From: Plotosus lineatus
Lineage: Eukaryota; Chordata; Actinopteri; Siluriformes; Plotosidae
Reading direction: 5' to 3'
Length of the DNA: 64,000 bases
Assembly (NCBI GenBank): GCA_024760905.1
Contig: CM045746.1
Location: 5,067,001-5,131,000 of the forward strand
The number at the start of each line of letters is the position of its first letter. Position 1 is the first letter of the stretch. A model generated the notes under the pieces. That model did no database searches and was not told the origin of the DNA. It was given only the letters and a program-made list of their open reading frames with translations. Position numbers and translations under genes: made by a program. Positions 1-64,000 of this stretch are shown piece by piece.

Positions 1-795
1 CCAGAGTAAAGTGTAATTGTACATCCACTACAGCAGGTGGCAGTGGCTTCCTCACTGTCAGAGTGTGCCCAGGGGTAAAATAAGAAATGAAGTTAATAAA
101 CCCACGATGGAAATTTTTAACAGGGACGGAAAGAGAGGTAGAGAGAGACGGAGTCGGTGAGAGAAATGAAAGTCTCCCGAAAGCTAAGTGGGGGAGGTAT
201 GATGAAGCGGATGTAGCACTCCGAAGAAGAGATTTATGGATGTGGTGAAGGAAGACATGAAGGTCGTTGGAGTCAGAAAAGAAGATGCGGAGGACAGGGT
301 GAGGTGGAGGCGGATGATTTGCTGTGGCGACCCCTGAAGGGAGCAGCCGAAAGTAAAAGAAGAAGAAGAAGAAGAAGAAGAAGAAGGTTCAAGTGTTTTA
401 TATATTGTGCTCCTGAGTTAATATTGCTGATCAATTTGAATTTATTATTCTTGTTTGATTTAATTTATTTTTCAGTCTCGAGTGGTTCAAATTGTTGATC
501 AAAAATGTTTACAGTTTAAAGAAGGATACTTTTTAATTTCAGGCAAATTGATGCACTTTAAATCTTTGTGTTTAAAGACTAAAAAATATTAATAAAGTTC
601 TTTGTTGGAAGTTGATCTATTTTTGTTCCTTTTTTTGTCTTCCATAATATTAATAAGGATACAGTGTTATGCAGAGATTTACTTTATTATAAATGCAGAT
701 GATAACAGTTTTATAGACCAATAACACTATTTGTATGGGGGGGGGGCAAAATGTTTTTCTCTTCCTCTGGGGCAGAAAACAATTGAGAAGCACTG
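1..795 (+). mobile_element. BED-finger hAT transposon relic (left-arm copy)
   Basis: The start of the window lies inside a hAT-superfamily element. Positions 1-225 correspond to the 5' part that in sister copies (55339-57655 minus, 63336-64000 plus) leads into a BED zinc-finger reading frame. About 389-795 matches the opposite end of the 55.3-57.7 kb copy. The terminal repeat ends in TTGAGAAGCACTG at 795 and is followed by the 8-bp target duplication CTTTAAGG (796-803), the complement of the duplication flanking the right-arm copy. The insertion therefore predates the inverted duplication. The BED region is missing and a LINE 3' end lies at the break. No intact transposase remains. Confidence 0.75.
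225..388 (+). mobile_element. RTE-type LINE 3'-end fragment with AGA-repeat tail
   Basis: About 165 bp match the last codons and short 3' UTR of the RTE LINE family seen in full elsewhere (for example 7400-7556). The frame reads through FMDVVKEDMKVVGV-like residues, ends at the conserved CGDP-stop, then continues with GGGAGCAGCCGAAAGTAAA and about nine AGA repeats. It is a severely 5'-truncated copy within the hAT relic. The simple-repeat tail is typical of RTE elements, which lack long poly(A). Confidence 0.85.
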
Positions 796-989
796 CTTTA
801 AGGTGACTCAGAAGCGAATTGAATAAACATTTGAAAGTGTGTTTCCTGTTTCTCATCACAGCAATGGCTCTCGGTCAGTTTATTTCTGAGAGTCTTTTTA
901 AATTTTAACATGAGAAATGTCTATCGATAAAATCTGGTGACTTTGTTCTGAAATTCACCTGTGGCAGTCATTCATTCATTTATTAGCCA

Positions 990-1430
990 AACTACTTAAT
1001 CCCATAAGGGTCACATTGGAGCCTATCTCAGTTGGCTCTTGGTGAAGGCAGGGCACACGCCGAACAGCTCCCAAGGCCATTGCGGGAACTAAAGCCCACA
1101 CACGCACACAACAATTTACAGTTACATTTACACCTGGGACAATTTGGAACTGCCAATTTGCCTACTGTGGAAATGTGAATGTCTTTATACTGTGGAAAGA
1201 AGTAGACTGTGGGTGATTGTGGGGTACACCTTAGTCAACTCTCCAGGCCATCACACAACCAACACACACACAACCAGTTGCGCTCACACCTATCGATAGC
1301 TGATTAGTCTACTGTGCATGGAAACTGAGCCAAGCATGGGGAGAACACAGAAACGCTTGAGCCCTGGAAACGAACCCATATGAGTTAGACGTGCTAACCA
1401 CTGCACCACCGTGATGACCCAATTTAAATT
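990..1430 (-). repeat. V-SINE-like tRNA-derived SINE (left-arm copy)
   Basis: On the minus strand this begins with a tRNA-like head (GTGGTGCAGTGGTTAGCACG). It continues with a body in which a gaatttgcac/gtcttta-type segment appears twice, suggesting a partly dimeric copy, and ends in an L2-like tail just before TTCATTCATTTATTAG. The right-arm partner is 54735-55150. Confidence 0.7.
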
Positions 1431-2457
1431 TTACCCTGGGAAATATTTATCCCTGACACTTTATGACCTTGCTCTGACCTTCACCAAAGAGTGACCTTGT
1501 CATTCCAAAATTAAAGCATCTTAGGGAGGTTAGTGTCATCACGTTTACTAAAAATTCATGCATGGGTGAGTCAGGATTTTGTTTATAAATAAACTGGAAA
1601 ACAAACAAATGGCAGTAATTACAAAGCCTGCCAAAATGTTATGTTTTCATTGGGAAGTGAAACTGTCTGGTTGTCTTTTTTCTTGACAGTATAATTTGTT
1701 ATCACTTTATATATTTTTTAATCTGATATTGGTCAGGATATATTTATAATAGAGTTTACAGGTTGTCAGTCATTTTATTTTACTGTGTATATTTAATTAC
1801 TTCAAATCATTCTGCTGGTTTGTGTTGGTTAATTTCTGGAGAAAAAAACATTTAAGGTATCATTGACGGTGTACCGTATAGAGATGGCTTGCTACATCAG
1901 AGAGGTTTAAATTCACTGCGAATGGTGCGATGGGATCGGACTGTTTCGCTGGTAAAGGGTGGAAAACAATGAGCAGTGCAGTAACTTCTGAGCAGTTAAA
2001 AACAGTGCTGCAGTGCTTTGAATGTGTGTAGCATTTGGTTTGTTTGATCCTGTTCCTTCATCCATTTTTAACACCTGTACACTCAGGATGTAGCCCATGA
2101 AGGATAGAGTGGTCTAAAGGGGTTCAGATTTCTCAGATTAATCTGAGATAGGCATTGGAGCGTTTACCTGAACATGCTATGTGTCTGAAGTGGAACAGAA
2201 AAACAAAGTCATACACAGTACTGTAGAAAAATGTTTAGAACTTGGCCTATTATTTTTGTTCTGCGATGACAAGAGATGACAAAAGCATACAGTGGTCACA
2301 GTCTGTGCCTCTACCAAGCCCAGCAAGCATATGAAATAATTCACATGAACCTAAATGTAAAAAATGCACCACTACAACTACTCCTAAAATGTGTTTGCTG
2401 ATCTCACTTATGCCAAAAAAAGAATGCAACAGTTTGTTGACGTCAGTAGCTCATTTG
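1431..2457. other. Gene-free arm sequence with one dispersed repeat
   Basis: No coding frame is convincing. About 1460-1600 shares the phrases GACCTTGCTCTGAC and GCATGGGTG...GTCAGGATTTTGTT with 34240-34385, so it is an older dispersed repeat of unknown type. The remainder is known here only as half of the inverted duplication. Confidence 0.5.
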
Positions 2458-2632
2458 TGCTAAACACACGTGATCTTCTTTTTTTCCTTTTGGCTGTTCC
2501 CTTCAGGGGTCGCCACAGCAAATGATCTGCCTCCATCTCACCCTATCCTCTGCATCTTCTACTCTTACTCCAACTGCCTTCATGTCCTCCTTCACCACAT
2601 CCATAAATCTTCTCTTTTGTCTTCCTCTAGGC

Positions 2633-3163
2633 CGGTGGTTCTTAACCTTGTTGGAGGTACTGAACAGTTTCATAAGCTTATTCTCCGAACCCTCCTTTAT
2701 TGAAAAATAAAATATGATTTTTTTCAAATTCAAGACATAGGTATATGTTTTTACTGGGGCACCAAAATGAACCGTGCATTAACAGCGGGGGTTGATCCTA
2801 CTTCACAAATCATGCAGATATGACGCTGACTAGCATCACGTTCCGTTATATATGTGAATCCATGTTGTATATATTCGTCCGACCACCTTCTTTTTTTGCT
2901 CAATATAGTAAGGATTAAAAAATGAAGAAAGAAATCACACGACGTACCATCACGACAGTCACAAGTCGACTACTGAGCACACCGAAATTTACTGCAGCAC
3001 AGATTGGCCAAGCAATGTAGCGTGATCACCTGCAGTCAATGATGGCCAAGCGGGGCGTGTTGTCATGAAAATGAGTTGGGTGTGTGTCTTGACCTCTGCA
3101 GAACCCCTGAGACTGACTCGCCGAACCCCTAGGGTTGGGTTGAACCCAGGTTAAGAACCACTG
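2633..3163. mobile_element. hAT-type MITE inside the LINE
   Basis: A 531-bp non-autonomous element with terminal inverted repeats reading CGGTGGTTCTTAACC at the left and GGTTAAGAACCACTG at the right. A perfect 8-bp target duplication, CTCTAGGC (2625-2632 and 3164-3171), flanks it. Joining the flanks restores the LINE sequence. An 8-bp duplication and a TTCTTAACC-type terminus are typical of hAT MITEs. No coding capacity. Confidence 0.9.
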
Positions 3164-4239
3164 CTCTAGGCCTTCTGCCTGGTAGTTCCAACTTCAGCAT
3201 CCTACTACCAATATACTCACTATCCCTCCTCTGTACATGTCCAAACCATTTCAATCTAGCCTCTCTGACTTTGTCTCCAAAACATCTTACATGTGCTGTC
3301 CCTCTGATGTACTCATTCCTGATCCTATCCTCGTTACTCCCAAAGAGAACCTCAACATTTTCATCTCTGCTACCTCCAGCTCTGCCTCCTGTCTTTTCCC
3401 CAGGGCCACTGTCTCTAAACCATACAACATCGCTGGCCTCATCACCATCTTGTACACTTTTCCTTTCATTCTTGCTAATACCCTCCTATCACACATCACA
3501 CCGGACACTTTTCTCCAACCATTCCAACCTGCCTGCACACGCTTCTTCACCTCTTTTCCACACTCTCCATTGCTCTGGACTGTTGAGCCTAAGTACATAA
3601 AATCCTCCACCTTCTTTATCTCTGCTCCCTGCAACCTCACCGTTCCTCTTGGGTCCTTGTCGTTCACACACGTACGTATTCTGTTTTACTGAGGCTAGCC
3701 TTCATTCCCCTCCTTTCCAGGGCATACCTCCACCTCTCTAGATTTTCCTCCACTTGTTCTCTGCTCGCACTACTGATTACAATGTCATCTGCAAACATCA
3801 TAGTCCATGGAGAATCTTGACTCACCTCTTCTGTCAGCCTGTCCATCACCATAGCAAACAAGAAGGGGCTCACAGCACTCTCAATAAATTGAATAGTAGT
3901 AGGCAATTTGATAAGAGTAACAGGCAAGTAATTCTGCGTAAGCAGAGTGATGGCGGCATAAGATGGCGGTCCTCCCCCCGGGAAAATTTTGTATATTTAG
4001 ATATTAAATGGTGCATTCTGGTGTATTCTGATTGCAAAAATATGATACATATAGCAGTGCTTCTCAAGGTTAGTACATTGTAATGATGTATGTGACTGTT
4101 ATTACCAATCACCTTGAAGTAGGCCTGCTATATAGGCATTATATTATATAATTTTATTTCAGGGATTTGATTTCCTGTGCTCAAGCAGTGTTACTAATCA
4201 TAGAAATCATTTTCCCAATATTTTATAGAATTTTATATG

Positions 4240-4403
4240 CTTTTCCTTTCGGCTGTTCCCTTCAGGGGTCGCCACAACAAATGATCTGCCTCCATCTCTC
4301 CCTATCCTCTGCATCTTCTACTCTTACTCCAACGACCTTCATGTCCACCTTCACCACATCCATAAATCTTCTCTTTGGTCTTCCTCTGGGCCTTTTGCCT
4401 GGT
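4240..4403 (-). mobile_element. Very short RTE LINE insertion with perfect target duplication
   Basis: A 164-bp copy of the RTE 3' end (final codons plus 3' UTR) flanked by the exact 13-bp repeat AGAATTTTATATG at 4227-4239 and 4404-4416. It is a clean, strongly 5'-truncated retrotransposition event and marks the precise 3' boundary of this family. Confidence 0.92.
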
Positions 4404-4522
4404 AGAATTTTATATGTTTTATATATTGTCAGTTGGTCCCACTTTCAAGTTTGGCAAAATTTGCTGAGCTTTACAATTCCATAAACATAGGAGACTTGTG
4501 TGAAAACATTACTTACACACAC

Positions 4523-4536
<14 letters not shown>

Positions 4537-4583
<47 letters not shown>
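4537..4583. repeat. (TA)n microsatellite abutting palindrome
   Basis: A CA tract and then uninterrupted TA dinucleotides run into the left border of the Penelope-like palindrome. A second (CATA)/(TA) tract follows at about 4945-5013. Confidence 0.95.
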
Positions 4584-4590
<7 letters not shown>

Positions 4591-4634
4591 AAAATAAAAG
4601 GACAGGACAAAGACTTTTTATTGAAACTCCATTT

Positions 4635-4689
4635 ATCACTACAGATCTGTTTCGAGGGGTGGTGAAACCATCCTCTCTCTTCAGGTGAT
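4635..4689 (-). ncRNA. Hammerhead ribozyme candidate (type I), copy 1
   Basis: On the minus strand: stem I ATCAC, core CTGAAGA, a hairpin stem II with TGGT-TTC-ACCA tip, core GAAA, a short stem III ACA-GATC-TGT, the predicted cleavage dinucleotide TA, and the closing stem I strand GTGAT. Every conserved core position of a hammerhead is met. It mirrors copy 2 in the same palindrome. Confidence 0.75.
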
Positions 4690-4772
4690 TATAGAGGAAT
4701 CACGATCATCACAATCACAATTATAGAAGATTCTTCTATAATTGTGATTGTGATGATCGTGATTCCTCTATA

Positions 4773-4827
4773 ATCACCTGAAGAGAGAGGATGGTTTCAC
4801 CACCCCTCGAAACAGATCTGTAGTGAT
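4773..4827 (+). ncRNA. Hammerhead ribozyme candidate (type I), copy 2
   Basis: Stem I is 4773-4777 (ATCAC) pairing with 4823-4827 (GTGAT). CTGAAGA occupies 4778-4784. Stem II/loop is 4785-4808, with G-C closing pairs, two mismatches and a UUC loop. GAAA is 4809-4812. Stem III is 4812-4821 with a GATC loop, and cleavage is expected after A4822. This fits the universal CUGANGA...GAAA...UH layout. Confidence 0.78.
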
Positions 4828-4940
4828 AAATGGACTTTCAATAGAAAGTCTTTGTCCTGTCCTTTTATTTTTATTATTATTTGCTCTACCAAAAAGTATT
4901 GAGCACTCTCCTATGGAAGGATCTACTCAGAAAATCCTCC

Positions 4941-5018
<78 letters not shown>

Positions 5019-5481
5019 GTTGTTTGTCAAAGTTCAAAAGTACTGGTTGAGCTGGCTGATGTATCATATCCACAGTATTATATTGTATAGTATAGATCAC
5101 GGGTCGGCAACCTTTGCCATTCCCTTGAATGGCTCTTTAGCCATTTGGACCTGTTTTCCACATTAAAGAAAATACTGGGAGCCACACATCCTTTTTTGAC
5201 ATTTAAAATCAAATAACACTGTATATAATTTTCACCCCCATTTTCCTTCATGTTAATATAAAACAACAATGTGTTGCATTGATTTAAACGATTGCAGAGA
5301 CAATTAAATTACAATTCTGCTTGCAACAAAAACATTTAGATTAAAAAAAAAATCACCAGCCTCCCCGTGACCCAAATTAGGATTAAGTGGCTCAGAAAAT
5401 GAATGAATATGTTCCAGTCCTTCTTGTATTTTTATAAAGAAAAAGACTATCTATCCAACGAAGCATGGGACGGGGAACAGC

Positions 5482-5809
5482 TCAGTTCATTTTCTGTAAC
5501 CGCTTAATCCTAATTTGGGTCACGGGGAGGCTGGTGCCCATCCCAGCCAACTTCAAGCAAGGGCAGAGTACACCCTGGACAGCTCGCCAGGCCATCGCTG
5601 GGCAGAAACACACCGACGGCTTTGCAGCCTACTCTTTATGAAAGTCAGCAATGGTTCTTTTACATGCCTCACACCATAGACAGTGAGAGACATGGCCCAC
5701 CTTTGATAACCCAGTTAGCTGCAGGGGGGGGCAACCTTGTGGAGAGTGGGACTCGAACCCTCAACTTTTTTGGATCAGTGATCCAGCGCTCTATACCACC
5801 ACTGCCCCA
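5482..5809 (-). repeat. SINE-A with L2-like tail, inserted in H1
   Basis: Minus-strand tRNA-like head near 5809 with a B box (GGTTCGAGTCC-like), the SINE-A body word CATGTCTCTCACTGTCTATG in degraded form, then an L2-like tail ending at the plus-strand CATTTTCTGTAACCGCTTAA. A target duplication CGGGGAACAGC lies at 5471-5481 and 5810-5820 (one base ambiguous). Confidence 0.85.
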
Positions 5810-6113
5810 CGGGGAACAGCAAGATGTGTTAATGGGTTGGGTAGTCTACCTCACCATCAGGCCCTTCGTGGGATCTTTTCTTTATTTGTTATATTAAATG
5901 TTGTTTTGTCATAGTTTTAATTTACAAAAATGACAACAACACAGAAAAGTATATGAAGATTTATTTTAAGGAGCCTGCTCAACATTCTTTTAAATAATAT
6001 TAATGCTTATTGTTGCACTGACCGACCCATTCTCAGAGTGGAGACTGAACCACACCCAGTCTTTTGTCACCGTGAGGACAGTTATTTAATTCGAAGAGTG
6101 GTGTGTTTAAACA

Positions 6114-7560
6114 GACAGTTTGGCAGTTGGCCCTGATGACATACCAGTTGAGGTATGGAAGTGTCTAGGGGAGGTAGCAGTAGATTTTCTGACAAGAATA
6201 TTCAACAAGGTCTTAGAAAGTGAGCAGATGCCAGAGGAATGGAGGAGAAGTGTGCTTGTGCCCATTTTTAAGAACAAGGGAGATGTACAGAGTTGTGGCA
6301 ACTACAGAGGGATAAAGTTGATGAGCCATACAATGAAGCTATGGGAAAGAATAGTGGAAGCAAGACTAAGGGCAGAGGTCAGCATTTGTGAACAACAGTT
6401 TGGTTTCATGCCAAGAAAGAGCACCACAGATGCAGTGTTTGCTTTGAGGATGTTAATAGAGAAGTACAGAGAAGGTCAGAAGGAGCTGCATTGTGCCTTT
6501 GTGGATCTGGAGAAAGCATATGACAGGGTGCCGAGAGAAGAACTGTGGTATTGTATGAGGAAGTCTGGAGTGACAGAGAAGTATGTTAGAGTGGTGCAGG
6601 ACATGTATGAGAGATGTAAGACAGTGGTGAGGTGTGCTGTCGGTGTGACAGAAGAGTTCAAGGTGGAGGTGGGACTGCATCAAGGGTCAGCTCTCAGCCC
6701 CTTCTTGTTTGCTATGGTGATGGACAGGCGAACAGACGAGGTTAGACAAGAATCTCCATGGACTATGATGTTTGCAGATGACATAGTGATCTGTAGTGAG
6801 AGCAGAGACCAAGTGGAGGAAAATCTAGAGAGGTGGAGGTATGCCCTGGAAAGGAGGGGATTGAAGGTTAGTCTCAGAAAGACAGAATACATGTGTGTGA
6901 ACGACAAGGACCCAAGAGGAACTTTGAGGTTACAGGGGGCAGAGATAAAGAAGGTGGAGGATTTTAAGTACTTAGGCTCAACAATCCAGAGCAATGGAGA
7001 GTGTGGAAAAGAGGTGAAGAAGCGTGTGCAGGCAGGTTGGAATGGATGGAGAAAAGTGTCTGGTGTGATGTGTGATAGGAGAGTATCGGCAAGAATGAAG
7101 GGAAAAGTGTACAAGACGGTGATGAGGCCAGCGATGTTGTATGGTTTAGAGACAGTGGCCCTGGGGAAAAGACAGGAGTCAGAGTTGGAGGTAGCAGAGA
7201 TGAAAATGTTGAGGTTCTCTTTGGGAGTAACGAGGATGGATTGGATCAGAAATGAGGACATCAGAGGGACAGCACATGTTAGATGTTTTGGAGACAAAGT
7301 CAGAGAGGCTAGATTGAGATGGTTTGGACATGTACAGAGGAGGGATAGTGAGTATATTGGTCGTAGGATGCTGAGGTTGGACGTACCAGGCAAAAGGCCC
7401 AGAGGAAGACCAAAGATAAGATTTATGGATGCGGTGAAGGCGGACATGAAGGTCGTTGGAGTAAGAGAAGATGCAGAGGATAGGGAGAGATGGAGGCAGA
7501 TCATTTGCTGTGGCGACCCCTGAAGGGAACAGCCGAAAGGAAAAGAAGAAGAAAGAAGTA
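6114..7560 (+). mobile_element. 5'-truncated RTE LINE inserted in hAT copy H1
   Basis: The insertion is flanked by GTGTGTTTAAACA at 6101-6113 and 7561-7573. It begins within the linker just before the reverse transcriptase domain and runs to the natural 3' end (GACCCCTGAAGGGAACAGCC followed by an AAG/AGA-rich tail). Confidence 0.92.
6120..7523 (+). CDS. RTE LINE reverse transcriptase, C-terminal two-thirds (467 codons, open)
   Basis: The longest open frame in the window. It encodes the RT and C-terminal region of an RTE-clade LINE polyprotein, which primes cDNA at nicked chromosomal DNA. Visible in order: GPDDIP near residue 4, NYRGIKL near 62, QFGFMP near 93, FVDLEKAYDRVPREELW near 127-143, HQGSALSPFLFAMVMD near 187, the catalytic FADDIV near 219-224, KYLGSTIQSNGECG near 285, RWFGHVQRR near 400 and a basic PRGRPK near 430, ending CGDP. 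The endonuclease is absent because the copy is 5'-truncated, and the apparent ATG is an internal codon, so this frame is not expected to function alone. The open frame suggests a recent insertion. Long antisense frames here are shadows. Confidence 0.9.
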   Translation: MAVGPDDIPVEVWKCLGEVAVDFLTRIFNKVLESEQMPEEWRRSVLVPIFKNKGDVQSCGNYRGIKLMSHTMKLWERIVEARLRAEVSICEQQFGFMPRKSTTDAVFALRMLIEKYREGQKELHCAFVDLEKAYDRVPREELWYCMRKSGVTEKYVRVVQDMYERCKTVVRCAVGVTEEFKVEVGLHQGSALSPFLFAMVMDRRTDEVRQESPWTMMFADDIVICSESRDQVEENLERWRYALERRGLKVSLRKTEYMCVNDKDPRGTLRLQGAEIKKVEDFKYLGSTIQSNGECGKEVKKRVQAGWNGWRKVSGVMCDRRVSARMKGKVYKTVMRPAMLYGLETVALGKRQESELEVAEMKMLRFSLGVTRMDWIRNEDIRGTAHVRCFGDKVREARLRWFGHVQRRDSEYIGRRMLRLDVPGKRPRGRPKIRFMDAVKADMKVVGVREDAEDRERWRQIICCGDP

Positions 7561-7849
7561 GTGTGTTTAAACAAATCCCACCGTCTCTTCCTTCAACTGT
7601 GATTTCCGTTCCTACAAACCCCGGCGGCAGGAAAAAATTCTCTCTCTCACCGCGCTGCTGCTTGCCATGAGCTCTTTTAGGGCTCTTTTATATTTCTTTG
7701 GTGTGGGCGGGGTTATTTTGTGTCTGCTCTTGTGGACACACAAAATCATCCCGCCCACACCCGTGACTCTTAATTTTCATCTGTGTAATTTTCCACCCTA
7801 AAAGATCATTGGAAGGGAACCCACATCATTCAGGTGAAAAAAAAACAAC

Positions 7850-7986
7850 CCTAGATTGGACATTACTATTTCAAATCTGAAGTGGGGCCATCTTGGTGAG
7901 ATCACATTACTGTTAAAGACTTAAAGCAAGGTGATCTCACCAAGATGGCTACACTTCAGAATTGAAACAGTAATGTCCAATCTAGG
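7850..7986. repeat. Hairpin insert within hAT family H
   Basis: Imperfect inverted repeat with outer ends CCTAGATTGGACATTACT and its complement, arms about 60 bp. The same hairpin lies in H3 (about 29758-29898) but is absent from H2, so it is a subfamily-specific insert, probably a small foldback MITE captured by an ancestor. Confidence 0.7.
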
Positions 7987-8214
7987 ATTGTTTCTTTTGC
8001 TGATCAGTGATTGGTGGAAACAGGTGGAGGGTGTGGCTATTGTTTGGTCGAAGTGAAAATCTACACCCACACCTGCCCTTTGCCGTGTGAGTAAATGTGA
8101 GTGTACCTTGTGGTGCACTCGTCGGCCACCGTAAAGTACAACATTAATTTGAAAAGCCATGGAGCCGCACCAGAAAGGTGAAAGAGCCGCAGTTTGCCGA
8201 ATCCTGGTAAAGAT

Positions 8215-9099
8215 CTACATGTAAATTTGATCTATAACTTAAAGTTATAGCATGCAAAATATGTACATCATATTATATCATCTTTATGCGATATTCAGTC
8301 TGATGTAGTTGTGTAGTTTGGCCGTAAGCCGTGCGAGGGCGCTGTGTCGCGAAGATGTAAACAGTGCAGCTTTGCTACAGCCATACAAATCAAGCAAGCA
8401 GAATTTGTTGAAAACATGAGAATGATGGAGAATGACTCCTACAGGATTAATCATGGATCAAAATTGCCGTTATTGTGAACTTTTAATGCGTATTTGCTAC
8501 TGACATTGCATAAATATTTGTAACAACATGATTTTGAATAAAGGATTTATATCTCACCAAAAAGTTCGCCTTGACAACTTTTTTGTAGCCAGACAAAGAG
8601 ATTTTCGGTCATTGGGCCGGCAATCTGGTAAACGTGGTTTTCTATAGATCAGAGGGCGGCCCTGGTAGGCTCTCTCTGTTAACAATCGCAACTGTTTATA
8701 ATTTACCTTGTGTTAGTTGTATACGATGTATTTTAGGTCTCTTGCTGAAAAAGTCCTACGAACGTGTACAGTTGTTTATAAATAAACTTAATTTGAAGCC
8801 GTTGAAACTAAGAAATGCACAGAAATGCAAATCGAGCCTTGAAAACAAAACCGGGTCACCCAGGCGTACTCAGTACACAAGTGCTTAGCAGGCATGTACA
8901 TTGTTCTGTCTACAACTACAATTATAATCACTTATCTCAAGTTACCTGTTAATATGAAGATTAATAAAACCGTACAATCCTAAAAATAAAATAAAAAAAA
9001 TCTTTCAATGTATTTAAAAAAAAATGTTTCAGAGTAGACGGCAGCAGGGCTATTCTAGGCGGCAAAATTGCCGGCTGCCGGTAGCTAATGAGTGTGCTG
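8215..9099. other. Gene-free right portion of the CAGCAC element
   Basis: AT-rich sequence ending in the element's right terminal repeat. I see no convincing reading frame. A moderately G+C-rich patch near 8325-8400 resembles a retroelement untranslated region but cannot be assigned. Confidence 0.4.
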
Positions 9100-9334
9100 G
9101 GCTCAGAGCTGACCCTTGATGCAGTCCCACCTCCACCTTGAACTCTTCTGTCACACTGACAGCACACCACACCACTGTCTTACATCTTTCATACATGTCC
9201 TGCACCACTCTAACATACTTCTCTGCCACTCCAGACTTCCTTATGCAATACCACAGTTCCTCTCTCGGCACCCTATCATATGCTTTCTCCAGATCCACAA
9301 AGGCATAATGCAGCTCTTTCTGATCTTCTCTGTA

Positions 9335-10980
9335 CAGTGGTATGAGAAAGTATCTGAACCTTTTGGAATTTCTCACATTTCTGCATAAAATCACCATCAA
9401 ATGTGATTTGATCTTTGCCAAAATCACACAGATTAAAAAACAGTGTCTGCTTTAATTAAAACCACCCAAACATTGATAAGTTTTCATATTTTAAGGAGGA
9501 TAGAATGCTAACAATGCTAGAAGGTGGAGGAATAAGTAACTGAACCATCACATTTAATATTTTGTGGCCCCCCATTTGGTAGCAATAACTTCAACCAGAC
9601 ACTTCCTATAGCTGCAGATCAGTCTGGCACATCGATCAGGACTAATCTTGGCCCATTCTTCTTTATAAAACTGCTGTAGTTCAGTCAGATTCCTGGGATG
9701 TCTGGCATGAATCGCTGTCTTGAGGTCATGCCACAGCATCTCAATGGGGTTCAAGTCTGGACTTTGACTTGGCCACTCCAGGACATGTATTTTGTTCTTC
9801 TGAAACCATTCTGAAGTTGATTTACTTCTGTGTTTTGGATCATTGTCTTGTTGCAGCATCCATCCTCTTTTTATCTTCAACTGTCTGACAGACAGCCTCA
9901 GGTTTTCCTGCAAAACATCCTGATAAACTTTTGAATTCATTTTTCCATTAATGATTGCAAGTTGTCCAGGCCCCGAGGCAGCAAAACAGCCCCAAACCAT
10001 GATGCACCCTCCACCATGCTTCACGGTGGGGATGAGGTGTTGATGTTAGTGAACTGTTCCATTTTTCCTCCACACATGACGTTGTGTGTTCCTCCCAAAC
10101 AATTCAACTTTGGTTTCATCAGTCCACAAAATATTTTGCCAAAACCTCTGTGGAGTGTCCAAGTGCCTTTTTGTGAACATTAAACAAGCAACAATGTTTT
10201 TTTTTTTTTTAGACAGCAGTGGCTTCCTCCTTGGAGTCCTCCCATGAACACCATTCTTGGCCATTGTTTTACATATAGTTTATGTATGCACAGAGATATT
10301 GGACTGTGCCAGTGATTTCTGTAAGTCTTTAGCAGACACTCTAGGTTTTTTTTTTTAACCTCTCTGAGTGTTCTGCGCTGATCTCTTGGCGTCATCTTTG
10401 GTGGACGGCCACGCCTTGGGAGAGAAGCAACAGTACCAAACTCTCTCCATTTGTAGACAACTTCTCTGACTATTGAATGATGAACATCCAGACTTTTAGA
10501 GATGGTTTTGTATCCTTTCCCAGCTTTATACAAATCAACAATTCTTGATCGCAGGTCTTCAGACAGCTCTTTTGAGCGAGCCATGGTGCACATCAGACAA
10601 TGCTTCTCATCAAGACATTTCTTTACAGGTGTGTGTTTTATAGTGGGCAGGGCAGCTTTAAGCCACTCATCAGTGATTGGGCACACACCTGACTTAAATT
10701 GTTTGGTAAAAATTGGTTTCAATTGCTTTTTAAGTCTCCTTAGGCAGAGGGTTCAGTTACTTATTCCTCCCCCTTCTGTCATTGTCATTCCTCCCCCATC
10801 TGTCATGCATGCTATCCTCATTAAAATATGAAAACCTATAAATGTTTGGGCGGTTTTAGTTAAAGCAGACACTGTTTTTTCATCTGTGTGATTTTGACAA
10901 AGATCAGATCACATTTGATGGTGATTTTATGCAGAAATGTGAGAAATTCCAAAAGGTTCAGAAACTTGTTCATACTACTG
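9335..10980 (-). mobile_element. Tc1-like transposon (Tc1-B), complete with both inverted repeats
   Basis: It is flanked by TA at 9333-9334 and 10981-10982 and starts CAGTGGTATGAGAAAGTATC. The two ends are long inverted repeats (for example TGATTTTATGCAGAAATG near both ends). Removal restores the LINE frame around the endpoint of the FVDLEKAYD region. The single minus-strand transposase gene is broken. Confidence 0.93.
9554..10584 (-). pseudogene. Tc1-type transposase, frameshifted
   Basis: Cut-and-paste transposase of the Tc1/mariner superfamily. The start MARSKELSED lies at 10584. An N-terminal paired-type helix-turn-helix (ISKSLDVHHS) is followed by a second DNA-binding region with GRPPKMTPRD. 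The catalytic triad is readable: D in LWTDETKVE, D in QQDNDPKH and E in PDLNPIEMLW. The C-terminus is ATKY. The span of 1031 bp fits the usual length of about 340 residues. At least two frameshifts (about 10200-10340 and about 10030), near a poly(T) run at 10200, split it into three frames, so it should be inactive although all catalytic residues survive. Confidence 0.9.
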
Positions 10981-12998
10981 TACGTCTCTATTAACATCCT
11001 CAAAGCAAACACTGCATCTGTGGTGCTCTTTTTCTTGGCATGAAACCAAGCTGTTGTTCACAAATGCGCTTAGTCTAGCTTCCACTATTCTTTCCCATAA
11101 CTTCATCATATGACTCATTAACTTTATCCCTCTGTTGTTGCCACAACTCTGCATGTCTCCCTTGTTCTTAAAATGGGCACAAGCACACTTCTCTATTCCT
11201 CCGGCATCTGCTCACTCTCTAAGACCTTGTTGAATGTTCTTGTCAGAAAATCTACTGCTACCTCACCAAGACACTTCCATACCTCCACCGGTATGTCATC
11301 TGTACCAACTGCCTTTCCACTCTTCATCCTCTTCAATGTCCTCCTCACTTCACCCTTACTAATCTTTGCTACTTCCTGGTCCTCAACAGTCACCTCTTCT
11401 ACTCTTTTTTCTCTCTCTCATTTTCCTCATTCTTTAGCTCTTCAAAGTACTCTTTCCATCTTCCCAGCACACTTCTGTCATCAGTCAATACAGTTCTCAC
11501 TCTGTCCTTAATCACTGTAACTTGCTGCACGTCTTTCCCATCTCTACTTCCCTGCTGTGCTAACCTGTATAAATCATTTTCTCCCTCCTTACTGTCCAAC
11601 CTAGCATACAAGTCATCATTTGGCCTTTGACACCGCTACCTTCGCATTATGCTGTGTCTCCCTGTATTCCTGTTTACTCTCCTCAGTCCTCTCTGTGTCT
11701 CACGTATTCTTAGCTAACCTCTTCCTTTGTACACACTCCTGCACTTCCTTCTTCCACCACCAAGTCTCCTTATCTACTTTCCTTCCAGAGAACATACCAA
11801 GAACTCTCCTACCTGTCTCCCTGATCACATTAGCTGTAGTTGTCCAGTCATCTGGAAGCACTTCCTGACCACCCAAAGCCTGTTTCAACTCCTCCTTGAA
11901 GAGAACACGACCCTCTTCCTTTTTCAGCTTCCACCACTTTGCCTTCTGCTCTGCCTTTGCCTTCTTCACCTTTCTCACCATCAGCATCATCCTGCACACC
12001 ACCATCCTATGCTGTTTGGCAACACTCACCCACTACGACTTTGCAGTCACTGACTGCCTTCAAATTACATCGTCTACACAAGATGTAGTCTACCTGTGTG
12101 CTCCTATCACCGCTTTTATGCCCTATGCTCCTGTCTCTTCTGGAAGAAAGTATTCACCACAGCCATTTCCATGCTTTTTGCAAAATCTATCAACATCTGT
12201 CCTTCTGTGTTCCTGTCCTGGATACCAAACCTGCCCATCACTTCCTCATCCCCTCTGTTGCCTGCGCCAACACATTGAAGTCTGCCCCAATGACCACTCT
12301 TTCACCTCTGGGGGTACTCTGCATTACTTAATCTAACTCACTCCAGAATCTCTCCTTCTCTCCTAGCTCACATCCTGCCTGTGGGGCATAAGCACTAACA
12401 ACATTAAACATCACACCTTTTTCATCACTCTGTCTGACACTCTTTTCACTTGTAGAAGATTCCTGACAAACTCCTCATTCAAGATGGCTCCTATTCCATT
12501 TCTCTTCCCATCCACACCATGAAAAAACAGCCTAATCCCTGCTCCTAAGCTTCTAGCCTTGCTACCTTTCCACCTGGTCTCCTGGACACAAAGTATGTCC
12601 AACTTTCTCTTCTGCATTGTGACAGCAAGCTCTCTAACTTTTCCTGTCATATTTCCAACATTCAAAGTCCCTTCTCTCAGTCCTAGACTCATGCCTTTCC
12701 TCTTCTCTCTCTGCCTACGGACATGCATCCCACCTCTCCTTCTTTGACCAACAGTAGTCCAATTTCCACCTGCACCCTGTTGGTTAACAGCACTGATGGC
12801 GGTCGTTGTTAATCCGGGCCTCAACTGATCCGGTATGAAATTCGTTTTGATCATTTGTATAACAATTTTGGCAGAAGTTTTACGCTGGATGCCCTTCCTG
12901 GCGCAACCCTCTGCATTTATCCGGGCTTGGGACCGACGTGAGGGTGAACACTGACTTGTGCCCCCCACCTCACGGCTGCATTGCTTAGCACAAGTGAT

Positions 12999-13955
12999 AT
13001 ACATCTGTATTTCAAAGAAGTTGTTGTCACTTCCCACACATTAAACAAACAATTCTTTTCATCATTTTCTCAACTGCTGAATTTTAATTAGGGTTGCAGA
13101 GAGGCTGGTACCAATCTCAGCTAACTGTTGGCAAGGGCAGAGTACACCCAGTACTTGGCAGGCCATCACAGGACAGAAACACACTGATGGCTATGCAGCT
13201 TCTCTTTAGCATTGGTTATTATTGGTTCTTTTAAGTGAACCTCTCACCACAGACAGTGAGAGACATGGTTGACCTTTGATACCCCAGTTAGCTGTACTGG
13301 GGGGCAGCAGTGACAACTGTTGACAGTGGGACTTTGAACCCCAACCTTACGATCCTTAGATAATCCAGCACCTTACCACCGGGCCACCACTGCCCCTCTC
13401 TGCATTTTAGCACTTTTTATTCAAAAACTACTGAACAAATTTTCACCAAACTTTATGGAGAGATTGGGTGAGAGCCTGGTAAGAACCTGTAACATTTTGT
13501 AAAAGATCTCGAGCATTATCTGCATCCAGAACTTTATTAAAGACTTTTTAGCAAACATTTATGTAAGGAGTTTTTTCCTTTTAGCAGGATTACGTTAAAA
13601 TTACTGATCTGATTACAGTAAAACTTGTTGGAGGGGTGGGGTCTGAAGCTGGAAAGAAGCCCTTAAATTTTGGAGGTGATCAGTGCATGGGATAATGTTG
13701 GGGGGAGCCTGAAATATCCCTACCATTAATTGGGTGGATCATGACTGAGGTGTGATCGGAGAGTGACTGGCATGAATGGGTATAAATGCATGTAGTTTAG
13801 TCCAGAGTGCAGCAGCAAGAGTCCTTACTAGAACCAGAAGACACTAGCATATCACTGTACTGGGTTCCAGTTAAATATCAAATTGAATATAAAATACAGT
13901 ACTACTTTAACCAAAAACACTTAATGGTCTCATGCCACATTATCTAAGTGAACTT
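12999..13955. repeat. Left arm (inner part) of inverted duplication
   Basis: Reverse complement of about 51205-52150, including a SINE-A copy and about 550 bp of non-coding sequence. Homology breaks off around 13955-13960. Just beyond lies AATAATTGAGAAGCACTG (about 13976-13993), a solitary end of the BED-hAT family, which may mark the breakpoint. Confidence 0.88.
13063..13400 (-). repeat. SINE-A with L2-like tail (left-arm copy)
   Basis: Minus-strand head GGGGCAGTGGTGGCCCGGTG at 13380-13398, SINE-A body (CATGTCTCTCACTGTCTGTG), then the L2-like tail ending near 13065. The right-arm partner is 51755-52085. Confidence 0.85.
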
Positions 13956-14052
13956 CTCTGCCTAGGGGGAGAGAAAATAATTGAGAAGCACTGGTTTAAA
14001 GGCAAAGATTATGCTCACTTTGTGTTTTGTGTGTGTGTATATATAATATGTA

Positions 14053-14073
<21 letters not shown>

Positions 14074-14105
<32 letters not shown>
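14074..14105. repeat. (TG)n/(TA)n microsatellite beside palindrome
   Basis: A GT tract (14052-14073) passes into TA repeats, followed at 14106-14160 by a flank that matches, inverted, the flank at 4880-4940. Confidence 0.9.
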
Positions 14106-14108
<3 letters not shown>

Positions 14109-14212
14109 TTTCTGAGTAGATCCTTCCGTAGGAGAGTGCTCAATACTTTTTGGTAGAGCAAATAAACAAAAATAAAAGGACAGGACAAAGACTTTCTATT
14201 GAAACTCCATTT

Positions 14213-14267
14213 ATCACTACAGATCTGTTTCGAGGGGTGGTGAAACCATCCTCTCTCTTCAGGTGAT
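14213..14267 (-). ncRNA. Hammerhead ribozyme candidate, copy 3
   Basis: Same layout as copy 1: stem I ATCAC/GTGAT, CTGAAGA, stem II hairpin, GAAA, short stem III and TA cleavage position, all on the minus strand with no change in the core. Confidence 0.75.
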
Positions 14268-14293
14268 AACAGAAGAATCTGTAATCTTCTGTA

Positions 14294-14348
14294 ATCACCT
14301 GAAGAGAGAGGATGGTTTCACCACCCCTCGAAACAGATCTGTAGTGAT
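14294..14348 (+). ncRNA. Hammerhead ribozyme candidate, copy 4
   Basis: Stem I 14294-14298 with 14344-14348, core CTGAAGA at 14299-14305 and GAAA at 14330-14333. Identical in the core to copy 2. Confidence 0.75.
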
Positions 14349-14393
14349 AAATGGAGTTTCAATAGAAAGTCTTTGCCCTGTCCTTTTATTTTT

Positions 14394-14396
<3 letters not shown>

Positions 14397-14464
<68 letters not shown>
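14397..14464. repeat. (TA)n microsatellite
   Basis: About 33 uninterrupted TA units bordering the palindrome. A further (TA)n lies at about 14914-14957. Confidence 0.95.
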
Positions 14465-14468
<4 letters not shown>

Positions 14469-14479
14469 CAGTATATACA

Positions 14480-14880
14480 GCTCTGCTGTCGGGTTTTCTA
14501 TACTGAGGGGTTTGGTACTCCACCTTATACAATGCTAACACAGCTCGCTGGTTTGCTGGAGTAGCCTTCACAAAGCGGGATGGTTGTTGGTAATATTCGG
14601 CATGTTTTCGCTGAAAAAATTCACGCAGCTTATCACGTGATTGGGGTCTGATGTCTTTATGTGACGCCTGACTTTATTTGGCTTCATGCTGTCTGCTGGC
14701 AATGTTTTCAGACACAGTAAACACAGCGGTCTTTCCTGGTTTCTTACCACAGCACAGTGAAGCTGAGTGCTACATCCGTTTCATCATACCTTTTTGACTG
14801 AGCTTTCGGGACACTTTCGTTTCTCTCACCATCTCTCTCTCTCTCTCTCTCTCTCTACCTCTTTTTCAGTCACTGTTAAA
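14480..14880 (-). pseudogene. BED zinc-finger hAT transposase fragment
   Basis: On the minus strand the open piece 14568-14750 begins with a BED-type finger: RPLCLLCLKTLPADSMKP gives the CxxC pair, RRHIKT supplies the first histidine, and FFSEN follows. The frame downstream continues with KVEY and a KP-R motif typical of ZBED5-like hAT proteins. BED fingers bind the transposon ends. Stops and frameshifts interrupt it. Sister copies are 57005-57400 (minus) and 63660-64000 (plus). The rest of the element has been replaced by the palindrome and TA repeats. Confidence 0.7.
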
Positions 14881-14896
14881 AATTTAACTGTGTGTT

Positions 14897-14968
<72 letters not shown>

Positions 14969-14989
14969 CACACACATACATACATACTA

Positions 14990-16562
14990 GTCCTTCTCAA
15001 AAAATTAGCATATTGTGATAAACTTCATTATTTTCTGTAATGTACTGATAAAAATTAAACTTTCATATATTTTAGATTCATTGCACCCCAACTGAAATAT
15101 GTGAAGTCTTTTATTGTTTGAATACTGATGATTTTGGCATGCAGCTCATGAAAACCCGAAATTCCTATCTCAAAATATTAGCATATTTCATCCAACCAAT
15201 AAAAAAAGTGTTTTTAATACAAAAAAAGTCAATCTTCAAATAATTATGTTCAGTTATGTACTCAATACTTGGTTGGGAATCCTTTTGCAAAAATGACTGC
15301 TTCAATGCGGCGTGGCATGGAGGCAATCAGCCTGTGGCACTGCTGAGGTGTTATGGAGGCCCAGGATGCTTCGATAGCGGCCTTAAGCTCATCCACAGTG
15401 TTGGGTCTGGTGTCTCTCAACTTTCTCTTCACAATATCCCACAGATTCTCTATGGGGTTCAGGTCGGGAGAGTTGGCAGGCCAATTGAGCACAGTAATAC
15501 CATGGTCATTAAACCATTTACCAGTGGTTTTGGCACTGTGAGCAGGTGCCAGGTCGTGCTGAAAAATGAAATCTTCATCTCCATAAAGCTTTTCAACAGA
15601 TGGAAGTATGAAGTTCTCCTAAATCTCCTGATAGCTATCTGCATTGATCCTGCCCTTGATAAAACACAGTGGACCAACACCAGCAGCTGACATGGCACCC
15701 CAGACTATCACTGACTGTGGGTACTTGACACTGGACTTCAGGCATTTTGGCATTTCCTTCTCCCCAGTCTTTCTCCAGACTCTGGCACCTTGATTTCCGA
15801 ATGACATGCAAAATTTGCTTTCATCTGAAAAACGTACTTTGGACCACTGAGCAACAGTCCAGTGCTGCTTCTCTGTAGCCCAGGTCAGGCGCTTCTGCCG
15901 CTGTTTCTGGTTCAAAAGTGCCTTGACCTGGGGAATGCGGCATCTGTAACCCAGTCCACTGCTTCCACAGGTCCCACAAGGTCTGGAATCGTCCCTTCTC
16001 CACACTCTTCCTCAGGGCCCAGTCACCTCTTCTGGTTGTGCAGCGTTTTCTGCCACACTTTTTCCTTCCCACAGACGTCCCACTGAGGTGCCTTGATACA
16101 GCACTCTGGGAACAGCCTATTCACTCAGAGATTTCTTTCTGTCTTACCCTCTTGCTTGAGGGTGTCAACGATGGCCTTCTGGACAGCAGTCAGGTCAGCA
16201 GTCTTACCCATGATTGCGGTTTTGAGTAATGAACCAGGCTGGGAGTTTTTAAAAGCCTCAGGAATGTTTTGCAGGTGTTTCGAGTTAATTGGTTGATTCA
16301 GATGATTAGGTTAATAGCTTGTTTAGAGTACCTTTTCATGATATACTAATTTTTTGAGATAGGAATTTTGGGTTTTCATTATCTCATGAAATCATCTCAT
16401 GAAACCTCATGAAATCAAAATCATCAGTATTAAAACAATAAAAGACCTGAAATATTTCAGTTGGGGCACAATGACTGTAAAATATATGAAAGTTTAATTT
16501 TTATCAGTACATTACAGAAAATAATGAAGTTTATCACAATATGCTAATTTTTTGAGAAGGAC
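14990..16562 (-). mobile_element. Tc1-like transposon (Tc1-A), complete
   Basis: The ends read GTCCTTCTCAAAAAATTAGC and its complement, flanked by TA (14988-14989 and 16563-16564). Inverted repeats are about 200 bp and contain a second internal copy of the AAAATATTAGCATAT/TACTAATTTTTTGAGA motif. It sits directly beside the single Penelope-like unit. Confidence 0.93.
15262..16211 (-). pseudogene. Tc1-type transposase, frameshifted
   Basis: It starts at MGKTADLTAVQKAI (16211) and ends PTKY. An N-terminal helix-turn-helix is followed by a CGRKRCTTRR basic stretch, KCRIPQVK-like residues, the first catalytic D in FSDESKF, WGAMSAAGVGPLCF, the second D in the FxQHDLAPAH region and the E in SPDLNPIENLW. 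A stop near 16130, a shift near 15960-16010 and a shift near 15620 break it. It differs clearly from Tc1-B, so two Tc1 families are present. The plus-strand frames 15256-15690 and 15862-16229 are antisense shadows. Confidence 0.88.
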
Positions 16563-16565
16563 TAG

Positions 16566-16680
16566 TATATAAATAAAAGGACAGGACAAAGACTTTCTAT
16601 TGAAACTCCATTTATCACTACAGATCTGTTTCGAGGGGTGGTGAAACCATCCTCTCTCTTCAGGTGATTATAGAAGAATG
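16566..16680 (-). repeat. Single (unpaired) Penelope-like unit
   Basis: The same unit as one palindrome arm, ending at TTCAGGTGATTATAGAAGAA, without a mirrored partner. It lies directly beside Tc1-A, which may have landed in or next to it. Confidence 0.8.
16614..16668 (-). ncRNA. Hammerhead ribozyme candidate, copy 5
   Basis: Minus-strand ATCAC (16664-16668), CTGAAGA, stem II hairpin, GAAA, short stem III, TA and GTGAT (16614-16618). It is the only copy outside a palindrome and so the one most able to fold in isolation. Confidence 0.76.
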
Positions 16681-16682
16681 AT

Positions 16683-16859
16683 TACAAAGTGCTGGGGGCG
16701 GTCCTATGTCGATAAACATGGCGTCCTCTAGATGGGGTGATGTCCATTATGTATTCGGGGGTGGGTTCTCTTAAATATTGGTATCGATACATGCATATAT
16801 GTGCATACATTTTTTTACATACCTGTGAACTCATATATGTACACACACATATATATATC

Positions 16860-16908
<49 letters not shown>

Positions 16909-17507
16909 CTCAGGCCCCGCCCACACGCAATGCACAGCTGACGGAACAATTCTATTTAAATGGACGGGATGTTGTATTTAAAGCGGAATTACAGTACATG
17001 TTTGAAAGATCAGGGGTCCTCATTCAATATAAACTTGCTTCCTTGTGAGATCGGAGGTCTTCTCCCACGGAGCCTCTGTTTTGATATCGTGCCGAAATAA
17101 TCGCCTCCATCACTGTATTTCTGCTTTAACGTCTCCTTCTGCTTCAATATCGTCCCGATTTTAGAGGGGTTTCGGTGATAACGAAATACAACGCTGCATG
17201 ATCAATCACAAAATAAGCCAACAGTCAACTCTCCTTCACGCGTGTGACAAACAGAAAGTATGTGTACAGGAAGTATGTACTGCCTCCTGGCCAAAGGGAG
17301 GCCAGCGGGGTGGGATGCTGGCAGACAGCCAATGAGAGAGCAACTCAAGCATCGTGAGAAATTTTGATTGGCGCATCTGAATTTTGAATGGCACATTTCG
17401 TAAGAGGAGGTTGTTTTTGTATCCCGGGGACGAAAACTTAGGAAAATGTTTTTCGTAACTCGGAGTTTCCGTACCCAGGGGGTTTCATAAGTAGGGTTAG
17501 TAGACTG
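16683..17507. mobile_element. Tigger-like element, right end plus interior
   Basis: The right terminus GGGTTAGTAGACTG at 17507 is followed by TA. The interior contains TTCTGCTTCAATATCGTCC, also seen near 28273 in a foldback element. A (CA)n tract lies at 16858-16904. The left terminus is not visible and no transposase can be read. Confidence 0.5.
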
Positions 17508-17516
17508 TATATACTA

Positions 17517-17652
17517 GTCCTTCTCAAAAAATTAGCATTATTGTGATAAAGTTCATTATTTTCTGGAATGTACTGATAACTTTCATATATTTTAGATTCA
17601 TTGCACCCCAACTGAAATATTTCAGGTCTTTAACTGTTTTAATACTGATATA
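17517..17652. mobile_element. Tc1-A terminal inverted repeat fragment
   Basis: Matches the first 135 bp of Tc1-A, preceded by TA, then runs into (TA)n at about 17662-17712. It is a truncated or recombined second copy of the family. Confidence 0.88.
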
Positions 17653-17658
17653 TGTATG

Positions 17659-17713
<55 letters not shown>

Positions 17714-17714
17714 T

Positions 17715-18062
17715 GGGGCAGTGGTGGTCTAGTGGTATAGGGCACTGGATCGCTGATCCAAAGGTTGGGGGTTCGAGTCCCACTCTCCACAGGGTTGTCA
17801 CTGTCCCCCCCCAGTGCAGCTAACTGGGTTATCAAAGGCGGGCCATGTCTCTCACTGTCTATGGAGAGAGGCATGTAAAAGAACCATTGCTGATTTTCGT
17901 AAAGAGTAGGCTGCAAAGTCGTCGGCGTGTTTCTGTCCCTTGCTGAAAAGGGTTGTGACAGGAAGGGCATCCGACGTAAAAACCTCTGCCAAATCAAACG
18001 TGCGAATCAGATGATTCGCTGTGGCGACTCCCGAGTAAAAGGGAAAAAGCCGAAAGGAAGAC
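17715..18062 (+). repeat. SINE-A with RTE-derived tail, full length
   Basis: tRNA-like head with perfect polymerase III A box (TGGTCTAGTGG) and B box (GGTTCGAGTCC). A SINE-A body follows (CATGTCTCTCACTGTCTATG; AGAACCATTGCTGA). From about 17948 come roughly 60 bp matching the RTE LINE 5' UTR (AGGAAGGGCATCCGACG, TGCCAAAT, GCGAATCA). These join directly to the LINE 3' end (GATTCGCTGTGGCGAC ... AGCCGAAAGGAAG). This is the best copy for defining the family. Confidence 0.9.
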
Positions 18063-18132
18063 AATATGTATATATACTGTATTAATACAATATTAATGAA
18101 TAAGACTGTCTATAGAATGTATTTAAGAAGTA

Positions 18133-18921
18133 CAGTAAAACCTCCGCTGACGAACGCTTAAGCTCACGAACTTTTCGCCTCAAGAACATTAAATTTGCGA
18201 GCATATAGTCTCTGCTGACGAACTAGTTTTCGGCGGACGAATCAAACCACGCGGTCGAACAGCGCCACGGTGGCGGCCACGAGAAGCTGACGCACGCTCA
18301 CGGCGTCCCAGTTAAATCACCCCTTTCTTTGAGTGCGGAAGTGGTTTGTGTTTGATAGACATTTTGGACCATATTGAGTGTACTTTTGCTATTATGGGAC
18401 CGACAAAGACCCCACCACAGGCGGAGATCATTGAAAAACACGAACGAGGTGTGCGTTTGTGTGACTTAGCGTCCCAGTACCAGTACGCTAAGTCTACCAT
18501 TGCTCCCATCCTTAAGAACAAGGAAGCTATTAAGGGTGCGTGTGTGACTAAGGGTGTTTCCAAACAGTAGGCGTTTCCAAACACTCCTTCCAAACAGTAA
18601 GTCCCTCCCTCCCTCCTCCTCCCACTCCATTCCATCAAGCCATCAACTACCATCACAAAGGTAAATAAAACGACTTTATTATACAGTACAGTTTATTTCT
18701 TTAATTACAATACAATAGCACATTTATTATACATAAAATAAGGTATATTTTTGTGTAGTTTTAAGGCTTATTTAGTAGAAAATGATGTTTTATGGGGACC
18801 TGGGAACGGATTATTCTCATTTTAATGGTTTCTTATGGGAAATAAATGTTCGGAAGACGAACTTTTCGCCTTACACACACTTTCTGGGAACCAATTATGT
18901 TTGTGAGCTGAGGTATCACTG
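18133..18921 (+). mobile_element. Tigger-like MITE (family T2) with intact TA duplication
   Basis: It starts CAGTAAAACCTCCGCTGACG and ends GAGGTATCACTG, flanked by TA on both sides. Its 789 bp retain the first part of a pogo/Tigger transposase. Confidence 0.85.
18394..18570 (+). CDS. CENP-B-type helix-turn-helix remnant of Tigger transposase (58 codons)
   Basis: A short frame from MGPTKTPPQAE to a stop at 18570. The pattern EIIEKHERG...DLASQYQYAKSTIAPILKN is the psq/CENP-B-like DNA-binding helix-turn-helix found at the N-terminus of pogo/Tigger transposases. The second helix-turn-helix and the DDE domain are missing because the element is internally deleted. Such fragments could at most bind DNA, and no evidence of function is visible. 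The frame is still open, so the copy may be young. Confidence 0.7.
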   Translation: MGPTKTPPQAEIIEKHERGVRLCDLASQYQYAKSTIAPILKNKEAIKGACVTKGVSKQ

Positions 18922-19298
18922 TATATTTTAGCGCATGTAATAGAGACATAGTCTTTTACTTCCGGTTGATCATTTGCACATGTAATATGATACATGGGGT
19001 TTTACTTCCAGGTACAGAACTTTTGGATTATTTTCATTCGCGGGAGGGCCCGGAACCAAACCCCCGCAAGGGCCTACTGTACTGTGTTTTCACCATCTCT
19101 GATCATGTCCATCTTTTGGAGCTGAAATGTGTAAAAAAAAAAACAATGAATAAAAAATGAAAATGCAAGACTAACTAAGCTTTAATCAGTCATTGCAATC
19201 TAAAATCACAGACCATAAGTGTTAAAATATACATACATACATTTTAAAATTTTATGCAGAGTATAAAAATGCTCGCAGGAAAAAAAAGCTTGAGGGCT

Positions 19299-20358
19299 TG
19301 TAAAAAGGATGGAAATGGCTGCGGTAAATACTTTCTTCCAGAACAGACAGGAGCATAGGGTGACTTATAAAAGCGGAGGGAAGGAGCACACAGGTAGACT
19401 ATATCTTGTGTAATTTGAAGGCAGTCAGTGACTGCAAAGTAGTAGTGGGTGAGAGTGTTGCCAAACAGCATCGGATGGTGGTGTGCAGGATGATGTTGAT
19501 GGTGAGAAAGGTGAAGATGGCAAAGGCAGAGCAGAAGACAAAGTGGTGGAAACTGAAAAAGGAAGAGAGTCATGTTGTCTTCAAGGAGGAGTTGAAACAG
19601 GCTCTGAGTGGTCAGGAAGTGCTTCCAGATGACTGGACAACTACAGTTAATGTGATCAGGGAGACAGGCCAGATAGTTCTTGGTGTGTCATCTGGAAGGA
19701 AAGTAGATAAGGAGACTTAGTGGTGGAATGAGGAAGTGCAAGAGTGTGTACAAAGGAAGAGGTTAGCTAAGAAGAAGTGGGACATTGAGAGGACCGAAGA
19801 CAGTAAACAGGACTACAGGAAGACACAGCATAAGGCAAAGGTAGCGGTGTCAAAGGCCAAACAGAGGGCGTATGATGACTTGTATGCTAGGCTGGACAGT
19901 AAGGAGGGAGAAAAATGATTTATACAAGTTGGCACAGCAGAGAAATAGAGATGGGAAGGACGTACAGCAAGTTAGAGTGATTAAGGACAGAGTGGGAAAT
20001 GTATTGAATGATGACAGAAGTGTGCTGGGAAGATGGAAAGAGTACTTTGAAGAGCTGATGAATGAGGAAAATGAGAGAGAAAAAGAGTAGAAGAGGTGAC
20101 TGTTGAGGACCAGGAAGTAGCAAAGATTAGTAAGGGTGAAGTGAGGAGGGCATTGAAGAGGATGAATGGTGGAAAGGCAGTTGGTCCTGATGACATACCG
20201 ATGGAGGTATGGAAGTGTCTTGGGGAGGTAGCAGTAGATTTTCTGACAAGAACATTCAACAAGGTCTTAGAGAGTGAGCAGATTCAAGAGAAATTGAGGA
20301 GAAGTGTGCTCGTGCCCTTTTTTAAGAACAAGGAAGACATGCAGAGTTGTGGCAACCA
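19299..20358 (+). pseudogene. RTE LINE internal fragment (endonuclease end, linker, RT start)
   Basis: Plus-strand frames begin at KRMEMA-like residues. They pass the endonuclease C-terminal VVVGESVAKQHR segment and the KAEQKTKWWKLKKEE linker, and reach DDIP and SCGN of the early RT. The copy is truncated at both ends. A stop near 19718, a shift near 19915 and a shift near 20085 interrupt it. A 3'-truncated LINE piece cannot arise by simple target-primed insertion, so deletion or rearrangement removed the end near 20358. Confidence 0.85.
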
Positions 20359-20636
20359 CATTTTATATTTGTTGTTGTTTTTGTTTGTTTTTTGCACTAT
20401 GCTCATCTATGACCAGGCGATCCTCCTGCAGCTATGAGAGCACAGTTGTTTTTGACATTTAGAACTGAGCACGCTCAACTCCTATCCTGAGCTAATATGC
20501 TACCACAGCGCAATGCTAGCCACACCCCCGGATAACAATAAGCCCAGGCCGAGAGAAGCGGCAGGTGGGGAGGGATGAACGACGACTCCGGTGCTTGGTT
20601 TGCTGTGGAAGGTTAGCACTCCCAGTCATACTGCTT

Positions 20637-20835
20637 GAAAATGTTCAGTCTCTGCGAAAGAAGATGGACGAGCTTCATGCTCAGATTGCATAACAGCGGG
20701 ATCTACAGGACTGCTCCAGGTTGTGTTTCTGTGAAACATGACTCAAGGAGAGTATACCCGACGAGGCGACTACACCAGCTGGCTACGCGGCCTTCAGGGA
20801 GCATCGGAGTGCAGCGACTAGCAACAAGGCCCGTG
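20637..20835 (+). pseudogene. Endonuclease fragment of a third non-LTR retrotransposon
   Basis: Frame ENVQSLRKKMDEL...QRDLQDCSRLCFCET, then PAGYAAFREHR, with in-frame stops. This matches the N-terminal part of an APE-type LINE endonuclease from a family other than the RTE element (it resembles fish jockey/CR1-group sequences). The upstream 20360-20636 is probably its 5' region. A clade call is not possible from this length. Confidence 0.6.
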
Positions 20836-21364
20836 GTGGAAGAACAGCTGATTCTTGTTAAATAAACCTGGTGTACTGACTGTAGATTATCTCTAAACCT
20901 TGCTCTGAGAATGTGGAATACAGTAGGCTCTCGATATTTGCGGGGGTTTGGTTCCGGCCCCTCCCGCGAATGAAGATAATCCGCAAGTTCTGTACCCGGA
21001 AGTAAAACCCCATGTATCATATTACATGCGTAAAATGATCAGCCAGAAGTAAAATACTATGTATGTATTACACGTGCTAAAATATGCTTCTTAAACACAT
21101 TCTAGACAGTCTTACTCATTAATACAGTATTAGTAAAATGTAGTAATGATTAAGAAAAACTTCATTTTTTACTGTGATATTTATTGATAATAAAATATAA
21201 ACATTAAACATCTTACATATATTGTGTATATTTTATATTTTATATATAAAAGGACACAAACTGAGTATAATACAGTTCAATATTTTCAATTAAGCATACA
21301 GCACTGTAGTTTTTAAAAATGCCCACCAGGGAGAGGTATTGCATTACTTTGCATTGCATTATAC

Positions 21365-22511
21365 CAGGGGTCGGAAACTCGTGACTGACTCCGGAGTTGT
21401 ATACGGCTCTTTCACCTCTCTGACTTCCAGGGGCAGAGAGTTAAACCAGCTTTCACCTGAATGATAAGAGAATCTGCCTGAGGCAGAGTTCTGCAACGGT
21501 AGGGTACCGACAGGTACCCAGTGGGTACCTTTCCAAAAATGCTCTTTTAGGGTTGAAAATTACATAGATGAAAATTACCAGTCACGGGTGTGGGCGGATA
21601 TTTGTTTGGTTTGGGCGTGTTCCTTTTGTGTGAGGGTTCTTGTGAACATATCAGCTACATTGAGAGTCTCAGTGTTTTGGATCTGCTGTGTTGGTGGATT
21701 TCCAAATTCTTGTGCTCATGGTAAGAAGTGTTGTCACCATCAGCAGCGCGGCGAGAGAGAGATTTTTTTTTCCGCCGCCGGGGTTTTTAATCCAGGAACG
21801 GAAATCACCGCTGAAGTAGAGACGGTGGGATTTGCTTAAACACACCAATCTCGGAATTAAATAAGTCTCCTCCCTCCCAGTGACAAAATAAAAGACTGGG
21901 TGTGGTTCAGTCTCCACTCCGAGAATGGGTCGGTCAGCGCAGCATTAATATTATTTAAAAGAATGTTGAGCAGGCTCCTTCTGAAACTAAATCTTCATAT
22001 ACTTTTCTGTGTTGCTCTCAGTTGTGTAAATTAAAACAATGACAAAACAACATTAAATATAACGAATAAAGAAAAAAAAAAGATCGCACTAAGGGCCTGA
22101 TGGTGAGGTAGACTACCCAACCTGTTAACACATCTGGCTGTTCCCTGTCCCACACTTTAAGGGATAGATATTATTTTTATTTATAAAAATCCAAGAAGGA
22201 CTCGAACACATTCATTAATTTTCTGAACCACTTAATCCTAATTCGGGTCGCGGGGAGGCTGGCGATTTTTTTTTTTTTTATCTAAATATTTTTGTTGCAA
22301 GCAGAATTGTAATTTAATTTCCTCTGCAGTCGTTTAAATCAATGCAACACATTGTTGTTTTATATTAACATGAAGGAAAATGGGGAGAAACATTATATGC
22401 AGTGTTATTCGATTTTAAATGTCAAAAAAGGATTTGTGGCTCCCAGTGTTTTCTTTAATGTGGAAAACGGGTCCAAATGGCTCTTTGAATGGCAAAGGTT
22501 GCCGACCCCTG
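21365..22511 (-). mobile_element. Non-autonomous hAT family H, copy H2
   Basis: It runs from CAGGGGTCGGAAACTCG (21365) to GGTTGCCGACCCCTG (22511) in inverse orientation to H1 and H3. It lacks the hairpin of H1/H3 and retains the L2-like SINE tail near 22195-22265. The 8-bp flanks do not match, so the target duplication has decayed or one end recombined. Confidence 0.85.
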
Positions 22512-22567
22512 ATCTAGAAGTATCCAGAATACTGAGGCAGGTTCCATTCTGATAATGACCTTGTTTC

Positions 22568-22722
22568 ATATACAACATTCACCTTTTTGCACTTCTGCAG
22601 CAAAATGTTTTCCTTCCTGAATCATATCAAGCAGTTCTACTTTTTCATGCAGTTCATACCTTTTTCTGGTGCTTCTGCACCTTACCAGAAACCTGAGAAG
22701 GTGTGCAGCGTTTGGGTGGCAT
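22568..22722 (-). pseudogene. Tigger transposase N-terminus, frameshifted
   Basis: It begins MPPKRCTPSQ at 22722. A one-base shift after about 20 codons leads into LHEKVELLDMIQEGKHF, a CENP-B-type helix-turn-helix signature. The DDE portion is not visible, so the element is non-autonomous. Confidence 0.65.
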
Positions 22723-23024
22723 GATGGAGCTGAACAGTAATTAAAAAACATACACAGGCATGTGATTCTTACATGAAATGTCGGAATTCCGATTTTTTTC
22801 ATTGGCCCAGTTAAAAAAAAAAACGAGCCGAATATGTCAAAATAACCTTTTCCGCTTTAATTCCGTTCCGAGTTTTGCATAAAATGACCTCTCTTGAGAG
22901 CTTACTTAAGACCATGAAATTATGACTTGAAACGTTGAAGCTGATTGGCTGATGTTGATTGGCTGATGATGAAACATGTACGTAGACATACACACCACTT
23001 CCAATCTGTTGAGCTATCGAAAGG

Positions 23025-23415
23025 ATGTCGGTGATCGAGAGAAAAGATTCTACTCAAATCAAAGAAATAGATAAAGGCGTGAAAAACAAGTTTAGGTGGG
23101 AATGGATGGAAAAAGAAACCGTAGCATTCGTAGGTAAAAAGGTGACGAATTTTTCGGTCACTTCTTCCGCAAAATCGATTGACCTGGGAAGGCATTGTGT
23201 ACGTGGTGTAACGACACTATCGACTATGGTGGAAGGGCTTTTAAGGCGTTTGACAGCCACACGAAAAGCAAGAAACATGTCAAAAAACTGGAATTAAGGA
23301 AAACAAATTATTCAATTGCCGGAAGATTTAAGATGCCGAAAGGGTTAAGCCCTACGGACTTAACCCTTTGTTTGCCATTCGACCAGAAACTTCAGTGCAA
23401 AGAAAAGACCCAGTG
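23025..23415 (+). pseudogene. Frameshifted zinc-finger protein fragment (U1-like C2H2)
   Basis: The first frame (from 23025) holds FRWEWMEKE. After a shift near 23195 the second frame reads CTWCNDTIDYGG...FDSHTKSKKHVKKLE, a CxxC...HxxxxxH finger of the U1-like type found at the N-terminus of several transposon-encoded proteins. It lies inside the Tigger element but is not part of a known Tigger protein, so it probably marks another nested transposon (about 22790-23800) whose ends I could not place. Confidence 0.5.
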
Positions 23416-24559
23416 AAACAACCAGTACCTGTCGCCGATGGAGTAGTTAATTTTGAGGCATGTTTGAGAATTTTCTTGTCTAGTTTCCGATTATATTTTT
23501 CAAATTATTGTGAATGCATGCATGTTTTAGGTGTAGGACGTTCACGTATTTACTCCGTGAACTGAATCAAATGAGCTGACTCTATGGTCACTGAATCCTT
23601 TTTCTGCTGGTTAGAATAAATTAATTATTGCCGCATTAACTGACCAGTTTTTCGTAATTAACTTATGTAAATAGGCAGTTATTCAGTGTTTCTAAACAGC
23701 AGCGGGAGTGTGTGCTCGTGTAATTAGCCCATTAATACTGGAAATGTAAAACTATGAATCTGAGACTCGACCGAAATGCCTCAGCATCCAGAAGGACAAC
23801 TTTCTAAGGCAGGCTCCAGAAGCACAGTTCAGGCTGCACAAAAGGAAGCAAGAAAGTGCCACATCAGTTCAAAAAAACTTGTCATGTATAACATGTCATG
23901 TGCATAGTTTGTTTCCAGATTGTGTTTAAAGGCAATGACTGTTGATAATAGTGTTGTGAGGCAGGACATATCTATAAGAGTGACTTTTTGATTTGTGACT
24001 GTGACAAATTAAACTTTCTAGAGCTCTTTCAGTGTCATGAAATAGCCTTTTCCCCCTTCTGAAATGCTTAAAACCTAGGAGGTTTGGGGGGGGGGGGAAA
24101 CACGACACCTCTTGTCCCCCCCCCCCCCCCCCACCAGGGTTTCACCCTGGACCCGACTGCGCCCAGTGAGACTTCTGGCTATGGTCAAATCACATGCCTG
24201 TACATACTTAAAATGCACAGGCACAAAGCTTGCACAAATGAGGAAAAGGGGGCGTTACATCATCTCAACCAATCAGCAGGAAGGAGGACAGCTATTGGCT
24301 GAATTTGAGTGACGTGTCAGTTGCTTAGCGGTCCGCGAATACTCAAACTGTGATTGCAAAACCGTGAATAGTCAAGGGCCTACTGTATCTAACTTTGAAG
24401 TTGCAGCCATTTTGTTTACCCAGAGGGTTAGGGTTAGACATTTTTTCCCAAACAAAACAATGGGCATTTGTGCAATATAATCTAATCTAATATAATTTAG
24501 TGCAATTTCAATTATTCTACATTCTATATCTACTGATTTATTTGCTTATTTATTGTATT

Positions 24560-24572
24560 ATCATCATCATCA

Positions 24573-24611
<39 letters not shown>

Positions 24612-24660
24612 TTTTGTTTATTATTATTATTATGATTATTATTATTATTATTATATTGTT
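24560..24660. repeat. (ATT)n microsatellite
   Basis: CATCATCATC passes into long ATT triplet runs with one interruption. Confidence 0.95.
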
Positions 24661-25408
24661 TCCTGGGTCTGTGTAAGGTCCTTTTAAATATAGAATTTTT
24701 ATATATTTATTTTATAGTAGTTTGTGTGTTGCTGATTTGAGCCTTCTTTTCTGTTTGTAACTAGACTCTTTGAACAACCGCACAAGAATTCCTGTGTATA
24801 AAAGTACAAGTGGCTATTAAAAATCCTGAATCCTGATGACCCAGTGATCTATCAAATCCCTTATATTTCATTTCCGCCCTCTTGATCCTCACTTGAACCG
24901 GATGTTCTTCTGGTCCGCATTGTTTTCTGGTGCTTCCAATTATCTTATTTCTATATTGTGGACTAAGGAACAGGGATACATGAGAGCAGCCTTCCCAGCG
25001 CAGCTACAAAAAAGAATATAGGTACCCCTCCCCTGATATGACATCGGCCACCTTTACACAGCAGGTCAGCTCCACCACCATAATCAGAAGCAGATATTGC
25101 TATGAGTGAGACTTTGGAGGAAACATCACCTCATTTCTCTTAAAAAAAATCCACAATTTCACACCACTTATATTGTTTCCTAATAACTCTCAGTTTCCTT
25201 AGTGTGAAGGAGTAAAAGGCAGGGATGAGACACAAGTGAGGGTAGTGAGGAGAGTGTAAGAGATTTGGATTGCACTCTAGCAGGAGAACATAGAATTAAA
25301 ATCTCACCAGCATATTCAAGGGTGAGAACATGCAATAATTAGTAATTTTAAATAAGATAAGATAAGATACAGCTTTATTAATCTCACAATGGAGAAATTC
25401 ACTGTTAC
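24661..25408. other. No gene seen; start of a fish-type repeat
   Basis: No supported coding frame. About 25350-25408 (GATAAGATAAGATACAGC, then TTTATTAATCTCACAATGG) resembles a repeat common in fish genomes. It continues after the SINE to about 26180 (CTGACAGCGGTGGGAATGAA). Confidence 0.4.
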
Positions 25409-25426
25409 AGGCTCTTGAAGTAAAGT

Positions 25427-25791
25427 CTGTATTCCTTTCGGCTTTTTCCCTTTTTACTTGGGAGTCGCCACAGCGAATCGTCTGATTCGCATGTTTGATT
25501 TGGCAGAGGTTTTTACGTCGGATGTCCTTCCTGTCACAACCCTGGGATCTATCAAGGGACAGAAACATGCTGACGACTTTGCAGCCTACTCTTTACGAAA
25601 GTCAGCAATGGTTCTTTTACATGCCTCTCACCATAGACAGTGAGAGACATGGCCGGCCTTTGATAACCCAGTTAGCCGCACTGGGGGGGGGGGGGGGGAG
25701 ACAGTGACAACCTTGTGGAGAGTGGGACTCGAACCCCCAACCTTTGGATCAGCGATCCAGTGCCCTATACCACTACACCACCACTGCCCCT
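25427..25791 (-). repeat. SINE-A with RTE-derived tail, perfect 18-bp target duplication
   Basis: Flanked by AGGCTCTTGAAGTAAAGT at 25409-25426 and 25792-25809. The minus-strand order is tRNA-like head with B box, body, LINE 5'-UTR-like segment and LINE 3'-like end. The exact duplication proves retrotransposition of the composite unit as a whole and suggests a young copy. Confidence 0.93.
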
Positions 25792-26536
25792 AGGCTCTTG
25801 AAGTAAAGTAGGGGGTGCAAAATAGATACATATACAATAATACATATACATACATACATACATACATACACACATATATATTATATAAGTAAATAAATAG
25901 ACACATAAATAGTATAAAAGAAATATACAATAAAAAAGAAAAATATAAACTTTGTAGACTGGCCTATATTCAAGTGTACATGTATCTGAGGGCAGAGTAG
26001 ATGGGTTTGATATGGTTCACAGTCAGTGGGATAGATGTGGTTGATTAAAGTGCATGGGGTTTTTATTGCACATAACCAGTTTCACAGATAGTTACAAAGT
26101 GGCGTTGTACAGTCTGACAGCGGTGGGAATGAAAGACCTGCCGGATCGCTCCTTCCTGCACTGAGGATGTCTCAGTCATAATAAAATAAAAATTAAATTA
26201 AATTAAATGTAAAAAAAATATCACATGGTCAAATAACACTTAAATTACAGAGCATGACATGAGCTTTTTCTGAATGTTGGTCAGATTTTAACTACTACAT
26301 TATCTGTATTCAGTTGTAAAAACTTATGGGACATGCAGTTCTTAATATCTGCCAAACAGACATTCCTCTATGGACAATGTATACAGCTCGTTTGGCTTGA
26401 CGAACAGATAAAATGGGTTCCCTCAGCAAAAAAGTCAAAAGAGATGCTGTGCCATGGATTATATTACTGAGTAATATCAATATAGATACAGTAAACAACA
26501 CGGGCCTGACTGCTGAACCATGGTATATATTGTATA

Positions 26537-26569
<33 letters not shown>

Positions 26570-26789
26570 ATTGTAAATATATATTAGAAGTAACTGAGTC
26601 TTAAGTTACATTGAGTGTAGTCTTTTAACACCTGGTCAATCAATTTATTTCCCCCTGGAAACTCAACAATATCTTTAAATGAGGTTATTTGTGTATCAGT
26701 AAGTTCCATCCATCCATCTGTCCGTCCATTATCAGGACCACTTCTCCATCAACATCGTTAAAAGAGTTAGAGTTAATCCCACAGTTTCT

Positions 26790-28107
26790 CTCCCTGTCAT
26801 ATGCTTTCTCCAGATCCACAAAGGCACAATACAGCTTCATCTGACCTTATCTGTACTTCTCTATTCTGTAACATTCTCAAGGCAAACACTGCATCTGTGG
26901 TGCTCTTTCTTGGCATGAAACCAAACTGTTGTTCACAAATGCTGACCTCTGCCCTTAGTCAACCTTCCACTATTCTTTCCCATAACTTCATCGTATGGCT
27001 CATACAACCCTCTGTAGTTGCCACAACTCTGCATGTCTCCCTTGTCCTTAAAAATGGGCACCATCACACTTCTCCTCCATTCCTCTGGCATCCTCTCACT
27101 CTCTAAGACCTTGTTGAATGTTCTTGTCAGGAAATCTACTGCTACCTCAACTAGACACTTCTATACCTCCACTGGTATGCCATCAGGACAAACTGCCTTT
27201 CCATTCTTCATCCTCTTCAATGCCCTCTTCACTTCACCCTTACTAATCTTTGCTATCTATGACTTTTGTCATCAGTCAATACATTTCTCTCTCTGTCCTT
27301 AATCACTCTAACTTGCTGTACGTCCTTCCCATCTCTATTTCTCTGCTGTGACAACCTGTATAAATCATTTTCTCCTGCTTTACCTTCCAACCGAGCATAA
27401 AAGTCATCATACGCTCTCTGTTTGGCCTTTGACACCGCTACCTTCACCTTACACTGTGTCTCCCTGTACTCCTGTTTACTCTCTTCGGTCCTCTCAACGT
27501 CCCACTTCTTCTTAGCTAACCTCTTCCTTTGTACACACTCCTGCACTTCCTCATTCCACCACCAAGTCTCCTTATCCACTCTCCTTCCAGATGACACACC
27601 ATGTATTCTCCTACCTGTCTCCCTGATCACATTAGCTGTAGTTGTCCAGTCATCTGGGAGCACTTCCTGACCACCCAAAGCCATTTTCAACTCCTCCTTG
27701 AAGACAACATGACCCTCTTCCTTTTTCAGTTTCTACCACTTTGTCTTCTACTCTGTCTTTGCCTTCTTCAACTTTCTCACCATCAGCGTCATCCTGCACA
27801 CCACCATCCTATGCTGTTTAGCAACACTCTCACCCACTACTACTTTGCAGTCACTGACTTCCTTCAGTCTACCTGTGTGCTCCTACATCCGCTTTTATAA
27901 GTTACCATATGCTCCTGTCTCTTCTGGAAGAAAGTATTTACCACAGCCATTTCCATCCTTTTTGCAAAATCTACCAACATCTGTCCTTCTGTGTTCCTGT
28001 CCTGGATACCAAACCTGCCCATCACTTTCTCATCCCCTCTGTTTCCTGCACCAACATGTCTATTGAAGTCTGCCCCCATGACCACTCTTTCACCTCTGGG
28101 GGTATTC
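26790..28107 (-). pseudogene. RTE LINE internal fragment (endonuclease to RT)
   Basis: Minus-strand frames include GERVVMGADFNRHVGAGNRGD (endonuclease DFN motif near 28080), EVQECVQRKRLAKKKWD of the linker, and RT start residues toward 26800. The 3' end is missing and the high-coordinate end abuts a foldback element at 28107. Frameshifts and a deletion near 27255 interrupt it. Confidence 0.85.
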
Positions 28108-28378
28108 TGCACTTTACGAAATTAATCCGTTCCAGAGCCTATTTTGTAACCTGTATTTTTTGTAAATTAAACAGCATTTTACATGTAAAAAGTGTGATTC
28201 GTTCCAAGGCTCCCAATACTACCACATAAACCCTTTTAAAATTATAAAAGCGTACCTTTTAAGACCTCCTTCTGCTTCAATATCGTACTGATGGTAGATG
28301 GATTTGGCCATATTCCTTTGCGATATCACTCGAGCCCATTTCTTCTTCTCACTCACTCACTCGCGCGCACGTGTGTGT

Positions 28379-28421
<43 letters not shown>

Positions 28422-28785
28422 TGCGCGTGCACACGCACGTGTTGACCATGTCTTCTAAGCAGAGTTATAACTTTATTTTATACGATTATAATCTTACAAA
28501 TGTTTATGGAAGTTAAAAACCTGACTCAAAAAATAAAGCATGAAACAACAGTAACTCTGTCCTTTACACGAAAAATATTATGGGAGAGAGAGAGAGTGTG
28601 TGTGTGTTTGTGCGCATGTGACTTCTGGTGCGAGTGAGAAGAAGAAACTGGCTTGAGTGATATCGCAAAGGAATACGGCCAAACCCGTCTACCATTGGGA
28701 TGATATTGAAGCAGAAAGAGGTCTTAAAAGGTATGCTTTTATCATTTTTAAAGGTAATTATTAGGTATTAGGGAGTAGTATTGAG

Positions 28786-30467
28786 AAGGGCAGTGATGGT
28801 CTAGTGCAGGGGTCGGCAACCTTTGCCATTCAAAGAGCCATTTGGACCCGTTTTCCACATTAAAGAAAACACTGGGAGCCACAAATCCTTTTTTGACATT
28901 TTAAATCAAATCACACTGCATATAATGTTTTTCCCCTTTTTCCTTCATGTTAATATAAAATAACAATATGTTACATTGATTTAAACGACTGCAGAGACCA
29001 TTAAATTACAATTCTGTTTGCAACAAAAACATCTACATTAAAAAAATTGCCAGCCTCCCGCTGACCGAATTAGAATTAAGCGGTTCAGAAAATGAATGAA
29101 TGTGTTCGAATGCTTCTTGTGTTTTTATAAAGAAAAAGAATATCCATCCCACGAAGCTGGGACGGGCTGCAGCCAGATGTGTAACGGGTTGGGTTGCCAA
29201 CCTCACCAATCACGCCCTTCGTGGGATCTTCTTTTCTTTATTTGTTATATTAATGTTGTTTTGTCATAGTTTTAATTTACAAAAATGACACCAACACAGA
29301 AAAGTATTTGAAGACTTATTTTAAGAAGGAGCCTGCTCAACATTCTTTTAAATAAATATTAATGCTTAATGCTGCACTGACCGACCCATTCTCAGAGTGG
29401 ATACTGAACCACAGTGAGGACAGTTATTTAATCTGGAGATTGCTGTGTATAAACAAATCTCATCCACATCTCTTCCTTCAGCTGTGATTTCTGTTCCTGA
29501 ATTACAAACCCTGGTGGCAGAAAAAAATCTCTCTCTCACCGCACTGCTGCTTGCCATGAGCTCTTTTAGGGCTCTTTTATATTTATTTGGTGTGGGCGGG
29601 TGATTTTGTGTGTGTTCTTGTGTTCTTGTGGACACACACAAAATCACCCGCCCACACCAAATAAATATCCGCCCACATCTGTGACTCTTAATTTTCATCT
29701 ATGTAATTTTCAACCCGAAAAGAGCATTGGAAGGGTACCCAGATCATTCAGGTGAAAAACCTAGATTGGACATCACTGTTTCAATTCTGAAGTGGGGCCA
29801 TCTTGGTGGGATCACATGACTGTTTAAGACTTAAAGCAAGGTGGCTCACGAAGATGGCTCCAATTCAGAATTGAAATAGTAATGTCCACTCTAGGTTTTT
29901 TTTCTTTTCTTTTGATTATCAGTGATTGGTGGGAACAGGTGGAAGGTGTGGCTATTGTTTGGTTGAAGTGAAAACCTGCACCCACACCGGCCCTTTGCTG
30001 TGTGAGTAACTAAGCACTTTGTGGTGCACCAGTCAGCCACCGTAAAGCACAACTTTATTTTGAAAAGCCATGGAGCCGCACCAGAAAGGTGAAAGAGCCG
30101 CACGCGGCTCCGGAGCCGCGGGTTGCCGACCCCTGGTCTAGTGGATAGGGCGCAGGATCGCTGATCCAAAGGTTGGGGGTTCGAGTCCCCACAGGGTTGT
30201 CACTGTCAGTGACATAAATGGGTTATCAAAGGCGGGCCATGTCTCTCACTGTCTATGGTGAGAGGCATGTAAAAGAACCATTGCTGACTTTCGTAAAGAG
30301 TAGGCTGCAAAGTGATCAGCGTGTTTCTGTCCCTTGTTAAAAAAGGGTTGTGACAGGAAGGGCATCCAACGTAAAAACCTCTGCCAAATCAAACGTGCGA
30401 ATCAGATGATTCGCTGTGGCAACTCCCAAGTAAAAGGGAAAAAAACCGAAAGGAAGACAGACAGACA
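28786..30467 (+). repeat. SINE-A with RTE-derived tail, split by hAT copy H3
   Basis: The first 21 bases (28786-28806) and the remainder (30136-30467) join at GGTCTAGTG inside the A box. The 15-bp target duplication GGGAGTAGTATTGAG lies at 28771-28785 and 30468-30482. The 3' part shows the body, LINE 5'-UTR-like and LINE 3'-like segments, ending in ACAGACAGACAG. Confidence 0.92.
28807..30135 (+). mobile_element. Non-autonomous hAT family H, copy H3 (complete)
   Basis: Its 1329 bp have perfect ends CAGGGGTCGGCAACC and GGTTGCCGACCCCTG and a perfect 8-bp duplication GTCTAGTG (28799-28806, 30136-30143). It has the L2-like tail fragment near 29045-29100 and the hairpin at about 29758-29898. It is the best reference copy for the family. 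Confidence 0.95.
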
Positions 30468-30604
30468 GGGAGTAGTATTGAGGGCCTTGGAACGAATCTC
30501 ACATTTTACATGTAAAATGCGGTTCAATTGGAGGTAGCCATGTCATCCCTCCTAGCCAATGGGAGGCAAATACAAGTCAGCATATATCACCCAAAAGAAC
30601 ACTG

Positions 30605-30830
30605 TAACTACAATGAATCATGGTGGTGGTGGCATCATGCTATAGGGCTACTTCTCTTCAGCTGGAACTGGGGCTCTAGGTAACATATAGAGAATTGTGG
30701 ATGGTTTCAAATACCAATCTATTTTGGTGTAAAACATGTTGGTATCTTTCAGACAGCTGAAGACCCAAATCACGAGTCCCATTTAACAAATGAAGAACTT
30801 CAGAAGAGGAAGAGGATTTTGGAGTTTCTA
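30605..30830 (+). pseudogene. Tc1-like transposase fragment (third family)
   Basis: The plus-strand frame reads NHGGGGIML then a stop, GYFSSAGTGAL and DGFKYQSIL, which is the region between the first and second catalytic aspartates of a Tc1-type transposase. It is heavily mutated and flanked by no visible inverted repeats. Confidence 0.65.
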
Positions 30831-31490
30831 AGTGGACACCCATGACTTTAAGAGGAATGGTTACAAGAGATCTTCTCACGGTTTGATAAAGGAAGGACAC
30901 TTTCAAAGAGAAAAAAAATTACCTCAAATCACAGGGTCCTGTGTTACTCGCAAAAAGGTTACAATTTCTATAGTAAATGGGCACTCACAGAGCACAAGGT
31001 ACCTCCACCATGCAGCGTAGACATTGTAGAACCTGGCCCTATAAGGAGACGGCTTTTAATTACTCATATGCTCTTCTTACAATATCTTAGTTCATATTGT
31101 TTCCTATTAGTGTTCCATAGCAACAATATGTCAGCAATCCTTCTAAAGTTATGAAAGCTCAGAATCATATGACCTTGATTTTGTTCTTTCAAAGACATTC
31201 AAGGTCAAAGGTAATTGTCCCATTTGAAAGTCCATATATGGTTTCTGATTAGCATTTCATAGTAAACACATACACTAGCAATAGTTTTTAAATTTTGGGG
31301 CATCTGTAGAATAATGTTTAGTGAAGCGAAACCAAAAGATCCCTGATTTGATTACCAAACCAGCAGGAAAAATGTATATCTAATCTAAAAATGTGTATCT
31401 GTGGGAGGGGGACCTCTACCCTTGAACAAGGCACATAACTCACCACTGGTCTCTGGGCGCTGCAATGTGGATGCCCACTTCTCCAAGAGT
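30831..31490. other. No gene seen
   Basis: AT-rich sequence. Only short frames with no recognisable motif. A (GT)n microsatellite follows at 31495-31545. Confidence 0.4.
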
Positions 31491-31498
31491 GTGAGTGT

Positions 31499-31545
<47 letters not shown>

Positions 31546-31769
31546 CTTACATTGGATGGGTTAAATGTAAAGCCGAATTTCCCTTGTGTGAGTGATATGG
31601 TACATGAAAAGTGAATTAAAAGTGAATTAAAAGTGCTTAAAATCCTGTGATCTCGAGATTGACCTCTCAGGGTTACTCAAGATCAAAGGGGTTAAAAGCA
31701 TTTGAAAATGTCTGTGTGGTTTCATCATCATCATCATCATCTTCTTCTTCTACTTCTTATTCTTCTTTT

Positions 31770-32245
31770 GGGGTAGGATCCAATGTGTAGGGGTAACCTA
31801 TGAGGTCGAGACGTCCCTCTCCCCAGCCACTTCCTCCAGCTCTTCTGGGGGGACACCTAGGCATTCCCAGACAAGCTGAGAGACATAGTCCCTCTAGCGT
31901 GTTCTAGGTTGACCCTGGGGTCTCTTCCCGCTTGGATACGTCCGAAACACCACACCAAGGAAACGTTTGGGAGGCATTCTGATCTGATACCTGAGCCGCC
32001 TCAACTGGACCCTCTCAATGTGGAGGAGCAGCAGTTCTACTCCAAGCTCTTCCCGGATGGTAGAGCTTCTCACCTTATCCCTAAGGGAAAGCCCCGCCAC
32101 CCGGCAAAGGAAGGTCACTTTAGCCCCTTGTGTCCGCGATCTTGCTCTTTTGGTCACTACCCAAAGCTCGTGACCATAGGTGAGGGTTGGAACGTAGATT
32201 GACTGGTAAATTGAGAGCTTTGTCTTGCAGCTCACCTCCCTTTTC
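31770..32245 (-). pseudogene. LINE C-terminal region (forward 3' segment)
   Basis: The minus-strand frame includes KLSIYQSIYVPTLTYGHELW, VRSSTIREELGVE, RYQIRMPPKRFLG and a basic GKRPQGQPRTR. It is followed by residues reading to a stop before the (GAT)n tail. These are C-terminal signatures of a fish LINE distinct from the RTE family (different RT motifs, different 3' tail). Confidence 0.78.
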
Positions 32246-34165
32246 ACCAAACGGACTGGCACAGACTCCACTTTACAGCAGAGCTTTAGAGGGTGTTTTG
32301 GAGAACGCTCCCTCTGGAATCTCACTCGTTGTTCTGGATGACTTCAATGCCCCATGTGGGCAACAATAGTGTGACCCGGAAGGGTGTGATCGATAGGTAC
32401 GGCCTCTTCAGTCTGAACCTGAATGGTGTTTCGTTGTTGGATTTCTGTACTCATCACAGTTTATCTATGACCAGCACCATATTCGAACATAAGAGTGTCC
32501 ATAAGTGCACTTAGCACCAGGACACCCTAGGCCCCAGTTCGATGACTGACTTTGTAGTTGTGTCACTGGACTTGTGGCTGCATGTTCTGGACACTTGGGT
32601 GAAGAGGGGAGCTAAGCTGTCAACCAATACCCACCTAGTGGTGAGCTGGCTTCGATGGCGGGGGAGGCCGCCCTCCAGACCTGACAGGCCCAAGCATCTT
32701 CTGAGAACACTTGGCGGAGTCTCCTGTCCAAGTGGCCTTTAACTCCCACCTTCGGCAGAGCTACAACCATGTGCCTCCATTGCTGAGTCAGTAGCCCATA
32801 GCTGCGGCCGAAAGATCGTCGGTGCTTGGCGTGGCAGTAACCCCCAAACCCAGTGGTGGACACCTGTGGTGAAGGGGGCTGTCCAGATGAAAAAGGAGGC
32901 CTATTGGGTCTTACTGGCCTGTGGGACTCCCGAGGCAGCAGACAGGTACTGGCAGGCCAAATGTGCTGCAGCTGAAGCGGTCGCAGATGCAAAATGTCAG
33001 GCATTTGAGGCTCGGTTGGCCTCAAAAAGGTTCTGGACCACCATCCAATGCCTTACGAGTGGGAAGCAGTTCTCCACAAATACTCTTTACAGTGGAGGTG
33101 GGGAGCTGCTCACCTCGAATGGGGAAGTCGTTGGGCGATCGAAGGAATACTTCGAGGACCTTCTCAATCCCATCAGTATGCCCTCCATGGAGCAGGAAGA
33201 CCCTGGGGGTTTGGGCGGGGGGGGGGGGGGGGTCCGCCCATCACTAGAGTGAAGGTCACTGAGGTAGTCAAAAAGTTCCTCAATAGTCACGTTCCAGGGT
33301 GGATGAGATCTTCCCTGAATATCTCCGGGCTTTGGATGCTGTAGGACTGTCTTGTTGACACCTCTGTGCAACATCGAGCGGTCATCGGGGGCTGTACCGC
33401 TGGACTGGCAAACCAGGGTGGTAGTCCCCCCTTTTTAAAAAGGGGGACCGGAGGGTGTGTTCCAATTATCAAGGACTCACACTCCTCAGCCTACCCGGAA
33501 AGGTCCATGCAGGAATACTGGAGAGGATTCAGAAGGAACAATGTGGTTTTCGTACTTGCCGCGGTGCTTTTGACCAACTTTTTATGCTCCACAGAATCTT
33601 GGAGGGGGCATGGGAGTTTGCCCAATCTGCCCACATGTGTTTTGTGAATTTGGAGAAGACTTTCGACCGTGTCCCTCGGGCTATCTTGTGGGGTGGCTCC
33701 AGGAGTACGGCGTTCTGGACTCATTGCTAAGGGCCATTCGATTGCTATATCACCGGAGCCAGAGTTTGGTCTGTATTGATAACAGCTGGTCGAATTGGTT
33801 TCCAGTGAGGGTTGGAGTCTGCCAAGGCTATCCTTGGTCACTGATTTTGTTTGTAATTTTTATGGACAGAATTTCTAGGCGCGACCAAGGTGTTGAGGGG
33901 TTCTGGTTTGGTGGCCATCGGATCTTGTTTCTACTTTTTGCGGATGGCATTCTCCTTTAGGCTTCATCAAGCCGGGACCTCCAGCTCTCATTGGAACGAT
34001 TTGCAGTCAAGTGCAAAGCAGCTGGGATGAAAATTAGCATATCCAAGTCCAAGGCCATGATTCTCAGTCAGACAAAGGGTGGAATGCATCCTCTGGGAAT
34101 GAGTTCCTGCCCCAAGTGAAGGAGTTTAAGTATCTTGGGGTCTTGTGCACAAGTGTATGTGATCT
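32246..34165 (+). pseudogene. LINE endonuclease end, linker and RT (inverted 5' segment)
   Basis: Visible in order: VLDDFNA (endonuclease) at 32330, FEHKSVHKCT, SMTDFVVVS, a linker with AKCQAFEARLASKRFW, GRSKEYFEDLLNP, FLKRGTGG near 33440, EQCGF, the RT block FVNLEKTFDRVPRAILW at about 33640-33690 after a shift, FMDRISR, a mutated catalytic FADG at 33943 (second D replaced), and KYLG-like residues at 34130. Several frameshifts and a poly(G) run at 33218. Dead copy. Confidence 0.78.
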
Positions 34166-34949
34166 TCTATTTGTCCATCAGTGCATCTTAGTCTGTCACT
34201 TTATTTCTCAGATATTTCAACTTCAGCATGGGAAACAATGATCTCCAAACATTCTGACCTTGCTCTGACTTTGACCTTTGAGCTAGACATTCTAAAATGA
34301 AATTATTTCTGTGACTCAGGTAGGGCAGCGTCCTCAGCAAGTTTGATGAAAATCTGTGCATGGGTGTGGTCAGGATTTTGTTAAAAGACAGATAAACAAA
34401 TAGACAGATGATTAAAATATCTCCACCAAACCTCCAATTAGTGGTGAAGGTAATAAGCTTTTCCAGTAAGCCAGAGTTAGCCTATGGACTGCACTGCTTC
34501 TTGTGTAGAATTAGAAGTGTCACTTTAATGGCCATACTGTGTAAACTTTTGACTGAAATGTGTGAAAAGCTCAGGGGATCAGCTCTTTCTGAAATACTCG
34601 GTGATCACTGTCTGGCACCAACACCCATACCCCCTTCAAAATCATTATTTGTCTTATTCTGATGTGTGGTCTTACGAGGGTGGGTGGAAAGGTGTGTAAG
34701 CTGAAACTTATGTAGTAATCCATCTGCAGCATATATGAAAGAGATGTGTAGACCACAGAGGAGCCTCTCTTAAAAAATAAACCAAATAGGGCCAAACTCA
34801 ACTGCTGCATCATGGTCAGCGGATAAAGCTTTCAGCCCACCCTTGTAATGTTAACAGAACCTCATCACTTGGACCCATGTATGAATCTATGGACTGAGTT
34901 GCTGGTTAATATTAGGGTGAATAAATATCTGCATAAATGTCATACATCT
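34166..34949. other. No gene seen; one dispersed repeat
   Basis: 34240-34385 shares phrases with 1460-1600 and the right-arm equivalent. Otherwise nothing recognisable. Confidence 0.4.
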
Positions 34950-35275
34950 ACTTATTCACTCACTCACTGATTTACCATTCAACTTAATCCTATTGGGATT
35001 ACATGAACACTGAAGACTATCTCAGCCAAGTCTGTGCAATGGCACCCTGAACAGTTTACCTGTCCATCACAGGGAAATGCACACACAACCATTCACACTC
35101 ACACCTGGGGCAATTTGGAACAGGCAATTAATCTAATGTGCATGTCTTTAGACGGTTGGAGGAAACTTGAGAACCCAGGAAAAAAACCTACACAAGTACT
35201 CGCTGAGCTTGTGACTCAAGCCCAGGACCTTCTTTCTGTGATGTGAACATGCTAACCACTATAGCACCATTCCAT
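34950..35275 (-). repeat. V-SINE-like element
   Basis: The minus-strand head near 35275 (a degraded GTGCTATAGTGGTTAGCATG) precedes a body with CATTAGATTAATTGCC and an L2-like tail ending at TTCACTCACTCACTG. Confidence 0.65.
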
Positions 35276-36116
35276 CCACCTAATATACCTGAGTTTAGAT
35301 TTATCTAATTGAATTAGAAGGTGAGGAAAGGGTTTTAACAGTATGCAAACAGACAAAACAAGAGTTAAGAAATCTGCCCTGGTGATGTCACCCATCACTC
35401 ATCAGCACAAGATCTGTTTATCGTCTTACCTGTAAGACATGCTGTCTGGAGTGAATCAGAGAAAAACAAAATCTTAGTGCTATTCAGACACTTTTAGGGC
35501 AATGCATATAAAAATTAATGGCATGTAGGTTTGTATACATTTTTGATACGGGGTGCGGTTTAGCTTCATGCATGTGTTTTTAGGCTTCCATCTGTTAAAC
35601 GTGACTGCAGCTTGATGTTTATCAGGTGTGAGAAGGACTGCTCGTGTGCATATGTATAGCCAAACATGGTCAATACGATAGGACTCACACGCTAAAGTGT
35701 TTGTGACAAGAAGCGCGTCCCAAGTTTTTGGCAATCAGCTGGTCTGCGGGTTGAAGTTTTTCCATGTCTGTCCATTTGTGTTTGCTTGCCAGCTGTGCTT
35801 GGCTTTGTGCAAATGAACTGATCAAAAATGAGGAAATTTACCTCTTTACTTAAAAACAACAAGTGCAGTCTGTGGCTGTTGTTATAATCCAATAAAATTA
35901 GAGTTTCAAGGTATCGAACCCGCCCACATACTGGTGTAGAGAAAAGATTGGCTGTCCGCTGTGCGCCAGAGTGACGTGGCATTGAAAATAGATGTATAAA
36001 TTGAAATGTGTGAGATTTATTCCTCTGTTTTTGTTTTATTTGATGGCTTTTTTTGTATTTTTATTTAAATGACAATGAAATTATGTATTCATTATTCTGT
36101 CAAGTAAGGCCACCTA
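35276..36116. other. No gene seen
   Basis: No coding signature and no recognised transposable element. It belongs to the less repeat-dense part of the window. Confidence 0.4.
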
Positions 36117-36190
36117 TTTATTTGAGAGCCAGATACAGTCATCAAAAGAGCCACATCTGGCTCGCGAGCCATAGGTTCCCGACCTCTGCC
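36117..36190 (+). mobile_element. hAT (Charlie-like) right-end fragment
   Basis: GAGCCACATCTGGCTCGCGA followed by GCCATAGGTTCCCGACC is the characteristic right terminus of a hAT family different from H. The left end is not visible. Confidence 0.65.
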
Positions 36191-36487
36191 ACAAAGTAAC
36201 TTCATTACAGTCCAAAATGTATTCCGGTTGCTTTTACCACAACTGTCAGTCCTAAATAATTATGAGAAATAATTTATATTACCAGCAGTGAAAAGTCATC
36301 TTCACATATTAGCATGCAACATCTGTCCACCTCTCTCTGAGACCAATAATGGATGAGCTCAGCAACATCCACTGACTAGAGTATTTGTTAGAGAATGGTG
36401 CGAAATAGGCATCAAAGGAAAAGAGGCTCCAACTGAATTCAACTCAGCGACATCCATCAAGTCTGAGGTGAATAATTAATAAATATA

Positions 36488-36790
36488 CAGTAGGCCCTCG
36501 ATATTCGCGGGAGTTCGGTTCCGGCCCCTCCCGTGAATGAAGATAATCTGTGAGTTCTGCACCCGGAAGTAAAACCCCATGTATCATATTATATGCGCGA
36601 ATGAGCAACTGGAGGTAAAATACTGTGAATCAATTACATGCGCTAAAATATGCTTCTTAAACACATTCTATAGACAGTCTTACTCATTAATACAGTATTA
36701 ATGTAGTAAAATGTAGTAATAATTTAGAAACTGTTACTGTTATATTTATTTATGATAAAATACAAACATTATACAGCATATACTATTGTA
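36488..36790 (+). mobile_element. Tigger-like family T1, left-end fragment
   Basis: It begins CAGTAGGCCCTCGATATTCG after TA. It matches 20921-21230 closely and then ends. Confidence 0.8.
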
Positions 36791-36931
36791 AACCACTAGT
36801 ATTAAAGTCTTTTTCAATTATTATTCCAGTACCGTATCTGAGTTAATGTTTAGAATGTTTCTGCGTGAGATTTTATGTTCTAATAGCATGTTTAACAAAC
36901 GATACCAAAAGGTCTAACTTTATTACGCTTC

Positions 36932-36944
<13 letters not shown>

Positions 36945-36962
<18 letters not shown>

Positions 36963-37170
36963 ACTAGGGACAATTTGGAACTACCAATTAGTCTACTGTG
37001 CACGTCATTGGTTTTTGGGAGGAAACCAGAGTAGCTGGAAGAAACCTACACAAGCATGATCGGTAACATGCAAACTTCACACAGAAACACCATCACTGAG
37101 CCCGGGACTTGAACCCAGGGCCTTCTTGCTGTGAAGCAGATTTGGTAACCACTACCATACCGCACACTCA
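36945..37170 (-). repeat. V-SINE-like element preceded by (CA)n
   Basis: Minus-strand tRNA-like head with B-box-like GGTTCAAGTCC, followed by the body (GTAGACTAATTGGTAGTTCC) running into CA repeats at 36936-36962. Confidence 0.7.
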
Positions 37171-38200
37171 CTGACTATGCTTTTTCTTTAATGTGTCACT
37201 TGTGTCTGTAAATATACCGCACAGTAATCTGCAGCAATCCGAGGTTCATGTAAATAGTGAAAATTTTTAAATATCAAAACATCACTGATGTCAGTATGTA
37301 GTGCTGGTACTGTTCACACTCTATCAACTATTTAAGAGATATATTTTTATAACAGAAAAAATTAAATGCACACATTCCTTATTAGAATCCGTAATTTGGG
37401 ATAGAGGGGCCATTATATGATGGAGCGGTTTCTGATTTATCTGCATTCATAACTGAAAGCAGTGTTTGTTAACATGGAGGCAGAAATGACTCCACTGCAG
37501 AAGTGAGTGTTTTCCCTCCTTCTTAATTCTCTCCTCCTTTTCCACTCTCTCTATCTTCTTCTCTCTCCTCCTCTCCTTCCACCCCAACCTCGATTTTCTT
37601 CAGAGCTATAAAACAGTACGATAGAGCCAGATCTGTATGCGGTGTGCAGATGACTGGGTGCATTGTTCAAGGTTATGACTGTACTCCACCCCTACTGAGG
37701 GAGAACATAACAGGCGGAGAGTGACAGTTGTTGTCCACAATCTGCAGAATATAATGGTGCAAAAAGGGTGCTAAATAAAACAATAATAATGATAAAAATA
37801 ATAACAATGCATTGTCAACCAAAAGCTCTTTTACTACTCTTTTACTCTTTTAATCCCCTTGAAACAGTCTCCAAAGGCCACATCAGATCAACAAGCTTTT
37901 AATGATGTATTATTTGGGATTACTATTTTTATTATATGCAGTCTTTCATCTTTATTGGGAAGTAGATTAGGAAGATTAAATAAGTATTATAGTATAAGAC
38001 AGTAATGACAAGAAGACAGCAATTAGGTAAAAGCAATAAATCATACAAAAATATATAAACTTTTACTTTATTTAGAAGCAACAATATACTTATTGTGTAA
38101 CTAAATCAAATCTGACAGCATAGCCTTGAACATGTGTGCAATAAGTGTGTGTGAGGAAAAAGGAGGGGGCGGAGGTGAGGCAAGGTAGGCGTGATGGGAA
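37171..38200. other. Repeat-poor sequence upstream of the candidate exon
   Basis: No transposon signature is visible. A TC-rich tract lies at 37510-37590. It may contain promoter or other regulatory sequence for the exon at 38455, but no specific site can be supported. Confidence 0.3.
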
Positions 38201-38397
38201 GGAGGAGACATGGATGACTGGTTGAGTGAGAGCGAGAAACTGAGAGAGAGAGAGAGAGAGGGTGAGAGAGGCAGAGGCAGCACTCACACACAGCCTTGCA
38301 GAAAGAAAGCGAGAAAGAGATTGAGAGAGGGAGACAAATACAGAGGAACACCGAAAAGAAGAGGACAAACGAAGACGACAGGAGAAGGAAGGGAGCA

Positions 38398-38448
38398 ATG
38401 CCTGCTGAAAAGGCACCTCTTTCTCTGTCACCTACCGGCCCTCAGTAA
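38398..38448 (+). promoter_or_regulatory. Possible upstream ORF in a 5' leader
   Basis: A 16-codon frame starts at ATG 38398 and stops at TAA 38446-38448, seven bases before the candidate main start. If the exon call is right, this uORF would dampen initiation. It lies in a GA-rich leader (38225-38400). Confidence 0.3.
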
Positions 38449-38454
38449 GACACC

Positions 38455-38482
38455 ATGGGCTGTATTGGCTCCCGCACTATCA
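38455..38482 (+). CDS. fam131b: Candidate first coding exon, FAM131B-like N-terminus
   Basis: ATG in a strong context (CACCATGGG) opens MGCIGSRTI and is followed, after one further base, by a splice donor GTAAGA at 38483-38488. MGC is a typical myristoylation/palmitoylation start. From memory of the family, vertebrate FAM131B begins with almost the same nine residues before a phase-shifting first intron; its biochemical role is not established. The location fits: a repeat-poor stretch with a purine-rich leader and an upstream ORF. No second exon was found in the window, so it would lie outside or be too short to recognise. The overlapping frame at 38210-38548 is in a different phase and looks like low-complexity noise. 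Chance occurrence of nine codons plus donor cannot be excluded. Confidence 0.4.
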
Positions 38483-39001
38483 GTAAGATTCTTTATGCTG
38501 TTTCAGTACATTTCTATTAGGCTCAGAAGAAAGGCACTGGGGTGGTGAAGTGGGCGATGCTAATACACACACACACACATGCACGCACATGCATGCACGC
38601 TCCCTATCAGTGAAAGTGTCAGTGTTTCTATGGAAACCCTCTGGTGCAAGGCTGTTTATCTTGGACTGTGGTTTGTAATGGTCCTGAGTAAGACAGCGGA
38701 TGAGCTAATAGGTGGCGGAGACGGTGTTCAAACGAGAGGTTAAGAGTACAGGGTGGGCTGGTGTTTATACAGACAATGATGGAAGCAAGGAAGGAAGACA
38801 GAAGAATGGATGAAAGATGATCAATACAGGGTACTGTAGTGCAGCAGATATGGGTGAAAACAGATGGATGAAGAGGAGTGAGAGAAGTGATCGAGTAAAA
38901 GAGACCCCACGGAGGGAAGAGTAGAGAAAACACATGCATGTGTGAGTTTGAAGGCTCGGTGAAGGCTTAGCAGATGTCATCAAGTTTATTTCAAGATCTG
39001 C

Positions 39002-39032
<31 letters not shown>

Positions 39033-39034
39033 CT

Positions 39035-39072
<38 letters not shown>
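39002..39072. repeat. (TG)n microsatellite
   Basis: TG repeats broken once by TCTCTC. Confidence 0.95.
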
Positions 39073-39074
<2 letters not shown>

Positions 39075-40254
39075 GTGCCATTTAGCCTGTTTTTTTTATC
39101 TAAAAGCACTTGAAATGTAACTCGAGCTAATTTGAGACCAGGATGTGATGGCGGTTCTCAGTAGAGCTCGTTACTCTCGAGTTCTGCTCGTTTTTTAAAT
39201 CATTCAAACACTCCAACATAATTACATCAACCTATAGCTGGGCCACTGCCTGAGACAGAATGAAACGATTGGCGCCATATTTGACCTTTGATTGTCATTG
39301 AGTCAGCGTTAAATGCAACAAAGTACTGGTTCTGTCTGAAAAATCCTGGGCAGAGTACACTTAACACCTGACCGCTCAGAAAGTAAATCCCACCAGTTCA
39401 TCTGTCATCCTCTTCAACCACAACACAGCAGTGTTTCTTCCTTTCTTTCTTTTATAGGAAAACATTGTGTGTGTGTGTGTGTGTTTAGTTGCCTCTTCAG
39501 CTTACAGAAGCATTGCTCTCATATTAAACATGATGAGCTATAATTAGTATCTGGTTTATCGTGAGAGAAGAAAAAGAAGTAAAAGAAGATGATGAGAGCA
39601 CGTTTTATGCCTTGAATATGGGTCAAGTGCTTTTCATAGAATACTTCACTGTCTGGTCTGTAGACACCGCAATAAACTGCAATTGCCGTAGAAACTGCGT
39701 TATTATTATTATTATTATATGGATGCTTGTATAGTGCAGTATTCATACAAGCGTATGCTCAATGCGTATGAGAATAATTGAATATTATACAATATAATTA
39801 ATTAGAGCAATTGTCTGGTTAGTGCAGGACACTGATCTCAAAAACTTTGTGTTTCGAACTTGAAGCCAAGTGGTATGGTGGTATAGTAGTTAACATGTCC
39901 ACCTCATAGCAAGTAAGTTCTGGGTTCAAATTCTGTGCTCAGTGATTCTGTGTCTCTATGTGGTTTTGTGGGTTTTTATTTGTGTCCTCTGCAACTACTG
40001 TATTGTCATCTGACATGGTGGCATGGGACCAAAATGAAACCTGTTGTCACGCACTGTATATCATAAACGTTGTTTATGATATAAAGTGCATTGCTGTTAT
40101 ACAGTACACTTGTTGCATACACGTAGGCTAATATTGTTGTGGGTCAGGAGTACTCTGGGACTGTTTTGTGTCTGCTGGTGCAGGGAGTTGTGCAATGATT
40201 AATGCCACAATAAATTCTACAAAGTACAGGGGTTCATTCAGGAAAACATTAGCT
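39073..40254. other. No gene seen; degraded SINE piece
   Basis: 39870-39985 resembles a V-SINE head and body (GTTAACATGTCCACCTCATA; GGGTTCAAATTCTG). The remainder is unassigned. A (GA)n tract follows at 40260-40294. Confidence 0.4.
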
Positions 40255-40256
40255 GA

Positions 40257-40294
<38 letters not shown>

Positions 40295-40554
40295 ATTTAG
40301 CAAAATGATGAACCAAACATATTTCCAAATCAACAAAGAAATCATTTCTGGTTTGAAATGAAAAAGGAAGTCTGTATGCACAAAACTAAAACCATACAAA
40401 TTTAAGTCTCTATCTATAGGAATGCAACCATAATCCCCTACAAGCGTATACAGTACAACCTTCCTGCACGTTACAGAAAGAGACCGGGTGTTATTACTTT
40501 CTTCACCTCAGGATTCAGTATTAATTGTAGGGATTTTACACTCAGATGGATTGG

Positions 40555-40769
40555 TGGTGGGTAGAATGGCGGCATTGTAGTTAGCACAACCTGCCTCACA
40601 GAAAAGAAGTCCGGCAAGGGAGTTTCTGCGTGGAGTTTGCCTGATCTTGTGTTTGTGTGGGTTTCTAATGGATCCTCTGGTGTCCTCCCACAGTCCAATG
40701 ACATGCACATTAGGCTAAATGGCAGTTTCAACGTGAGTTTAAGTGTGAATGTTTGAGTCTGAATGCTTT

Positions 40770-40814
<45 letters not shown>

Positions 40815-40935
40815 GTGTGTCTGTCTGTGTGTGTGTGTGTGTGTGTGTGTTGCCCTGTGATGGTCTGGGGAGCTGTTCAGAGTGACCCTGCCCTTTGCCA
40901 GCACCGGCTGAGATAATGGATGGAGGAATTGGCTA
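40555..40935 (+). repeat. V-SINE-like element containing a long (TG)n tract
   Basis: Head near 40570 (ATTGTAGTTAGCACAACCTG), body with CCTCCCACAGTCCAATGACA, then (TG)n at 40770-40850 and an L2-like tail (GGAGCTGTTCAGAGTGACCC) ending ATGGATGG. Confidence 0.75.
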
Positions 40936-41164
40936 AATATAAAGTATATTACTGCCCGTTTGAGATCAAAGTAGCTGAACGTCATTAGAATTAAGTTCAT
41001 TCGTCATTTTTATACACCTCACTCATCGTCTTATTTTCTGCATTGAAATCGCTGTTCCAGCTGAATGATTCAGTCTACATTGTGCCTAACATGGTCTCAT
41101 GTGCCTGAGCAATACTATGATTGATAACCATGATTCCGTTTGTGTGGATGATCCACAATGAAAA

Positions 41165-41209
<45 letters not shown>

Positions 41210-41369
41210 GCAAAGGAAACCGCAAAGAATGAGTCAGAGGAGAGGGAGGTGGGCGGGAAGGACTGAGCAATATGGAAGAAGAAGTTTGAATATAAAAATG
41301 AATGAGAATAAATTAGTAAAGAATAACATACACATTAAGACGTGAAATCATCTGTAAAAGATTACATCA

Positions 41370-41660
41370 TTTATTTTCTGAAACACTTTTTCCTGTATTA
41401 ATGTTGCAGGCAGTTAATGCCTATCTCAGCCTACTTTAGGCCTGAATGGCTCACTGGACCATTAGATAGATACATGCATTCACACTTACACTTAATGGCA
41501 ATTGAGAATATCCAAATGTGCATGACTTTGGACTGTGAGAGGAAACCACAGTACCCAGAGGAAAACCAATACAAGCATGGGGAGAACATACAAACTCCAC
41601 ACAGAAACGTCCTGGCTGAGATTGGGACTTGAACCCAGGTCCGTCTTAGTGTCAGATAGA
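41370..41660 (-). repeat. V-SINE-like element
   Basis: Minus-strand head with GGTTCAAGTCCCAATC at 41620-41635, body with CACAGTCCAAAGTCATGCAC, and tail running to 41370. Confidence 0.75.
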
Positions 41661-41670
41661 AGTGCTAACC

Positions 41671-42885
41671 CAAGGGTCGGCAACCTTTGCCATTCAAGGA
41701 GCCATTTGGTCCCATTTTCCACATTAAAGGAAACACTGGGAGCCACAAATCCTTTTTTGACATTTAAAATCAAATAACACTGCATATTATGTTTTTTCCC
41801 CTTTTCCTTCATGTTAATATAAAAAACAATGTGTTGCATTGTTGAGTTAAACAACTGCAGAGACAATTAAATTACAATTGTGCTTGCAACAAAAACATTT
41901 AGATAAAAAAAAAGATGTTGAATAAAAAGTTACGTTTAATGAAAATTCCAAATGTCTATTTGAGGCCTGAGGCAGTGGTGGCCTGGTGGTAAAGGGCGTT
42001 GGATCACTGATCCTAAGGTTGGGGGTTCAAGCCCCAATCTCCACAGGTTGTCACTGTCCCCCTCGTGCACTTACTAGGTTATTAAAGGCTGGTCATGTCT
42101 CTCACTGTCTGTGGTGTGAGGTTCATGTAAAAGAACCATAGCTGACTTTCAACAAGAGGAGCTGCATATTCGTCAGTGTATTCCTGCCCTGCGATGACCT
42201 GGTGAGCTGTCCAGGGTGTACTCTGCCCTCGCCTGGAGTCAGCTGGGATTGGCGCTAGCCTCCCTGCAACCCTAATTAGAATTATTCAGTTCAGAAAATG
42301 AATGAATGTGTTAGAGTCCGTCTAGTATTTTTATAAAGAAAAAGAATATCTATCCCACGAAGCGAGGGACGGGGTGCAGCCAGATGCGTTAACGGGTTGG
42401 GTAGCCTACCTCACCATCTCTCCCTGCGTGTGATTTTCTTTATTCGTTATATTAATATTGTTTGACATAGTTTTAATCTACAAAAACGACAGCAACACAG
42501 AAAAGTATATGAAGAGTTAATTTAAAAAGAAGCCTGCTTAACATTCTTTTAAATAATATTAATGCTTAATACTGTACTGACCGATTCATTCTCAGAGTGG
42601 AGACAGAACCACACCCAGTCTTTTATTTTGTCACTAGGAGGAGAGTAATTTAATTTGGAGATTGCTCTGCATAAACAGAATCTCATCCACTGTCTCTTAC
42701 TTCATTTCCGTTTCTCGATTACAAACCCCCGCGGCGGAAAAATCTCTCTCGCCCGCCACGCTTCTGTTGGGATGGCAAGAACACTGCTTGCCATGAGCAC
42801 AAGGGTTTGGAAATACCATTCACTAACACAGCAGATCAAAAACACAGAGACTCTCAACTCCACTCTGAAGTCGTCCAAACAAATA
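41671..42885 (+). mobile_element. Non-autonomous hAT family H, copy H5 (right end missing), carrying an intact SINE
   Basis: It starts CAAGGGTCGGCAACC and follows H1-H3 up to CAAACAAATATCC near 42885, where homology stops. Unlike H1-H3, which retain only the last ~55 bp of an L2-like SINE tail, H5 has a complete SINE-A (41968-42312) at the same point. Confidence 0.85.
41968..42312 (+). repeat. SINE-A with L2-like tail, inside H5
   Basis: Head GGCAGTGGTGGCCTGGTGG with A and B boxes, SINE-A body (CATGTCTCTCACTGTCTGTG), and L2-like tail GGTGAGCTGTCCAGGGTGTA ending AAAATGAATGAATG. It is continuous with the hAT sequence downstream in the same way as the truncated tails in sister copies. Confidence 0.85.
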
Positions 42886-43154
42886 TCCAGGATAGCAAAG
42901 CAAAAAGTCCTCGCCTGAGTGGAGGACAGTTCAGCCCTGGAATTCACCAAGAACCCTTACAGATTCAAAATGCTCCTTCCTCTCCTCAGTCCTTGATAGC
43001 TATATCACCAACTAACTGGTCCTGGTCTCCCAAACAAGTCGTTTTCTCTCTGGTACCAGCCCGAACAAGCCCAGACAAGCCCAGACATGTCTGTGTTGCT
43101 CCTCCCCTCTGTTGGATTGGCCAACTCCAGTCCTTTCCACTGTTTTCTATAGGA

Positions 43155-43465
43155 TGTAACACTCCCCTGTGATTGCGCAACACCCCAAAGCATTGTACAA
43201 TACCACCAGTACACGTGCACCCAGGTCTCACACCACTACTACCTCAAAGTACATGTGTCCTTAAACATATTGCATCTATGTGTGAAACTATCAATAGCCC
43301 TGACTCACCAATGTGTACCAGCGAGTAGATACAGCAAACATATATAAGTATTTTAGCAAAGATATGCAGGACCCCCAATTTAGACTTAATGACCACCTTT
43401 TATATTACACATAATTAAGACACTTATTAAAGCTAATTGCTATGACTCTACCCTAGTATATAACA
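43155..43465 (-). repeat. Candidate 3' LTR of the gypsy-type element
   Basis: Begins (minus strand) TGTTATATACTAGGG immediately after a purine tract and ends GGGAGTGTTACA, giving TG...CA ends over 311 bp, with TATATAAGT inside. It does not match the candidate 5' LTR at 48438-49128 by eye, so at least one of the two assignments is wrong or the element is chimeric. Confidence 0.4.
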
Positions 43466-43479
43466 ATCCTCCTCCCTTA
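43466..43479 (-). other. Polypurine tract
   Basis: Minus-strand AAGGGAGGAGGAT directly before the TG of the candidate 3' LTR. Such tracts prime plus-strand synthesis in LTR retrotransposons. Confidence 0.55.
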
Positions 43480-43624
43480 AAGAAAGAAAGCTGTAATAAA
43501 ACGAAGGCTTTCTTTTCTGGTGTCTAGTCATATCTACCAACTCTAAGAGCTATATGTACTCCCTATTTTACCCTGGATAATGCATCCTCAATGAGATTAT
43601 CCTTTCCCCGAACATGTTGTATGT

Positions 43625-43960
43625 CTAAATTAAACTCCTGCAAAACAAACTCCGTCTAAGCAATCTTTGATTCCTATTCTTCATTTTGCTTATGAATGTG
43701 AGTGGGTTGTGATCTGTGTATACCATGACTGATCCTGGTGCACTGCCTAAGTACACTTCAAAATGTTGCAAAGCTAACACTAAAGCTAAAGCTTCTTTCT
43801 CCACAGTGGAATAATTCCTCTGACATGGGTTGAACTTCTTTGAAAAGTAGCAAACGGGATGTTCTACACCCTCCTCATCTTCCTGCAACAACACTGCACC
43901 TGCCCCAATATCACTAGCATCAACTGCCAGCTTGAAAGGAGTCTATAGGTCTGAAGCCTT
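43625..43960 (-). pseudogene. RNase H domain
   Basis: Residues HPVCYFSKKF, QRNYSTVEKEALALVLAL and VYTDHNPLTF are the RNase H signatures of gypsy-type pol (second acidic residue in KEAL, third in TDHNPL). The region between RT and this piece (43960-44135) is degraded but in the right order. Confidence 0.85.
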
Positions 43961-44134
43961 GAGTACTGGAGAACTGACAAATACTGCCTTGAGTTGATCA
44001 AAGGCCTGTTGACACTGAATATTCCAAGCAAAACCTGTCTTCTTGCTGAGCATATTAGTCAAGGGTGAAGCTACCCTTGCAAAATTCTGATAATACCTTC
44101 GATAGAATCCAGCCATGCCTAGAAATCTTCTAAG

Positions 44135-44800
44135 TTAACGCGTACTAGATGGAACTGGAAACTGAGCAATCACCTCAACCTTAGCTTGCACTGGTCTGAC
44201 CTGACCCTGACCTACTACATGTCCTAAGAACACAACCTGTACCTTGCCAAATTCACTCTTCTTTAAGTTTCCTGTCAATTTCACCTCACTCAACTTCTCA
44301 AAGAGTGATTTCACCTGCAGTACATATTCTGACCAAGTGTCACTGCAGATTACAAGATCATCAATGTATGCAGAACAACCCCTCAAACCTTGGATAACCT
44401 GATTAATCAGACGTTGGAACGTAGCTGGAAAATTCTTCATACTGAACGGTTTCATTTTATACTGGAAAAGTCCATTTGGCGTGACAAACGCAGAAACCTC
44501 TTTAGCTCTTTCCGTAAGTACCTGCCAATATCCTTTCAGGTCAAACTTACTCATGAACCTAGCTAACCCTACCCTATCGACACAATCATCTACCCTTGGA
44601 ATAGGATATGAATCTGTCTTAGTGATGGAATGGACTTTTCTGTAGTCCGTGCAAAATCTGAATGCGCCCGACTCAGGTTTTGGAACCAAAATACAAGGAG
44701 AACTCCATTCACTACTACGCTGTTCTATAATATCATTTTCCAACATGTAGTTTATTCCTTTTTGCATCTGCTATGCTTTCAGTGGATTTACCCTGTAAGG
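44135..44800 (-). pseudogene. Reverse transcriptase domain
   Basis: The open piece 44767-44135 begins QKGINYMLENDIIEQRSSEW, followed by SPCILVPKPESG, FCTDYRKV, FDLKGYWQ and the catalytic box AYIDDLVI (YIDD) about residue 137. It ends FLGHVVGQGQV in gypsy fashion. The frame is intact over 210 residues although flanking parts are broken. 44859-45194 is the stretch between integrase and RT. Confidence 0.88.
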
Positions 44801-45099
44801 GTGTTGTTTTATGGGAGTTGCATTTCCTGTCTCAACATCATGATACACACAATCTGTCTTACCAGGTACATTCCTGAAACAAATGCTTGTATTGCTGTAT
44901 AATGTCAATCATATCTGCCTTTTCCTCTGTGGACAAATGACCCAACTTCTCTGTTAAGTTGGCCAACGCATCTGAGTTTTCCATCTTTATGTTGTAGCCA
45001 CAAACATCTTCATTACTCTCTTCACCTTCAAGTTCAGCGCAAGACTCTTCTGGCGGAACCACTGTGGAAGTCATGACAGGAACAGAATCATCTTCTTTC

Positions 45100-46125
45100 T
45101 CATGGTATTCTTTTAACATATTGATATGACATAGCTGTTTCCTCTTCCTCCTCCCAGGGGTGTTGACAATGTAGATCATTGACTTTCCTGTCAACTACAT
45201 ATGGTCCATGATACTTGGTCTGTTGAGCTTGCCCTATAATGGGTAGTAGCACAAGCACCTTGTCACCCTTCTTGAAGCTTCGCTCTCTTGCTTTCTTATC
45301 ATACCAGACCTTCATTTTACGTTGTTCAGCTGCTAAATTGTCTTTAGCCATACTACATGCTTTGAGTAGTCTTTCTTTGAAGGTAACCACATACTCAAGG
45401 AGCTGGTACTCTACTTTTTCATCCAACCACTGTTCCTTCAAAGCCTTCAATGGTCCTCTGACACTGTGTCCAAAAACCAACTCGAAAGGACTAAACCCTA
45501 AGGATTCTTGAGCAACCTCCCTGACAGCAAACAAAAACAAAAGGTGCACCTTCATTCCAATCCTTTTGATTATCCATACAATAAGTTGACATTATGGTCT
45601 TCAAAGTCAGATGAAATCTCTCCAAGGCACCTTGACTTTCAGGAGGATAAGCACTTGACTTCACCTGCTTGACACCCAACTCATGCATCACTTGCTGAAA
45701 CACTCCCGACATGAAATTTGTACATTGATCTGACTGCACTACCTTTGAAAGACCCACCAAAGTAAAGAATTTCACTAACACCTTCACCACATTTGGAGCT
45801 GTTATCTTCCTTAATGGAATTGCCTCAGGAAACCTTGTAGAAGCACAAATAATGGTGGAGGAAACGATTGCCAGCTTTACTCTGTGGAAGGGGTCCTACA
45901 CAATCTATGATCACCCTACTAAATGGTTCCTCAAACGCTGGAATAGGTCTCCGTGGAGCCTTTGGAATATTTTGATTTGGTTTACCAACCATCTGACATG
46001 TGTGACACACTTTAATGTACTCTGCCCCATCCTGATGTCAACCTGGCCAAAAGAAATAACGAAGAATACAATCACAGGTTTTGTTAACCCCTAAATGAAC
46101 TGCCATTGCAGAATCATGAGCCAAA
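45100..46125 (-). pseudogene. Integrase (HHCC finger, DDE core, C-terminal domain)
   Basis: The N-terminal zinc finger is readable as H-x-x-H-like residues near 46110-46090 and CHTCQ at about 46010; one in-frame stop (about 46041) lies between the two halves. In the core, D lies in IIDCVGPLP (about 45910), D in VQSDQCTNFMSG (about 45730) and E in PESQGALERFHLTLK (about 45640). The tail reads SPFELVFGHSVRGPL, a basic KKGDKVLVLLP and GPYVV. It catalyses insertion of the cDNA. Its position before the RT defines the Gmr1-like layout. Frameshifted near 45820 and 45520. Confidence 0.85.
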
Positions 46126-46363
46126 GACAGAATTTATTTCCTGTATGAAGAAGGAACAACAACCTGATACAAAAATTTTCACTCCTTATCAGCCGTGACA
46201 GCTGGAGGCCTATACTTCATCAATACACCATTTTTATGGAAGTAACAAATAGGATAAGTATCTAACTCATCTTCACTAACAGCCTTTTTGCCTAATGCAG
46301 CAACCTCAGGATCCTTATTCTGTTCTAGAATGAGCTGTTTTCTACCCCGGAAACTTCGGTGAC

Positions 46364-46882
46364 CTACTCTTCACTATTCCTACCCGAAGGAGCACGAGCG
46401 ACCTCAGGATGGACCATAAAAGTCTCAGCTAAATTAAAATCATCCTCAACCTCAGCTGACTGTTTCTTAGCCATAGCCCGAGTAACGGCACAATCAGGAA
46501 ATAACTCTGGAAACTCTTGTTCCAACAACGCGGTATCAGATGCACCAGGTTTCTCTGTCACCTGTGGACTAGCTGTAACGTTGCCTCCAGCTAAGTCATT
46601 ACCAAGTAAGAATGACACACCCTCAACAGGAAGAGAAGGCTTAATACCAACAGTAACCATCCCAGAAACTAAGTCTGATTTTAAATTTATTCGGTGTAGA
46701 GGGACATTTACAAAACCACATTCTATCCCCTGTACTAAAATACTAGTACCAGTTAAGGTCTTCTCAGACAAAGGCAACACACCCTCTAACATCAAAGACT
46801 GAGACGCACCAGTGTCCCTGAGGATCTTAATGGGCTGTGGACTAGAATCATCACTACTCAGTGAAACAAAGCCCTCTGACAA
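46364..46882 (-). pseudogene. Aspartic protease region
   Basis: The frame contains ILRDTGASQSLM, the active-site D-T-G-A signature of retroviral-type aspartic proteases, near residue 20-30 of the piece. It is followed by a flap-region-like GTSILVQGIECGFVNVPLH and a linker toward the integrase. It would cleave the gag-pol precursor. Confidence 0.8.
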
Positions 46883-46963
46883 GAATGGCCTATACCCTTC
46901 ATGAATCTCCTCCTGTATGGAACATTTAACCGCTGGTTTCTTCTGCTTAGGAAACCTAAGTAC

Positions 46964-48231
46964 CTATGCCTTACCTACAGTAGGTGGATTAGAAGCAGAC
47001 TGAGATTTATTCTTCTCAAGAAGTGAACATTCGGACATAAAATGACTTGGTTTCTTACAATAGTAACATAGGCTGCGTGAGCCTGCACCTGCTCGAGAAG
47101 TAGAGCCTGTGCCTGACTCCTTCCTAGCAGTAGTCCCTCGACTTGACTGACTGGAATCAAATACTCCTTGAACCCTATTCTGACCAAACTTACGTTTATC
47201 ATAGAAAGTTACCACCTGACTTGCGGAAACAAGTTTTGTGTGTGAGGGCATAATCATCAGCACTGATAGCAGCTTCATGCAATTCACTAACTTTTCGTTC
47301 ATCTACATGAGTCTTGAGCTCCCCTGGCAAACACTGTTTAAATTGTTCAATGAGAATAAGTTGTCTGAATCTATCATAATCCTTATCAACCTCCTTTGAA
47401 GAACACCACCTATCCAACATTTCTTCTACTTCTCTATCAAACTCTACATAAGTTTGATTATCCTGCTTCCTATCCTGACAGAACTTCTGCCTATAAGTTT
47501 CTGGAACTAACTCATATGCCTTCTGTACGACCCTTTTCACTATCTCATAATCTGCACATTGTTCTACTGGCAAAGATAAATACACCTCCTGAGCTTTACC
47601 CTTCAACATACTCTGTAACATAACTGTCCATTATACCTTGGGCCACTTCATGCTAGCAGCTACCTTTTCAAAATGCTGAAAATACTTGTCTACATCCCTT
47701 TCCTGAAATGGTGGAACAAGCCGAACCTCCCTACTAGCATTATACTGTCTCAGTTGGAGTTGGTTTAGTCTTACAACTTTCAATCTCTAGTTCCTTCACT
47801 CTAATTTGAAGTTGTGCCTGTCTGTCTTTGTCTTCCCTCTCAATCTGAGTTCGCCTTTCCCTCTTCCCTCTCAATCTGAGCTTGCCTTTCCCTCTCTTCA
47901 CTCTCCCTTGCTAATAGTTGTAATTCTTTCTCTTTCTGAATTTCTAATTCTTTCAACCTAAATTCATGCTCAAGTTCTAGTTTCTTAAGTTCTGTTAAAC
48001 AACTTCCTGTATAGTATATAGACAAGACTCATCCAAGAGTTCCTCATCTACCAAGTATCTAACCAAAGCATGCCTAACTTCTGATTTCCTCATTGACGTC
48101 TTAACATCAACCCCATAATGCTTTGCTAGCAGTACTAACTCTGTTTTCTTTAACCTGTCGATTGGCCCCAAATCAGGGTTATTTTAATAACTCCCAACAA
48201 ATGTTGCTGCATCAAACTCAATGGTACTCAT
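46964..48231 (-). pseudogene. gag region with zinc knuckle
   Basis: It starts near 48231 with an early in-frame stop near 48185. An N-terminal region with SAP-like helices (KKTELVLLAKHYGVD) is followed by a charged coiled coil (ELEHEFRLKELEIQKEKE, about 47960), a capsid-like segment (47621-47199; MLKGKAQEVY, FREVEEMLDRWC-like) and a CCHC zinc knuckle, CYYCKKPSHFMSEC, at about 47070-47030. Gag packages the RNA in particles. At least three shifts separate the pieces. Confidence 0.8.
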
Positions 48232-48373
48232 GGTGTCTTGTGTGTTGGTCAATCAGTAATTCAAACAACAATAAATTTGGAAGAGCCAATTTGGTAATTT
48301 ACAAGAACCTCAAACTTCACATCATAAACACCTTCAACAATGCTTTCAGGACCTCTGACAATATTTGGGAAAG

Positions 48374-48391
48374 ATCCCGGATGAGCCCCCA
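48374..48391 (-). other. Primer-binding site, tRNA-Pro type
   Basis: Minus-strand TGGGGGCTCATCCGGGAT differs by one base from the standard proline-tRNA primer site. A second partial copy, TGGGGGCTCATC, lies 40-50 bases away at about 48424-48435, next to the LTR edge. Confidence 0.75.
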
Positions 48392-48437
48392 CTTTTGTTA
48401 TGTATGCCTAATGGATTCTATCAGATGAGCCCCCACT

Positions 48438-49128
48438 TGTTACGGATAGGAAAATTTTAGAGGATTGAAATTGCCCTATGAAACCAGCAAAGCACGACAG
48501 ACCACGACATAAACTATGTACAATTTAATAATATGAACAAAATAAGACAAACTTCATAACTTACACATTAGAGCTAAACCACATACAAATCAATCAAGGG
48601 TCCCATTGTCACCAAGCCCTTGCAGCAGGGTAAATTTAGTGATGGCGTATGTGCTGGTGGAGAAAGGCTTGCCATCCCGCGTGTCGGACAAAACAAATGA
48701 TGACCACCCTCGCGTGGGCTGTGTGTGGTCGTGGATGATGCACTTCGTCCCGAACAACAAAACTTGGGTGATGCGCATTCCATGGTTCACCTTCGATCCG
48801 CCCGAAGAGCCACAAGGAGACTGTAAGAGACTGGAGTAGACTGTAGCCAGTCGGCAACAGGTCCTTAATATAGATTCCCTGCTGTTCTGGAATTTTCCAT
48901 GATTGTGGAAAATTCCACAATCACCTGACCCACCACTAGGGCCATGCACAACTAGGTCCCCTATGGAAAAGTACAGACTCAAACAGCTGAGTCACACCAT
49001 GTGACTCTCTTCCATTATTTTTATATTTACCTTTACACAAATATTTACATGCTGGTAACATCAATCAAGTAATCTTATCAAGTAAAACGGAACAGAAGCA
49101 GAGTAGAGAAATTACAAAACTCACAACA
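48438..49128 (-). repeat. Candidate 5' LTR
   Basis: 691 bp bounded TGTTACGG ... CTCACAACA on the plus strand (TG...CA). It lies immediately next to the partial primer-binding site. A TATATTAAGG box is readable on the minus strand near 48870. No duplicate was found at 43.2 kb. Confidence 0.5.
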
Positions 49129-49164
49129 TTGTGGTTTGGGTCTTAGGAGGTTAAATACTCAAAT

Positions 49165-49360
49165 ATAATTTATTCATTCATTCAATTGCACAGACTTTAC
49201 TCTACTAGGGTTGCAGGAGGCTGGAGCCTGTCTCAGCAGGTATTGGCACCCATCTCAGCTGACTCTGGATAAGGCGGGAGTACACCCTGGACAGTTCACC
49301 AGGCCATCGCAGTAGTGAGAGGCATGACCGGCCTTTGTTAACCCAGTTAGCTGCAATTAT
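49165..49360 (-). repeat. Degraded SINE tail (L2-like) and SINE-A body piece
   Basis: Minus-strand L2-like tail words (GGTGAACTGTCCAGGGTGTA) next to a short body piece (CGGTCATGCCTCTCACTACT) with an internal deletion. Confidence 0.65.
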
Positions 49361-49516
49361 TACATAATACAACAAAATGGACATGAAACCAAACTGTCTT
49401 GACTCCACCTTAGCAAATGGTTAGGGGAAAGTATTATAGAGATCATTGTGAAAGCAAAGAACTCTTCCTCAGACTCGATAACATACCTACTATTTTGAGA
49501 CTAGCTTATGCTATCC

Positions 49517-49775
49517 CAGTGCAGCTAACTGGGTTATCAAAGGCGGGCCATGTCTCTCACTGTCTATGGTGAGAGGCATGTAAAAGAACCATTGCTGACT
49601 TTCGTAAAGAGTAGGCTGCAAAGTCGTCAGCGTGTTTCTGTCCCTTGCTAAAAGGGTTGTGACAGGAAGGGCATCCGACGTAAAGACCTCTGCCAAATCA
49701 AACGTGCGAATCAGATGATTCGCTGTGGTGACTCCCGAGTGAAAGGGAAAAAGCCGAAAAGAAGACAGACAGACA
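49517..49775 (+). repeat. SINE-A with RTE-derived tail, lacking its tRNA head
   Basis: It starts in the body (CAGTGCAGCTAACTGGGTTA) and includes the LINE 5'-UTR-like segment and LINE 3'-like end, finishing in ACAGACAGACAG. 5' truncation as in a LINE-type insertion. Confidence 0.85.
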
Positions 49776-50510
49776 GACTTAAGCTATCCATGCCACCAAG
49801 CTCCAGCTCAATCGCACACCTTACGCTGAATGGTGAGATCTGCACACCCATTAACTCACATGCTATCCTGTATAAAAGCCTACAATGATGTACGATGCAA
49901 GATAGATCTCCTACTGATTGCTAGAGCTTTTTCATGCACCGGGCAGTTATATTTGCTCCCCCACCACTTCTGCTCAAGGTAATATATTTCTCTAACTTGG
50001 GTCATGGCCTGTTCACTTTTAATGAACAAATGCACTTGCTTCATTGTGATTGCCTTCTATTGAGGTTTTCAAACACTCCATTTCAGACAGGATAGCAGTT
50101 GTTTAAGTTTCTGCAGAGAGGGTCCTCAGATTAGATGGACTTGTCCCTTCCTGTACCCGAAGCTCAGAGTGCACATTGACGAATTTCTTCATGTTCCTGT
50201 TCCTCGTGTCCAATGTGTTGGTAAGTTAAGTGCCAGAAGAGATGAAAGTTGCTACTTTGGTTTTCATTCATTTTGAGTGTGCACTTTATCCTGGTCATGG
50301 TCATAGCTAGTCTAGAATGTTCTCTGGTTGGAAATATATGGGACACCAGTCAGGCTACAACATTCATTCTTTCATTCTTTCATTTATTTTGTGAACTTTC
50401 TGATTTTAAATAGGGTTGCAGGGAGGCTGGTGCCCATCTTAGCTGACTCTGAAAGGAAGCAGAAGGATCAGGATCACCCGCATCCCAGAAGGAGAACATG
50501 TACCTCAGCA

Positions 50511-50516
<6 letters not shown>

Positions 50517-50560
<44 letters not shown>
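50517..50560. repeat. (GA)n microsatellite
   Basis: Uninterrupted GA repeats after a degraded L2-like tail piece (50400-50450). Confidence 0.95.
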
Positions 50561-50562
<2 letters not shown>

Positions 50563-50704
50563 CATAGTAGTGTAATGGAAATAGAAATTTTATTATTGCT
50601 GAGTGCAGACAAGGAATTCGGCATGACTGGTTGTGGCAGCAGAACTAAAAGAAGTTCTAGCGAACTAGAAGGAAGACAGACATGAGGGCACACTGTGCTG
50701 CTGG

Positions 50705-50900
50705 GCAATCAGCCACACTATTATACACTACATCAAAACACTAACACACTATTGCAACAGACTCCACACTATAACAAACACACTACATCAATACACTAAC
50801 ACACCATTGCAACAGACTCCACACTATAACACACTTACACTAACATTACTGCAACAGACTCCACACTACATCAATACACTCCACACTTTGACACGCTCCA
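50705..50900. repeat. Short tandem minisatellite
   Basis: Three to four diverged units containing CATTGCAACAGACTCCACAC and ACTACATCAATACACTAACA, period roughly 60 bp. Confidence 0.8.
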
Positions 50901-51754
50901 TCAAGACGGCATCCCAGTTTACCAGAACTTTCTATGGCTGAGACCCCAGATCTGCACCATTACATAATAAAAGCCTTATAACTAAATGCTCCACTAAACA
51001 AGTGAGTTTTCATCCTCATGTTAAAATAAGAGACTGTGTCTGAGTTCCAAACATTAACTGAAAGGCTATTCCATAACTGTGGGGCTAACACATAACTGTG
51101 TAAGAGAAGCTCCGCGCCCTGCGGTAGTTTTCATCGGTATCACTAAACATCCTGCACTTTGTGATCTAAGGGGGCATGCAGGATCATAAACGACAAGAAG
51201 TTCACTAAGATAATGTGGCATGAGACCATTAAGTGTTTTTGGTTAAAAGTAGAATTTTATATGAAATTTGATATTTAACTGGAACCCAGTACAGTGATAT
51301 GCTAGTGTCCTCTGGTTCCAGTAAGGACTCTTGCTGCTGCACACTGGACTAAACTACATGCATTTATACCCATTCATGCCAGTCACTCTCATATCATACC
51401 TCAATCATGATCCACCCCATTAATGGTAGGGATATTTCAGGCTCCCCCAACATTGTCCCATGCAATGATCACCTTCAAAATTTAAGGGGTTCTTTCCAGC
51501 TTCAGACCCCACCCCTCCACTAAGTTTTACTATAATCAGATCAGTAGTTTTAACATAATCCTGCTAAAAGGGAAAAAACTTCTTTCATAAATGTTTGCTA
51601 AAAAACCTTTAATAAATTTCTCTATGCAGATAATTCTCAAGATCTTTTACAAAATGTTACAGGTTCTTGCCAGGCTCTCACCCAATCTCTCCATAAAGTT
51701 TGGTGAAAATTTGTTCAGTAGTTTTTGAATAAAAAGTGCTAAAATGCAGAGAGG

Positions 51755-52085
51755 GGCAGTGGTGGCCCGGTGGTAAGGTGCTGGATTATCTAAGGATCGT
51801 AAGGTTGGGGTTCAAAGTCCCACTGTAAACAGTTGTCACTGCTGCCCCCCAGTACAGCTAACTGGGGTATCAAAGGTCAACCATGTCTCTCACTGTCTGT
51901 GGTGAGAGGTTCACTTAAAAGAACCAATGATAACCAATGCTAAAGAGAAGCTGCATGGCCATCAGTGTGTTTCTGTCCTGCGATGGCCTGCCGTGTACTG
52001 GATGTACTCTGCCCTTGCCAAGAGTTAGCTGAGATCGCTACCAGCCTCTCTGCAATCCTAATTAGAATTCAACAGTTCAGAAAAT
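51755..52085 (+). repeat. SINE-A with L2-like tail (right-arm copy)
   Basis: Head GGGGCAGTGGTGGCCCGGTG, SINE-A body, L2-like tail. Partner of 13063-13400, so the insertion predates the duplication. Confidence 0.88.
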
Positions 52086-52326
52086 GATTATTAAAAATTG
52101 TTTGTTTAATGTGTGGGAAGTGACAGCAACTTCTTTGAAATACGGATGTTGTGCTTAGCACAAACGAGCTACTGATATCAACAAACTGTTGCATTCATTT
52201 TTGGCATAAGTGAGATCAGCAAACACATTTTAGGAGTAGTTGTAGTGGTGCATTTTTTTTTACATATAGGTTCATGTGAATTATTTCATATGATTGCTGG
52301 GCTTGGTAGAGATCTGTGACCACTGA

Positions 52327-52575
52327 TGCCCTTCCTGTCACAACCCTTTTAGCAAGGGACAGAAATACGCTGACAACTTTGCAGCCTACTCTTTACGAAA
52401 GTCAGCAATGGTTCTTTTACATGCCTCTCACCATAGACAGTGAGAGACATGGCCCGCCTTTGATAACCCAGTTAGCTGCACTGGGGGGGACAGTGACAAC
52501 CTTGTGGAGAGTGGGACTCGAACCCCCAACCTTTGGATCAGCAATCCAGTGCCCTATACCACTAGACCACCACTG
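52327..52575 (-). repeat. SINE-A insertion private to the right arm
   Basis: The minus-strand head near 52575 (CAGTGGTGGTCTAGTGG) runs through body to the LINE 5'-UTR-like GGAAGGGCAT at 52327, where it ends; the LINE 3'-like part is missing. Flanked by CCACTG on both sides. The left arm near 2300 is empty. Confidence 0.82.
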
Positions 52576-52933
52576 TATGCTTTTGTAATCTTTTGTCATC
52601 GCAGAACAAAAATAATAGGCCATGATGTTCCAAACATTTTTCTACAGTTCTGTGTATGACTTTGTTTTTCTGTTCCACTTCAGACACATAGCATGTTCAG
52701 GTAAACGCTCCAATGCCTATCTCAGATTAATCTGAGAAATCTGAACCCCTTTAGACCACTCTATCCTTCATGGGCTACATCCTGAGTGTACAGGTGTTAA
52801 AAATGGATGAAGGAACAGGATCAAACAAACCAAATGCTACACACATTCAAAGCACTGCATGACTGTTTTTAACTGCTCAGAAGTTGCTGCACTGCTCATT
52901 GTTTTCCACCCTTTACCAGCGAAACAGTCCGAT

Positions 52934-54203
52934 GCAGCCGTGAGGGGGGGGCACAAACCAGTGTCTCTCCCTCACGCCGGTCCTAAGCCCGGATAAATGC
53001 AGAGGGTTGCGTCAGGAAAGGCATCCGGCGAAAAACAAATGCCAAATAAAATATGCGAATCACAAGAAAGAATGACATACCGGATCGGTCGAGGCCCGGG
53101 TTAACAACGACCGCCAGAGAAGATCAGACGGAGCTGCATTGTGCCTTTGTGGATCTGGAGAAAGCATATGACAGGGTGCCGAGAGAAGAACTGTGGCATT
53201 GCATGAGGAAGTCTGGAGTGGCAGAGAAGAATGTTAGAGTGGTGCAGGACATGTATGAGAGATGTAAGACAGTGGTGAGGTGTGCTGTCGGTGTGACAGA
53301 AGATTTCAAGGTGGAGGTGGGACTGCATCAAGGGTTAGCTCTCAGCCCCTTCTTGTTTGCTATGGTGATGGACAGGCTGACAGACGAGGTTAGACAAGAT
53401 TCCCCATGGACCATGATGTTTGCAGATGACATTGTGATCTGTAGTGAGAGCAGAGAACAAGTGCAGGAAAATCTAGAGAGGTGGAGGTATGCCCTAGAAA
53501 GGAGGGGAATGAAGATTAGCCTCAGTAAGACAGAATACATGTGCATGAATGACAAGGACCCAAGAGGAACGGTGAGATTACAGGGAGCAGAGATAAGGAA
53601 GGTGGAGGATTTTAAGTACTTAGGCTCAACAATTCAGAGCAATGGAGAGTGTGGAAAAGTGGTGAAGAAGTGTGTGCAGGCAGGTTGGAATGGTTGGAGA
53701 AAAGTGTCCGGTGTGATGTGTGATAGGAGGGTATCGGCAAGAATGAAAGGAAAAGTGTACAAGATGGTGTTGAGGCCAACGATGTTGTATGATTTAGAAA
53801 CGGTGGCCCTGGAGAAAAGACAGGAGGCAGAGCTGGAGGTAGCAGAGATGAAAATATTGAGGTTCTCTTTGGGAGTAACGAGGATGGATAAGATTAGGAA
53901 TGAGTACATCAGAGGGACAGCCCATGTAAGATGTTTTGGAGACAAAGTCAGAGAGGCTAGATTGAGATGGTTTGGACATGTACAGAGGAGGGATAGTGAG
54001 TATATTGGCAATAAGATGCTGAGGCTGGAACTACCAGGCAGAAGGCCTCGAGGAAGACCAAAGAGACGATTCATGGATGTGGTGAAGGAGGACATGAAGG
54101 TCATTGGTGCAAGAGAAGAAGATGCAAAGGATAGGGTGAGATGGAGGCAGATGATTCGCTGTGGCGACCCCTGAAGGGAAAAGCCGAAAGGAAAAGAAGA
54201 AGA
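52934..54203 (+). mobile_element. Internally deleted RTE LINE with both natural ends
   Basis: It begins with the 5' UTR (GCAGCCGTGAGG), seen otherwise only in the left-arm full copy, and ends at the normal 3' end. The 5' UTR joins at about 53111 directly to the RT region, skipping the endonuclease and linker (about 1.9 kb). An 18-bp duplication (52916-52933 and 54204-54221, 17 of 18 identical) flanks it. The left arm at 1936-1953 preserves the empty site. Confidence 0.93.
53053..54174 (+). CDS. RTE LINE fusion frame: 5' UTR leader joined to RT (373 codons)
   Basis: An open frame crosses the deletion junction. The first ~21 residues come from the 5' UTR (MRITRKNDIPDRSRPG), then the RT follows from TELHCAFVDLEKAYDRV. 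Catalytic FADDIV near residue 120, KYLGSTIQ near 190, RWFGHVQRR near 300 and a basic PRGRPKRRF near 335 are intact, and it ends CGDP. Fingers-region motifs before FVDLEKAYD and the endonuclease are absent, so target-primed transposition by this protein alone is not expected. The frame is open along its full length, as in 6120-7523, suggesting recent insertion. Confidence 0.85.
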   Translation: MRITRKNDIPDRSRPGLTTTAREDQTELHCAFVDLEKAYDRVPREELWHCMRKSGVAEKNVRVVQDMYERCKTVVRCAVGVTEDFKVEVGLHQGLALSPFLFAMVMDRLTDEVRQDSPWTMMFADDIVICSESREQVQENLERWRYALERRGMKISLSKTEYMCMNDKDPRGTVRLQGAEIRKVEDFKYLGSTIQSNGECGKVVKKCVQAGWNGWRKVSGVMCDRRVSARMKGKVYKMVLRPTMLYDLETVALEKRQEAELEVAEMKILRFSLGVTRMDKIRNEYIRGTAHVRCFGDKVREARLRWFGHVQRRDSEYIGNKMLRLELPGRRPRGRPKRRFMDVVKEDMKVIGAREEDAKDRVRWRQMIRCGDP

Positions 54204-54734
54204 CCAGCGACACAGTCCGATCCCATTGCACCATTCACAGTGAATTTAAACCTCTCTGATGTAGCAAGCCATCGCTATACAGTACATCGTCAATGATACC
54301 TTAAATGTTTTTTTCTCCAGACATTAACCAACACAAACCAGCAGAATGATTTGAAGTTATTAAATATACACAGTAAAATAAAATGTCCGACAACCTGTAA
54401 GCTCTATTATAAATATATCCTGACCAATATCATATTAAAAAATATATAAAGTGATCAAAAATTATACTGTCAAGAAAAAGACAACCAGACTTTCCGATAA
54501 AAACATACCATTTTGGCAGGCGTTGTAATGACCACCAATTGGTTGTTTTCCAGTTTATTTACAAACAAAATCCTGATCACAGCCATGCATGGATTTTCAG
54601 TAAACGTGATTAAGCTAACCTCCCTAAGATGCTTTAATTTTGGAATGACAAGGTCACTCTTTGGTGAAGGTCAGAGCAAGGTCAGAAAGTGTCAGAGATA
54701 AATATTTCCCAGGGTAAAATTTAAATTGGGTCAT

Positions 54735-55150
54735 CACGGTGGTGCAGTGGTTAGCACGTCTAACTCATATGGGTTCGTTTCCAGGGCTCGAGCATTTCTG
54801 TGTTCTCCCCATGCTTGGCTCAGTTTCCATGCACAGTAGACTAATCAGCTATCGATAGGTGTGAGCGCAACTGGTTGTGTGATGGCCTGGAAAGTTGACC
54901 AAGGTGTACCCCACCATCACCCACAGTCTACTTCTTTCCACAGTATAAAGACATTCACATTTCCACAGTAGGCAAATTGGCAGTTCCAAATTGCCTTGGG
55001 TGTAAATGTAACTGTAAATTGTTGTGTGTGGGCTTTGGTCCCGCGATGGTCTGGGGAGCTGTTCAGGGTGTACCCTGCCTTCACCAAGAGCCAACTAAGA
55101 TAGGCGCCAATGTGACCCTGGTGGGATTAAGCAGTTTGGCAAATAAATGA
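54735..55150 (+). repeat. V-SINE-like SINE (right-arm copy)
   Basis: Head GTGGTGCAGTGGTTAGCACG at 54739, followed by body and L2-like tail (GGGGAGCTGTTCAGGGTGTA) ending AATGAATGAATG. Partner of 990-1430. Confidence 0.8.
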
Positions 55151-55473
55151 ATGAATGACTGCAACAGGTGAATTTCAGAAAAAAAGTCACCAGATTTTAT
55201 AGATAGACATTTTCCATGTTAAAATTTAAAAAGACTCTCAGTAATAAACTGACCTAGAGCCATTGCTGTGATGAGAAACAGGAAAGCATTGACACACTTT
55301 CAAATATTTATTCAATTCGCTTCTGAGTCACCTTAAAGCAGTGCTTCTCAATTATTTTATGTTGCGCCCCCACTAGGAAGCGAAAAACATTTCGCCACCC
55401 CCAATATTGAGGTTTTGCAGTCACGTAACCCCAATACCTTCATGTGCCATCTTGGACGGCAAGCGTGATCCAG

Positions 55474-55507
<34 letters not shown>

Positions 55508-55542
55508 CGTTTCACTAAGCATGGCTTCAACAACAAACGATA

Positions 55543-56025
55543 ATGACAGTGAAAGCAAAATATGCGAGAGTGTTGAAGGCAAAAGACACTATAATATTGT
55601 CAGACGTTGTCAATCATCTGACAGGTGATCAAAGGGCGAGGTATCTGAGGAAAATAAAGCAGCTGGGGATTGCCGATCCATGTCTAATGCCGCAGTCAAT
55701 GTTTTGGAATGTGTTAGAATGCGACCATTCTTCCCTTCCTGCTTTTGCCTACTTGGATCTTTGTACATATCTTGTGGGCCCATTGTACATATCTTGTGGG
55801 CCCATAACCGTGGGGCCCATCTCCATTTACTGGCAAAGAGTTAAAAGCTTACAAATCAGTGGAAGCTTACAAGTATTTTGTTGGCGGGTTGGCGTATTTG
55901 TAAGTGGTATGCAACAATGGGAGCCAGGAACCGGGAAAAGAGACGACCACCTCATAATGGCTAAGGTGCGTGTTCTATCCCCTAATAGAGCTACACAGAC
56001 AAGCGCTTATGCAATAATAAATTAA
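55543..56025 (+). CDS. N-terminal fragment of a YqaJ-type transposon helper (160 codons)
   Basis: The frame reads LRKIKQLGIADPCLMPQS and then a tyrosine/aromatic-rich segment with LDLCTYLVGP, FVSGMQQWEP and an AKVRVLSPN-like end. From family knowledge this resembles the N-terminal part of large fish proteins with a SWIM finger and a C-terminal YqaJ exonuclease, usually transposon-borne. The SWIM and nuclease parts are absent. A 24-bp duplication (about 55757-55804; TTGTACATATCTTGTGGGCC twice) adds eight residues. An overlapping frame from 55520 may hold the true start with a shift. No evidence of function remains. Confidence 0.5.
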   Translation: MTVKAKYARVLKAKDTIILSDVVNHLTGDQRARYLRKIKQLGIADPCLMPQSMFWNVLECDHSSLPAFAYLDLCTYLVGPLYISCGPITVGPISIYWQRVKSLQISGSLQVFCWRVGVFVSGMQQWEPGTGKRDDHLIMAKVRVLSPNRATQTSAYAIIN

Positions 56026-56111
56026 AATTATCAGTGCTTATAATGGTTGTATAAATTCACATATTTTATATATACACTAGTATATACATAATATAATAAT
56101 GTATATTTACC

Positions 56112-56289
56112 TGATACAAAGTGTTCGCTGCATATTCTACTGTATTGTGTAGGATTCCATTCTTTCCTATTTACCGCTGCGATCCACTTGGCTTTTCTCT
56201 CCGGGTCAGATGGAAAACAATAAAATGACAGTGCAGGCTTTACTCCTCTGTCTATTTGCACAGCCAACAGCGCAACACGATATAACCAT
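56112..56289 (-). pseudogene. THAP zinc-finger exon, frameshifted
   Basis: From ATG at 56289 the first frame gives CCAVGCANR, the first cysteine pair of a THAP finger. After a shift near 56245 the second frame continues GVKPALSFYCFPSD, RKAKWIAAVNRKEWNP and ICSEHF, the second CxxH pair of the C2CH finger. A splice donor-like GTAAAT follows VSG at about 56112. THAP fingers are the DNA-binding domains of several eukaryotic transposases. Only this first exon is left. Confidence 0.75.
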
Positions 56290-57004
56290 ACTCACTGGGT
56301 ATTTTGTATCACTCCGGGGAAGTTAGTAACCGACAAACAACATCCACTTGGGTAATGTTGAACCACTATTACTTATTTTAAAATGTTTATCAATGTTGAA
56401 TGAGCGAGCACCGTCCGAATCATGCCGTCCAATATGGCATGTAAACATAAGTCATGTGACCCTGTGATGTCACGTGCAAAACCTCAATAAATAGTCTTAT
56501 TTGTCTATAAAATTGTTATAAGTAATCCTCTGCATAACACTGTATCCTTATTAAAATTATGGAAGACAAAAAAGGAAGAAATATAGATCAACTTCCAACG
56601 AAGAATAACTTTATTAATATTTTTTAGTCTTTAAACAAAAAGATTTAAAGTGCATCAATTTTCTTGAAATTTAAAGAAAGTATCCTTATTTAAACTGTAA
56701 ACATTTTCAACCAACAATTTAAACTACTCGATACTGAAAAATAAAATTAAATAAAATCAATAAATAATAATAAATTCAAATTGATCAGCAATATTAACTC
56801 ATGCACGATATATAAAACACTTTAAAAACAAAAATGAATAAAACAATGTATTATTATTATTATTATTTTTGTCAAACTGACTAAGTCCAGATTAATGGTA
56901 CAATAAGCACGTTTCACAGTGCACAGCTTTTTGAAGCGGAACATACTGAACTCTCAGCTCCTACTCAATGCTGAACTGGGACCTGGACTTATTTTCGCAG
57001 CAGT

Positions 57005-57400
57005 GACGTCATCCAGCATGACGGAGACCGTGTGTGCTGTAGGTAGGATCAGTGCTGTTCTGTGGGGTTTTCTGCACTGAGCAGTTTGGTAATCAACCTT
57101 ATCTGATGCTAAAAAGCTCACTGGTTTGCTGGAGTAGCATTCAGAAAGCAGGATGATTGTTGGTAATATTCGGCACTTTTTCGCTGAAAAAACTCACGCA
57201 GCTTATCACGTGATCGGGGTGTGATATGTCTTTAAGTGACGCCTGACTTTATTTGGCTTCATGTTGTCTGCTGCCAATGTTTTCAGACGCAGTAAACACA
57301 GCGGTCTTTCCTCGTTTCTCACCGCAGCACAGTGAAGCCGAGTGCTACAGCCGCTTCATCATACCTCCTCAACTTAGCTTTCGAGAGACTTTCGTTTCTC
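57005..57400 (-). pseudogene. BED zinc-finger hAT transposase fragment (right-arm copy)
   Basis: The minus-strand frame 57540-57319 ends with KLRRYDEAAVALGFTVLR. Further frames carry the CxxC (CLLCLKTL) and RRHLKT histidine of the BED finger, then YSSKPVSFL and a KPHRTA stretch ending at a GATGACGTCACTG-like position near 57000. Frameshifts occur in the finger. The best-preserved BED copy together with 63660-64000. Confidence 0.7.
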
Positions 57401-57689
57401 TCACCGTCTCTCTCTCCGCCTCTCTTTTCATCCCTGTTAAAAATTTCCGTGGTGGGTTGATTAACTTCACTTCTTATTTCACCTCTGGGCACACTCTGAC
57501 AGCGAGGAAGCCACTGCCACCTGCTGTAGTGGATGTACAATTACACTTTACTTTAATACGGAAAAAAAGAGCATGTTCCTTGGGGGTCACACGTGCCCCC
57601 CCCCTGGCATCCCTCCCCCGCCCGGGAGGCGCGCCCCACTATTTGAGAACTACTTCCTTAAAGGGACAAAATTTAATTAATGTCATATA

Positions 57690-58025
57690 ACTGTGAACGT
57701 GTTCATTAATTTTCTGAAACGATTAAATCCTAATTAAGAATGTGGAGAGGCTGTTGTGTATCTTAGCCAACTCTGGGCAAGTGTACATCCTGTTCAGCTT
57801 GCCAGGCCATCACAGGGCCACCACTCACACAACCATTTACACTCTCTTTCACATCTCGGGGCAATTTCTACCAGCCACTCTGCATCTTTGTGGACTGTAG
57901 AAGGAAACCCATGCAAACACGAGCAGCGTATGCAAACTCCACACTGAAACACCCAAACTGGGAATCAAACCCAGGACCTTCTTACCGCAAAGCACACATG
58001 CTAACCACTATGCCACTGTGCTTCC
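57690..58025 (-). repeat. V-SINE-like element
   Basis: Minus-strand head CACAGTGGCATAGTGGTTAG near 58018, body with CTACAGTCCACAAAGATGCA, L2-like tail to 57690. Confidence 0.8.
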
Positions 58026-58834
58026 CCTGTGAGTACATATAGCTTATAAAGAAGTGCTGATAGATATGCTGTTACTATGGCACACTAACAGGAAATCATT
58101 CACAGTCTTTCAAATGAGACAGTAAACTATAATCTTGATTGACTTTCCAAGGCCAAACCCCACCCCTATTTGAAAAGCCTTCAAACGAGAGAGAGGAGTA
58201 TTTGCTAATTTGGCCACGTCCATGTACTACAGAAAATGTTCAAAGACGGGCATATAGTTAATTAAAACCTGTAGAATACAGAGCCTATTTATTACAGTAT
58301 CCATGCTGTGTGGTGGAGGTATCTCACCCTCTATTAGTGCACCTCTAGATTCTTTTAAAAAGAATACATTTAGGTGTTTTCACACCAGATGCCAATTTGC
58401 ACCAGATGTGCTCCGTGAAGCATCACATGTACAGTAGCATCACTTAATGCCTTACACTTCACATTAAAGTGAACACACCGTTTCACATTATTCTACACAG
58501 AAACTACAGCACCTGGTCTTCTGTAGAAGACATTCTCCAACACTCTTTGTGCTTTCCTAAGCCCATAGCTATTAAGGAATACATCTAAAATGCCCCATGG
58601 TTACATCTGTCTGCCACATCACTCATAACTACAGGCTTCATTTGTTTTTAAGAGGAAATGGTGTTGCCCAAAGCCTTGCTTTCACTGCTGAGCTCCAAAT
58701 ATGGTGATTGTTGCGGCTCTTAAGGCCAATCTCCATGAGACATCTAGTATGAGGTATTACAAGTAGCATCACACAAAGCATCACATTGATCACATTCAGC
58801 TGCACTTTAATGAGCACTTAAATCCACATTTTTT
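58026..58834. other. No gene seen
   Basis: No coding frame with recognisable motifs and no transposon signature. Confidence 0.4.
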
Positions 58835-59055
58835 TCCTTTTGGCTGTTCCCGTTTTTCTCAGGGTTTTTTTTTTTTTTTTTTTTTTACGTCAGAAGCCCT
58901 TCCTGACACAACCCTTTAGCAAGGGGCACAAACACACTGAGAGATATGCAGCTCCTCTTATTGAAAGTCAGCAATGGTTCTTTTACATAAACCTTTCACC
59001 ATAGACAGTGAAAGACATGGCTGGACTTCAGTAACCCAGTTCGCTGCACTAATGA
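58835..59055 (-). repeat. SINE-A with RTE-derived tail, degraded
   Basis: A 3' end at TTTTTCCTTTTGGCTGTTCC, a LINE 5'-UTR-like segment with a poly(T) expansion (58867-58886), and body to CAGTTCGCTGCACTAATG. The head is missing. Confidence 0.8.
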
Positions 59056-59254
59056 AAGAGTGAATGCTTTATCTTGTCAGTGTTCTACTGTTTAGGGTGC
59101 TCTGCTCATGCATGTAATAGTGTTGAACTTAATAAACACTAAACACTTGTTAAATTTCAGTAACCTCTGCTGTAGGACATCCTTCTTCACAACCATAACC
59201 ATGAAACATAGTGTCAGAATCATTAATTATTAACAAGGCACCGCATCAATATCT

Positions 59255-59545
59255 GAGGTGATGTAGTGGCTAGCACTCACAGCAAGAAGGTCCTGGGTTC
59301 AAATCCCAGGTACAGTGAGGACAGGAGTTGGCACATTCTTCCCATGGTTGTGTGAGTTTCCTCCAGGTACTCTGGTTTCCTCCGACAGTCCAAAGACATG
59401 CATATTGGTTTAACTGGTTATTCCAAATTGCCCCCAGGTGTGAATGACTGTGTGTGTTGGCCATGCAATGGTTTGGAGAACTGTTTAGGGTGTACCCTTC
59501 CCTAACTGGGGACTCGTCCATGACCCTAATTACGATTAAATGGTT
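59255..59545 (+). repeat. V-SINE-like element
   Basis: Head ATGTAGTGGCTAGCACTCAC with B box GGTTCAAATCCCAG at 59295, body with CCTCCGACAGTCCAAAGACA, L2-like tail to 59545. Confidence 0.85.
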
Positions 59546-59664
59546 GGTGATTGAGACTGGTGAAAAGTATTATACAGCCTTAAATGAGGGTCAGCAAGGG
59601 CACTGGTCTGTCTATGGCTACACATGCTCTCTATTCTTGTCTCTGTCATTCTTTGTCAGTTTGC

Positions 59665-59669
<5 letters not shown>

Positions 59670-59732
<63 letters not shown>

Positions 59733-59910
59733 CTCTTTCTCAGCCTGCCAGTCTCTTCGTCTCTCTCTTTCTGTCTGTCTGTCTGTATTTCTGTCTGTCA
59801 TTCAATCTGCCTTTCTCTAACAATTTGTCTTCTTCTCAGTCTGACCGTCTCACTCTTTGTTTCTCTTTCTATCTCCCTTGCTCCCTTTCTCAGCCTGCCA
59901 GTCTCTCGGT

Positions 59911-59977
<67 letters not shown>

Positions 59978-59980
59978 TAG
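59670..59980. repeat. (CT)n low-complexity tract
   Basis: Two long CT runs (59670-59724 and 59912-59972) joined by CT-rich sequence. The long serine/leucine-rich frames across it are artefacts of the repeat. Confidence 0.95.
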
Positions 59981-60306
59981 AAAGACTGATAGTGGAAATG
60001 GCTCCAATCCTCAGAGGCTCCACTGTACTTACAGAAAAAGAGCCCAGCAATTAACACCCACACCCACCCACCCACACAAAAATGCACATCTATTCTGAGG
60101 TACAGATGAATTGGACTGAGCAGAAAGAGCTTTGCGAGGGTATTATGTCAAAAGCCTGTCAATCATTTTGAGTGCTTTCAGGCATATGTGAGGTTTTGAC
60201 AGAACGCCCTCATTTTGTTTGTTTATTTGTTTTGTTACCTTCTTGCCTCTCCTGTGTGTTACACTGTCATCCCAATTTCCACATCATTATCTATTGGTCA
60301 GTGGAA

Positions 60307-63045
60307 TCTTCTTCTTCTTGTTTCCCTTTCGGCTGTTCCCTTCAGGGGTTGCCACAGCAAATGATCTGCCTCCATATCACCCTATCCTCTGCATCTTTTG
60401 CTCTTACTCCAACTACTTTCATGTCCTCCTTCACCACATCCATAAATCTTCTCTTTGGTCTTCCTCTAGGCCTTCTGTCTGGTAGTTCCAACCTCAGCAT
60501 CCTACTACCAATATACTTACTATCTCTCCTCTGTACATGTCCAAACCATCTCAATCGAGCCTCTCTGACTTTGTCTTCAAAACGTCTTACATGTACTGTC
60601 CCTCTGATGTACTCATTCCTGATCTTATTCATCCTCGTTACTCCCAAAGAGAACCTCAACATTTTCATCTCTGCTACCTCCAGCTCTACCTCCTGTCTTT
60701 TCCTCAGTGCCACTGTTTCTAAACCATACAACATCGCTGGCCTCATCACTGTCTTGTACACTTTTCCTTTCATTCTTGCCGATACCTTCCTATCACATAT
60801 CACACCGGACACTTTTCTTCAACCATTCCAACCTGCCTGCACACGCTTCTACACCTCTTTTCCATCAGAGTCCATTGTTCTGGATTGTTGAGCCTAAGTA
60901 CTTAAAATCCTCTACCTTCCCTTTCTCTGCTCCCTGTAACCTCACCGTTCCTCTTGGGTCCTTGTCATTCATGCACATGTATTCTGTCTTACTGAGGCTA
61001 ATCTTCATTCCTCTCCTTTCCAGGCCATACCTCCTCCTCTCTAGAATTTCCTGCACTTGTTCTCTGCTCTCAGTAGAAATCACAATGTCATCTGCAAACA
61101 TCATAGTCCTTGGGGAATCTTGTGTAACCTCGTCTGTCAGCCTGTCCATCACCATAGCAAACAAGAAGGGGCTCAGAGCTGACCCTTGATGCAGTCCCAC
61201 CTCCACCTTGAACTCTTCTGTCACACCGACAGCACACCTCACCACTGTCTTATATCGCTCATACATGTCCTGCACCACTCTAACATACTTCTCTGCCACT
61301 CCAGACTTCTTCATGCAGTACCACAGTTCCTCTCTCTGCACCGTCATATGCTTTCTCCAGATCCACAAAGGCACAATGCAGCTCCCTCTGACCTTCTCTG
61401 TACTTCTCTATTAACATCCTCAAAGCAAACACTGCATCTGTAGTGCTCTTTCCTGGCATGAAACCAAACTGTTGTTCACAAATGCTGACCTCTGCCCTAA
61501 GTCTAGCTTCCACTATTCTTTCCCATACCTTCATTGTATGGCTCATTAACTTTATCCCTCTGGAGCTGCCACAACTCTGCACGTCTCCCTTGTTCTTAAA
61601 AATGGGCACCGTCATACTTCTCCTCCATTCCTCCGGCATCTGCTCACTCTCTCAGACCTTGTTGAATGTTCTTGTCAGAAAATCTACTGCTGCCTTGCCT
61701 AGACACTTCCATACCTCCACAGGTATGTTATCAGGACCAACTGCTTTTCCACTCTTCATCCTCTTCAATGCCGTCCTCACTTCACCCTTACTAATCTTTA
61801 CTACTTCCTGGTCCTCAACAGTCACCTCTTCTACTCTTTTTTCTCTCTCATTTTCTTCATTCATCACCTCTTTAAAGTACTCTTTCCATCTTCCAAGCAC
61901 ATTTCTGTCATAAGTCAATACATTTCCCACTTTGTCCTTAATCACTCTAACTTAACTCTAACTTAATTCTAAGTCTTTCCCATCTTTATTTCTCTGCTGT
62001 GCCAACCTCCTGCACTTTCTCATTCCACCACCAAGTCTCCTTATCTACTTTCCTTCCAGAGGACACACCAAGTACTCTCCTACCTGTCTCCCTGAGCACA
62101 TTAGCTTAGAGTCGTTGTCCAGTCATCTGGAAGCACTTCCTGGCCACCCAAAGCCTGTTTCAACTCCTCCTTGAAGACAACACGACTCTCTTCCTTTTTC
62201 AGCTTCCACCACATTGTCTTCTGCTCTGCCTTTGCCTTCTTCACCTTCTTCACCATCGGCATCATCCTACACACCACCATCATATGCTGTTTGGAAACAC
62301 TCTCACCCACTACTACTTTGCAGTCACTGACTTCATTCAAATTTAATTGCCTACACAAGATGTAGTCTACCTGTGTGCACCTACCTCCGCTTTTATAAGT
62401 CACCATATGCTCCTGTCTCTTCTGAAAGAAAGTATTTCACAGAGCCATTTCCATCCTTTTTGCAAAATCTATCACCATCTGTCCTTCTGCATTCCTGTCC
62501 TGGATACCAAACCTGCCCATCACTTCCTCATCCCCTCTGTTTTCTGCACCGACATGTCCATTGAAGTCTGCCTCAATGACCACTCTTTCACTGCTGGAGG
62601 TACTCTGCATCACTTCATCTAATTCACTCCAGAACCTCTCCTTCACTTCTAGCTCACATCCTGCCTGTGGGGCATAAGCACTAACAACATTGAACATCAC
62701 ACCTTCAATTTCTAACTTGAGACTCATCACTCTGTCTGACACTCTTTTCCCTTCTAGAACATTCCTGACCAACCCCTCCTTCAAGATGACTCCTACACCA
62801 GTTCTCTTCCCATCCACACCATGAAAAAAACAGCTTAAACCCTGCTCGTAAGCTTCTAGCCTTGCTACCTTTCAACCTGGTCTCCTGGACACACAGTATG
62901 TCCCCCCCTCTTCGTCTGCTTCATGTCAGTCAGATTTCTATCTTTTTCTGTCATAGTTCCAACATTCAAAGTCCCCACTCTCAGTCCTAGCCTCATGCCT
63001 TTCCTCTTCTCTCTCTGCCTACGGACACGCCGCCCGCCTCTCCTT
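60307..63045 (-). pseudogene. Long uninterrupted RTE LINE copy (endonuclease to 3' end)
   Basis: The 3' end is at CTTCTTCTTCTTG (60307), and coding sequence extends to about 63045 in the region just after the 5' UTR. Minus-strand motifs in order: endonuclease residues VSAYAPQAG and DFNGHVG (about 62560), linker (KAEQKTMWWKLKKEE), RT start GPDNIP (61740), GNYRG equivalent, FVDLEKAYD (61350), FADDIV (61095), KYLGSTIQ, and C-terminal RPRGRPKRRFMD (60450). A deletion near 61960-62020 removes part of the linker, and at least four shifts (for example near 61330 and 60880) kill the frame. The 5' end is truncated. Confidence 0.88.
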
Positions 63046-63335
63046 TTTCTATTGGTAAGTTGAATAAACCTCTTATATTCAAATTACATTCTTTAAATGT
63101 ACATGTACAGTACTTCAAACAGCAAAGTCATTGGACTCAGATGGCCTTGACCTGTCAATCACAGAGATATCAGGCAGGCCACAATCAGCAAAATGTCTCT
63201 CTCCTTATATACCTTTAACCACGTGTATGATTCTGTACTACAGAGAAGCTCGTTTTTTTAATGTTATTGTTTATATATTTGGAAGTGTGGCTATGGTTTT
63301 ATTGGGGTGTGACTGTGTGGAATTTGGGGTTAACT
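63046..63335. other. No gene seen
   Basis: Short AT-rich stretch between LINE and hAT copies without recognisable features. Confidence 0.4.
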
Positions 63336-64000
63336 CAGTTGCTCTAAAATAGTGTGGAGCACCCCCCCCCCCCAGGGGGGGTGCGATGCCAGGGGCTGTG
63401 CATGTGACCCCAGGGAACATGCTTTTCTTTTTGTCATATTAAAGTCAAGTGTAATTGTACATCCACTACAGCAGGTGGCAGTGGCTTCCTTACTGTCAGA
63501 GTGTGCCCAGAGGTAAAATAGGAAGTGAAGTTAATCAAGCCATCAAGGAAATTTTTAACAGGGACTGAAAGAGAGGCAGAAAGAGACTGAGACGGTGAGA
63601 GAAACGAAAGTCTCCCGAAAGCTAAGTGGAGGAGGTATAATGAAGCGGATGTAGCACTCGGCTTCACTGTGCTACGGTGAGAAACAAGGAAAAACTGCTG
63701 TGGTCACTGTCTGAAAACATTGGCAGCAAACAGCATGACGCTGAATAAAGTCAGGCATCACTTAAAGACATCACACCCCGATCACATGATAAGCTGCGTG
63801 AGTTTTTTCAGCGAAAATGTGCCGAACATTACCAACAACCATCCCACTTTGTGAATGCTACTCCAGCAAACCAGCAAGCTCTGTTAACATTATATAAGGT
63901 GGAGTACCAAACTGCTCACTGCAGAAAACCCCACAGCAGAGCAGAGGAACTGATACTACCTGCAGTAGACTCGGCTCTGTCATGCTGGATGACGTCACTG
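63336..64000 (+). mobile_element. BED-finger hAT transposon copy, 5' part (runs off the window)
   Basis: It starts CAGTTGCTCTAAAATAGTG, the counterpart of the right-end repeat at 57655, and continues through the same 5' UTR as positions 1-225. It then shows BED residues (CLKTLAANSM; VRHHLKT) and a KPASSL-like region near 63870. Frameshifted. The transposase core, if any, lies beyond the window. Confidence 0.8.

Follow-up and report, generated by a model that had tools for sequence, protein, structure and literature searches.

RESULTS

Structure of the insertions

When the window, i.e., the whole 64-kb stretch of Plotosus lineatus DNA that was analysed, was compared with itself by BLAST, three related insertions were recovered, namely two palindromes (palindromes 1 and 2) and one solo arm. 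Their features, in window positions, are as follows.

4535..4587, no strand: (TA)n tract next to the arm of palindrome 1 that has no tail; interpreted as AT-rich target
4585..4730, minus strand: inverted arm (pseudo-LTR without tail) of palindrome 1
4635..4689, minus strand: candidate hammerhead core of the inverted arm, predicted cut 3' of the base complementary to 4640
4732..4877, plus strand: direct arm (pseudo-LTR) of palindrome 1
4773..4827, plus strand: candidate hammerhead core of the direct arm, predicted cut after A4822
Parts of the direct-arm core, plus strand: stem I 4773-4777/4823-4827; CTGAAGA 4778-4784; stem II 4785-4808; GAA 4809-4811; stem III 4812-4821
4791..4793, plus strand: ATG within stem II of the direct arm
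4878..4936, plus strand: unique tail 3' of the direct arm
4943..5014, no strand: (ACAT)n(TA)n tract past the tail of palindrome 1
14106..14163, minus strand: tail of palindrome 2
14164..14398, no strand: palindrome 2, with approximate outer limits and a shorter centre; arms about 14165-14279 and 14285-14396
14213..14267, minus strand: candidate hammerhead core of the tail-bearing arm of palindrome 2
14294..14348, plus strand: candidate hammerhead core of the other arm of palindrome 2
16567..16679, minus strand: solo arm, the third copy, without tail; candidate hammerhead core 16614-16668

The inverted repeat at 4584-4878 was confirmed, with 146-nt arms (4585-4730 and 4732-4877) that are 99% complementary and separated by a 1-nt spacer. 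Compared with its own reverse complement, this 295-bp sequence deviates at 7 positions, i.e., the centre, the pairs 4618/4844 and 4627/4835, and both end bases. The near-perfect palindrome of the original prediction is therefore real, but its end at 4878 is not the end of the unit, as a unique tail runs on to about 4936. A few bases and an ACAT repeat separate this tail from the TA repeat. Nothing is interposed between the arms of either palindrome, and the element lacks an ORF.

The tail (about 58 bp) is found on one side only in both palindromes, and tail plus flank are 88.5% identical between the two over 87 bp (4879-4965 versus 14163-14077). The order on the sense strand is also the same in both: TA repeat, inverted arm, direct arm, tail, TA repeat. 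With the first base of the tail as reference, the tail-less arm of palindrome 1 remains alignable up to 2 nt short of that point and that of palindrome 2 up to 1 nt beyond it, so that the two end points are no more than 3 nt apart. In the solo arm, similarity stops 7-8 nt short of these two ends, at a point that lies in a run of T and A and is blurred. The solo arm is flanked by a short TATATA and then by the end of another repeat (about 14981-16571), which has inverted ends, adjoins the solo arm and has its far end in a CA/TA-rich tract. We take this repeat to be probably Tc1-like; its ORF 15619-16002 matched no Pfam family, and a third copy of its end is located at 17508-17649. The solo arm would once have adjoined a TA tract too. 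On its other side, 16680-17507 had no match among those listed in the self-comparison of the window and may belong either to the host or to a more upstream portion of the element. Anatomy, common tail, TA-rich flanks and the three copies were all observed directly.

Exact-pattern searches gave no copies in the viral (viral_contigs) or the bacterial and archaeal (genome_contigs) collections, a result of little weight given their contents. Weak matches to plasmids and phages covered at most 15% of the query with E values of 0.009 or worse and were taken as chance.

Variation among the arms

All five arms were aligned, and the difference counts include edge columns where the centre or the flanks begin. 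The arms within a palindrome differ at 3 of 120 positions (palindrome 1) and 7 of 121 (palindrome 2), as against 9 to 12 differences in 120 between arms of different palindromes. For the solo arm, 7 to 8 differences in 120 positions were counted against palindrome 1 and 12 to 13 in 121-122 against palindrome 2. States common to both arms of one palindrome and different in the other were observed directly, in the interior of the arm at columns 7 and 11 and on its AT-rich outer edge at columns 114, 117 and 118. At columns 7, 11 and 114 the solo arm agrees with one palindrome, so that the odd state sits in the other. Columns 13, 76, 85 and 96 are private to a single arm; at the inner edge (columns 0, 1, 2 and 4) the arms of palindrome 2 disagree with each other, and an extra inner stretch is present in both arms of palindrome 1 and absent from the other arms.

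Judging from these shared variants, each palindrome probably arose at its own locus. The variants also imply a common template for the two arms of a palindrome, copying of one arm from the other, or later homogenisation at the locus.

The candidate hammerhead core

Hammerhead elements were found on both strands of palindrome 1, at 4773-4827 (plus) and 4635-4689 (minus). In each core, the two strands of stem I (ATCAC/GTGAT) enclose CTGAAGA, the hairpin of stem II, GAAA, and a stem III of 3 bp capped by a GATC loop, and UA precedes the cut; the elements were judged against the generally known list of hammerhead core bases. With the conserved core, three stems and an open stem I all present, the primary sequence is that expected of a type I hammerhead. 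The full set of elements that had been predicted for each arm was thus recovered, with the correction that stem II is interrupted by an internal loop and an A-C mismatch. All five arms have the same 55-nt core sequence.

Two descriptors were used to estimate chance expectation. The first (stem I of at least 4 bp, stem II of at least 2, stem III of at least 3, loops up to about 60 nt) matched 5 times in the window, compared with 12 matches in 200 dinucleotide shuffles and 217 in 3000, i.e., about 0.07 per shuffled window. The strict one (stem I at least 5, stem II at least 3 and closed by G-C, short loops), which was defined post hoc when the motif had already been seen, matched 5 times in the window and not once in 3000 shuffles. 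Since the five matches are homologous copies, they count as one independent event.

The covariance-model check that had been proposed for the hammerhead went against it: no Rfam hammerhead family matched at E values up to 10 in the whole window, in 4500-4960 or in 4762-4838. This result counts against a hammerhead without being decisive, as the models were uncalibrated here on known minimal hammerheads of Penelope-like elements (PLEs). Rfam microRNA matches across palindrome 1 were rejected, as all were below the gathering score and would be expected of any long hairpin.

The frame of the ATG in stem II (4791) closes after 10 codons at TAG TGA TAA (4821-4829), at the predicted cut site, and therefore the arm shows no start of a PLE reading frame. 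This string of stops occurs in five of five arms; a second ATG directly follows it (window 4821-4832). The arm was also considered as part of a PLE protein, as one frame is open across arm and tail, but this reading was rejected when the protein search gave no candidate.

Predicted RNA folding

The 55-nt monomer is predicted to prefer another fold, with -7.6 kcal/mol for the hammerhead structure versus -13.4 kcal/mol for the best fold, and ensemble energies of -10.4 kcal/mol when constrained to the hammerhead versus -14.5 kcal/mol for all folds. Its stability is ordinary (27 of 200 shuffles fold as well or better), while a 101-nt piece around the core is somewhat unusually stable (3 of 200). 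For two molecules the prediction is different. In RNAcofold the lowest-energy homodimer of the 55-nt core is a double hammerhead, with -37.4 kcal/mol versus 2 x -13.4 (-26.8) kcal/mol for separate monomers, the comparison being between these two states of the native core; this dimer fold was obtained directly in silico. The best homodimer of a 79-nt piece is likewise a double hammerhead (-44.6 versus -34.0 kcal/mol for two monomers), and the homodimer of the 204-nt arm plus tail departs from the double-hammerhead register. Stem III is a 10-nt self-complementary sequence (ACAGATCTGT) that forms a continuous intermolecular helix in the predicted dimer, although such a stem favours some dimer in any case. 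The suggestion that the self-complementary stem III allows dimeric folding is thus supported for the 55-nt core, and by these models a single core appears able to work only as a pair.

A transcript spanning palindrome 1 and its tail is predicted to form one hairpin of -262.5 kcal/mol, compared with -49.1 kcal/mol for the direct arm with tail alone. Similarly, the pairing of sense and antisense arms (-374.0 kcal/mol) is far stronger than the sense homodimer (-110.6 kcal/mol). The proposed switch between self-cleavage and one long hairpin is therefore unlikely, as the full-palindrome hairpin dominates and a read-through transcript would be locked in it. Any relevance of the hammerhead would be limited to RNAs whose 5' start lies within an arm, or to direct tandems at other places.

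Other elements in the window

Eight chosen ORFs of the window were searched against Pfam, with RVT_1 found twice, DDE_3 once and no match for the remaining five; the two RVT_1 ORFs were assigned at the Pfam level. No PLE reverse transcriptase and no GIY-YIG endonuclease was found among these eight. ORF 6120-7520, with RVT_1, is presumably RTE-like. Among its 120 listed matches (of 4748), many of which are unnamed, all species names shown belong to fishes (Hemibagrus, Pangasius, Pangasianodon, Lucifuga, Channa, Labeo), and on this basis a ray-finned fish is the probable source of the window. The only Rfam matches at gathering score in the window were two tRNAs, at 17718-17791 (plus) and 52503-52573 (minus). 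Both tRNA-like heads lie in dispersed repeats, which are probably tRNA-derived SINEs. Twister-P1 matches were below the gathering score of 67.2 bits, at 12903-12987 (minus, 52.8 bits) and 52951-53010 (plus, 30.6 bits). The former overlaps ORF 12411-13037 (minus), which we take to be RTE-type. According to a 2020 review (PMC7761336), RTE elements have truncated twister ribozymes as a conserved feature of their 5' end.

DISCUSSION

Probable assignment to Penelope-like elements and alternative explanations

Based on the results of this study, the feature is probably a non-coding insertion derived from a PLE, composed of two head-to-head pseudo-LTRs (pLTRs) with a one-sided tail and with a minimal type I hammerhead in each. 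pLTRs with a tail on one of them occur in both palindromes, TA repeats flank both palindromes on both sides as at an AT-rich or simple-repeat site, and the hammerhead descriptor is satisfied in five of five arms, the Rfam models being without a match. The link to Penelope elements that had been suggested from the motif is supported by a comparison with published PLEs, which the element resembles in arrangement, tail, AT-rich target and candidate motif and in having an ATG within stem II. With nothing between its arms, and no GIY-YIG endonuclease among the eight ORFs searched, the element is not an autonomous PLE. Its head-to-head arrangement is already known for PLEs. By analogy with the Adineta vaga elements, in which this layout is a described form of insertion (PMC3846280), it would need no special role of the ribozyme.

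The likeness to a hammerhead could, on the other hand, be a coincidence or a dead relic, the whole being an ordinary inverted repeat, derived from a PLE or not, whose RNA is not cleaved. Such an explanation would agree with the missing Rfam match, with the monomer preferring another fold (-7.6 for the hammerhead versus -13.4 kcal/mol) at ordinary stability, and with the rate at which the first descriptor arises in shuffled windows (about 0.07). It is more difficult to reconcile with the strict descriptor, absent from 3000 shuffles though set post hoc, with a core that is identical in all arms while columns outside it vary, and with a double hammerhead as the best predicted homodimer of the core. 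Moreover, tail, target and arrangement independently indicate PLEs, which are known carriers of such motifs, and a mere coincidence or relic is accordingly considered unlikely, although it deserves some weight. A non-LTR retrozyme, whose RNA is circular and carries type I hammerheads, would likewise be small and non-coding with a short stem III, and the available part of one study reports a weak stem III in amphibian retrozymes too (PMC7229834). The retrozymes described there are tandem repeats of about 150-450 bp, however, and within the window the arm was never seen as a direct tandem, its copies being inverted or solo; a retrozyme is therefore a rather improbable source.

Near-perfect inverted repeats, TA-rich flanks and a solo arm could also be produced by a foldback or MITE-like DNA transposon with a preference for TA targets, in whose inverted repeats the motif would be present by chance. 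The ends are asymmetrical, however, with a one-sided tail in both palindromes, and the centres differ between the palindromes while the arms largely agree, unlike cut-and-paste copies of one palindromic master, so that a DNA transposon of this kind seems very unlikely. Amplification and library chimeras are generally known to yield large near-perfect palindromes as well. An inverted chimera of sequencing or assembly would nevertheless hardly account for two loci with different centres, private arm differences and unlike flanks on the two sides, and such an artefact is extremely improbable.

Possible origin of the palindromes

If the assignment to PLEs holds, it is most likely that short RNAs containing a pLTR, or copies with severe truncations, were carried into TA tracts by a PLE protein. 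AT-rich DNA would be cut by the PLE protein and reverse transcription would begin at one of two nearby sites internal to the RNA, and the site used would decide whether the arm includes the tail. Two cDNAs, or one folded-back cDNA, would then join at the 5' ends of the pLTRs and form the palindrome. The similar ends of the tail-less arms suit two priming events, one per internal start site, with cDNAs joined at the pLTR 5' ends, a weak test with two palindromes. A single cDNA snapping back on itself would likewise account for matching arms, but it explains less simply why one arm lacks the tail from nearly the same place. We infer the PLE source, these priming steps and any activity of the ribozyme.

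The short self-complementary stem III would suit the core to a double hammerhead between two RNAs or between two tandem units. It could even be imagined that the double hammerhead pairs two identical PLE RNAs in a particle, and that a PLE protein dimer cuts both target strands and begins reverse transcription on each, at the inner site on one and at the outer site on the other, until the 3' ends of the cDNAs meet. This is quite unlikely, and published findings on PLEs speak against any required role of the ribozyme, such template dimerisation included. If it were true, the mirrored arms and the one-sided tail would record a dimeric template, and the function of PLE hammerheads would be template dimerisation rather than mere cleavage. 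The role of the hammerhead and the origin of head-to-head pLTRs meet here in one tiny non-coding unit, and the two questions could therefore be tested together. Apart from that, the insertion is an ordinary relic of a known type of retroelement.

Comparison with known systems

Mirrored hammerheads were not found among the published titles and openings of abstracts that were listed, a search in which Lunse 2017 and Cervera 2014 were not covered, and no priority is claimed; they are also not described in the available part of a schistosome paper (PMC8490949). The closest arrangement is that of Penelope elements in Adineta vaga. As described in the accessible portion of that study, an inverted pLTR adjoins a direct pLTR, the tail is optionally present on one of them, inverted junctions contain palindromes, insertion favours AT-rich simple sequence, and solo pLTRs occur (PMC3846280). 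Head-to-head is the commonest order there, and the author favoured self-priming on an antisense template in 2013, with further experiments needed (PMC3846280, same portion). The present element thus shares with them the head-to-head inverted pLTRs, the junction palindrome, the single tail, the AT-rich targets and the solo pLTRs. However, the Adineta vaga families were defined by ORFs, intact or damaged, as far as that portion goes (PMC3846280), whereas nothing lies between the arms here, and the word "hammerhead" does not occur in the main text of PMC3846280.

Comparable to the candidate core, stem II ATG, tail and TA-rich flanks described here, the Poseidon element of Anolis (PAc) has a hammerhead at the pLTR-ORF junction, a tail and an AT-rich target, and its ORF begins at the start of hammerhead stem II (PMC11167929). 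In PAc, reverse transcription from two internal sites accounts for the tail, and both strands of the target are cut (PMC11167929). PAc has a full ORF and is cut 26 bp after the start codon, whereas in the present element the frame of the stem II ATG stops after 10 codons and the predicted cut lies 32 bases from the A.

With regard to the ribozyme itself, part of the 2020 review presents PLE hammerheads as minimal variants whose role is a mystery and which may cleave as dimers (PMC7761336). Judging from their titles and from portions of two citing papers (PMC7761336, PMC6466107), the studies of Lunse, Weinberg and Breaker (2017) and Cervera and de la Pena (2014) concern small PLE hammerheads with a minimal type I core and dimeric action, as predicted here. 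Better cleavage as dimers is also reported for the hammerheads of axolotl retrozymes in the available part of PMC7229834. According to the same part, metazoan non-LTR retrozymes resemble the present element in being non-coding, in having type I hammerheads and, in amphibians, in their weak stem III, but they are tandem repeats with circular RNAs, whereas the element described here is a head-to-head pair with a tail.
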